DNA from: a virus
DNA length: 30,134 nucleotides
Strand: one strand, 5' to 3'
Virus record (IMG/VR): IMGVR_UViG_3300027741_000193
Span: 1-30,134 of that record
The position numbers and the translations under genes were made by a program. Shown here piece by piece: positions 1 to 30,134 of this stretch. Each line of letters starts with the position of its first letter. Positions within the stretch are counted from its first letter, which is position 1. The notes below the pieces were generated by a model, which made no database searches, was not told where the DNA came from, and was given only the letters and a program-made list of their open reading frames with translations.

Positions 1-106
1 AAATGGCCGGGCTAAACGAAAAAATATTGCTTGCCACATCACATGGCACGCGACCGCTAACAATCGCCGGGAGAACCTATGCTGCGTGCCACAATGGCAG
101 GGTGGG

Positions 107-505
107 TCACTGAACCCTCACTGTCGTTCGTGCTTCGTCGCCCCACGATTTTTCCACGATCAATCGCCGCACGTTCGTGTCGTCAAACAAATCTTTCAGC
201 GAGTCAAGAACTGCCTTTGCGACGTTGTCCACGTCCGCTCGTGGAAGTTGCGGCGCAGTCGCCTTTACGCCACGCTTCGTCAGATGCGATTTGGGACGTA
301 TGAACACAGCGTCAATGATGACTTCAATTGGTTCGCTTACTGGCAGCAATCCAGCGTCAATCGCCGCACGCAATACGCCTGCACGGTACGCATGCACTGG
401 ATGTTTTGACGGCACGTACGCTCTTGCAAATCCGCAGCGTGTGCTCACTCGCACTCTGGGCTGCGGCACTGGATCGCCTGCGACGCTGAACGTTATCGGT
501 TTCAT
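107..505 (-). CDS. rusA: RusA-family Holliday junction resolvase
   Basis: This 132-aa protein matches the RusA family in length and pattern. RusA enzymes cleave Holliday junctions in phage recombination and replication intermediates before packaging. The N-terminus reads as the usual beta strand (ITFSVAGDPVPQPRVR). The catalytic block is PRADVDNVAKAVLDSL at about residues 88-103, with the metal-binding D91 and D93 followed by N94, K97 and D101, then DD near 108-109 before a strand ending VEK. It follows the 527-775 gene by 21 nt. The ATG has no Shine-Dalgarno sequence; instead it ends the shared start-associated motif described at 503-530. It is the last gene readable at the left edge. The family call is firm; the physiological role in this phage is inferred from RusA relatives. 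Confidence 0.93.
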   Translation of the reverse strand: MKPITFSVAGDPVPQPRVRVSTRCGFARAYVPSKHPVHAYRAGVLRAAIDAGLLPVSEPIEVIIDAVFIRPKSHLTKRGVKATAPQLPRADVDNVAKAVLDSLKDLFDDTNVRRLIVEKSWGDEARTTVRVQ

Positions 506-530
506 GCACCGAGCATCGCATCAGCGTCAA
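503..530 (-). promoter_or_regulatory. Start-associated motif, copy 1 (before rusA)
   Basis: Read on the minus strand this site is TTGACG, 4 nt, TGCGATGCT, 4 nt, GCATG, where the final ATG is the rusA start codon. The TGA in TTGACG is the stop codon of the upstream gene. Three other genes carry the same pattern at identical spacing (2990-3017, 17300-17327, 22860-22887). There is no Shine-Dalgarno sequence between the motif and the ATG. Function unknown; a protein-binding site or a phage-specific expression signal are the main options. Confidence 0.6.
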
Positions 531-775
531 GCAAACCGCGCAAGCACGTCACGTATCGATGATGAGTGATTTGTTTCAAACATGCCGACAACGTTTAGCT
601 CAATGGACGCCACTATCAGCGCCTCTCGTTCAATCGCTGTGAGTTGCATTCGCATTGCTTGCTCTCGCAACATGGCGTTTTCAGCCATGCACGACGAAAG
701 CCTTTGTTCCAAAGCAAAGCGTTGAGTTGCCGTGCTTTCAAATGCTGGCATTGGATCGTCGTGAATCCATCCCAT
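527..775 (-). CDS. Small hypothetical protein, helical
   Basis: This 82-aa protein has no family I recognise. It looks mostly helical, with a possible coiled coil at residues 18-55 (heptad-like L/M/A spacing around LEQRLSSCMAENAMLREQAMRMQLTAIEREAL). The start is supported by a GGGAGG Shine-Dalgarno sequence about 9 nt before the ATG. It lies between the 839-1042 gene and rusA in the same direction and ends in the TGA that is part of the start-associated motif of rusA. Confidence 0.7.
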   Translation of the reverse strand: MGWIHDDPMPAFESTATQRFALEQRLSSCMAENAMLREQAMRMQLTAIEREALIVASIELNVVGMFETNHSSSIRDVLARFA

Positions 776-828
776 TTACGTTGCCTCCCAAATAAGTTTT
801 CGCTGCAACGGGTGCAGCTTTGTCTGAG

Positions 829-842
829 TTGACATACGTCAA
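829..842. repeat. TTGAC/GTCAA dyad at gene junction
   Basis: TTGAC, 4 nt, GTCAA forms a short inverted repeat overlapping the stop codon of the 839-1042 gene. Related TTGAC/GTCAA dyads occur at 14861-14871, 16363-16379 and 16488-16503. It may be a regulator half-site pair or chance. Confidence 0.25.
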
Positions 843-1042
843 GCGAACCTGCTCGAGTGGATGATCTCGAAGTGCCTCATCACCTGACGCACGTAATGCC
901 CTTCGTGAATCTCGTCAGCGACATACGCATGAATGACGGCACCGTTGGCGAGATAGAAAACGGCGACGCCCACTTGGACGGGCCGTAAAGCGCCGTCCAG
1001 TGGGCCGCCGAGGAACTCGACTGTTATCCAGTCTTTGCTCAT
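839..1042 (-). CDS. Small hypothetical protein
   Basis: A 67-aa protein beginning MSKDWITVEFLGGPLDG. The ATG at 1042 overlaps the stop codon of the upstream gene by 4 nt (ATGA), which fixes the start better than the upstream in-frame ATG at 1141 that lies inside the neighbouring gene. The opening (strand, then GGPLDG, then a later strand with H/Y residues) resembles small phage and actinobacterial proteins that begin FxGGPxDG, of unknown function. No catalytic motif is visible. Confidence 0.75.
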   Translation of the reverse strand: MSKDWITVEFLGGPLDGALRPVQVGVAVFYLANGAVIHAYVADEIHEGHYVRQVMRHFEIIHSSRFA

Positions 1043-1353
1043 TCGTAGCGGATCACAGCGAACCAACCGCGCGGACCGCGAGCCACGCCACGCTCCACGA
1101 TGCGATAGCGACCACGCATGGCGTCTTTGTAGAAACAGCACGCTTTTTCAGCCGCCAGCGGAGTCGGTCCCATACCGATACCCTCTCGAACTCCGTTAAG
1201 CACGCGGCAGTGAGTGAGCCGCCCGGTGCGTGCGTTCTCCTCAGCCTGCTCTTGGGCAGTGATCGTCACCCGCCTGGCGTTGATCACCACGTTGTCAGCC
1301 TGAGCCGCAACGCCGCAGACCGCCAGAAGAATCGCCAATACAATCCGTTGCAT
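1039..1353 (-). CDS. Small secreted protein of planctomycete type
   Basis: The protein starts at MQRIVLAILLAVCGVAAQA, a typical signal peptide of about 19 residues, giving 104 aa in total and about 85 aa after cleavage. The start at 1353 is supported by an AAAGGA Shine-Dalgarno sequence 8 nt upstream; the longer open frame to 1503 runs into phoH. The mature part contains TAQEQAEENARTGRLTHC, REGIGMG, AEKACCFYK and a C-terminal GVARGPRGWFAVIRYE. I recall this arrangement (small exported protein, EGVG-type turn, CC-F/Y motif, closing GVARGxxGW) from many Pirellulaceae-type planctomycete genomes; its function there is unknown. It is the best host clue in the window. It overlaps the next gene by 4 nt. 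Confidence 0.85.
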   Translation of the reverse strand: MQRIVLAILLAVCGVAAQADNVVINARRVTITAQEQAEENARTGRLTHCRVLNGVREGIGMGPTPLAAEKACCFYKDAMRGRYRIVERGVARGPRGWFAVIRYE

Positions 1354-1429
1354 ATCGTCCGTCCTTTCGTCCGTGTGAAACAGCCGCTCCTTGCGGCACT
1401 GCTTACACGGTAGACACGACGTCAAGCGA

Positions 1430-2113
1430 TCACCGTTCCAACTCTTTGAGCACGCTCTCAATGATTGGATGACGCACGATGTCGCTGGCTGCGAACTCGA
1501 CAACTCCGACGCCTTTGATCGCCGCGAGCCGCTGCATGACGTCGATCAGACGCCGCTCGCTGCGTGGCAGATCGCTCTGATCCGCGTCACCAGTGACGAT
1601 GACCTTGGAGCCTTCTCCAATGCGCGTCAAAAACAACTTCAGCTGTGAGAACGTCGCGTTCTGTGCCTCATCAAAAATCATGATGCTGTTGCGGAACGTC
1701 CTGCCACGCAGATACGCCAGCGGTGCAATCTTCACAGCCGCACCGACTCGCTCGCGGTCCTTCGTGTGTCCACGCTTCCCGGCAATCCGCTCGATGGCGT
1801 CAAAGAACGGCACCAAGTACGGCCCAACCTTTTCCTCGGCGCTGCCCGGCAAATACCCGAGTTGCTCCGTCGCAACTGACGGCCTGGTGATCACGATGTG
1901 CTCGACGGTGCCGGCCAGCAGCTGCTGCACCGCGTAGCCGCTCGCCAGATGCGTTTTCCCGGTGCCAGCAGGACCGAGGATGAATGTGATCGAGTTCCGC
2001 CTGATCACGTCCAAGGCGGCTTCCTGCGTCCTGTTGCGAGGCGTATAGCCCTCGCCGGGATGTGCCACGGGCGGTGGTCTTTTCTGACGCCGCGTCTTTT
2101 TCTCTTTTCGCAT
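1430..2113 (-). CDS. phoH: PhoH-like P-loop ATPase
   Basis: A 227-aa PhoH-domain ATPase. Walker A is GPAGTGKT at residues 47-54, Walker B is IMIFDEAQ at 143-150, and a sensor-type VTGDADQ lies at 173-179. The RTFRNSIMIFDEAQNATFSQLKLFLTRIG stretch and the ITRPSV...LGYLPGS segment are diagnostic of the family. PhoH proteins are RNA-helicase-like ATPases, frequent in phages. Their phage role is not settled; host phosphate starvation or RNA metabolism have been proposed. The basic N-terminus (MRKEKKTRRQKR) is unlike the rest. No clear Shine-Dalgarno sequence precedes the ATG at 2113. The 45 bp upstream contain a repeated CGCGGGAT(G/A)GT separated by GTTTCACGTTT. Confidence 0.95.
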   Translation of the reverse strand: MRKEKKTRRQKRPPPVAHPGEGYTPRNRTQEAALDVIRRNSITFILGPAGTGKTHLASGYAVQQLLAGTVEHIVITRPSVATEQLGYLPGSAEEKVGPYLVPFFDAIERIAGKRGHTKDRERVGAAVKIAPLAYLRGRTFRNSIMIFDEAQNATFSQLKLFLTRIGEGSKVIVTGDADQSDLPRSERRLIDVMQRLAAIKGVGVVEFAASDIVRHPIIESVLKELER

Positions 2114-2158
2114 GCGGCGTCAGACTATCCCGCGAAACGTGAAACCATCCCGCGACTG

Positions 2159-2992
2159 TCAACGGAAAAGCGGACCTGCGCCAGACTCAACGGCTGCGAT
2201 CCTCGCCTTGGCGATCTCAACGTAACCAGCGTCACGCTCAATCCCGATGAAATCATGCCCCCTTGAAACGGCCGCAACGCCCATCGTGCCAGAACCGCAG
2301 AAAGGGTCTAAAAGCATTCCGCTAGGCGTGCAGATATAGCGCGTCCACCAATCCGCAAGCGAAAGAGGCGTCGCCGCTCCGTGCGATCCTTTCTCGACAT
2401 TCGCTCCCTGGATTGGCAGCACATTGAATGGCGTAACGCCACCACGCTCAACCGCAGCGCTGGCACATCTATCTTTTCGCATTGAAAGCCCAGAGGGCAT
2501 GACACGCAAAGCACGGTCGCCATTTCGTGCGGCTGCGTTACTCATGGACTCAGACCACAACACCTCTTCCTGGTTTCTGTAACAATCGCTATGCCCAAGC
2601 CATACGCATGCCTTCATGCTTGGACGCATCAATCCTCTTCTTCGCTGACAATGGACTGTAGGTGCAGTTGTGTGGTTCCACCACCACGCATCCTGCACCA
2701 TGTTCCACTCGCGTGCCCATTTCGCCATGAACTCAAACAGCCACGGTCGCATGCGTCCAACCTTTTCGCTGTTTGGCTGAAGGATGAAAACGGCGCTGCC
2801 ATGCGGCTTCAAGATTCGCCGCACTTCCGACACGACGCCGTCCATCAGCGTGTGCCATTCCGGCTCAGTGAGGCGACCGTACGGGCGGTTTATTTCAGCG
2901 TACGGCGGGTCTGTAACGACTGCGTCAACGCTCTCTGCCGGAAGCGTGCGAAGCACTTCCAGGCAGTCGCCGTGATAGATGTTCCATGACAT
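2159..2992 (-). CDS. DNA methyltransferase (beta-class N6-A/N4-C)
   Basis: A 277-aa SAM-dependent DNA amino-methyltransferase. The catalytic motif TDPPY is at residues 27-31 and the SAM-binding motif LDPFCGSGTMG is near 228-238, followed by GHDFIGIERDAGYVEIAKARI. DPPY before FxGxG indicates the beta group, which includes orphan phage methyltransferases. No restriction enzyme is adjacent, so it probably protects phage DNA against host restriction or changes a regulatory site. The start ATG at 2992 has no Shine-Dalgarno sequence but carries the start-associated motif (2990-3017). It follows the 3014-3328 HTH gene by 21 nt. The target sequence cannot be read from the sequence alone. Confidence 0.93.
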   Translation of the reverse strand: MSWNIYHGDCLEVLRTLPAESVDAVVTDPPYAEINRPYGRLTEPEWHTLMDGVVSEVRRILKPHGSAVFILQPNSEKVGRMRPWLFEFMAKWAREWNMVQDAWWWNHTTAPTVHCQRRRGLMRPSMKACVWLGHSDCYRNQEEVLWSESMSNAAARNGDRALRVMPSGLSMRKDRCASAAVERGGVTPFNVLPIQGANVEKGSHGAATPLSLADWWTRYICTPSGMLLDPFCGSGTMGVAAVSRGHDFIGIERDAGYVEIAKARIAAVESGAGPLFR

Positions 2993-3017
2993 GCACGCAA
3001 CATCGCAGGCGTGTCAA
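2990..3017 (-). promoter_or_regulatory. Start-associated motif, copy 4 (before methyltransferase)
   Basis: On the minus strand: TTGACA, 4 nt, TGCGATGTT, 4 nt, GCATG, with the ATG being the methyltransferase start at 2992. The TGA inside TTGACA is the stop of the upstream HTH gene. Spacing is identical to the copies at 503-530, 17300-17327 and 22860-22887. Confidence 0.6.
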
Positions 3018-3328
3018 GTCAAACCGTTGAACCGAAATCCGTCCCACGAGTACCGAGGCGTGCTGACACGTTCCTCCCTCGGCTCAGGCTGCACTCGCTT
3101 GGCTCGACACTCCGCCGCACGCTCTGCGATCTGCTCTGGAGTTGGGTCGTCCGCGAGGATGTCCCTTGTTGACCGCTGGCGGTTTGGCAACTTGTGCCGC
3201 ACCTTCAACCGAGCGACAAAAGACTGCGAACAGCCGAGGGCTGCGGCGATCTCCCAGTAGGAGTCGCCGCGAGCGCACAGCCGATGCAGTGTCACAGCGC
3301 AGTATTCCACTTCGCGTCCTTGTGGCAT
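3014..3328 (-). CDS. Helix-turn-helix protein
   Basis: A 104-aa protein starting MPQGREVEY, its ATG one nucleotide after the dnaN stop codon. Residues 10-50 (VTLHRLCARGDSYWEIAAALGCSQSFVARLKVRHKLPNR) read as a homeodomain-like HTH with the sequence pattern of resolvase/transposase-type DNA-binding helices. The second half has an acidic segment (ADDPTPEQIAERAAECRAKR) and a C-terminus ending WDGFRFNGL. Likely a phage DNA-binding regulator; a small-terminase-like role is possible but it sits far from the structural genes. The start is chosen from the gene junction; a longer frame to 3478 lies inside dnaN. Confidence 0.8.
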   Translation of the reverse strand: MPQGREVEYCAVTLHRLCARGDSYWEIAAALGCSQSFVARLKVRHKLPNRQRSTRDILADDPTPEQIAERAAECRAKRVQPEPREERVSTPRYSWDGFRFNGLT

Positions 3329-3329
3329 C

Positions 3330-4448
3330 TCAGTCTTTCGCCAACGGCATGATGACGCCAGTGTTGTCGCCGCACCGCAGCACGACGGCAGACTCAGCGT
3401 CCACCACCTCGATGCTGACGGTAGGCTCCTCGTCGCCGTCAATCCCGTTGAGCCATTCCACGACGAACGCCGGATCAAGCTTCACGCCCGCCTTGGCACC
3501 AGCCTCGACGATGTCGCACGTCACGCTGCTTTCGCCTTTTTCGGCGCTCTGACCGTGCAGCCAGATGCCGTCAGCAGAAAAGGCGTACTCGACGCCACGA
3601 GACTCTTCCGACGAGCAGATTGCAGCCGCCCGAGTAGCAGCCAGCAGCGAAGAGCGTTCGACCGTGCTAGACGCCACGTCACGCTCAGGAAGCACGTCAC
3701 GCCACCGAGGGAATCTGCCTTCCATCAGCAGAGCCGTGACCGTCGCGTTGCCAACAGTGGCGACAACTTCCTTGCCGGTCGCCTCGATCTGCACGCTGTC
3801 GTCGCCCGCCTGGTCCGCGAGCCGGGCAATGATCTGCATCACCCGAGCAGGCACCAACGTCGTCGAGTTGTCCACCGCAAGGTCATGCTCGCACCTGACG
3901 CTCGACAGCCGACGACCGTCAGTAGCCACGAACGTGACGACTTCTCCTTCCACCTCGATGAGCACAGCGCCGAGAGCATAGCGGCTCGACTCAGCGTCTG
4001 CGGAGAATACGACGCCTTTCACCGCACGCACGAACTGGTCAGCAGGCAGCCGCGTGATTGGAGTCGTGCCGATCGGGTCCCAGACCGGGTACTCCGCTGC
4101 ATCCTCGGTCGGCAGCGTCCACTTGCCACGGTTGGCCTCAATGACGCAGCTGCTGCCCTCAGGCGTTAGCGTGATTTCGTCAGCCGTCGTGCTCGACAGG
4201 ATGGCGTGCAGCCGGTCCTTTGGCAGCAGAAACGTGACGCCGGGCGGTGCGTCAATTTCCACGTCGATGCGGATCTCGCCGTCACTCCCAGAGAGAACTC
4301 CGTCCGATAGGAGCACGTTCTGGAGCACTTGCCGTACTGCCTTTCCGGGCACTGCTGCCGCCACGGCGTTCAGCGCCGCCTTGAGTGCTGGTGCCGACAA
4401 CGTCGTGCCACCAGCCTTTGTCTTTCTTCGTTCCTTCATTGCTGTCAT
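3330..4448 (-). CDS. dnaN: DNA polymerase sliding clamp (DnaN-like)
   Basis: A 372-aa beta-clamp homologue, close to the usual bacterial length of about 366. Family landmarks appear in order: SSRYALGAV (154-162), ATDGRRLS (175-182, matching ATDGHRL of bacterial clamps), EGRFPRWRDVLP (243-254, matching the conserved GRFPxxxxVLP of domain 3) and the C-terminal VIMPLA (365-370). Three repeated domains of about 120 aa fit. The clamp encircles DNA and tethers polymerase. No polymerase gene is in the window, so it may recruit host Pol III or serve another clamp-binding protein. Two starts are possible, ATG 4448 or ATG 4439; the second has AAAGGA at a better distance. Its 5' end overlaps the 4282-4554 frame by 167 nt. 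Confidence 0.95.
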   Translation of the reverse strand: MTAMKERRKTKAGGTTLSAPALKAALNAVAAAVPGKAVRQVLQNVLLSDGVLSGSDGEIRIDVEIDAPPGVTFLLPKDRLHAILSSTTADEITLTPEGSSCVIEANRGKWTLPTEDAAEYPVWDPIGTTPITRLPADQFVRAVKGVVFSADAESSRYALGAVLIEVEGEVVTFVATDGRRLSSVRCEHDLAVDNSTTLVPARVMQIIARLADQAGDDSVQIEATGKEVVATVGNATVTALLMEGRFPRWRDVLPERDVASSTVERSSLLAATRAAAICSSEESRGVEYAFSADGIWLHGQSAEKGESSVTCDIVEAGAKAGVKLDPAFVVEWLNGIDGDEEPTVSIEVVDAESAVVLRCGDNTGVIMPLAKD

Positions 4449-4554
4449 CCTTTGATTCCTTTCGTAGAGAACTTCCCACTAGCACGCCGAGAGCGAACAT
4501 GCCCGCAGCGATGATTTGTCCTATCGCGAGCATGGCGAGGTTTTCGGTGCTCAT
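4282..4554 (-). CDS. Small membrane protein overlapping dnaN start
   Basis: A 90-aa frame whose ATG at 4554 overlaps the previous stop by 4 nt (ATGA). Residues 5-30 (NLAMLAIGQIIAAGMFALGVLVGSSL) form one membrane segment, followed by a charged, hydrophilic tail (RKESKDDSNEGTKKDKGWW). From about residue 36 on, the sequence is read out of frame from the beginning of dnaN and has a low-complexity look, so only the N-terminal part is likely under selection. The coupling to the upstream gene and the absence of any other gene in 4449-4550 support it being real. Function unknown. Confidence 0.55.
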   Translation of the reverse strand: MSTENLAMLAIGQIIAAGMFALGVLVGSSLRKESKDDSNEGTKKDKGWWHDVVGTSTQGGAERRGGSSARKGSTASAPERAPIGRSSLWE

Positions 4555-4745
4555 AGCCCCGCTCCCGACTTCTCAATCACCTGTGCCAGCCTGACGTTTC
4601 GGTCAAGCGAGTCCGCCAGCGCCTCCGCTGCCGTCTCAAGCAGAATCCTGTCGTCGTCGCTGACTTCGTCGTCCCACGCTCGCTGCATCAGCGCCGCCAC
4701 GACATCGCGTGGCGAACCCTTGAAGACCCAGTCTCCGTCACTCAT
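4551..4745 (-). CDS. Small acidic hypothetical protein
   Basis: A 64-aa protein (MSDGDWVFKGSPRDVVAALM...). It overlaps both neighbours by 4 nt, in a chain of five coupled genes running from 6032 to 4282. Predicted mostly helical and acidic (DDEVSDDDR). No recognisable family or motif. Confidence 0.7.
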   Translation of the reverse strand: MSDGDWVFKGSPRDVVAALMQRAWDDEVSDDDRILLETAAEALADSLDRNVRLAQVIEKSGAGL

Positions 4746-4963
4746 GCGTCACCGCCTTCACGCTGTGAGCGAATGAACTCCATGACGTCAGCACCAAAGA
4801 CGTAGACCTTATTGCCAAAGACGTGCCGCTTCAGTCCACTGCTGAAAGCAAGTGACACCTCGTCAACACTCCACTCAAGCCTCATAGACAGTTCGTACGC
4901 CGTGTACATGGCATCAGAAATGACAGCCCCAGGAATGAAGTGGTCAGGTGCTTTTCGGCTCAT
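4742..4963 (-). CDS. Excisionase-like / MerR-type HTH protein
   Basis: A 73-aa protein with the layout of the small DNA-binding proteins grouped with excisionases: a helix (AYELSMRLEWSVDEVSLAFSSG), a loop of basic residues (LKRHVFGNK) and a short wing plus final helix (VYVFGADVMEFIRSQR). Such proteins in phage early regions act as transcription regulators or recombination directionality factors. ATGA overlaps of 4 nt on both sides show it is one unit with the flanking genes. Being distant from the integrase, it is more likely a regulator of replication genes than the excisionase itself. Confidence 0.7.
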   Translation of the reverse strand: MSRKAPDHFIPGAVISDAMYTAYELSMRLEWSVDEVSLAFSSGLKRHVFGNKVYVFGADVMEFIRSQREGGDA

Positions 4964-5196
4964 GCGTCACCGCCAATCACGCGGATGGTGCGAGCCTCGC
5001 CGTCCTGCCAAGTGATCCAGCCTTTACGCCTCATGGGCCGCAGGTGGCACATGACGCCGTTTGTCGTCCAGCGGAACGCCTGGCCGATCTGGCGGATCGT
5101 TGGGCTGTAGCCGTGGACGTTGATGTACCCGGTAACCCAGCCGAGCACTTCGTGCTGCCGGGGCGTTAGTGGCTGGCGTTCTGTTGTCGTGGTCAT
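4960..5196 (-). CDS. LexA-type winged-helix DNA-binding protein
   Basis: A 78-aa protein corresponding to only the N-terminal DNA-binding domain of LexA: LTPRQHEVLGWVTGYINVHGYSPTIRQIGQAFRWTTNGVMCHLRPMRRKGWI follows the LexA pattern (T-RQ-VL--I--YI--HG--PT-REI------S---V--HL--L-KKG-I). No C-terminal S24 peptidase domain follows, so it cannot self-cleave. It lies between the replication-initiator-like gene and the excisionase-like gene, overlapping each by 4 nt. Probably a phage regulator that acts at LexA-like or phage sites. Confidence 0.82.
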   Translation of the reverse strand: MTTTTERQPLTPRQHEVLGWVTGYINVHGYSPTIRQIGQAFRWTTNGVMCHLRPMRRKGWITWQDGEARTIRVIGGDA

Positions 5197-6032
5197 GCGA
5201 GTGCCTCCTTGCTGGCTTCAAGCTTTCTACGGGTACGTGCAAGCGCCTCGGCGGCTTCTCCGGTCCACTCCTTGGGTGGAGGTGCTGCGTCGGCGAAGTC
5301 TCTGGCTCCTGCTCGTGGCGACGCCTTCGGCTCGTCAAACGAGCCGCCGAGCACCTTGTGAGCCCAGCCGGGCTTCACGAACTGAATCAGCGTCATCGGC
5401 GTCTTGAAGTACCGGCACTCGCCAATACGCCCGACAGCCTCGGTGGCAACTTGCAGCCACCCGGCCTCGGCCAGTCGATCATCCCAGCCGTCAGGCGGCG
5501 TAGACGGCGTCCACTTCCTGCCCTTGCCGGCGTTCCATGCTGCTCGGAATGATTCCCACGCTTCTCGCGGATGATGATGACGATATTCTTCTCTTATCTC
5601 ATCTCCTCTACTGCGCGTCGGCGCAGGCAATGCCTGCGCGTCAGCGCAGGCAGCCCCGGACCGCCTTCGCCGGTCTGGTTCCCGGTCGTTCTGCTCCGCT
5701 GCTCTGTCGCGGTGCTGAATCCTCGACTTGGCCGCCTGGCTGAACCGGCGATCCCATCCGGGGACAGCAACGGTAGCGACCGTCTCGTCGATCTCCAGCC
5801 AGCCGACACTGGCAACCGCCTGCCAAAACTCCTCTGTCGCGCCGCACGTCCTGACGAGCCGTGGCAACGTCATGCGGGCCGTGCCGTCAGCACAGTGCAT
5901 GGACGCCCAGCCCCAGAGTTGCAGGAGATTGAACACCACGTCCTGCACAGGCAGGCCCGTCGTGTCAATCAACTCCTGCACCTCCGGTTTTTGCGGCAGT
6001 GCCAGGTCGTAGGCGATCCACTCACCGGCCAT
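5193..6032 (-). CDS. Putative phage replication initiator (DnaD-like context)
   Basis: A 279-aa protein. The N-terminus (MAGEWIAYDLALPQKPEVQELIDTTGLPVQDVVFNLLQLWGWAS) resembles phage replication proteins that begin with a short basic or acidic segment, KPEV, and a winged helix. Residues 50-105 (MTLPRLVRTCGATEEFWQAVASVGWLEIDETVATVAVPGWDRRFSQAAKSR) continue that fold. A low-complexity Arg/Ala linker (about 105-150) leads to a second segment rich in W/R (EAWESFRAAWNAGKGRKWTP...DGWDDRLAEAGW) ending FVKPGWAHKVLGGSFD. Helicase-loader or initiator proteins have this two-part form. SD GGAGGGG lies before the ATG at 6032. I infer the role from layout and neighbours (clamp, HTH genes); I cannot assign a specific family. 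Confidence 0.65.
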   Translation of the reverse strand: MAGEWIAYDLALPQKPEVQELIDTTGLPVQDVVFNLLQLWGWASMHCADGTARMTLPRLVRTCGATEEFWQAVASVGWLEIDETVATVAVPGWDRRFSQAAKSRIQHRDRAAEQNDREPDRRRRSGAACADAQALPAPTRSRGDEIREEYRHHHPREAWESFRAAWNAGKGRKWTPSTPPDGWDDRLAEAGWLQVATEAVGRIGECRYFKTPMTLIQFVKPGWAHKVLGGSFDEPKASPRAGARDFADAAPPPKEWTGEAAEALARTRRKLEASKEALA

Positions 6033-6261
6033 TCCTGTTCCCCTCCATGATTCCCTTCGCCTTGAACCAGTCAGGCCGGAACTCTGCCCACCGCTTGTGC
6101 CCGATGCAGCCGCAGTCGGCGATGTGATCCGCGTAGGCGATGACGCACTGCTCCATCAGCTCGTCGTCGCTTGTGCGATTGTGCTCCTGGGCGATCTTGC
6201 GGGCCTTTTGCTCGCGGCGTTCTTTTTCCTTTGCGTAGTCAGATTTCCAGTTAGCGGTCAT
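6022..6261 (-). CDS. Small hypothetical protein with Cys pair
   Basis: A 79-aa protein beginning MTANWKSDYAKEKERREQK, with a strongly charged N-terminal helix and a CGCIGHKRWAEF motif near residue 50. The ATG at 6261 has SD AAGAGGT 8 nt upstream; the upstream in-frame alternatives lie inside the previous gene. It overlaps the 6251-6814 gene by 11 nt and the next gene by 11 nt. Function unknown. Confidence 0.72.
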   Translation of the reverse strand: MTANWKSDYAKEKERREQKARKIAQEHNRTSDDELMEQCVIAYADHIADCGCIGHKRWAEFRPDWFKAKGIMEGNRNGR

Positions 6262-6814
6262 GGCGCACCTCTTGGCGATACTCATCCAAAAGCCAACGCT
6301 CTAGCTTTCTTCTCTCATCCTCCATGCCGGCGGCTGTAAGCACAGGAATCCAGGTGTCGGCGTCCACTACTACATCCAATATTTTCTCGCCGCTAAAGAT
6401 GCTTACTTCGATGTATGTGAACGGAGGATCTTCACCGCATACGTAGAAAAACCTTCCGCCGAGTCCGCCCTGTCTTTCTCTAAACACGCGGCAGTCATGG
6501 CAATTTTTCTTCAGTGAAAGCGATTGGCGACGAATTTCATTCTCAGCAATTGTTACATTTCGCTTTCTGTCGATACGTGCCAAAACAGCAAAATGTCGTT
6601 GGAATGAATCCTTGTTCTCAAATGGATCGCAAACGTATTCATCGAATGCGATGTCCTCAACGCACTCTTGCTCAACGACAACGCGGACTGTCCTGTCGAT
6701 GTCGGTGAGGTACGCTCCTCTGCCAGCGCGATCGCGGTGCATGTTTGCCCATGCGTCACCACTGCCGTCGCGACGAACGGCAACTCCGTTCGTTCCTCTA
6801 ACTTGAAAGTCCAT
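6251..6814 (-). CDS. Hypothetical protein
   Basis: A 187-aa protein starting MDFQVRGTNGVAVRRDGSGDAW. The ATG at 6814 has SD GAGGTT and overlaps the end of the ParB-methyltransferase gene by 17 nt; a TTG six bases earlier is less likely. Alternating strands (TVRVVVEQECVEDIAF...HFAVLARIDRKRNVTIAENEIRRQSLSL) and a C-terminal helix (EDERRKLERWLLDEYRQEV) are visible. A CHDCRVF segment could bind metal but lacks a second pair. Base composition is lower in GC than that of its neighbours, suggesting separate acquisition. No family recognised. Confidence 0.7.
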   Translation of the reverse strand: MDFQVRGTNGVAVRRDGSGDAWANMHRDRAGRGAYLTDIDRTVRVVVEQECVEDIAFDEYVCDPFENKDSFQRHFAVLARIDRKRNVTIAENEIRRQSLSLKKNCHDCRVFRERQGGLGGRFFYVCGEDPPFTYIEVSIFSGEKILDVVVDADTWIPVLTAAGMEDERRKLERWLLDEYRQEVRHDR

Positions 6815-8432
6815 TGGCAACCTCGCGGATTCTTTTGGTGGCTTTCTCCGCTACGTCTTTGTCGATCTCAATGCCGACAAACGTCATTTGTTTTACGACG
6901 CAGACGACTCCGGTCGTTCCTCCTCCCAAGAACGGGTCGAGCACAACGGAGCCGCGCTTAGTGAACCGCTCGACGATGTCGTCCATGCCCGACTCGGACT
7001 GACCCCAGTGATGGTGATCCTTGTCGTTGTCATTTGGCTCTGACTTGCAGACATCGCCGACCCAGTCGCCTACGTAATCACCCTTGGTAAACCAGAGGAG
7101 CGGCTTCCAGAAGGTATTTACCTTCCGCTCCCAAAGTTGGACTGACTGACCGCCAGGCGTGATGTACCCGCACGTCCAGTGGTACTTGAGGTGCTTCGTC
7201 ATTCCCGCCACGATGTCGGGAAGGTATGACTGTCCGATCATGACGATGCACGAGCCGCCGGGCCTTAGGACGCGGCTGGCAAAGAGTGCAAGCTCTTCGT
7301 AAAGCGGCACAAACTCGCGAGGGTACGGCGGGTCGGTAATGATGATGTCGATAGATTCGTCGGCAACTGGCGCCTCGCGAAAGTCGCAGGCGTGAACGAC
7401 AAACGTCGGCTCAACCTCTTCCTTTAGCGACGCCTCAAAAGCGGCCATTACATCCTCGACGTTGTCTCGTTGCCTGCGAACTTCTCGCAGGCTCCAAGAC
7501 TTGCCGCCTGCGTTTTCTCGCAGCCACTTAGTCCACTCGCCAACAACCTGCGGGACGGCGGGCCGTAGTTCTGGCTTCCTCTCGTTGACCATCGCATTCA
7601 TGAGTTCAACCCACGCTGTAAGCTTTTCGAAAAACTCACAAGCCACCGCTACGAGCCTGTCAACGTCGTGTGTGGTCAGGCGCTCGCACGCGATAGCAGC
7701 CGTGACAGGCAGCTTCGGGAGCCAGTGCTGGCAGAGCCAGCCAATGTCTTTTCGCGAGTCGGACTCGTAAAAGGCGTTCGCTGCTGCAACGTTGGCGGCA
7801 GTCTTGTCCACCGACCATCCCTTGCCGTCTTCGCCGCCAACGAGCATCGCCTGGACGACCTCGGGCCAGTGCGGGTGCGGGCCGTCTTTTGGTTTACCAG
7901 CGAGACCGTGGATGGCGTTCAGGTGCTGCGTCTTGTTAAGCAAATCCATAAGTTGACTTATGGATTTTGCGACCTCCGCAGCCGAAACCAGTTGCGAAAG
8001 GTACGGCTGCGACTTTCCGATCTTGCGGGCGTAGTCAGACAGCCCGCCTTTCTTGCCTCTGCCGGCACTCGCCTTGCCGACGCGATCCAGCGCGTGCAGC
8101 CCGATCTCCAGCGGCGCGAGCTCGCCCTGGTTGTTGCTCGTCGCCAGTGCCATGTAAGCCTCGTCGTCGTCCATCTCGACGACCCAAGACGGCACGACAT
8201 CAATCCCGGCTTTTGCTGCCGCCGCCTGGCGATGATGTCCGCTGATGATCTCGTAGCCGTCGTCCACGGCTCGCACGGTAATCGCGTGACGAGACTTCAT
8301 GTGTCCTCGCTCTTGCAGGTCCGTAGCGATGGCATCAACAACGTCATCGCGTAGGGAAACTCGCGGGTTTTTCGGGTGCGGTTTCAGTTGCGAAACCGGA
8401 ATCAAAGTGATCGTGTCCGTGGCCGTGGTCAT
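6798..8432 (-). CDS. ParB-like domain fused to DNA methyltransferase
   Basis: A 544-aa two-part protein. Residues 8-95 are a ParB/Srx-fold domain: LIPVSQLKPHPKNPR, then YEIISGHHRQAAAAKAG with the SGHHR box at 64-68. Residues 126-155 (GKKGGLSDYARKIGKSQPYLSQLVSAAEV) read as the HTH that follows ParB domains. Residues 345-540 are an amino-methyltransferase with TDPPYPREF at 366-374 and SAM motif VVLDPFLGGGTTG at 497-508. ParB-methyltransferase fusions occur in phages and mobile elements and are regarded as DNA modification enzymes, the ParB part probably guiding or modifying activity. SD AAGGA lies before the ATG. Residues 156-164 are encoded by a 26-bp palindrome (see 7942-7967). Confidence 0.93.
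   Translation of the reverse strand: MTTATDTITLIPVSQLKPHPKNPRVSLRDDVVDAIATDLQERGHMKSRHAITVRAVDDGYEIISGHHRQAAAAKAGIDVVPSWVVEMDDDEAYMALATSNNQGELAPLEIGLHALDRVGKASAGRGKKGGLSDYARKIGKSQPYLSQLVSAAEVAKSISQLMDLLNKTQHLNAIHGLAGKPKDGPHPHWPEVVQAMLVGGEDGKGWSVDKTAANVAAANAFYESDSRKDIGWLCQHWLPKLPVTAAIACERLTTHDVDRLVAVACEFFEKLTAWVELMNAMVNERKPELRPAVPQVVGEWTKWLRENAGGKSWSLREVRRQRDNVEDVMAAFEASLKEEVEPTFVVHACDFREAPVADESIDIIITDPPYPREFVPLYEELALFASRVLRPGGSCIVMIGQSYLPDIVAGMTKHLKYHWTCGYITPGGQSVQLWERKVNTFWKPLLWFTKGDYVGDWVGDVCKSEPNDNDKDHHHWGQSESGMDDIVERFTKRGSVVLDPFLGGGTTGVVCVVKQMTFVGIEIDKDVAEKATKRIREVANGLSS
7942..7967. repeat. Perfect 12-bp inverted repeat inside a gene
   Basis: AAATCCATAAGT is followed after 2 nt (TG) by its exact reverse complement, and outside it GC pairs with GC again after a one-base bulge. 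It encodes residues 156-164 of the ParB-methyltransferase using codons (ATA, AGT, TTG) atypical of the gene. It could be a protein-binding site or an mRNA hairpin. Confidence 0.6.
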
Positions 8433-8503
8433 GCCGTCATCCTTGCGTGTCGTGATGTTCCAACCTTGTCACTGTGCGTGATGCGTCAAGCGTGTCGTGC
8501 CGA

Positions 8504-8692
8504 TCAACCACCGCACGTCTTCAGCTGCTTTGCTCTCTGTCGTGGACAAAGGCGAACCTCCGTCGGCAAGCAAAATCGCGGTCTGCGCCTTCTCGCCTTG
8601 CGTGAGATTTCGCTGGCTTTTCGCCAAAGCTTTTCAAGCCTTGCGATCAGCACGGCATCAGCGATCTTCGCGTCAAATCCGAGATAGCTCAT
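8504..8692 (-). CDS. Small basic hypothetical protein
   Basis: A 62-aa protein beginning MSYLGFDAKIADAVLIARLEKLWRKA, with a highly basic middle (RKARRRRPRF). Its ATG shares one base with the stop codon of the upstream gene (TGATG), which sets the start. Possibly nucleic-acid binding; no family recognised. Confidence 0.6.
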   Translation of the reverse strand: MSYLGFDAKIADAVLIARLEKLWRKASEISRKARRRRPRFCLPTEVRLCPRQRAKQLKTCGG

Positions 8693-9003
8693 CACGCACA
8701 CCTCCACTCGCGCTCGCCCCTACCACTCGCACTCGTCACCACTCGTCCCGTCTCAACGATCCTCCCAGCCTTGGCAAGTTCCGTGAGTCGCTTGTTGACT
8801 TGATGCCCGAGCAGTCCGCATCGAGCAGCAATGCCTGACGCACCCGCCGGCCCGTGCGAAAGCGCCTCGAGGATCGCCGCGTGGTGCTCGCCTGCGAACG
8901 CCTTGACGCTCGCGGCTGCGGCCTTGCTCGTCACCGGATCGGTGCGGCGAAACAGCGGCAGCGTGTCTTCGATGTCTGGCGTGATGTAGTGGGGGCGGGT
9001 CAT
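8692..9003 (-). CDS. Winged-helix DNA-binding protein
   Basis: A 103-aa protein with SD AAGGA before ATG 9003. DPVTSKAAAASVKAFAGEHHAAILEALSHGPAGASGIAARCGLLGHQVNKRLTELAKAGRIVETGR is the pattern of small phage winged-helix proteins: an TDP-TS--AA lead, an H--IL--L helix, recognition helix (HQVNKRLTEL) and a wing (GRIVETGR). It ends with a short basic strand (GEREWRCA). Probably a regulator of the neighbouring module; its partner or site is not evident. Confidence 0.78.
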   Translation of the reverse strand: MTRPHYITPDIEDTLPLFRRTDPVTSKAAAASVKAFAGEHHAAILEALSHGPAGASGIAARCGLLGHQVNKRLTELAKAGRIVETGRVVTSASGRGEREWRCA

Positions 9004-9031
9004 TTGTTGCGATCCTTCGCGTTGTTTTTTG

Positions 9032-9289
9032 CTAGAACAGCCGTAGCTGCCGCTCGCCTCCGCGAGCCTCAATCTCAACCCTCTTTATTTCCGAGTACCA
9101 CGGAGAAAACGGCCTAGAAAAGCCAAGTTCTGTCATGTCGTTTTTTAGAATCGCTTGAACAATCGCCTTGTAACTTGGTGCCTTGCGCAGAACCATCAGC
9201 CGGTGCGGCACCTCGTCAGGAATCCCGTCCGAATAGCCGCGATGTAGCCAGCCGGCGATGTATTTCTGAACGCTCTCTCTCGTACTCAC
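9032..9289 (-). CDS. Stand-alone DUF3440-like C-terminal module
   Basis: An 85-aa protein from a GTG start (SD GAGGTG 4 nt upstream). Its sequence YIAGWLHRGYSDGIPDEVP followed by APSYKAIVQAILKNDMTELGFSRP and a final EIKRVEIEARGGERQLRLF matches the tail of YbdN/IbrA-type PAPS-reductase-like proteins (DUF3440), where the PS(W/Y)--I---LKND element closes the protein. The large protein at 10155-11459 keeps its own version of the element (PTFKRVCICILKNDHSCKYMGFG), so this is an additional free-standing copy rather than a broken-off end. It overlaps the preceding gene by 74 nt. I infer that it acts together with the PAPS-reductase-like protein. Confidence 0.75.
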   Translation of the reverse strand: MSTRESVQKYIAGWLHRGYSDGIPDEVPHRLMVLRKAPSYKAIVQAILKNDMTELGFSRPFSPWYSEIKRVEIEARGGERQLRLF

Positions 9290-9629
9290 AGATCACCTCG
9301 TCAGCGACGTCGTTGGCTGAATCACGCTCGCGCTCCGTGAGTGACTTCCAGGCAACGCGGGTGGCAATCTCAGGAACGCCGTGCAGAAAGCAGCACGACG
9401 CCTGACCGACCCAAGATCGTCTGTTAGTTCCAACGGCTGTCAGATGCACGGCGCTGGATGTAGGCCACGCCTCAACCATGTGCCGAGCCGTTGAGCCAAA
9501 GCCGATGCAATCACGTAGGAGCGATGCAGCCAGCATCGCAAGCCGGTCAAGCTCCACAGATGCCGGGGCGTCATACATCCCGTTCTGGAAGCATTCCCAT
9601 TTCCAGTACGGTTCAAACACTTGAATCAT
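9216..9629 (-). CDS. Conserved phage hypothetical protein
   Basis: A 137-aa protein starting MIQVFEPYWKWECFQNGMYDA with SD GGGGGA about 6 nt upstream. The middle has HLTAVGTNRRSWVGQASCCFLHGVPEIATRVAWKSL and the end is a charged helix (SANDVADEVICEYERERSEIHRRL). I recall the pattern F-PYW-WE----GM...NRR-W-GQA-C---G-PE--TR-AW from phages of Proteobacteria, always of unknown function and commonly near ParB-like genes. It lies between the ParB-like gene (overlap 17 nt) and the DUF3440-like tail (overlap 74 nt), so all four seem to be one unit. Confidence 0.78.
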   Translation of the reverse strand: MIQVFEPYWKWECFQNGMYDAPASVELDRLAMLAASLLRDCIGFGSTARHMVEAWPTSSAVHLTAVGTNRRSWVGQASCCFLHGVPEIATRVAWKSLTERERDSANDVADEVICEYERERSEIHRRLATSRLFGRDS

Positions 9630-10158
9630 CTTGATTCCCCCTGCTATCGGAGTCCCAGCAATCGGAAAACTCGCGGCTGGCAAACAAGGCAGCGAGCCCT
9701 GTGATTTGCTTGAGTCGCAGCAACTCGTCTTTATCCATGCCGATGTGCTTAATGATCCAAGCGTCGCTCATGCCAGCCTGGACAAGCTCAGAAACAATGG
9801 ACGACATCAACTCAATCGAATGCGTTCCTCTGGCACGGTTGTGCCGGATCGTTGACGCCATCCGGTTGGATATGTCCTTGTGAATCACGACGACCGGCAG
9901 CATTCCGCCTTCGCGGTCGTATATCCGTTTGCTCGTCTTGAGCGTGGTGTAACGGTGGTAGCCGTCCACAATCTCATACGTGTCGTCAGCCTCGATGTAG
10001 TAGCACACGACCGGCATCGTAAAGCCGTCCTCCCAGATGGACGTCTCAAGCAGTTTCATCTCTGGCGGCGCGACTGCGTTTGGGTTGTATGCGTTAGCAC
10101 GCACCTTATCCACCGGAACGGAGATCACTGAATACACGGGGCTCTTAAATTTGGTCAT
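9613..10158 (-). CDS. ParB-like protein (IbrB/YbdM type)
   Basis: A 181-aa ParB/Srx-fold protein. The domain spans about residues 10-110 with VDKVRANAYNPNAVAPPEMKLLETSIWEDGFTMPVVC, the active-box equivalent YEIVDGYHRY (61-70), and RMASTIRHNRARGTHS. The second half (ELMSSIVSELVQAGMSDAWIIKHIGMDKDELLRLKQITGLAALF) is the helical tail typical of IbrB/YbdM, the partner of the PAPS-reductase-like IbrA/YbdN in enterobacteria. It overlaps its partner gene by 4 nt (10155-10158), so the two are translationally coupled, as expected of a functional pair. IbrB-type proteins are known as regulators of eib genes in E. coli; biochemical activity is unsettled. Confidence 0.88.
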   Translation of the reverse strand: MTKFKSPVYSVISVPVDKVRANAYNPNAVAPPEMKLLETSIWEDGFTMPVVCYYIEADDTYEIVDGYHRYTTLKTSKRIYDREGGMLPVVVIHKDISNRMASTIRHNRARGTHSIELMSSIVSELVQAGMSDAWIIKHIGMDKDELLRLKQITGLAALFASREFSDCWDSDSRGNQDDSSV

Positions 10159-11459
10159 GTTGCACCTTTCGCAAACTTTGCTTCTGCGTCTTTACGAAGC
10201 GCCCAATCTTCTTTTGTCATCCCGAACCCCATGTACTTGCATGAGTGGTCGTTCTTCAGGATGCAAATGCAGACGCGCTTGAATGTGGGGATGAGTTGAA
10301 ATTCAGTCAGGTCAACGTCGTCGATGTAATCCATGCGGATCTTGCATCGCTTTGACTTCTTTCCTCGCGGGCCGACCTGAAGCGAAACGCCTTGTTTCTT
10401 CAGTAGCTCAATCGTTTCGTCAGACACTTCGCCGCCCGTCTTCTGCCAAAACTCAATGCTCGTTTCGACTTTTTTTCGGTAGTTTGCTGCCACCTCCGCA
10501 GGCAGCGTCGTCAGCAAGAATTCCATGTACGTCTTCCACGTATGCCCCTTTGGAAGCGTGATCGACTTCCAGCCCATGGCGGTCGTCCCGCCGTACATGC
10601 CGGCGAAGTTGACGCCGTTCACTCTCCCGACCATCCGGCCCCAGTTGTTGGGGTCAATGACGCGATATAGCTTCAGGCTTTCAATCGCACAGTCATTGAA
10701 CGGGCTGGCAACACGCATCTGATTGAGCGTCAGACCGGCCTGATAGAACAGGTCGTAAAGCTTGTTGTAGTCCCACCCGAACCGAGCGTTGGCGGTCCAC
10801 ACGTCCTCGGTCGTCCAATCAAACAACGGGTAGAAGTTGAACACTGACGGGTACATCTGCGTTGAATAGTTGAGCCCCTCAAAGTTGCTGCCTTCCTTGC
10901 GTTCAGCGTGCAGCGCCTTCCAACGCCTAAAACTTTCCTGCGTGCGAATGCCGACAAGGCAGGCGGTTCGCTTGGCTTTGTTCTTTTTGTGAAGCCAGCG
11001 AGAGAACCGCTTCTGCAACTCGTAGTCCGTCATGCCTTTCTTGAAAAAGTCAAAGGGGCAGTTGCCCTCGTTGACCGACTCCGCTGGCATGTCTCGCACC
11101 CAGATGTCTCGCTTGTCTGCGTCCCAAGGAATCCAGTACGCCTGGTGCATGGACGTCGCACACGGCACCTTCATTGGCAGGCAAATACGGTATGGCTCGA
11201 TGACGTCTCGGTTGCTGCTCAACTCGGCGTCAACGTAGTCGGTCGTCATCTGGTACTGCGCTTCGTAGTCCATGTGCAGCACGCCAAGCTTTCGACCGGG
11301 ATAGTTCCGGCGGACGTAGTCAATGCACAAGTGCAAGAGCACGCCGGAATCCTTGCCGCCAGAAAACGACACGAAGACGTTGTCGAACTCTTTGAAGATG
11401 ATGTCGAGCCGCTCTATCGCGGCGTCGTAGACCGTTTTGTGTTTCTTCTTTGCCTTCAT
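10155..11459 (-). CDS. PAPS-reductase-like protein (IbrA/YbdN, DUF3440)
   Basis: A 434-aa protein, close to E. coli YbdN (about 406). The ATP-pyrophosphatase PP-loop VSFSGGKDSGV is at residues 30-40. It is followed by LGVLHMDYEAQYQMTTDYV, the IGIR-type segment VGIRTQESFRRW, YPLFDWTTEDVW, LYDLFYQAGLTLNQMRVASPF, and a C-terminal DUF3440 part with IPTFKRVCICILKNDHSC at about 390-407. PP-loop enzymes of this type adenylate or transfer sulfur; the substrate of this branch is unknown. I chose ATG 11459 because the family core begins just after it; the open frame extends to 11672 without family resemblance. No strong SD is seen. Coupled by 4 nt to the ParB-like gene. Confidence 0.92.
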   Translation of the reverse strand: MKAKKKHKTVYDAAIERLDIIFKEFDNVFVSFSGGKDSGVLLHLCIDYVRRNYPGRKLGVLHMDYEAQYQMTTDYVDAELSSNRDVIEPYRICLPMKVPCATSMHQAYWIPWDADKRDIWVRDMPAESVNEGNCPFDFFKKGMTDYELQKRFSRWLHKKNKAKRTACLVGIRTQESFRRWKALHAERKEGSNFEGLNYSTQMYPSVFNFYPLFDWTTEDVWTANARFGWDYNKLYDLFYQAGLTLNQMRVASPFNDCAIESLKLYRVIDPNNWGRMVGRVNGVNFAGMYGGTTAMGWKSITLPKGHTWKTYMEFLLTTLPAEVAANYRKKVETSIEFWQKTGGEVSDETIELLKKQGVSLQVGPRGKKSKRCKIRMDYIDDVDLTEFQLIPTFKRVCICILKNDHSCKYMGFGMTKEDWALRKDAEAKFAKGAT

Positions 11460-11723
11460 CTCACTTGCTTTCTGTGGTGGCGCTTTCGCAATCCAAGCCA
11501 ATTCTTGGCAGCAATCATCTGCATTTCCATTTGCCGCAAAAATAAGGCCCGTTTGCATCTGCCACTTCCCGTGTATTTGCCGGGTTACGCCCGGCGCGAC
11601 TGCGTCACCTGTGGAGAAAACATCAAGCCGCAGCTGCACTGATACACGCCTCTTGAGTGCTATGGCGGCCAATGCGGCTCCGATGCAAGCCGCTACGGCA
11701 ATGGCGTGCCGGTCGGTAAATCC
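11460..11723 (-). other. 264-bp gap, possible decayed zinc-ribbon gene
   Basis: No intact gene is convincing here. One frame continues the PAPS-reductase-like ORF upstream and includes a hydrophobic run (HAIAVAACIGAALAAIAL). Another frame has GTG-started YQCSCGLMFSPQVTQSRR ending at a TAA, and the +1 frame beyond that stop reads AGRNPANTREVADANGPY followed by FCGKWKC before a TGA. Joined, these would form a C-x-C-G ... C-x3-C zinc-ribbon-like protein, so a frameshifted pseudogene, a sequencing error or a recoding event are possible. A short frame ending at the ATGA of the PAPS gene is also present. Confidence 0.2.
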
Positions 11724-11960
11724 TTAGTCACCTGTCCAAGTCGGGCCGGGATCAACCACCGTTCGAGCCTCAGGCTCGTACTGCCTCAGTCGTTTCCGCA
11801 ACTCTCGCACCTCAACGAACAGTCGAGCCACCTCGGGTGCCTGGGAGAGATACGAGTCAAGCACCGCCGATACGGTTGCTGCGGCGTCGTCGCCCCAAGA
11901 TTCCGCAACCAGCGTTCGCAGTCGCCACTTGCGGTCGCGAATCCAATCTTCTGGACTCAT
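11724..11960 (-). CDS. Small hypothetical protein, coiled coil
   Basis: A 78-aa protein, MSPEDWIRDRKWRLRTLVAESWGDDAAATVSAVLDSYLSQ..., with a leucine/valine heptad stretch near residues 45-62 (VARLFVEVRELRKRLRQYEPE). Overlaps the upstream gene by 4 nt. No family recognised. Confidence 0.7.
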   Translation of the reverse strand: MSPEDWIRDRKWRLRTLVAESWGDDAAATVSAVLDSYLSQAPEVARLFVEVRELRKRLRQYEPEARTVVDPGPTWTGD

Positions 11961-12214
11961 GATCTGCCCTCCATCCAGCGTGCGGCCTGCGCGTTTATCC
12001 TGGCTGCGATGTCCACCAGCTGCGGTGCCGCAGCCTGATACGCAGCCTCTGCCGTCTCATGCCAGTCGTCGCCGGCTGGCGAGAGCGAACCGCCTGGACG
12101 ACGTGCGTAGCGCCTGCCTTCAAGCAGGAACGCGTCGCCGTGGTCGAGCCACGCAGACACGCCGCCTTCGTCATGCTGCTGGTGGATGTGAACCCTGTAG
12201 ACGTGACCGCTCAT
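11957..12214 (-). CDS. Small hypothetical protein
   Basis: An 85-aa protein, MSGHVYRVHIHQQHDEGGVSAWLDHGDAFLLEGRRYARRPGG..., beginning with a beta strand of alternating H/V residues and ending with a helix (AEAAYQAAAPQLVDIAARINAQAARWM). It overlaps the RecT-like gene by 4 nt and the following gene by 4 nt. Function unknown. Confidence 0.72.
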   Translation of the reverse strand: MSGHVYRVHIHQQHDEGGVSAWLDHGDAFLLEGRRYARRPGGSLSPAGDDWHETAEAAYQAAAPQLVDIAARINAQAARWMEGRS

Positions 12215-13053
12215 GCCGTCACCTCCGATCCGATCAGCATCTCAGCCTTGGTCAGGAGCAGACCCACGATCTCGTCGTGCTCGGCCTGGCTGAAGGTGCC
12301 ATCAGCAAGCCTCTCGGATGTTGTCTTCCGCAGAGCGTCGCAGCGATCAACCGTCTGGGCTCGACTGACCGCCAAGCGGGCCTTCTCAACGGCGGTGAAC
12401 TCGTGAGCCTCGGGCGTGGACGTCTTCAGCTTGATGACGCCACCTGCCGGCCTCGCGTCGTCAAACTTGGGACGCACCTCAACCGGCTGACGTGGCGTCT
12501 CTGCCACGACGTGGTGCGTGTAGTCCTGAGCCTCCTCGGCGGTGACGAGCCCCTTGAGAACGTCGGGGAAAGCGTCACGCAGCGCAAATCCTCGAGCCCG
12601 CATCTGGAGCATCCGCCTCGGGTACTGGCTCCACGGGCCTGCCTTGCCCCACAGCGATGCCTTCTTCGCGTCTGCCACCGCAAACGTCACCACCGTCGGC
12701 TGCGGGTATCCACGACGCTTCGCCGTGCATGTGGCAACCATCTGATCGCCGTCGCCCTCAATGGACTCAATGACGTACTCGCAGACGTTGCTGGCCTTGC
12801 AGACAGCCAAGGCGGCGTCACCGTAGACCGACGGTCTGCCGTTGACCACGGCGATGCTCTGAAGACTCTGGAGCGGAGCCAGGCCAATCTCCGCGCCGCA
12901 CTGGATCGCCAGCATGCAGCTGGCCGGCTTGCCCCGAAAATCCTTGGGGGCGAAGTCGCTGTTGGCGACCGTCTCGCTGAACTTCATTGCGTCCGTCACC
13001 GATTGCAGAGCCAGCCCTCTCGGCTGCGTCTGCGTGCTGATTTCAGTGCTCAT
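12211..13053 (-). CDS. RecT-like single-strand annealing protein
   Basis: A 280-aa protein in the RecT superfamily pattern: FSETVANSDFAPKDFRGKPASCMLAIQCGAEIGLAPLQSLQSIAVVNGRPSVYGDAALA, then KRRGYPQPTVVTFAVADAKKASLWGKAGPWSQYPRRMLQMRARGFALRDAFPDVLKGL. These (GAEIGL-P-Q-LQ-I-V-NGRPS--GDA and GPW--YP-RMLQMRAR--ALRD-FPDVL-G) are hallmarks of phage annealing proteins that pair complementary strands in phage recombination. The start is ATG 13053 with AAAGGACAAAGG before it; ATG 13167, with AAAGGAG about 11 nt upstream, would add 38 basic residues without family resemblance. The 130 bp upstream up to 13184 contain no other convincing gene. No exonuclease partner is visible. Confidence 0.85.
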   Translation of the reverse strand: MSTEISTQTQPRGLALQSVTDAMKFSETVANSDFAPKDFRGKPASCMLAIQCGAEIGLAPLQSLQSIAVVNGRPSVYGDAALAVCKASNVCEYVIESIEGDGDQMVATCTAKRRGYPQPTVVTFAVADAKKASLWGKAGPWSQYPRRMLQMRARGFALRDAFPDVLKGLVTAEEAQDYTHHVVAETPRQPVEVRPKFDDARPAGGVIKLKTSTPEAHEFTAVEKARLAVSRAQTVDRCDALRKTTSERLADGTFSQAEHDEIVGLLLTKAEMLIGSEVTA

Positions 13054-13184
13054 CCTTTGTCCTTTCGTCCTTGTTGATGAAATCCGGCTTTCGCGTCGTG
13101 CTAGGCCGGTGGTGTTGCGTCCTTGCGCTGCGGCGTCCTGCCGCCTCCTACCGCACCGAGGCGTCATGCCTTGGGCGGCTCCTT

Positions 13185-13409
13185 TCAGTGCGTGATGTCC
13201 TTGACGTTGACCGAGAGCCAAGCGCCGTCCACGTCCACGACCATGCGGTCGCCTTCGACGGCCTGGACGTGACCGCTCCAACGTCGCTCGGCGGTCAAGC
13301 CAGAGACGAAGTCGCCGACTGCCGGCGTGTTGTTCGTGTCACGCCAGCCAGTGCCGTACGTGTCCTGCATTCCTGCGACGGCTGCTGCGTATTCGTTTTC
13401 GTGTGCCAT
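13185..13409 (-). CDS. Small hypothetical protein
   Basis: A 74-aa protein starting MAHENEYAAAVAGMQDTYGTGWRDT. Of two close ATGs, 13409 has AAGGAG at 9 nt while for 13418 the AAGGAG touches the ATG, so 13409 is preferred. The C-terminal half looks like a small beta barrel (GDFVSGLTAERRWSGHVQAVEGDRMVVDVDGAWLSVNVKDI). It is the first gene after the promoter-like site at 13438-13465, with a predicted leader of about 20 nt. Confidence 0.75.
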   Translation of the reverse strand: MAHENEYAAAVAGMQDTYGTGWRDTNNTPAVGDFVSGLTAERRWSGHVQAVEGDRMVVDVDGAWLSVNVKDITH

Positions 13410-13437
13410 GTGGGTCATCTCCTTCGTGTGTAGGGGC

Positions 13438-13465
13438 AGTGTACAAAAGACCAGTTGTCAGTCAA
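13438..13465 (-). promoter_or_regulatory. Sigma-70-like promoter of the early operon
   Basis: On the minus strand, TTGACT (13465-13460), a 16-bp spacer and TACACT (13443-13438) precede the AAGGAG Shine-Dalgarno and ATG 13409. Expected transcription start is near 13431. The -35 region overlaps a GTTG-N5-CAAC dyad. It would drive the block 13409 to 107. Confidence 0.5.
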
Positions 13466-13536
13466 CGTTTGGGAAGTGCTTAAAAACAAGGCGTGGAGCG
13501 GTTTGTGTTTGTTGGATTTCCGTATAGTGTTTGCGG

Positions 13537-13578
13537 TAGCGCCGGCGTTAGATGTGCGGCAAGGTAGCGACGGCGTTA
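13537..13578. promoter_or_regulatory. Two operator-like dyads (TARCG-N4-CGYTA)
   Basis: Two 14-bp sites, 13537-13550 (TAGCG-CCGG-CGTTA) and 13565-13578 (TAGCG-ACGG-CGTTA), lie 28 bp apart upstream of the early promoter-like site. They share their sequence, and flanking TAGAAGT-type bases, with the sites inside the promoters at 14510-14537 and 14838-14865. A TTGACG lies 5' of the second site in the same geometry as the other promoters, but its -10 is poor. Confidence 0.55.
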
Positions 13579-13585
13579 GAAGTCG

Positions 13586-13729
13586 TCAACTGAGAAAGCT
13601 TGAGATCGTCGAAACGAGCAGATCAATTCCATGTGCTACAGCCTGGGCCAGATCCGAGTCAGTGCCCAGCTGCTGACCAAGTCGGATAAAGACCAAGGCT
13701 TGAATGAGGCGGTCTATTTTTGGTCGCAT
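13586..13729 (-). CDS. Small hypothetical protein
   Basis: A 47-aa protein, MRPKIDRLIQALVFIRLGQQ..., from an ATG with a very strong SD (AAGGAGG, 9 nt). It is amphipathic and mostly helical, with alternating hydrophobic and acidic segments. The strong initiation region, and an intercistronic hairpin upstream, support a real gene. Unknown function. Confidence 0.6.
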   Translation of the reverse strand: MRPKIDRLIQALVFIRLGQQLGTDSDLAQAVAHGIDLLVSTISSFLS

Positions 13730-13765
13730 CGCGCGGCCCTCCTTGGCCAGAAGAATCCTTGAGCC

Positions 13766-13785
13766 CGCTGGCGACATTGCCAGCG
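13766..13785 (-). other. Intercistronic hairpin
   Basis: CGCTGGC pairs perfectly with GCCAGCG across a 6-nt loop between the 13800-14177 gene and the 13586-13729 gene. No U-tract follows on either strand, so it is not a simple intrinsic terminator; an mRNA-processing or stability hairpin is more likely. Confidence 0.45.
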
Positions 13786-13799
13786 AGCGAGTTGGTTGG

Positions 13800-14177
13800 T
13801 CAGCTGCGGCAGTTGATATTGTTGCCGGCAGCGTCGAGCACGTACCAATCCCGGTCTCTGTAGTTTTCCTCGGCGTACTCGTTGGCAGCAGCGTTGTTGG
13901 CTGCGTGGAACGTCTCGACCACGTCCCATTCACCGGATTCCATCGTGAACGCTATGCGGTACTCAGGCTGCTCTGTGTATGCGGGCATTGTGTCGCCTTG
14001 ACCAATGCACAGCACTTGCTCGCAGAACCGCTGGATGTCCAGATGTTCCACTCCGTCTTCGGCGGCACGGCGCACGTGAGCCCGGTACTCGGCGATGATG
14101 TCGCTCTTGGTAAACTTCGTGCCCTCCGCGTAAATGGCGGCTTCGGTCTCAATCTCAGAGGTGATCATTTTGTCCAT
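13800..14177 (-). CDS. Hypothetical protein
   Basis: A 125-aa protein starting MDKMITSEIETEAAIYAEGTKFTKSD. The ATG 14177 has AGGAG about 9 nt upstream; ATG 14168 is less well placed. The C-terminal part (PEYRIAFTMESGEWDVVETFHAANNAAANEYAEENYRDRDWYVLDAAGNNIN) reads as a beta-alpha domain resembling short phage proteins of unknown function. First half is helical and acidic. In the early operon. Confidence 0.75.
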   Translation of the reverse strand: MDKMITSEIETEAAIYAEGTKFTKSDIIAEYRAHVRRAAEDGVEHLDIQRFCEQVLCIGQGDTMPAYTEQPEYRIAFTMESGEWDVVETFHAANNAAANEYAEENYRDRDWYVLDAAGNNINCRS

Positions 14178-14205
14178 GATTTGAGCTCCTAGTCTCGTGT
14201 TCGTG

Positions 14206-14231
14206 GCCCGGCGGCGAAGTTGCCGCCGGGC
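14206..14231 (-). other. Strong GC intercistronic hairpin
   Basis: A perfect 10-bp stem, GCCCGGCGGC with GCCGCCGGGC, and a 6-nt loop, sits between the end of the 14241-14459 gene and the start of the 14177 gene. There is no T-run after it. Its stem-loop form is like the hairpin at 13766-13785, suggesting a shared role in mRNA processing or partial termination. Confidence 0.5.
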
Positions 14232-14240
14232 AATCAGCCA

Positions 14241-14459
14241 TCACAGGTATTTAGCCAGCCAGTGCTTCTGGGTCCGCATTGTTTCTGGCGACATGCAGCC
14301 TCGGCAAGACTCGTAGACCATTTTGGCTGCGATCCCATACTCGCCAGCAGGCACCTGGCTGGCAGGATCATTCATGGTGGCAACCACCATCCGCAGGAAT
14401 GACTGGCGGGTGTAGCCAAGGCTCGCAACCCGCATTTCGTAAGCGGCAGCAGTCGTCAT
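14241..14459 (-). CDS. Small hypothetical early protein
   Basis: A 72-aa protein (MTTAAAYEMRVASLGYTRQSFLRMVVATMNDP...), basic and helical, with a Cys pair in ESCRGCMSPETMRTQKHW. The ATG has GGAG 8 nt upstream. First gene after the promoter-operator at 14510-14537, so probably the first early gene to be expressed and repressed. Function unknown. Confidence 0.72.
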   Translation of the reverse strand: MTTAAAYEMRVASLGYTRQSFLRMVVATMNDPASQVPAGEYGIAAKMVYESCRGCMSPETMRTQKHWLAKYL

Positions 14460-14509
14460 GGTTTCGTCTCCGGTTCGTAGCTGCGAGTCACTCGTGCTCG
14501 CATGGGTGT

Positions 14510-14537
14510 ATTCTAGCGTCGGCGTTAGAAGTGTCTA
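14510..14537 (-). promoter_or_regulatory. Promoter with operator in its spacer
   Basis: On the minus strand, TAGACA (14537-14532), 16 bp, TAGAAT (14515-14510). The spacer contains the dyad TAACG-CCGA-CGCTA (14527-14514). A repressor bound there would block polymerase. Predicted leader about 44 nt to ATG 14459. Confidence 0.6.
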
Positions 14538-14585
14538 GGGGTGAGGCAAAATATTTTTTCTGGTGCGTTTTAGGCTGCAAAACGC

Positions 14586-14831
14586 CTAATTCGCCTTGAA
14601 TCCGCCCTTTGGGCGTCCGGTTTTCCCGGTCTTGGGGCGGTCGGCGGCGACCTTCTTAACCTCGGCCTCGTCAAAAACGAGGGCGGTTGGAGCGGCCCAG
14701 TAGCGGGTCAGCCCGCCCTTCTTGGCTCCAAGGATGCCAAGCTGGCGAACCCTACCCATCGAGACGCCGAGAATCTTGGCAGCGTCCGCTGTGGAGATGA
14801 GCGTCTTGCCGGTAGGGAGTGCCATGACCAT
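14586..14831 (-). CDS. Small HTH regulator or excisionase
   Basis: An 81-aa protein with TLISTADAAKILGVSMGRVRQLGILGAKKGGLTRYWAAPTALVFDEAEVKK, the excisionase/MerR-type winged HTH pattern (helix, turn, recognition helix, wing, final helix), and a basic C-terminus (RPKTGKTGRPKGGFKAN) that probably contacts the backbone. It is divergent from the integrase and upstream of the operator-bearing promoters, fitting a lysogeny repressor or an Xis-like directionality factor. The promoter at 14838-14865 ends so that the transcript begins at the A of ATG 14831. An internal ATG at 14825 is an alternative. Role inferred from layout. Confidence 0.75.
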   Translation of the reverse strand: MVMALPTGKTLISTADAAKILGVSMGRVRQLGILGAKKGGLTRYWAAPTALVFDEAEVKKVAADRPKTGKTGRPKGGFKAN

Positions 14832-14837
14832 ACCCAG

Positions 14838-14865
14838 ATATTAACGCCGGAATCAGAAGTGTCAA
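14838..14865 (-). promoter_or_regulatory. Promoter of the regulator gene, leaderless geometry
   Basis: On the minus strand, TTGACA (14865-14860), a 16-bp spacer and TAATAT (14843-14838). The position 7 bases beyond the -10 box is the A of ATG 14831. The spacer holds a one-half-degenerate copy of the operator (TGATT-CCGG-CGTTA, 14855-14842). This predicts self-regulation. Confidence 0.6.
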
Positions 14866-14920
14866 TTTGACGCTGCGAAACAGCCTTGTTTGCATCCGAC
14901 ACCGTCACGGCTCTACCCTA

Positions 14921-14936
14921 GGTACTGTACAGAACC
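14921..14936. promoter_or_regulatory. Palindrome upstream of the integrase
   Basis: GGTACTGTACAGAACC is palindromic at 14 of 16 positions and lies 24 bp before the integrase start at 14961. Its position suits an operator controlling int, or an arm/core site of the recombinase. Confidence 0.4.
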
Positions 14937-14960
14937 TGAGTGGAGGATAGGGCGTTGTAC

Positions 14961-15905
14961 ATGTGTATACTACCTCCAAACCCTACGAGAGATTTGGACA
15001 ACGAGGAAGCCATGCTACTACGAGACATCTACGAAAACGAATACGCCGTGATTGCAGCCCATACAGACGAGTGCCGAAGGCAGTATCGGCTGACGTTCGC
15101 CCGCTGGGCCGACCAGCTTGGCACCGAGCCGACGACTGCCCACCTCGACAGCCTGACGGTGCAGTTGTACGTGGCTCACCGGAAGAAGCACGTCAAGGCG
15201 GCAACGGCGAGAAAGGATCGGAACCAAATCAGCGCCATCTGGACGTACTGTGCCAAGCGTCGTTACGTGGAGCAGTTCCCAACCATCCCGCAGGTCAAGG
15301 CACCAGGCCGCATACCACGCGGATACACGGTCAATGACGTCTCTGCCCTGCTACGAGAGGCTATGAGGCGGAAACCGCCCTACAAGCCCACGCCGGTGCC
15401 TCCTCATGTGTTTATGCCGTCGCTCATCCGCAGCTGCTGGGAGACTGCTGAGAGAATCGGCAGCCACATGGCACTACGTTGGCGAGACGTGGACATGCTC
15501 CAGCGAACTGTCATTTTCCAAGCTGAGAATCGAAAAGGCGCGACCCGCGACATCATGCGTCCTATCTCAGAGGAGCAATGCCTATGGCTCAACCAGATGC
15601 GGCGTGGCGATGACGAACTCGTCTGGCCTTGGGCCGGGCACAAGAGCACGCTATGGCATCACTTCGGCAATATCTGCCGGCGTGCTGGCGTGGTCAATCG
15701 TGGATTTCACGGGTTGCGGAAGTCCGCCGCCAGTTACGTTGCATTGGCGGGAGGCGACGCCACGCAGCTGCTTGACCATTCCAACCCAGCGATTACCAAG
15801 AACCACTACCTAGACCAGACAATCAACAGGCCAAAACACACGGCGATTGATTTGCTGCCGAAACTAGACCTGGGCGACAAACCGCACGAGCCACCAGCGG
15901 CGTGA
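14961..15905 (+). CDS. int: Tyrosine-family integrase
   Basis: A 314-aa phage integrase from ATG 14961. The N-terminal core-binding part has RQYRLTFARWADQL...LTVQLYVAHRKKHVKAATARKDRNQI. The catalytic residues are R165 (ETAERIGSHMALRW), K192, H250-x-x-R253 (HGLRKSAASY), H273 (LDHSNPAITKNHY) and Y283. These define a site-specific recombinase that integrates the phage at an attachment site. The start is uncertain: TTG 14955 has GGAGGA 7 nt upstream, which is optimal, whereas from ATG 14961 the SD is 13 nt away, and a GTG at 14940 is also in frame. It is the first of three plus-strand genes. Confidence 0.93.
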   Translation: MCILPPNPTRDLDNEEAMLLRDIYENEYAVIAAHTDECRRQYRLTFARWADQLGTEPTTAHLDSLTVQLYVAHRKKHVKAATARKDRNQISAIWTYCAKRRYVEQFPTIPQVKAPGRIPRGYTVNDVSALLREAMRRKPPYKPTPVPPHVFMPSLIRSCWETAERIGSHMALRWRDVDMLQRTVIFQAENRKGATRDIMRPISEEQCLWLNQMRRGDDELVWPWAGHKSTLWHHFGNICRRAGVVNRGFHGLRKSAASYVALAGGDATQLLDHSNPAITKNHYLDQTINRPKHTAIDLLPKLDLGDKPHEPPAA

Positions 15906-15981
15906 TTCTCAACAAAGTTTCTAGCGGTGCGTTTTCGTAGAGTGTGCGTCAATTCGTCCTGCTACCTGAAAGGGGTGGTCT

Positions 15982-16365
15982 GTGGGATTTTTTGCCAATT
16001 TGTTTCGTGCCGGACCGAAGCCAGCCATCGACGTTGGGGATGGCTTGGGATACCGTGTCATCAATCCGTATAAGGTAGAGGTGCTGATTTGTCCTATGTG
16101 GCTCGAAGACGGATGCGATGACACCGGCAAACCAAAACGCAGAACTTTCTCAGCTATTGAAAAACTTAACGCGACTGTCGCATGCAGCACTGAATCTCAA
16201 GCATCTGGCGTTCTGGTTGTTCTTGAGAACATGGAGCACAACTGCGAACACTGTGGCGAAGAGGTGTTTGCATGGGAAAAGAAGTGCGAGGAGTGCAAGA
16301 AGCCGCTTTGGAAGGGCAGCAAGAAGCTTGAGATGGTCGTCGTGCACGTCCTCAAATTGCCTTGA
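15982..16365 (+). CDS. Zinc-ribbon protein
   Basis: A 127-aa protein from a GTG start with AAAGGGG 5-7 nt upstream. Residues 88-105 form C-x2-C-x10-C-x2-C (CEHCGEEVFAWEKKCEEC), a zinc ribbon. The N-terminal half (IDVGDGLGYRVINPYKVEVLICPMWLEDG) is beta-rich, and the protein ends with a basic then hydrophobic segment (SKKLEMVVVHVLKLP). Base composition is lower in GC than its neighbours. Located between integrase and the structured non-coding region; may be a regulator or moron gene expressed from the prophage. Function unknown. Confidence 0.7.
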   Translation: MGFFANLFRAGPKPAIDVGDGLGYRVINPYKVEVLICPMWLEDGCDDTGKPKRRTFSAIEKLNATVACSTESQASGVLVVLENMEHNCEHCGEEVFAWEKKCEECKKPLWKGSKKLEMVVVHVLKLP

Positions 16366-16504
16366 CCAACTCTGTCAAAGGGTACGGCATTTCCGGCAAA
16401 TTGCCTCGCACGCAATCACCGTGAAATGCCGTACCCTGTGACAAAACGTCTGCCCAAAAACATTCGGGCCGACATTCCGTCACGCCTTGACAAGTTCTGT
16501 CAAA
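16359..16504. repeat. Direct repeats flanking a 21-bp inverted repeat
   Basis: Two 21-bp direct repeats, 16359-16379 and 16484-16504, agree at 18 of 21 bases; each contains a TTGAC...GTCAA dyad. Between them is a 21-bp inverted repeat with one mismatch, 16373-16393 against 16423-16443 (core GGGTACGGCATTTC), with a 29-nt loop. A second copy of CAAATTGCCT is also present (about 16353 and 16398). Candidate attP region or recombinase/regulator binding cluster. Confidence 0.6.
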
Positions 16505-16515
16505 TGCCGATGCGT

Positions 16516-16542
16516 CGCCCGGTTGGCATACCCAGCCGGGCG
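16516..16542 (+). other. Strong GC hairpin before 16569 gene
   Basis: CGCCCGGTTGG pairs with CCAGCCGGGCG (one G-T wobble) across a 5-nt loop, 26 bp before the ATG at 16569. It lacks a U-tract. Could be a structured 5' leader of the 16569 gene or part of a recombination site. Confidence 0.5.
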
Positions 16543-16568
16543 GCGTTCCACATTCGCGAATTGAGAAC

Positions 16569-16781
16569 ATGCCACACGTCAGCCTCCGCTTCCGCCTGCC
16601 CGACGAGCAAGTCGAGTTCACTGCCGCCCTCCAGGGTGCCGACGCCAAGTCGGCGATCTGGCAGGTCGATCAGTACTGCCGCTCGATCCTCAAGCACGGC
16701 GAGCCGAGCGAGGAGACGAGGCGGCACCTAGAGGAGATACGAGAGATGCTGAGAGAAAGGCCTGGGCTGCTGGATGACTGA
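16569..16781 (+). CDS. Small conserved hypothetical protein
   Basis: A 70-aa acidic, helical protein, MPHVSLRFRLPDEQVEFTAALQGADAKSAIWQVDQYCRSILKHGEPSEETRRHLEEIREML. The opening beta strand and LPDE-VEF resemble small phage proteins of unknown function that I have seen near head or integration genes. The SD is weak (GAGAA). It ends in a convergent region with the late genes. Confidence is moderate because the evidence is composition and the position only. Confidence 0.65.
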   Translation: MPHVSLRFRLPDEQVEFTAALQGADAKSAIWQVDQYCRSILKHGEPSEETRRHLEEIREMLRERPGLLDD

Positions 16782-16912
16782 GTGTCAAGATTTTTTGCAA
16801 AAAAACTGGTGGCTACTGCACACTTAGTCGCCCTTTCCGTCACCTTGTGTGCAGCGACACGTTCCCGAAACGTATCCCAAAAACAACGAGAAAGCGACGT
16901 TTGCCGATACGA
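16782..16912. other. Convergent intergenic region with inverted repeats
   Basis: No gene is visible in this 131-bp gap between convergent genes. It contains the palindrome TTTTTTGCAAAAAA (16791-16804) and an 8-bp inverted repeat, CTGCACAC (16816-16823) with GTGTGCAG (16847-16854). Both could serve as transcription stops for opposing operons, though no classical GC hairpin plus T-run is present. Confidence 0.4.
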
Positions 16913-17302
16913 TCAGTCAAAGATGTGCAACTTCGCCGCCTGCCTTTGCGCCATCGCTTCCACCCTGGCTGGCTTGCCCGGCTCGGACGGCAGCCTGTCC
17001 GGAGGCCGCATAAACACCTCGATGTCCTCGGCCAGTGCTGCCGCCCGGTACTCCACCTCTCGCACAGTGTCGAGCACGAGCGTGTGATCTCCCGCCTGGG
17101 CACGGTCTCGCAGTTCGCCCTGCCCGCCCTTGCTCGGATCGTAGAGCAGTTCAATGCACCACGTGACGCGAGCGCCAATCCTCGCCAGCTTGGTCAAGAA
17201 CTTTCGCATAGGTGGCGACAGCCTCTCGGGCATGCGTCTCCGCTTGCCCTTCGCTGGCGGCAGATCATCATCGGTGACGAACGAACGCTGTACCTCGCCC
17301 AT
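16913..17302 (-). CDS. Hypothetical protein
   Basis: A 129-aa protein, MGEVQRSFVTDDDLPPAKGKRRRMPERLSPPMRKFLTKLARIG..., with a basic patch, a helical core and a long helix near the end (LDTVREVEYRAAALAEDIEVFMRP). No family recognised. The start at 17302 carries the start-associated motif and lacks an SD; the TGA of the upstream gene lies inside the motif. It is the last gene of the late-side block. Confidence 0.7.
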   Translation of the reverse strand: MGEVQRSFVTDDDLPPAKGKRRRMPERLSPPMRKFLTKLARIGARVTWCIELLYDPSKGGQGELRDRAQAGDHTLVLDTVREVEYRAAALAEDIEVFMRPPDRLPSEPGKPARVEAMAQRQAAKLHIFD

Positions 17303-17327
17303 GCGGTGAGTGTTGCACAGGCGTCAA
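17300..17327 (-). promoter_or_regulatory. Start-associated motif, copy 2
   Basis: On the minus strand: TTGACG, 4 nt, TGCAACACT, 4 nt, GCATG, the ATG being the start at 17302. Same spacing and conserved positions as the copies at 503-530, 2990-3017 and 22860-22887. Confidence 0.6.
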
Positions 17328-17707
17328 GTTCGCCGGGCTTCCTTGCATGCCTGACGCATCCACGTACGGTTTGCCATTGACGCAAACCAGAGCCGCGCAA
17401 AAACCTCAACAGCCTCGCGTCCGACGTCAGCGTAGAGCGTTCGCAGTTCCGGCGACGCCCCCCACATGGCTTCGACGTCCTCTTGAACTTTGGCGATCAG
17501 CACCTTGGCGTCCATGACCGCGAGCATCTGCGACTGAGGCTGCGTCCTTGCCAACTTCGTCCAGTGCTCTGAGTTCCAGCAGCGGCAGATTGCGTCGCAG
17601 AACTCGTCGAACGCACGCCCAGCCTGAACGGCTCGCGGCCCGATCTCTGCTCTGAGCCGGCCACGCAAGTGCGCCAGCATCCCAGCCGGCGCGTCGCCCA
17701 CCGTCAC
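17324..17707 (-). CDS. Hypothetical protein
   Basis: A 127-aa frame from a GTG that overlaps the previous stop by 4 nt (GTGA). It starts TVGDAPAGMLAHLRGRLRAEIGPRAVQAGRAFDEFCDAICRCWNSEHWTKLART and ends with WMRQACKEARRT. Upstream in the same frame, ACFICSACGREVTV would add a Cys motif, so a start farther upstream (GTG 17770) is possible. Helical, no family recognised. Confidence 0.55.
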   Translation of the reverse strand: MTVGDAPAGMLAHLRGRLRAEIGPRAVQAGRAFDEFCDAICRCWNSEHWTKLARTQPQSQMLAVMDAKVLIAKVQEDVEAMWGASPELRTLYADVGREAVEVFARLWFASMANRTWMRQACKEARRT

Positions 17708-18012
17708 CTCCCGCCCGCAGGCAGAGCAGATGAAACAGGCGTGAGCGACGCGCCGGGCGGGCTCTTGCACTTGCAGGAAGCAGGGCAAGGGCAGACAGTC
17801 CTGTGCCCGTCGCCGTGCGTGATGTAGCCCTTGCCACCGCACTCGGTGCAACAGCCGGGTTTTGGTGGCTCTGGCTGCGGTTGTGGAGCCTTTTCCTGTG
17901 CCGTTGCGGCGTACGCTGCCGAGACAGCCGCTGAGGCTTTGGGAGCCTCGCGGTCGATTTGTGCAGGGTCAGCGGCGAGCGACGCCAGAACGGAGAGCAG
18001 CCACTGCCACAT
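17704..18012 (-). CDS. Membrane-anchored Cys-rich protein
   Basis: A 102-aa protein, MWQWLLSVLASLAADPAQIDREAP..., with an N-terminal hydrophobic segment, an Ala/Pro linker (about 28-53) and a Cys-rich tail: CCTECGGKGYITHGDGHRTVCPCPASCKCK. CxxCGGKG is the DnaJ-type zinc-finger repeat; two more C-x-C pairs follow. It sits in the small-membrane-protein cluster beside the cysteine peptidase. Spanin-like or lysis-accessory roles are possible. Start ATG 18012, 2 nt after the upstream stop. Confidence 0.68.
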   Translation of the reverse strand: MWQWLLSVLASLAADPAQIDREAPKASAAVSAAYAATAQEKAPQPQPEPPKPGCCTECGGKGYITHGDGHRTVCPCPASCKCKSPPGASLTPVSSALPAGGR

Positions 18013-18014
18013 GA

Positions 18015-18275
18015 TTACCACCCTTGCCCGTGGTTGAGGACGCGATTCCCGTTCTCGTCGACGCGAGCGTGCACGACGTACGCCTGCTCTGCCGGAGGCG
18101 GCTCGGCGAACGCCATCATCCAGAGCCCTGCCTTGGCGATCCTTGCCAGCAGTCGCAGCACGGGGCGGTCTTGATGCGGCTTGACCGGCGAATGGTCCGA
18201 TGTCGCTGCCCACCACGTCAGCATCACTGCCACCAGGCCGACGACGACGGCTGTCTGAATCTCACGCTTGGTCAT
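18015..18275 (-). CDS. Single-pass membrane protein
   Basis: An 86-aa protein starting MTKREIQTAVVVGLVAVMLTWWAATSDHSP, a single TM segment (about 6-25) and a soluble remainder with basic and acidic residues. The ATG overlaps the upstream stop by 4 nt. Part of the small membrane-gene run at 17704-20547. Possible holin or spanin component; not provable from sequence. Confidence 0.68.
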   Translation of the reverse strand: MTKREIQTAVVVGLVAVMLTWWAATSDHSPVKPHQDRPVLRLLARIAKAGLWMMAFAEPPPAEQAYVVHARVDENGNRVLNHGQGW

Positions 18276-18499
18276 CGGTCTACGCTCCACAGGGACCAAA
18301 GGAACATCACGACACAGGCACCGATGACGCTGCCAATCAGACCGGCAGGAGCGTCACCGAACGGCAGGCCGCCAGCGAGCGAACCGATGCAGCCGAGGCC
18401 GATAGTCGGCACCCAACCTTCCGGGCAGCGCCCAGGCATCAGCCACTTGGCGATGCCACCAGCTACGGCACCAAATAAGAGCCACATGACGAGCGACAT
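18272..18499 (-). CDS. GlsB/YeaQ-like small membrane protein
   Basis: A 75-aa protein with three hydrophobic segments: SLVMWLLFGAVAGGIAKWL, PTIGLGCIGSLAGGLPFG and AGLIGSVIGACVVMFLWSLW. The pattern (GA-AGG-A--L-PG...T---G--GS--GG----LIGS--GA) matches the YeaQ/YmgE (GlsB) family, small membrane proteins often called transglycosylase-associated. In a phage, next to a peptidase, a holin-type function is possible. ATG 18499 has AGGAG 5 nt upstream. Confidence 0.78.
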   Translation of the reverse strand: MSLVMWLLFGAVAGGIAKWLMPGRCPEGWVPTIGLGCIGSLAGGLPFGDAPAGLIGSVIGACVVMFLWSLWSVDR

Positions 18500-18507
18500 A
18501 AGCACTC

Positions 18508-19647
18508 CTACTGTGCGAGATGGAACGTGTCAGCAATGAGGCGTGCAGGCGACGGCGTGCGGGCCTGCTTCTCTGGCGGCGCAGGTGCGAGCCAGTTGCC
18601 GTGGTCAAGGTTGCGATACTTGAAGTTCACGCCTGAGATGCTGAAGGAGTCTTGCCCAGAGAGCATCGCGTCAACTGTCTGGCGATCCACCCAGAAGGAG
18701 CCGTCAGGCTGGTCCGCCGGCCACTTTGGGCCGGAGTTGAAGACGCCCCACGAATTGATACAGAGCAGCCCGTCACGCTTGCCTTCGTTCTTGGCGTAAC
18801 GCACGCCGATAAAGCACATGCAGTGCGCCCATGAGCCGCTTCGAGGTGCAAACCCATCGGCGTCACGCTGCGAGGAAAAGCCAACGCCGCTGCACACTGG
18901 CACACAAAATCCACTTTCCAAACTTGCCGCAGCCTCATCAAAGTTCCGCACAAGAGCGACGTGTGTGGCAGTGTTCTTGTTGGCAAGCTTGGCAAGCGAA
19001 ATCCCAGCCTGACCGCCACCGCAGAGGACGTTGCCCCATTCCTTCGCTCGGGCCGGGCTGTAGGCGGTCAAGTCAGCACCGGGATACTGCTGGCGAAAAA
19101 GGATGCCGCCGACAGTCTTGTCTGTGCATTTGCCAGCCACCCAACGTGCAGCTGCACCGCCATAGCTTCCATCGCCGTAGCCTGCCTGACTCACTGGCGG
19201 CAGACGCCCGGCGGTCCTTGATCCGCTATAGATTGCTTCGGTCGCCACAATCTTTGGCGGCTCTGGCAATTCGCCTTCTGCCCAGTCAACGCACTGGCCG
19301 ACGTAGCTGCCCATAGCCCAGCCAAAGCTGACGCAGTCGCCGATGCCCTGCTTCCACGGGCCGAATGGTTTGCCGTAGACCTGGCGGTGAGCCCGGTCAG
19401 CGTACCGATACAGAAACGTGTCTTTCTGCTTGGCGTTCTTGATGACGTCCTTGGCAGCGTCTGAGAAAAGCGGCTGGTCAAGTTCCGCGAGAAACTGTCG
19501 CGTCCCGACCGGATCAGGCACGTAGCCGAACTGCCCGTCAATCTGCGCGGCGACTCGGCGAGTGGCTCGCTCAACGAGCACGCCGAGGATCGCCATGACG
19601 ATCACCGCGGACACAGCAGACAGCGACCAGCGATCACTTTGTGACAT
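18508..19647 (-). CDS. Papain-like cysteine peptidase, membrane anchored
   Basis: A 379-aa protein with a TM anchor (residues 8-24) and a papain-type peptidase domain. Catalytic C105 is in KQGIGDCVSFGWAMG, H275 in GSWAHCMCFIG and N298 in LLCINSWGVFNSG, the three papain triad positions in the usual order. Q100 could form the oxyanion hole, though spaced 5 rather than 6 residues from Cys. Phages normally lyse with glycosidases or amidases, so a C1-type peptidase in a membrane-protein cluster is unusual. It may cut wall or envelope proteins, which fits planctomycete envelopes. The start at ATG 19647 overlaps the preceding gene by 14 nt; an upstream frame extends into it. Confidence 0.85.
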   Translation of the reverse strand: MSQSDRWSLSAVSAVIVMAILGVLVERATRRVAAQIDGQFGYVPDPVGTRQFLAELDQPLFSDAAKDVIKNAKQKDTFLYRYADRAHRQVYGKPFGPWKQGIGDCVSFGWAMGSYVGQCVDWAEGELPEPPKIVATEAIYSGSRTAGRLPPVSQAGYGDGSYGGAAARWVAGKCTDKTVGGILFRQQYPGADLTAYSPARAKEWGNVLCGGGQAGISLAKLANKNTATHVALVRNFDEAAASLESGFCVPVCSGVGFSSQRDADGFAPRSGSWAHCMCFIGVRYAKNEGKRDGLLCINSWGVFNSGPKWPADQPDGSFWVDRQTVDAMLSGQDSFSISGVNFKYRNLDHGNWLAPAPPEKQARTPSPARLIADTFHLAQ

Positions 19648-20191
19648 CGGCAGCAGCCCTCGAAAGGTCACGTAGTGCAGAGATCCACGCCGCACGGCTT
19701 TCGGGCGTCACAGGACCGCCAGACGAGCCGACAGCGTCGTCTAGGAATTTGTGGACGGCGTCCCTGACTGCTGGCTGTCGAGCACCGATGCTCTGGCCCT
19801 TGCAACGCATATCGCGTGCTGCGATACGCAGGTCGTCAAACGCAACGCCGGTCTTCAGACGCTGATCGTGTTGCCCGTCGTACTCAATGCAATCTGCGAG
19901 TTCGCCGCAGAGGGCCGACATCGTCGCCGCATCTTCGGCGGCAGTCGCACCGATAAACTTGCCACGCAGCGTGAACGCACCCGGCGGCACCGGAACGGGC
20001 TGCGGCGTCGGGCTACTCGAGCGGCTCGGCATGAAGGCAATCGAAGCAGCGACGATCAGGGCAAGTGCGGCAACGTGCTTGCCATCAATGGTCGGCATCT
20101 TTGCCGTGGCATACCACGCCCTCACCTTCTCGGTGACCTGTTGGCCGGCGAGGACATAGACGGCGAAAGCCACAAGCAAGGCTGTGATCAC
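19634..20191 (-). CDS. Membrane protein with periplasm-like C-terminal domain
   Basis: A 185-aa protein from a GTG start (SD GAGGT, GTGA overlap with the upstream gene). Two TM segments, ITALLVAFAVYVLAGQ (2-17) and HVAALALIVAASIAF (39-53), precede a Pro/Ser linker and a soluble helical domain with Cys residues (SALCGELADCIEYD...DMRCKGQS). Adjacent to the peptidase. Part of the putative lysis block; no family recognised. Confidence 0.7.
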   Translation of the reverse strand: MITALLVAFAVYVLAGQQVTEKVRAWYATAKMPTIDGKHVAALALIVAASIAFMPSRSSSPTPQPVPVPPGAFTLRGKFIGATAAEDAATMSALCGELADCIEYDGQHDQRLKTGVAFDDLRIAARDMRCKGQSIGARQPAVRDAVHKFLDDAVGSSGGPVTPESRAAWISALRDLSRAAADVTK

Positions 20192-20547
20192 GTTGACCTC
20201 ACCATTGGAAGCATGGATTCAATTGCACCGCTCGCGAGTGCGAGGATGAACGCACGCAGAGCAGGACGCAGGATTGCCCACGCCGGCCATGCCATGAGCG
20301 GCAGGCAGCTGCTGGCAGTCGTGTCAAAAAGTGCGGCGACAGCAGCAATGGCGATGCTTTTCTTCTCTGGACCAGATAGCGTCTTGACTCGGTCGAGCGT
20401 CTCCACTGCGAGTCGCAGCAGAGCAATCATCAACTCGCCAAACTCCTGCCACGTCAGACCGTCAGCCGCCGTTCGCCGGGCGTCCGACAGGAACGACAAA
20501 ACTTTTGCGTCGAGCCCGGCGACGGCGGATAGATGGTCTGGTGCCAT
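20188..20547 (-). CDS. Putative holin-like or phage membrane protein
   Basis: A 119-aa protein. Residues 50-75 (RVKTLSGPEKKSIAIAAVAALFD) match the SGPEKK---IAA---LFD element found in small phage proteins that are often annotated near lysis genes. It is followed by a hydrophobic stretch (CLPLMAWPAWAILRPALRAFILALA). No clear SD; upstream 20548-20577 contains a CAGACTAG direct repeat. Holin activity is plausible but not shown. Confidence 0.65.
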   Translation of the reverse strand: MAPDHLSAVAGLDAKVLSFLSDARRTAADGLTWQEFGELMIALLRLAVETLDRVKTLSGPEKKSIAIAAVAALFDTTASSCLPLMAWPAWAILRPALRAFILALASGAIESMLPMVRST

Positions 20548-20552
20548 CTCGT

Positions 20553-20581
20553 CAGACTAGGCTGGACGGGACGCAGACTAG
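20553..20581. repeat. CAGACTAG direct repeat, 21-bp period
   Basis: CAGACTAG occurs at 20553-20560 and 20574-20581, with further agreement in flanking GG/CGG bases, covering the junction of two genes. A two-turn spacing is usual for paired binding sites. Confidence 0.3.
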
Positions 20582-21294
20582 ACCGGCTCTGCCGACTCAC
20601 ACTCAGCGAGGCACGCAGCGTATCCAGCGAGGTCAATCGGCCCATCTGCCGTCTTGTTTGGCCCGAGAAATCGTGCCACTTTGTCAAACGTCATGAATAT
20701 CGCCCAGTCGCTTTCAGTGAGCGGACGCTTCAGCACGTCTGCGAAAGCGGCGTTGATCATCCCGATCGTGCGTCGAAAGTGATGCTTTGGCCCGCCGTAC
20801 TTCGGTCGTCTGTCACGCACAACGTCAATGGCATCAAGCAGCAGCTTTTCGGCTGGCGTTACGTCGTCGTGATCCTTGGCAATGATGCTATCTCCTGTCC
20901 AGCGAATGTCGTCCGTTGAGGCTTCCATCTCTTTTTGTCCTTGCAGAATCCAATCGACCGGCACAGTCTCCTCGGGCTCTGGCTCCGCACGCTCGGCGTG
21001 GTACTTCTCAGCGCTGGCCTGTGCCGCAACCTTCCACCGCTCCGGTGCATCGTCTGTCGGCTGGCACTTGCCACCGTCGCAGCATCCGCCCGCGAGTCGA
21101 GCCTCTACAGCGTCACGCAATGCGGCGTTTGTGTCCTGCAAATCCGTAATAAATCCTTGCATCTTTTTCCTTCCAATTAGAAGTCGTGCCACGTCTGCCG
21201 CGAGCGAGCCTGCCGTGCCGCACCACTGGCCTTGAAAGCGATACGCTCGCTGGCGTGCCTCGGCGATGTACTCGTCAGTTAGGTCGTAATCCAT
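20578..21294 (-). CDS. DUF6378-like phage protein
   Basis: A 238-aa protein. The C-terminal part (LLDAIDVVRDRRPKYGGPKHHFRRTIGMINAAFADVLKRPLTESDWAIFMTFDKVARFLGPNKTADGPIDLAGYAACLAE) matches the DUF6378 pattern, a phage domain resembling small nucleotide-metabolism folds (R--YG---H-F----M----A). The N-terminal half has coiled segments and a CCDGGKC motif near 69. Its ATG shares a base with the stop of the previous gene (TGATG). Function unknown; the MazG-like arrangement suggests nucleotide metabolism but this is inference. Confidence 0.75.
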   Translation of the reverse strand: MDYDLTDEYIAEARQRAYRFQGQWCGTAGSLAADVARLLIGRKKMQGFITDLQDTNAALRDAVEARLAGGCCDGGKCQPTDDAPERWKVAAQASAEKYHAERAEPEPEETVPVDWILQGQKEMEASTDDIRWTGDSIIAKDHDDVTPAEKLLLDAIDVVRDRRPKYGGPKHHFRRTIGMINAAFADVLKRPLTESDWAIFMTFDKVARFLGPNKTADGPIDLAGYAACLAECESAEPV

Positions 21295-22481
21295 CAGTCA
21301 AGCCTCGGGCCTGAGACGTGCATGGATGATAGGCCGCCACCGTGCCGATAGAGAAACGTCTCCATAGCCTGCCGACTTCCGATCCAGCCGTTGATTGCGT
21401 GGTAGTCATCCGGCGGATTTAACGCCGGCGCTGTCCTGACGATGACGCCGTCAAGCGTGTCAATGGGCTTGTTGTTCGCAGCCGCCTGGTGGTGCAGATG
21501 ACCAGTGTGCCATTCTCGATACACGCTCTGGCTCCATGCCTTGGGTTGCTCAAGTGCCATGATCTGCGGGAGTTTTGGTTTTGCCTTGTGCCCATGCGCA
21601 AACCCAAGAAGGTTTCCGCCGTGCGATAGGTACTGCCTGCCGGTGAAATCCGGTTTCACTTTCGCGATTCGCGAATTGCGAAAGCGTTCTTGCAAGATCC
21701 TCTGGAAAGTCCACGTCAACACCTCGTCGTGGTTTCCGTTGACGATCACGACGTCGGTTGGCACTGTCTCTGCGGATTGATGCACCAGAGACAAGAGCGT
21801 GTCGCATCCGACCTCAATCATCTTCTGAAGTCGTCCGTCGCGCTCTAGCGGCGTGCCGCCGGTCGTCGTGCCTGCTGGCGTGTCGTAGTGGAACAAGTCT
21901 CCCAAGAAGGCGACCGTGCGTCTGGCTGGCTTGTTGTCGTTGCCTACCGCAAGCAGTTCGCTCGCAGCGTCACCCACAAGCCGTGCTGCAATGTCTAGGT
22001 CGTAGTCGCCGCCGCCGGTGGTTTTGTCCCAGCAGTATTTGCCAAAGTGCGTGTCTGCAACAACGAGCACTTGCCACAGACCGTCACGCTTTGGAGCCTT
22101 GACAGATTTGGTCAATGGCTTGCGGATGTCCTTGCGAGCAGCGTCAATCATCGCTTGCACAACCTCGCGAGTCGTCGGCCCAGCCTTCGGCTTGAGCCGT
22201 ACAAACACGCGATGCAGTTCAATGCTGCCGCCGTCGCCGTCGCCGCATTCCCACTTCGTCGCCTCACTGGCTGCAATCTCAAAGCGGCTCATGTCCGCCT
22301 CTATGTGACGCAACAGATCATCAACGGTCTTGATGCGTCTGCTTGTGGATCGTGCCTCAAGCGTGTCACCTGACTGAGACTGCGTCACCTGCTCTGCGTC
22401 AGGGTTCGCAGCAGCAGCCTTTGAAATCTGATCCTTGGCAACGTCTCGAGCGACATCTGCTCTCAAGCTTTGTCGAGCCAT
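21294..22481 (-). CDS. Metallophosphoesterase
   Basis: A 395-aa calcineurin-like phosphoesterase. Metal ligands: D143-x-H145 (ADTHFG), GD at 194-195 (LGDLFHYD), GNHD at 249-252 (NGNHDE), H at 296-299 (AHGHK) and GHLH at 327-330. The domain follows a 120-aa N-terminal helical part. This enzyme class acts on nucleic acids or nucleotides; in phages it often sits near terminase or replication genes. It overlaps the upstream gene by 19 nt. A 26-bp near-palindrome lies inside its coding sequence (21659-21684). Confidence 0.92.
   Translation of the reverse strand: MARQSLRADVARDVAKDQISKAAAANPDAEQVTQSQSGDTLEARSTSRRIKTVDDLLRHIEADMSRFEIAASEATKWECGDGDGGSIELHRVFVRLKPKAGPTTREVVQAMIDAARKDIRKPLTKSVKAPKRDGLWQVLVVADTHFGKYCWDKTTGGGDYDLDIAARLVGDAASELLAVGNDNKPARRTVAFLGDLFHYDTPAGTTTGGTPLERDGRLQKMIEVGCDTLLSLVHQSAETVPTDVVIVNGNHDEVLTWTFQRILQERFRNSRIAKVKPDFTGRQYLSHGGNLLGFAHGHKAKPKLPQIMALEQPKAWSQSVYREWHTGHLHHQAAANNKPIDTLDGVIVRTAPALNPPDDYHAINGWIGSRQAMETFLYRHGGGLSSMHVSGPRLD
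21643..21684. repeat. Nested palindromes inside metallophosphoesterase gene
   Basis: GTGAAA and TTTCAC (21643-21659) adjoin a 26-bp near-perfect palindrome (21659-21684; arms CTTTCGC and GCGAAAG with centre ATTCGCGAAT, one mismatched pair). Codons of residues 265-274 are read through it. Possible regulator site or mRNA structure. Confidence 0.5.
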
Positions 22482-22723
22482 GACAGGACTCCCTGCATGC
22501 CAACGTCAGAGATGCCACGGGAACGCATGTTCTCCGCGATGGCTCTGGCTAGCGTCTTCTTCCGCGTGCCTAGATCGCCAGCCTTCCACTCTGCCTTGAT
22601 TGCGTCTAGTTCCTCGCGGTACCGAGGAGCGAGCCGCTCATACCACGTTGCAGGACCGTGGCGATAATCACTTACTGCCCTTCGCACGTCGTCGAGCAGG
22701 CCGATTGTGCTTTTCGTCTTCAA
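22463..22723 (-). CDS. Small basic hypothetical protein
   Basis: An 86-aa protein from a TTG start with a very strong SD (AAGGAGG, 6 nt upstream); an upstream ATG would not have one. LKTKSTIGLLDDVRRAVSDYRHGPATWYERLAPRYREELDAIKAEWKAGDLGTRKKTLARAIAENMRSRGISDVGMQGVLSWL is basic and helical, with a composition like DNA-binding small terminase-type proteins, though no specific motif is present. Overlaps 22668-22862 by 56 nt and the metallophosphoesterase by 19 nt. Confidence 0.6.
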   Translation of the reverse strand: MKTKSTIGLLDDVRRAVSDYRHGPATWYERLAPRYREELDAIKAEWKAGDLGTRKKTLARAIAENMRSRGISDVGMQGVLSWLDKA

Positions 22724-22862
22724 TCTGTGCCTCCTTGCGTTCGAGGTGAATCCAGCCGTCATCGTCTGGGATGCCGCCGCCGCCGCACTCCTCGTCGTCG
22801 TCATCCAACTCGGGAGGCAGGATCACCGCCTCGGTCGTCGGCTGTGGCTTGGTGCGTCCCAT
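22668..22862 (-). CDS. Small hypothetical protein, acidic centre
   Basis: A 64-aa protein with an acidic, glycine-rich middle (ELDDDDEECGGGGIPDDDG) and a basic tail (RPARRRAKGSK). It starts at the start-associated motif (22860-22887) without an SD. Its last 56 nt overlap the next gene. Moderate support only. Confidence 0.55.
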   Translation of the reverse strand: MGRTKPQPTTEAVILPPELDDDDEECGGGGIPDDDGWIHLERKEAQIEDEKHNRPARRRAKGSK

Positions 22863-22887
22863 GCCTACAGCGTGGCAGGGCTGTCAA
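22860..22887 (-). promoter_or_regulatory. Start-associated motif, copy 3
   Basis: On the minus strand: TTGACA, 4 nt, TGCCACGCT, 4 nt, GCATG, with ATG 22862. Here the TTGAC is not a stop codon, which argues that the motif is conserved for its own sake. Confidence 0.6.
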
Positions 22888-22914
22888 GCGTTGCGGATAT
22901 GCACTGTCGGTCTC

Positions 22915-23652
22915 TTACGATATTGCTGACGGAGTCGCCGAAATCAGAGACCATTGCATTTTTCCAAGATACGCGTTGAACAACGGCGAGATGATTACTG
23001 GCTGGCCCGATTTTACGTCGTAAAGGGCGTTAGTTGCAGTAATGCCAAATTTCGTAGACCACTGCGTATATCGTGCCCACGCTCGATTTGTGAGGACTGT
23101 AAACGTAAAGTTTGATTTACCTAGATGGATGAGCCCATATAGGCCGTTGATGTCAAATAGTAGCTGTGCGTGACCAACTTCTTGAACTTCGCCATTGAGA
23201 GAAACGTAGGCACCGCCAGACCCGCCACCAGGCATGAGCAGCGGCACAACGCCAGACACAGCAACCCTGCCTATTGAGCCTGCTTTTATTGGCTCAATCG
23301 TCACGCACCAAGGCTGTTCAACCTCAAGTACTCCAGAAATTCGTGCTCCATTCAAGACAAGCGGGCTCATCTTTGGCAAAAGGGAGGCATTGCCAGCATT
23401 GCCTGCCCAGGAATCGCTACCAACAAACCCTGACATTGGAATAGTCGTGTATGCCTCCCTGTCGCCTCCAGTGTTGTTTTGAATTAACGCTTCTGTGTAG
23501 GGAGTTGCGTTACGATTGCCTGGAATGGATGAAATATTGAATCTACTGTTCAGCACTAAATCCGCTGCATCCTGCGCTCGATTCCACGCCCTTGCCGAGA
23601 TGGCACCGCGTATCGGCTGGCCCTGCTCTAGTCGTCCGTCTGGGCGTGGCAT
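22915..23652 (-). CDS. Tail-associated structural protein
   Basis: A 245-aa protein, MPRPDGRLEQGQPIRGAISARAWNRAQDAADLVLNSRFN..., Gly/Ser/Asn-rich and beta-rich, ending in WSLISATPSAIS. The opening (PxDGR--QGQ-I-GAISARAWNRAQDAAD) resembles N-termini of phage tail-fibre or baseplate proteins that attach to the tail. It shares one base with the start of the upstream tail gene. Likely a minor tail or fibre protein; receptor not inferable. Confidence 0.7.
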   Translation of the reverse strand: MPRPDGRLEQGQPIRGAISARAWNRAQDAADLVLNSRFNISSIPGNRNATPYTEALIQNNTGGDREAYTTIPMSGFVGSDSWAGNAGNASLLPKMSPLVLNGARISGVLEVEQPWCVTIEPIKAGSIGRVAVSGVVPLLMPGGGSGGAYVSLNGEVQEVGHAQLLFDINGLYGLIHLGKSNFTFTVLTNRAWARYTQWSTKFGITATNALYDVKSGQPVIISPLFNAYLGKMQWSLISATPSAIS

Positions 23653-24533
23653 TAGGTTGTTCCTATGCCAAGCAGCGAAAATTCAGACTCGCGGTACACG
23701 CGATTCACGTAGACGTGCTTTGGCTTCTTCAGCAGCGTATTTGAGTCGATTGCGTCCTCGTACCTCACCCATAAATACTCGTGGCCCTTTTTGGAAATTC
23801 CCAGAATTGAGCCAATCGTGATCGTAGGAGCCGACCCGCTGCTGCCTGTTGCGTTTGGCGACGCAATGAATCGATACGAGAGCGACCACGGGCCGAGCCC
23901 TTTCTGGTCGTCCCATTCCTGCGATCCAGTGCATCCAAGAAACAAAACCTCTCCTGCAAGAAAGCCTCGAAAGCTTGATGCATTAGTAGTGCCAGTGACA
24001 GTAGCCAATCCTCGAATGTAGGTGGTTGATATGTACGAACTCGGCACGTCGTAGGTTTCCTGCCATTGCAGCTGCGGCACAACAACGTCAACGCCGTTGA
24101 CTCCGTTAGAGTCGACGCCAATCGCCATTGATTGATAGGGCGGCGTTTGCCCGATCATGCCGAATGCAGTCTCTGAATACGCCTGCGTCATGTGCTGCGT
24201 ACCGCCGGTCGTGTCAAAGCTACGAACTCGCTTCAGCGGATCGCTGCCGTACTCCGCGCCATCCTTTGCATAGTTGATCGTGACTTGCCACGCATCGTCG
24301 CCGAGATACGAGACAGAGTACGACTCTGCCATCAACTTCACGTCGGAGATGCCTGGGTACTGCCAGTACTGCCCGTTTGCAGTGACCTCTGCGTTTACTG
24401 CGGCGTGGAGAACTGAGTCGTCAGACGTGCCAAAGACCTTGAACGACTTGACCAAAGTCGACGTCGCTTTTTTGCCGCGACGAAAAATCGTCGCCTGCCG
24501 AGACTCTCCATCCTCGACCCACGTCAGTGCCAT
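23652..24533 (-). CDS. Putative tail (distal tail/baseplate) protein
   Basis: A 293-aa protein immediately after the tape measure (1-nt overlap), the usual place of a distal tail or minor tail protein. It is beta-rich with an N-terminal MALTWVEDGESRQATIFRRGKKATSTLVKSFKVFG and a C-terminal GISKKGHEYLWVRYEDAIDSNTLLKKPKHVYVNRVYRESEF. The charge and glycine pattern suit a structural protein. I do not recognise a named family; assignment is from position. Confidence 0.65.
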   Translation of the reverse strand: MALTWVEDGESRQATIFRRGKKATSTLVKSFKVFGTSDDSVLHAAVNAEVTANGQYWQYPGISDVKLMAESYSVSYLGDDAWQVTINYAKDGAEYGSDPLKRVRSFDTTGGTQHMTQAYSETAFGMIGQTPPYQSMAIGVDSNGVNGVDVVVPQLQWQETYDVPSSYISTTYIRGLATVTGTTNASSFRGFLAGEVLFLGCTGSQEWDDQKGLGPWSLSYRFIASPNATGSSGSAPTITIGSILGISKKGHEYLWVRYEDAIDSNTLLKKPKHVYVNRVYRESEFSLLGIGTT

Positions 24534-27289
24534 TATGCCGCCACCTTTCCGCCGCCCTGGTCAACGAGTTCCTTGACGCCTTTAGCGGTGTCCTCGCTGC
24601 TCTTTGCAATGCGCTCTTGAAGGGATGAGCCGAAGCTCATGCCGCCGAGGTTGACGCTTGAGAACGTGCCAGCGACTTCAGCCTTGCTAGTGGCGGACTG
24701 ATCGCCGGCAGCAGCTGCACCAGCGGCGGCAGTCGAGAGGCTGCTGGTTGCAGTCTGCGTCAGGTTCTCAGCGGCAGTATCAAGAGCGTCCGACAACGCC
24801 TTCTCTTGCTCGCTCGTCAGTTTGCCAGCGTCTCGCATGGACGTGAACTTCTCGCCAAGCTTTCCTGTGCCTCTTAACTGATCAAGAGACGTCGCTCCCG
24901 TGATGTCTCCCAGCAGCGTCTGGACGTCACGGGCATTTGTCTTGTTGGCAGCGAGCGAGTTTAGCTTGTCTTCCGCCGCTACCACGCCGGCCCGACGCTC
25001 TGCTGCTCGCTGATCGTTCGTCGCCTGACGAGCGTCTTTTGTCGCCTGCGCGTCATCTTGGATTGCTTTAACCCGACCTTGCCGGTCCTTTTCCGCCTTG
25101 GCGTTTTCTTTGGTAGCTCTGTCGGTTCGGCCCTCTATGCCAGGTCGCTCCAGCCGACGCTGCTCTGCTCGTGCAGCGTTAGCGTCCTTGATTGCCTGCA
25201 CCCTTTTTTGAGTGTCCCGCGCTCCAGTGATGAATCCCTTTACTCGAGTCCATGCGATCTGGATGTTGGCAACAAGGTTGTCAAACGTCGCCATGACGCC
25301 GTTCACGATGTTGTCAAAGAACCCCATGATGAAGGCTCCCATCGTGTTCAGAATCGCCGACGAATCGGTATAGATTTTGTCCCACGCCATGTAGATGCCT
25401 GAGCCGATGTCGGTGAACACGTCTTGAAACGCTGCCACCCACGGGTCAACGTAGGACATCAGCGCCTCTGTGCCACGCAGCCAGCCAGCAACAAGCCCAG
25501 TCCAGAGCACGTCCATTGCACCGGCGAGATCACCAGCGGCGACCGCCTCGTAGACGCCATTGAATGTGGTGGTCGCTGTCCGCGACAAATCCCCAAGCAC
25601 CACGATGCCATCCTTCACGGCTGTTGAGAAACCGTTAGAGATTGCGTCGCCCGCGTCCGAGGCGTATTGCGAAACCCCTTTGAACGAGTCGGCGATCTGT
25701 GGCCCGAACTGCTTGACTGCGATGCCGACGCCAATGGCAGCTGCTGACAGTAGAAGCAGCGGAGCCACAGGCGCGAGCCACGCCGCGGCGACGCCAGCGG
25801 CAGACGCAATTGATCCCGACAACGCCAATCCTATTGCGCCGAGATACGAGCCAATTGCTGCGACCGCCGCCCCTGCGAACGACAGCACAGCCGCTGACGC
25901 GGACAGCATCGCCGAGCCAATCGTGTTGGCGAGCGCCAGAGTCGCAGGCATCGCAAGCGTGAAGCTTCGAGCAACACCGCTGGCACTGCCGATCAGCAAT
26001 GTGATTGGCGACACTGCCAGCATGGCCGCCTTGCCGAGGCCAGCAAACCCAAACGCCGTCACCTGGAGCGAGATGCCAAGAGCCGTTAGTGCAGCGCCAG
26101 CAGGAACCAGCAGCACAGCGAACTTCGCGAAACTTGCGACCGCCTCTTGGTTTTTGCTGGCAAAGTCAGTCAGTCCGTTGAGCAGTCCATTGACGAACGG
26201 CACCACCTTGGCGAGGGCTGGAGTCACAGCATCTGAAACTGCTATAGCCAGTCGCTGCAAACCCGCGAACACGCTCTGAGCAGAGCCGGCAAGGCCCGAC
26301 ATCAAGAGCTTATATTTCTCGCCGACGGGCATGGCGGTTTTCATCGCGTCACGCATGCCGTTGAATCCGTCCACGCCTGACGTCGCAAGAATCGATGCAG
26401 CACGGATGGCATCAGCGCCAAAGATGCGGCGGAAAACGTCGTCCTTGGCTGTCTTGTCTAGTCCGCCCATCGCCGCATTCAACGTCGATAGGATCTCAAC
26501 CATCGGCTTCATCTTGCCGTCAGCGCCACGGAAAGACTGCGTTGTCAGACCAACTTGCGTCAACGCAGCTGCGGCGTCGTCCGCTGGTGCCATTAATCGC
26601 ATCAACATCGTCTTGACGCTCGTGCCTGCGTCGCTGCCCTTCACGCCGTTGTTGGCGAGAATCGCCAGCGTCGCCGACAGATCCTCAATTCTCTGCCCAG
26701 CTAGGCCGGCGACAGCAGAAGACATTGAGAACGCTTCCGACATCTGAGCAATTGAGGTGCTGGAGGCATCCGCCGCAGATGACAACGCATTAGCAGCGAC
26801 ATCGGACGACACCTTGAACACGTTCATGGCGTCCGACATCACCACCGCCGCTTGGGCAACGTCCATCTCGCCAACCTTGGCGAACTCCAACGCAGACTTT
26901 CCGGCACCGCCCAGCACGCTCTCCAGCGACATGCCAGCCTTGAGCAACTCAAGCATGCCATGAGCAGCCTCAGTCGGCCCAACGCCGAGAGCCTTTGACA
27001 TGTCCATCGCAGACGATGTGATCTTGTCAATCTCGCCGGACGTCGCGCCGGTGCTCGCCCGAATATTCAGCAGCGTTGATTCAAACGCTGCGCCCTGCCT
27101 CACGGCAGCCGCAATCGGTGCAGCCATTCCAACGCCAGCAGCTGCAAGTCGTCCGCCGCCTGACGACAGCGAGCGGCCCATGTTGGCGACAGCCTTGTTA
27201 ACCCGCCTGAGCGCAGAGAAAAACGCTCTCGGGTCAGCGCCGATCTCGACAAACACGCCGCCGGCTCTAATTGATCCAGAGCTGCTCAT
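24533..27289 (-). CDS. Tail tape-measure protein
   Basis: A 918-aa protein with the TP901-type tape-measure pattern: GAAFESTLLNIRASTG (about 69-84), GEIDKITSSAMDMSKALGVGPTEAAHGMLELLKAG, VGEMDVAQAAVVMSDAMNVF, FSMSSAVAGLAGQRIEDLSATLAILANNGVKGSDAGTSVKTMLMRL, then long hydrophobic stretches (about 380-530) and charged coiled coils (about 690-770). It sets tail length; about 0.15 nm per residue would give a tail near 138 nm (estimate from the known rule). The ATG overlaps the end of the gpG-T reading frame by 4 nt (ATGA), fixing both the stop and the start. Tail-length conclusion is inference. Confidence 0.95.
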   Translation of the reverse strand: MSSSGSIRAGGVFVEIGADPRAFFSALRRVNKAVANMGRSLSSGGGRLAAAGVGMAAPIAAAVRQGAAFESTLLNIRASTGATSGEIDKITSSAMDMSKALGVGPTEAAHGMLELLKAGMSLESVLGGAGKSALEFAKVGEMDVAQAAVVMSDAMNVFKVSSDVAANALSSAADASSTSIAQMSEAFSMSSAVAGLAGQRIEDLSATLAILANNGVKGSDAGTSVKTMLMRLMAPADDAAAALTQVGLTTQSFRGADGKMKPMVEILSTLNAAMGGLDKTAKDDVFRRIFGADAIRAASILATSGVDGFNGMRDAMKTAMPVGEKYKLLMSGLAGSAQSVFAGLQRLAIAVSDAVTPALAKVVPFVNGLLNGLTDFASKNQEAVASFAKFAVLLVPAGAALTALGISLQVTAFGFAGLGKAAMLAVSPITLLIGSASGVARSFTLAMPATLALANTIGSAMLSASAAVLSFAGAAVAAIGSYLGAIGLALSGSIASAAGVAAAWLAPVAPLLLLSAAAIGVGIAVKQFGPQIADSFKGVSQYASDAGDAISNGFSTAVKDGIVVLGDLSRTATTTFNGVYEAVAAGDLAGAMDVLWTGLVAGWLRGTEALMSYVDPWVAAFQDVFTDIGSGIYMAWDKIYTDSSAILNTMGAFIMGFFDNIVNGVMATFDNLVANIQIAWTRVKGFITGARDTQKRVQAIKDANAARAEQRRLERPGIEGRTDRATKENAKAEKDRQGRVKAIQDDAQATKDARQATNDQRAAERRAGVVAAEDKLNSLAANKTNARDVQTLLGDITGATSLDQLRGTGKLGEKFTSMRDAGKLTSEQEKALSDALDTAAENLTQTATSSLSTAAAGAAAAGDQSATSKAEVAGTFSSVNLGGMSFGSSLQERIAKSSEDTAKGVKELVDQGGGKVAA

Positions 27290-28025
27290 ACGTGCTTTTG
27301 CCAGTCTTTGCCGAACAGCCTAGCGAGATCTTCCGGCGTGGCTTGTCTCGGCTTTGGCTGTTTGGCGTATGGGTTTAGTTTTCGCGGGTCTACTCGAGGC
27401 GAGTGCTTGTCCCTGTTTATATTTGCCGCCTGGGCTAACAGGTTGGCGGTATGCCACCAGTCGTGCTCTAGGCGGCTGTCACGAGCGGCGAAGAGTTGTC
27501 GGACTGTCCACTCGCCGGGATGGACTCCGAGGATTCCTGCGGCTTCCCAGATGGCGTCCCAGACGCTCCTGCCAGACTCTCCAACGTCGCTTTCTCCAGT
27601 CCCGCCTCCGCTCTGCCGAGCATCTCGTTTTGCACCTCGTCCATTTTGGACGCGAGAAGCGCGATCATCTTGCGGAGGCGCTGCGGGAAAAAATCGACAA
27701 GTTCCTGCTCTAACGCTTTCGTTGCAGCGTCCAAAGAATCGCCACGCAAGCCCTCAAGGAAGTCTTCCTTTGACAGTCGCTTCGTCTCAACTTGCTTGCT
27801 CAACAACGCATAGAGGATCTCGCCGATCTTGGCATACTGGCTGCGAAGAACTTGGAACGTCTGCGAGATGTTCGCTGCATCAACCATGTCAAACGGCATG
27901 GTCTTTCGCTCGCCCGTCTCCTCGTCAACGACATCAATCGTGACGTTGTCGCGGACGCGAAGCGCAGAGGCGACTGTCAACGCCACTTGCCACGGTATGC
28001 CTTGGTCATCACGGAACTCACGCAT
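27286..28025 (-). CDS. Tail chaperone fusion gpG-T (-1 frameshift product)
   Basis: The longer tail assembly chaperone. Ribosomes start at ATG 28025 and slip -1 at TTTTTTC (27693-27687), then read on to the TGA at 27288-27286, giving about 246 aa (113 before and 133 after the slip). The extension contains SVWDAIWEAAGILGVHPGEW, TVRQLFAARDSRLEHDWWH and LLAQAANINRDKHSPRVDPRKLNPY, the conserved T-type tail chaperone pattern. From the upstream TGA at about 27750 to that conserved part, no ATG, GTG or TTG start occurs in this frame, so independent translation is unlikely. The fusion product bridges chaperone to tape measure in lambda-like phages. Confidence 0.88.
27468..28025 (-). CDS. Tail assembly chaperone gpG-like
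   Basis: A 185-aa protein (the unshifted product): MREFRDDQGIPWQVALTVASALRVRDNVTIDVVDEETGERKTMPF, then helices (SQYAKIGEILYALL, FLEGLRGDSLDAATKALEQELVDFF) and a Ser/Pro-rich tail ending VTAA. The layout and position (between tail tube and tape measure) match gpG-type chaperones, which bind the tape measure. It follows the 28029-28391 gene by 3 nt. Family call rests on genomic position and the frameshift architecture. Confidence 0.85.
   Translation of the reverse strand: MREFRDDQGIPWQVALTVASALRVRDNVTIDVVDEETGERKTMPFDMVDAANISQTFQVLRSQYAKIGEILYALLSKQVETKRLSKEDFLEGLRGDSLDAATKALEQELVDFFPQRLRKMIALLASKMDEVQNEMLGRAEAGLEKATLESLAGASGTPSGKPQESSESIPASGQSDNSSPLVTAA
27687..27693 (-). promoter_or_regulatory. 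-1 programmed frameshift slippery heptamer
   Basis: Minus-strand codons GAT-TTT-TTC contain T_TTT_TTC, the X_XXY_YYZ form in the correct frame. It permits a -1 slip joining the gpG and T frames. A GCGC...GCGC stem shortly downstream might act as stimulator, but is weak by eye. Confidence 0.82.
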
Positions 28026-28028
28026 CTG

Positions 28029-28391
28029 CTACCTCGTCAATCTCGGATCAGTCATGCGACCTTCAACGACAAATGTTGCAACGCCATCGATCGGATCTGT
28101 CTCAGTGATGCTCGTCATTACCGCAATGAATGAAAACCCGCCTTGGCCGCCAGCGACTTGAAAAGTGCCGCCCGTGTGCATGAGCGAGAACGCACTGCCA
28201 AGATCGTCGCCGTCGTTGAACTCCACGCTGACCGAACACTCGTAGCCAGTGCTGTAGACCGCTGCGTAGCGACTGCCGTATGGGTTGATGTCGATCGTTC
28301 GAGCCGACTCTGTCAGCGTTACATTGCGAGCGCTGTAGATCGTGCCGCCAGCAAAGCTGACGGTGCAGTCTTTTCCCAGCGCGATCGCCAT
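28029..28391 (-). CDS. Tail-tube-like protein, paralogue A
   Basis: A 120-aa beta-rich protein: MAIALGKDCTVSFAGGTIYSARNVTLTESARTIDINPYGSRYAAVYSTGYECSVSVEF...DPIDGVATFVVEGRM. LGKD near the start, a T-DI-type strand and the closing DG---TF-V recur in the two neighbouring proteins. Placed just before the tail chaperone, the normal site of the major tail-tube protein. One of three tandem paralogues; which forms the tube cannot be told from the sequence. Confidence 0.75.
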   Translation of the reverse strand: MAIALGKDCTVSFAGGTIYSARNVTLTESARTIDINPYGSRYAAVYSTGYECSVSVEFNDGDDLGSAFSLMHTGGTFQVAGGQGGFSFIAVMTSITETDPIDGVATFVVEGRMTDPRLTR

Positions 28392-28714
28392 CAGAACTCC
28401 TTGGCTGTCACGTTGTAGGTGACCGCTCCGTCAATGCTGACGTTCTCAGTGACGCTCATGATCGAGAACGAGCCGGAGGTGCCAGCTGCGTTCAGCGAGG
28501 TGATGAGTCCGTCTGGATCGTGGCACTCGATTTCCCACGTCTTCGTCACGAAGCCGGCCTTGCTGACCTTTCGGCCAGGAGTACCGGCAGAGCCGCCGAT
28601 GTTTGCGCGGTTGGAGATGTCGATCGTCTCGCACTCTTCCGTGAAAGTGGCCGAGATGATGCCTTCGCCGAACGGAGGAGCGGACGATGCGTCTTTGCCG
28701 AGAGTGATAGCCAT
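28391..28714 (-). CDS. Tail-tube-like protein, paralogue B
   Basis: A 107-aa paralogue: MAITLGKDASSAPPFGEGIISATFTEECETIDISNRANIGG...KTWEIECHDPDGLITSLNAAGTSGSFSIMSVTENVSIDGAVTYNVTAKEF. Shares LGKD, T-DIS, EC-D--G and DG--TY-V with A and C. Its ATG shares one base with the next gene's stop-start junction (TGATG, 28391). Confidence 0.75.
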   Translation of the reverse strand: MAITLGKDASSAPPFGEGIISATFTEECETIDISNRANIGGSAGTPGRKVSKAGFVTKTWEIECHDPDGLITSLNAAGTSGSFSIMSVTENVSIDGAVTYNVTAKEF

Positions 28715-28738
28715 ACGAGAAAGTCCCTGTGTGAGTGG

Positions 28739-29071
28739 TTAGGCGCTGACCGTGCGAGAACCGCTGACCGTGTAGGTGATGATTCCGTCCAGAGGCTGGC
28801 TCTGTCCGATATTCGTGCAGATGTACGTCGCGTTTCCGGTCTGCGTTCCGCTGATGGTGAACGTGCCACCAATGCTGACGCCAGGAGCGTCAACGCACTC
28901 AAGCTCAATCGTTTGCTCGATCAGAGCCTTGCGGAACTTGCGTGACGTGTCGCCGAACTTGGTGACGTCAACGTCGCTGGCAGAGTTCGTGACGGTGGCA
29001 GATCGAGCGTTCGCGACGCCCGTGACAGTCACGTCCTTGCCGAGCGTGATCTCGACGGTGCCAATAGCCAT
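28739..29071 (-). CDS. Tail-tube-like protein, paralogue C
   Basis: A 110-aa paralogue: MAIGTVEITLGKDVTVTGVANARSATVTNSASDVDVTKFGDTSRKFRKALIEQTIELECVDAPG...TFTISGTQTGNATYICTNIGQSQPLDGIITYTVSGSRTVSA. Shared with A and B: LGKD, DV(D/T)-type strand, ELEC-D--G and the closing DG-ITY-V. The least diverged N-terminus extends 5 residues beyond the others. Confidence 0.75.
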   Translation of the reverse strand: MAIGTVEITLGKDVTVTGVANARSATVTNSASDVDVTKFGDTSRKFRKALIEQTIELECVDAPGVSIGGTFTISGTQTGNATYICTNIGQSQPLDGIITYTVSGSRTVSA

Positions 29072-29160
29072 GTGTAGCCCTTGTGTGCGAGTGCCAGCAG
29101 TGCGGCTGGTTCGCTCACGGTATGGGCAGCAAGGACGAAACTAGACCGGGTGTGCCGCGG

Positions 29161-29835
29161 CTACCCTCCGCCGTATCGCAGTGAGTTCCGCCACTGCTCT
29201 GGAAGCTTGCCAGATTCAAGGGCAATCCTCGTGGCTCGTTCCATGTACTCCCTTCCACGCAGTTGCCGCGTGAATGAGAACAGGCCAATCTGCGGCACGC
29301 CATTCCTGCCGCCAGCCATAGGCTGCGAGTTCGTCAGCCTGCCGTAGACCCTCCTGCTGTACCTAGCCACGCCTGTGCGAGCGAACGGCTCAAACCAGTA
29401 CTTCGCTGTTCCACCGTACGCCTGGAGCGACGCTACCTTGTAGCCGCGAGTGTCGCCAGGCCCGACGACGACGGTCTTGCTCGCCGTTGAGTAGTCATAT
29501 TGCACACTTTTGCGCAAAAAGCCCTGTGGGAATCGTGGCGTTTTCCAGCTGGTGACGATGTCAGATTTCGGCACCTTGTTGATCACCGCATAGAGCTGGT
29601 AGCCGTGCCGCTCGCCAATCTTGTATCGGACTTCAGTTGCGCGAGGCGATCGCTGGCTGATGACCTTTCGCGAGCGTGCGGCTTTAAAAACGATTTGCCC
29701 AGCCTTTTTAAGCGATCGCCTGTTGGCTGCGTCAAGTAACCGCCTGACTGCCTCCGTCTCCCACGAGAACCTAGTACCAATGCGCCAACGGAATTCCGCA
29801 GGGAAGAACGACGGGTCAATATCTACGATGGACAC
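29161..29835 (-). CDS. Head-tail connector or tail completion protein
   Basis: A 224-aa protein from a GTG start with AGGAGG 6-7 nt upstream. The opening SIVDIDPSFFPAEFRWRIGTRFSWETEAVRRLLDAANRRSLKKAGQIVFKAARSRK followed by later beta strands resembles HK97-gp10-like tail completion proteins, which form a ring at the neck. Position between the upstream gene (29845-30120) and the tail-tube genes agrees. Not a certain family assignment. Confidence 0.65.
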   Translation of the reverse strand: MSIVDIDPSFFPAEFRWRIGTRFSWETEAVRRLLDAANRRSLKKAGQIVFKAARSRKVISQRSPRATEVRYKIGERHGYQLYAVINKVPKSDIVTSWKTPRFPQGFLRKSVQYDYSTASKTVVVGPGDTRGYKVASLQAYGGTAKYWFEPFARTGVARYSRRVYGRLTNSQPMAGGRNGVPQIGLFSFTRQLRGREYMERATRIALESGKLPEQWRNSLRYGGG

Positions 29836-29844
29836 GCGAGCCTC

Positions 29845-30120
29845 CTATGCAGTCGGAAGCACGTTCGCCTCAAAGACGCGGTACGTCGCCGTTATCACCG
29901 CTCGCCAGACGTTCCGCTCAGTCAGCGCGTCGTCAGGGTTTAGGTCAATGCTGACCGTCTGCGGACTCGTCACGCCAGCCGGCCATGTGACGCCAGAGCC
30001 GAACGAATGGGCACGCACGTAGAGCATGATGCTGTCGGCGAGGTCAAGCATTCCATCAACTTCAGCGTCAGTCGTGACGTGCCGCCCGACGAAGACCGTG
30101 ATGCCATAATCAATCTGCAT
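29845..30120 (-). CDS. Putative tail terminator or connector protein
   Basis: A 91-aa protein: MQIDYGITVFVGRHVTTDAEVDGMLDLADSIMLYVRAHSFGSGVTWPAGVTSPQTVSIDLNPDDALTERNVWRAVITATYRVFEANVLPTA. Beta-rich with a central helix, and the upstream neighbour of the completion-type protein, as tail-terminator proteins are. The SD cannot be judged because the window ends 14 bp upstream. Confidence 0.55.
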   Translation of the reverse strand: MQIDYGITVFVGRHVTTDAEVDGMLDLADSIMLYVRAHSFGSGVTWPAGVTSPQTVSIDLNPDDALTERNVWRAVITATYRVFEANVLPTA

Positions 30121-30134
30121 ATGCGTGCGACTCA

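Follow-up and report, generated by a model that had tools for sequence, protein, structure and literature searches.

The conserved element found at the start codons of four genes in a viral contig of 30,134 bases (IMG/VR record IMGVR_UViG_3300027741_000193; "the window" below refers to this whole stretch) very probably acts as a promoter from which the mRNA begins exactly at the start codon. A phage-specific class of promoters for the host sigma-70 RNA polymerase, making leaderless mRNA, offers the best explanation of the observations as a whole, with a probability of about 0.8. The anatomy of the promoter, its fixed spacing, the lack of a Shine-Dalgarno sequence, the existence of a copy with a leader and the restriction to one group of phages emerge from sequence comparison; where transcription starts, that an activator is needed, which protein it is and when the genes are turned on are inferred. 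A first-pass annotation of the same DNA had offered three readings of the motif, namely an unusual promoter, the binding site of a phage regulator or a replacement for the ribosome-binding site. The first is now strongly supported and the second is plausible as a part of the promoter, while the third has to be given up. If this reading is true, a conserved start-codon motif that lacks a Shine-Dalgarno sequence can be a promoter, which corrects a natural misreading.

Copies of the motif in the window

The motif was originally described as TTGACR-N4-TGCNAYRYT-N4-GCATG, the last ATG being the start codon. A scan of the window finds this pattern without mismatch four times, always on the minus strand and each time ending at a start codon (4/4), which bears out the number of copies, their spacings and their start codons. 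The corresponding features, predicted by sequence comparison, are the following:

503-530, minus strand: short-spacer leaderless promoter of the RusA gene (107-505), with TTGAC at 530-526, TG at 520-519, the -10 element GATGCT at 517-512 and a predicted +1 at A505 of the ATG
2990-3017, minus strand: short-spacer leaderless promoter of the DNA methyltransferase gene (2159-2992), with TTGAC at 3017-3013, the -10 element GATGTT at 3004-2999 and a predicted +1 at A2992
17300-17327, minus strand: short-spacer leaderless promoter of gene 16913-17302 (MGEVQRS family, of unknown function), with the -10 element AACACT at 17314-17309 and a predicted +1 at A17302
22860-22887, minus strand: short-spacer leaderless promoter of gene 22668-22862 (small acidic MGR...GGGIPDDDGW family), with the -10 element CACGCT at 22874-22869, a predicted +1 at A22862 and a TGA that is not a stop codon

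The Shine-Dalgarno sequence is absent from all four starts, and the TGA of TTGAC is the preceding stop codon in the first three copies (at the methyltransferase promoter, that of gene 3014-3328) and not in the fourth, both as originally reported. When up to three mismatches are allowed, the window contains five matches, compared with 0.07 expected in dinucleotide shuffles, and none of 100 shuffles gave five. The fifth match (9523-9550) is imperfect; it lies within an ORF, ends in CATC and is not a start. The original pattern captured the four copies and missed a further copy of the core, TTGAC-N8-TACCGT at 1425-1407, which is described below.

Downstream of the fourth copy, ORF 22463-22804 (minus strand) overlaps the MGR gene by 137 nt in another frame, an arrangement found in many relatives. 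The true start of this ORF is probably inside or after the overlap; one relative starts at MAKAKPSLLDDV.

Conservation of the promoter elements in related phages

Homologues of the RusA, MGE, MGR and methyltransferase genes were fetched by protein and were not selected on the motif. TTGAC is present upstream of the ATG in 97 of the 107 distinct homologue contexts, a count of contexts and not of evolutionary events, as related phages are not independent samples; the motif is thus retained in close relatives, where its absence would have spoken against it. An A at +14 and a T at +18 of TTGAC accompany it in 96 of the 97 contexts; in the remaining one, a second TTGAC had been mis-assigned. Most ATGs lie 25 nt from TTGAC and a minority 26 nt, with the extra base placed between the -10 element and the ATG. 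The fixed core in relatives is TTGAC-N8-nA(-11)nnnT(-7), with a constant distance from TTGAC to the -10 element and 6 or 7 nt from the latter to the ATG. With regard to the letters of the original motif, the TGC and GC parts vary, and hardly any variation is found in TTGAC, A(-11) and T(-7).

This anatomy is that of a leaderless sigma-70 promoter, with a -10 element carrying A(-11) and T(-7) located 6-7 nt before the start codon (96/97 contexts). More distant methyltransferase relatives carry TATGTT, TACGTT or TAGGCT, which are plain -10 elements, and many leaderless sites have a poor one (CACGCT, AACACT). A TG at -15/-14 is found in 111 of 160 distinct leaderless sites and is mostly missing where T(-12) is present: it is frequent in leaderless sites without T(-12) (103/142) and rare in TAnnnT sites, which have it (12/77). 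At the sequence level, TG and T(-12) largely substitute for each other, as expected of an extended -10 element. Furthermore, a tetramer resembling a Shine-Dalgarno sequence is found at 0 of 50 motif starts, versus 21 of the 27 other starts in the window and 12% of random 16-mers.

In the proposed mechanism, sigma domain 2 would read nAnnnT (-12 to -7), assisted by the TG at -15/-14 where T(-12) is missing, and RNA synthesis would begin with the A of the ATG, the favoured context being a GC just before that A. The RNA 5' end at this A is predicted from the geometry and from the CA found at +1 in the leadered copies. A ribosome-binding site would not be needed because the RNA would start at the start codon. 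Confidence in the promoter class and in a start site at the ATG is high. Two other promoter readings were rejected. The spacing of the conserved bases does not, on inspection, fit a sigma-54 promoter, and a canonical -10 element 16-17 bp downstream of TTGAC would fall on the hexamer nGCATG, without A(-11) or T(-7).

The element appears to behave as a movable cassette. It is found in more than 10 unrelated gene families, and it is missing from some RusA relatives in which the upstream gene is a different one, from which its mobility follows. Additionally, in two contigs (L022 and L071) a copy of the methyltransferase type precedes RusA, and in two others (L075 and L097) a copy of the RusA type precedes a different gene.

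Leadered copies and the two spacing classes

The core copy that had been missed lies upstream of a gene with its own leader:

1407-1425, minus strand: leadered copy, TTGAC-N8-TACCGT, with a predicted +1 at A1400 and a 47-nt leader with a Shine-Dalgarno sequence, gene 1039-1353
1383-1397, minus strand: 5' leader hairpin GCCGC-aagga-GCGGC in the transcript of gene 1039-1353, its structure conserved in relatives

In the family of gene 1039-1353, TTGAC-N8-TAnnnT is found 45-50 nt upstream of the gene in 40 distinct contexts, together with the leader, the Shine-Dalgarno sequence and the 5' hairpin. These leadered copies have a better -10 element (TACCGT or TAGTGT) than the leaderless motif, and their predicted +1 falls in CA in 38 of 40 contexts and in GCA in 21 of 40. 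Since the leadered copies carry CA at the predicted +1, the GCATG of the motif can be read as an initiator, GC followed by the A at +1, and the TG that completes the start codon. The stem letters of the leader hairpin are swapped between phages (GCCGC/GCGGC, GGACGC/GCGTCC, GCCTCA/TGAGGC), a pattern that perhaps reflects an RNA-stability or regulatory element.

The spacing of these elements was examined in a set of 20 related phages (747 kb). TTGAC is followed by TAnnnT at N17 in 48 cases and at N8 in 20, while the remaining spacings account for 1-13 each. TTGAC-N5-TGnnAnnnT occurs 51 times, compared with 13 or fewer for any other spacing, and the ATG follows the short -10 element at 6 nt in 39 cases and at 7 nt in 12, with 0-9 at other distances. 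The N17 class is the canonical promoter, with a hexamer spacer of 16, and the N8 class is the motif, with a hexamer spacer of 7. The motif therefore lies outside the canonical hexamer spacing of 16-18 bp, and the same phages use a spacer of 16 elsewhere. The short class favours GC before TTGAC and A or G after it; the canonical class differs. The latter is found mainly near the genes of the immunity/excisionase region and the RecT operon, where palindromic-looking repeats often accompany it, and is represented in the window by two promoters:

14838-14865, minus strand: canonical promoter TTGACA-N16-TAATAT, located 6 nt ahead of ATG 14831 and leaderless by a -10-to-ATG distance equal to that of the motif
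13438-13465, minus strand: canonical promoter TTGACT-N16-TACACT, with a Shine-Dalgarno leader, at the start of the RecT operon (ATG 13418)

The gene at ATG 14831 is excisionase-like and leaderless, and is driven by the canonical promoter of the immunity region. That a canonical promoter of these phages keeps this distance too counts in favour of a start site at the ATG of the motif genes. In this region (14510-14865, minus strand), promoters with a 16-bp spacer overlap palindromic-looking repeats in relatives, for instance TAACGC...GCGTTA, which are probably repressor operators. Upstream of gene 14459 (minus strand), a TAGACA-N16-TAGAAT promoter is followed at approximately 6 nt, ahead of the real start, by ATGCGAGCACGAGTGA, which could possibly encode a five-codon leaderless leader peptide.

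Distribution in viruses and in Planctomycetota

The exact pattern was found in 103 stretches among 2.9 million viral contigs, most of which are homologue starts in related phages, whereas a control of the same composition, in which TGACT replaces TTGAC, gave 9 stretches in the same collection; the few matches in unrelated viruses are close to this control level. In 27 records, a relaxed pattern occurred 60 times among the matches listed, versus 3 for the reversed pattern. The first-pass annotation would have been contradicted by a motif equally frequent away from gene starts, and this is not so, as 50 of 51 sites in the 20 phages open an ORF of at least 40 aa.

A general host motif was considered and rejected, the exact pattern having 38 scattered matches in bacterial and archaeal genomes that total 257 Gb. 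No N8 peak was seen in 800 kb of three Planctomycetota (8 versus a mean near 7.6). In 119 Planctomycetota genomes the strict short form had 11 matches, about the number given by uniform chance, and only 4 of them open ORFs of at least 40 aa. A match in Isosphaeraceae (L231) is due to chance, with phage genes absent and a 7-aa frame. Since Planctomycetota chromosomes show no excess of it, the short class is, as far as tested, phage-specific. In the same 119 genomes, TTGAC-N17-TAnnnT-N4/5-GCATG occurs 45 times versus 21 for the reversed control, an approximately twofold difference, and one inspected site precedes a MerR-like gene; hosts too may have leaderless canonical promoters.

A planctomycete host, as proposed for this phage, is supported at the phylum level and not below it, by the protein relatives of two phage proteins: a 395-aa protein has relatives that are 51-53% identical in three Planctomycetota genomes, and 57 of the 241 genomes of one Planctomycetota family encode relatives of a conserved protein from the tail-gene block. 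The matches found in isolated phages were all distant and limited to tape-measure and methyltransferase proteins, and neither tRNA nor attP provided a clue to the host. The phages are temperate, since an integrase is present. Searches of an open-access full-text library turned up no paper that names planctomycete phages and no study of transcription start sites in planctomycetes.

Recognition of the TTGAC box

TTGAC occupies positions -25 to -21, nine bases nearer to the -10 element than an ordinary -35 element, and sigma domain 4 in its usual place cannot read it there. The short spacing suggests that the virus redirects the RNA polymerase of its planctomycete host by means of a protein of its own, and we lean towards the view that a phage factor is needed. 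This factor would touch RNA polymerase, because the spacing to the -10 element is constant across unrelated genes, both leadered and leaderless. A small monomeric activator would most likely bind TTGAC and touch sigma near the -10 element, thereby recruiting the host sigma-70 RNA polymerase. The best candidate would be a phage protein acting like GcrA of Caulobacter:

3014-3328, minus strand: helix-turn-helix (HTH) protein, candidate activator, with a GcrA-like/HTH_23 DNA-binding domain, a conserved DPTPEEI helix and a C-terminal YSWDGxRF hairpin

Transcription would begin from the canonical host promoters of the immunity and RecT genes, after which the activator would turn on the short-spacer genes, that is, RusA, the methyltransferase, 1353, MGE and MGR.

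The proposal that this HTH protein is the factor is tentative, with the odds somewhat against it, and comes from co-occurrence and a weak profile match. Of 25 motif-bearing contigs, 21 encode the protein. The four without it miss most or part of the early region (one has a 20-aa fragment at the end of the stretch), and the protein is absent from both records without leaderless motif sites. In 25 of 51 matches to the HTH gene, the stop codon of the gene is the TGA of a short promoter. Pfam GcrA is matched by 10 of 13 homologues with a best E of 4.4e-5, and HTH_23 scores better; against solved structures, the GcrA match has an E of 0.29. The model of the protein comprises the HTH, one further helix and a beta hairpin, and a fold search with it returned no match at E <= 0.001 and nothing decisive. 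Beyond the HTH, no convincing sequence or fold match was found. Two other phage proteins, one LexA-like (4960-5196) and one with a winged helix (8692-9003), are almost as widespread. The former (minus strand) is a lone LexA DNA-binding domain of 78 aa (Pfam E 4e-19), without the peptidase domain.

At 2159-3328 (minus strand), the GcrA-like HTH gene lies immediately before the DNA methyltransferase gene, an order that recalls the GcrA/CcrM pair; the methyltransferase gene (2159-2992) is missing from many relatives. Elsewhere, a ParB-like protein is encoded beside a PAPS-reductase-like protein at 9613-11672 (minus strand; phrog_2159, phrog_2302) and a ParB-methyltransferase fusion at 6798-8432, and these genes form a possible DNA-modification or partition-like cluster.

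The main alternative to an activator is that sigma domain 4 itself reads TTGAC at -25, displaced by about 9 bp towards the -10 element by a phage protein resembling gp39 or AsiA, which would account for the 7-bp spacer. The pentamer is indeed identical to the canonical -35 core that lies 16 bp from the -10 element in the same phages, and gp39 is known to shift sigma 4 by approximately 45 angstroms and to direct RNA polymerase to extended -10 promoters (PMC7403470). However, no known displaced sigma 4 reads DNA at -25, no AsiA-like or gp39-like protein was identified in the phage, and the flanks of TTGAC differ between the two classes, a difference for which shared ancestry may be partly responsible. 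This alternative is judged unlikely.

TTGAC could also be an operator through which a phage repressor silences ordinary extended -10 promoters, the constant spacing being a matter of shared descent. Such a role would suit temperate phages that encode a LexA-type DNA-binding protein, and a site beside the -10 element would block RNA polymerase. Nevertheless, repression does not require a constant distance to the -10 element across unrelated genes, leadered and leaderless alike, the canonical promoters of the immunity region bear different, palindromic-looking repeats, and many of the -10 elements without T(-12) look too weak to work alone, which makes an operator quite unlikely.

It is improbable that TTGAC is a mere overlapping stop-codon context next to a plain extended -10 leaderless promoter that the host uses unaided. 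The TGA does end an upstream frame of at least 60 codons in 36 of 50 sites, and leaderless promoters with a plain -10 element are known in Deinococcus-Thermus (PMC12340547). Yet TTGAC is retained in the 14 of 50 sites where its TGA is no such stop, in keeping with the original claim that the motif is not a by-product of stop-start spacing; a stop codon needs neither the first T nor the C of TTGAC; and the TGACT control and the lack of an excess in Planctomycetota chromosomes also speak against it.

Finally, a translation-level element bound on the RNA by the ribosome or a phage protein in place of a Shine-Dalgarno sequence would explain the location at start codons that lack one, but is most improbable, given that a gene equipped with a Shine-Dalgarno sequence carries this very element 45-50 nt upstream, that the distance to the ATG shifts by one base and the DNA spacing does not, that A(-11), T(-7) and the trade-off between TG and T(-12) are promoter signatures, that the leaderless genes would offer no RNA for a ribosome motif because their RNA is predicted to begin at the start codon, and that an RNA hairpin between TGC and GCA would have 3-4 bp at most and is lost in natural variants.

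The most far-reaching form of the promoter reading is a phage takeover of the host sigma-70 RNA polymerase in which TTGAC at -25, read either by a phage GcrA-like monomer contacting sigma 2 or by a sigma 4 that a phage factor displaces nine bases downstream, drives leaderless middle and late genes from a movable cassette of 25 bp; we regard this as possible, at somewhat short of even odds. If it were true, this would be a phage promoter class with a -35-like box beyond the expected reach of the sigma factor, and the extent to which sigma contacts can be re-routed could be tested clearly at the bench. A 25-bp cassette that starts RNA exactly at the ATG might also serve as a tool for planctomycetes.

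Comparison with known systems

The motif had been likened to the start-associated sequences (SAS) of cluster K mycobacteriophages, and the likeness holds in position only. Both are repeated at many phage start codons, before unrelated families, and sometimes overlap the upstream stop codon. The SAS contains AGGAG and has been proposed to act in translation (PMC3203893), its consensus GGGATAGGAGCCC pairing with rRNA 3-7 bp before the start, whereas no Shine-Dalgarno-like tetramer is present at the 50 sites studied here and the motif behaves as a promoter.

The leaderless promoters of Deinococcus-Thermus consist of TANNNT located 6-7 bp upstream of the ORF (PMC12340547). The motif shares with them the distance of its -10 element from the ATG, an RNA start at or near the start codon (predicted here) and the lack of a ribosome-binding site. 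Conversely, those promoters need no upstream element, and a suitably spaced -35 only enhances them (PMC12340547), while the motif has a fixed TTGAC 8 bp upstream of the hexamer, a -10 element that often lacks T(-12), and a distribution limited to one phage group.

With the middle and late promoters of the Thermus phage P23-45, on which gp39 acts (PMC7403470), the motif has in common the absence of a usable -35 element, an extended -10 element (at many of the leaderless sites) and the use of the host sigma. It differs in its conserved box at -25, none being described in P23-45, and no gp39 homologue was identified here. As in the middle promoters of T4, which rely on sigma appropriation by AsiA and MotA (PMC6755090), a phage-specific box replaces the -35 element beside a sigma-70 -10 element. 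However, the MotA box is centred at -30 and TTGAC at -23, the sequences differ, and the genes behind the motif are leaderless.

The GcrA-type sigma-2 cofactors of Alphaproteobacteria (PMC7403470, PMC12340889) resemble the candidate protein in having a related DNA-binding domain, which in the candidate is followed by a helix and a hairpin. GcrA recognises methylated promoters (GANTC) and not TTGAC, and the phage HTH protein has 104 aa compared with 173 in GcrA, with a C-terminal part that bears no detectable likeness to the sigma-interacting domain. The geometry of GcrA (PMC7403470) is the one needed at the short promoters.
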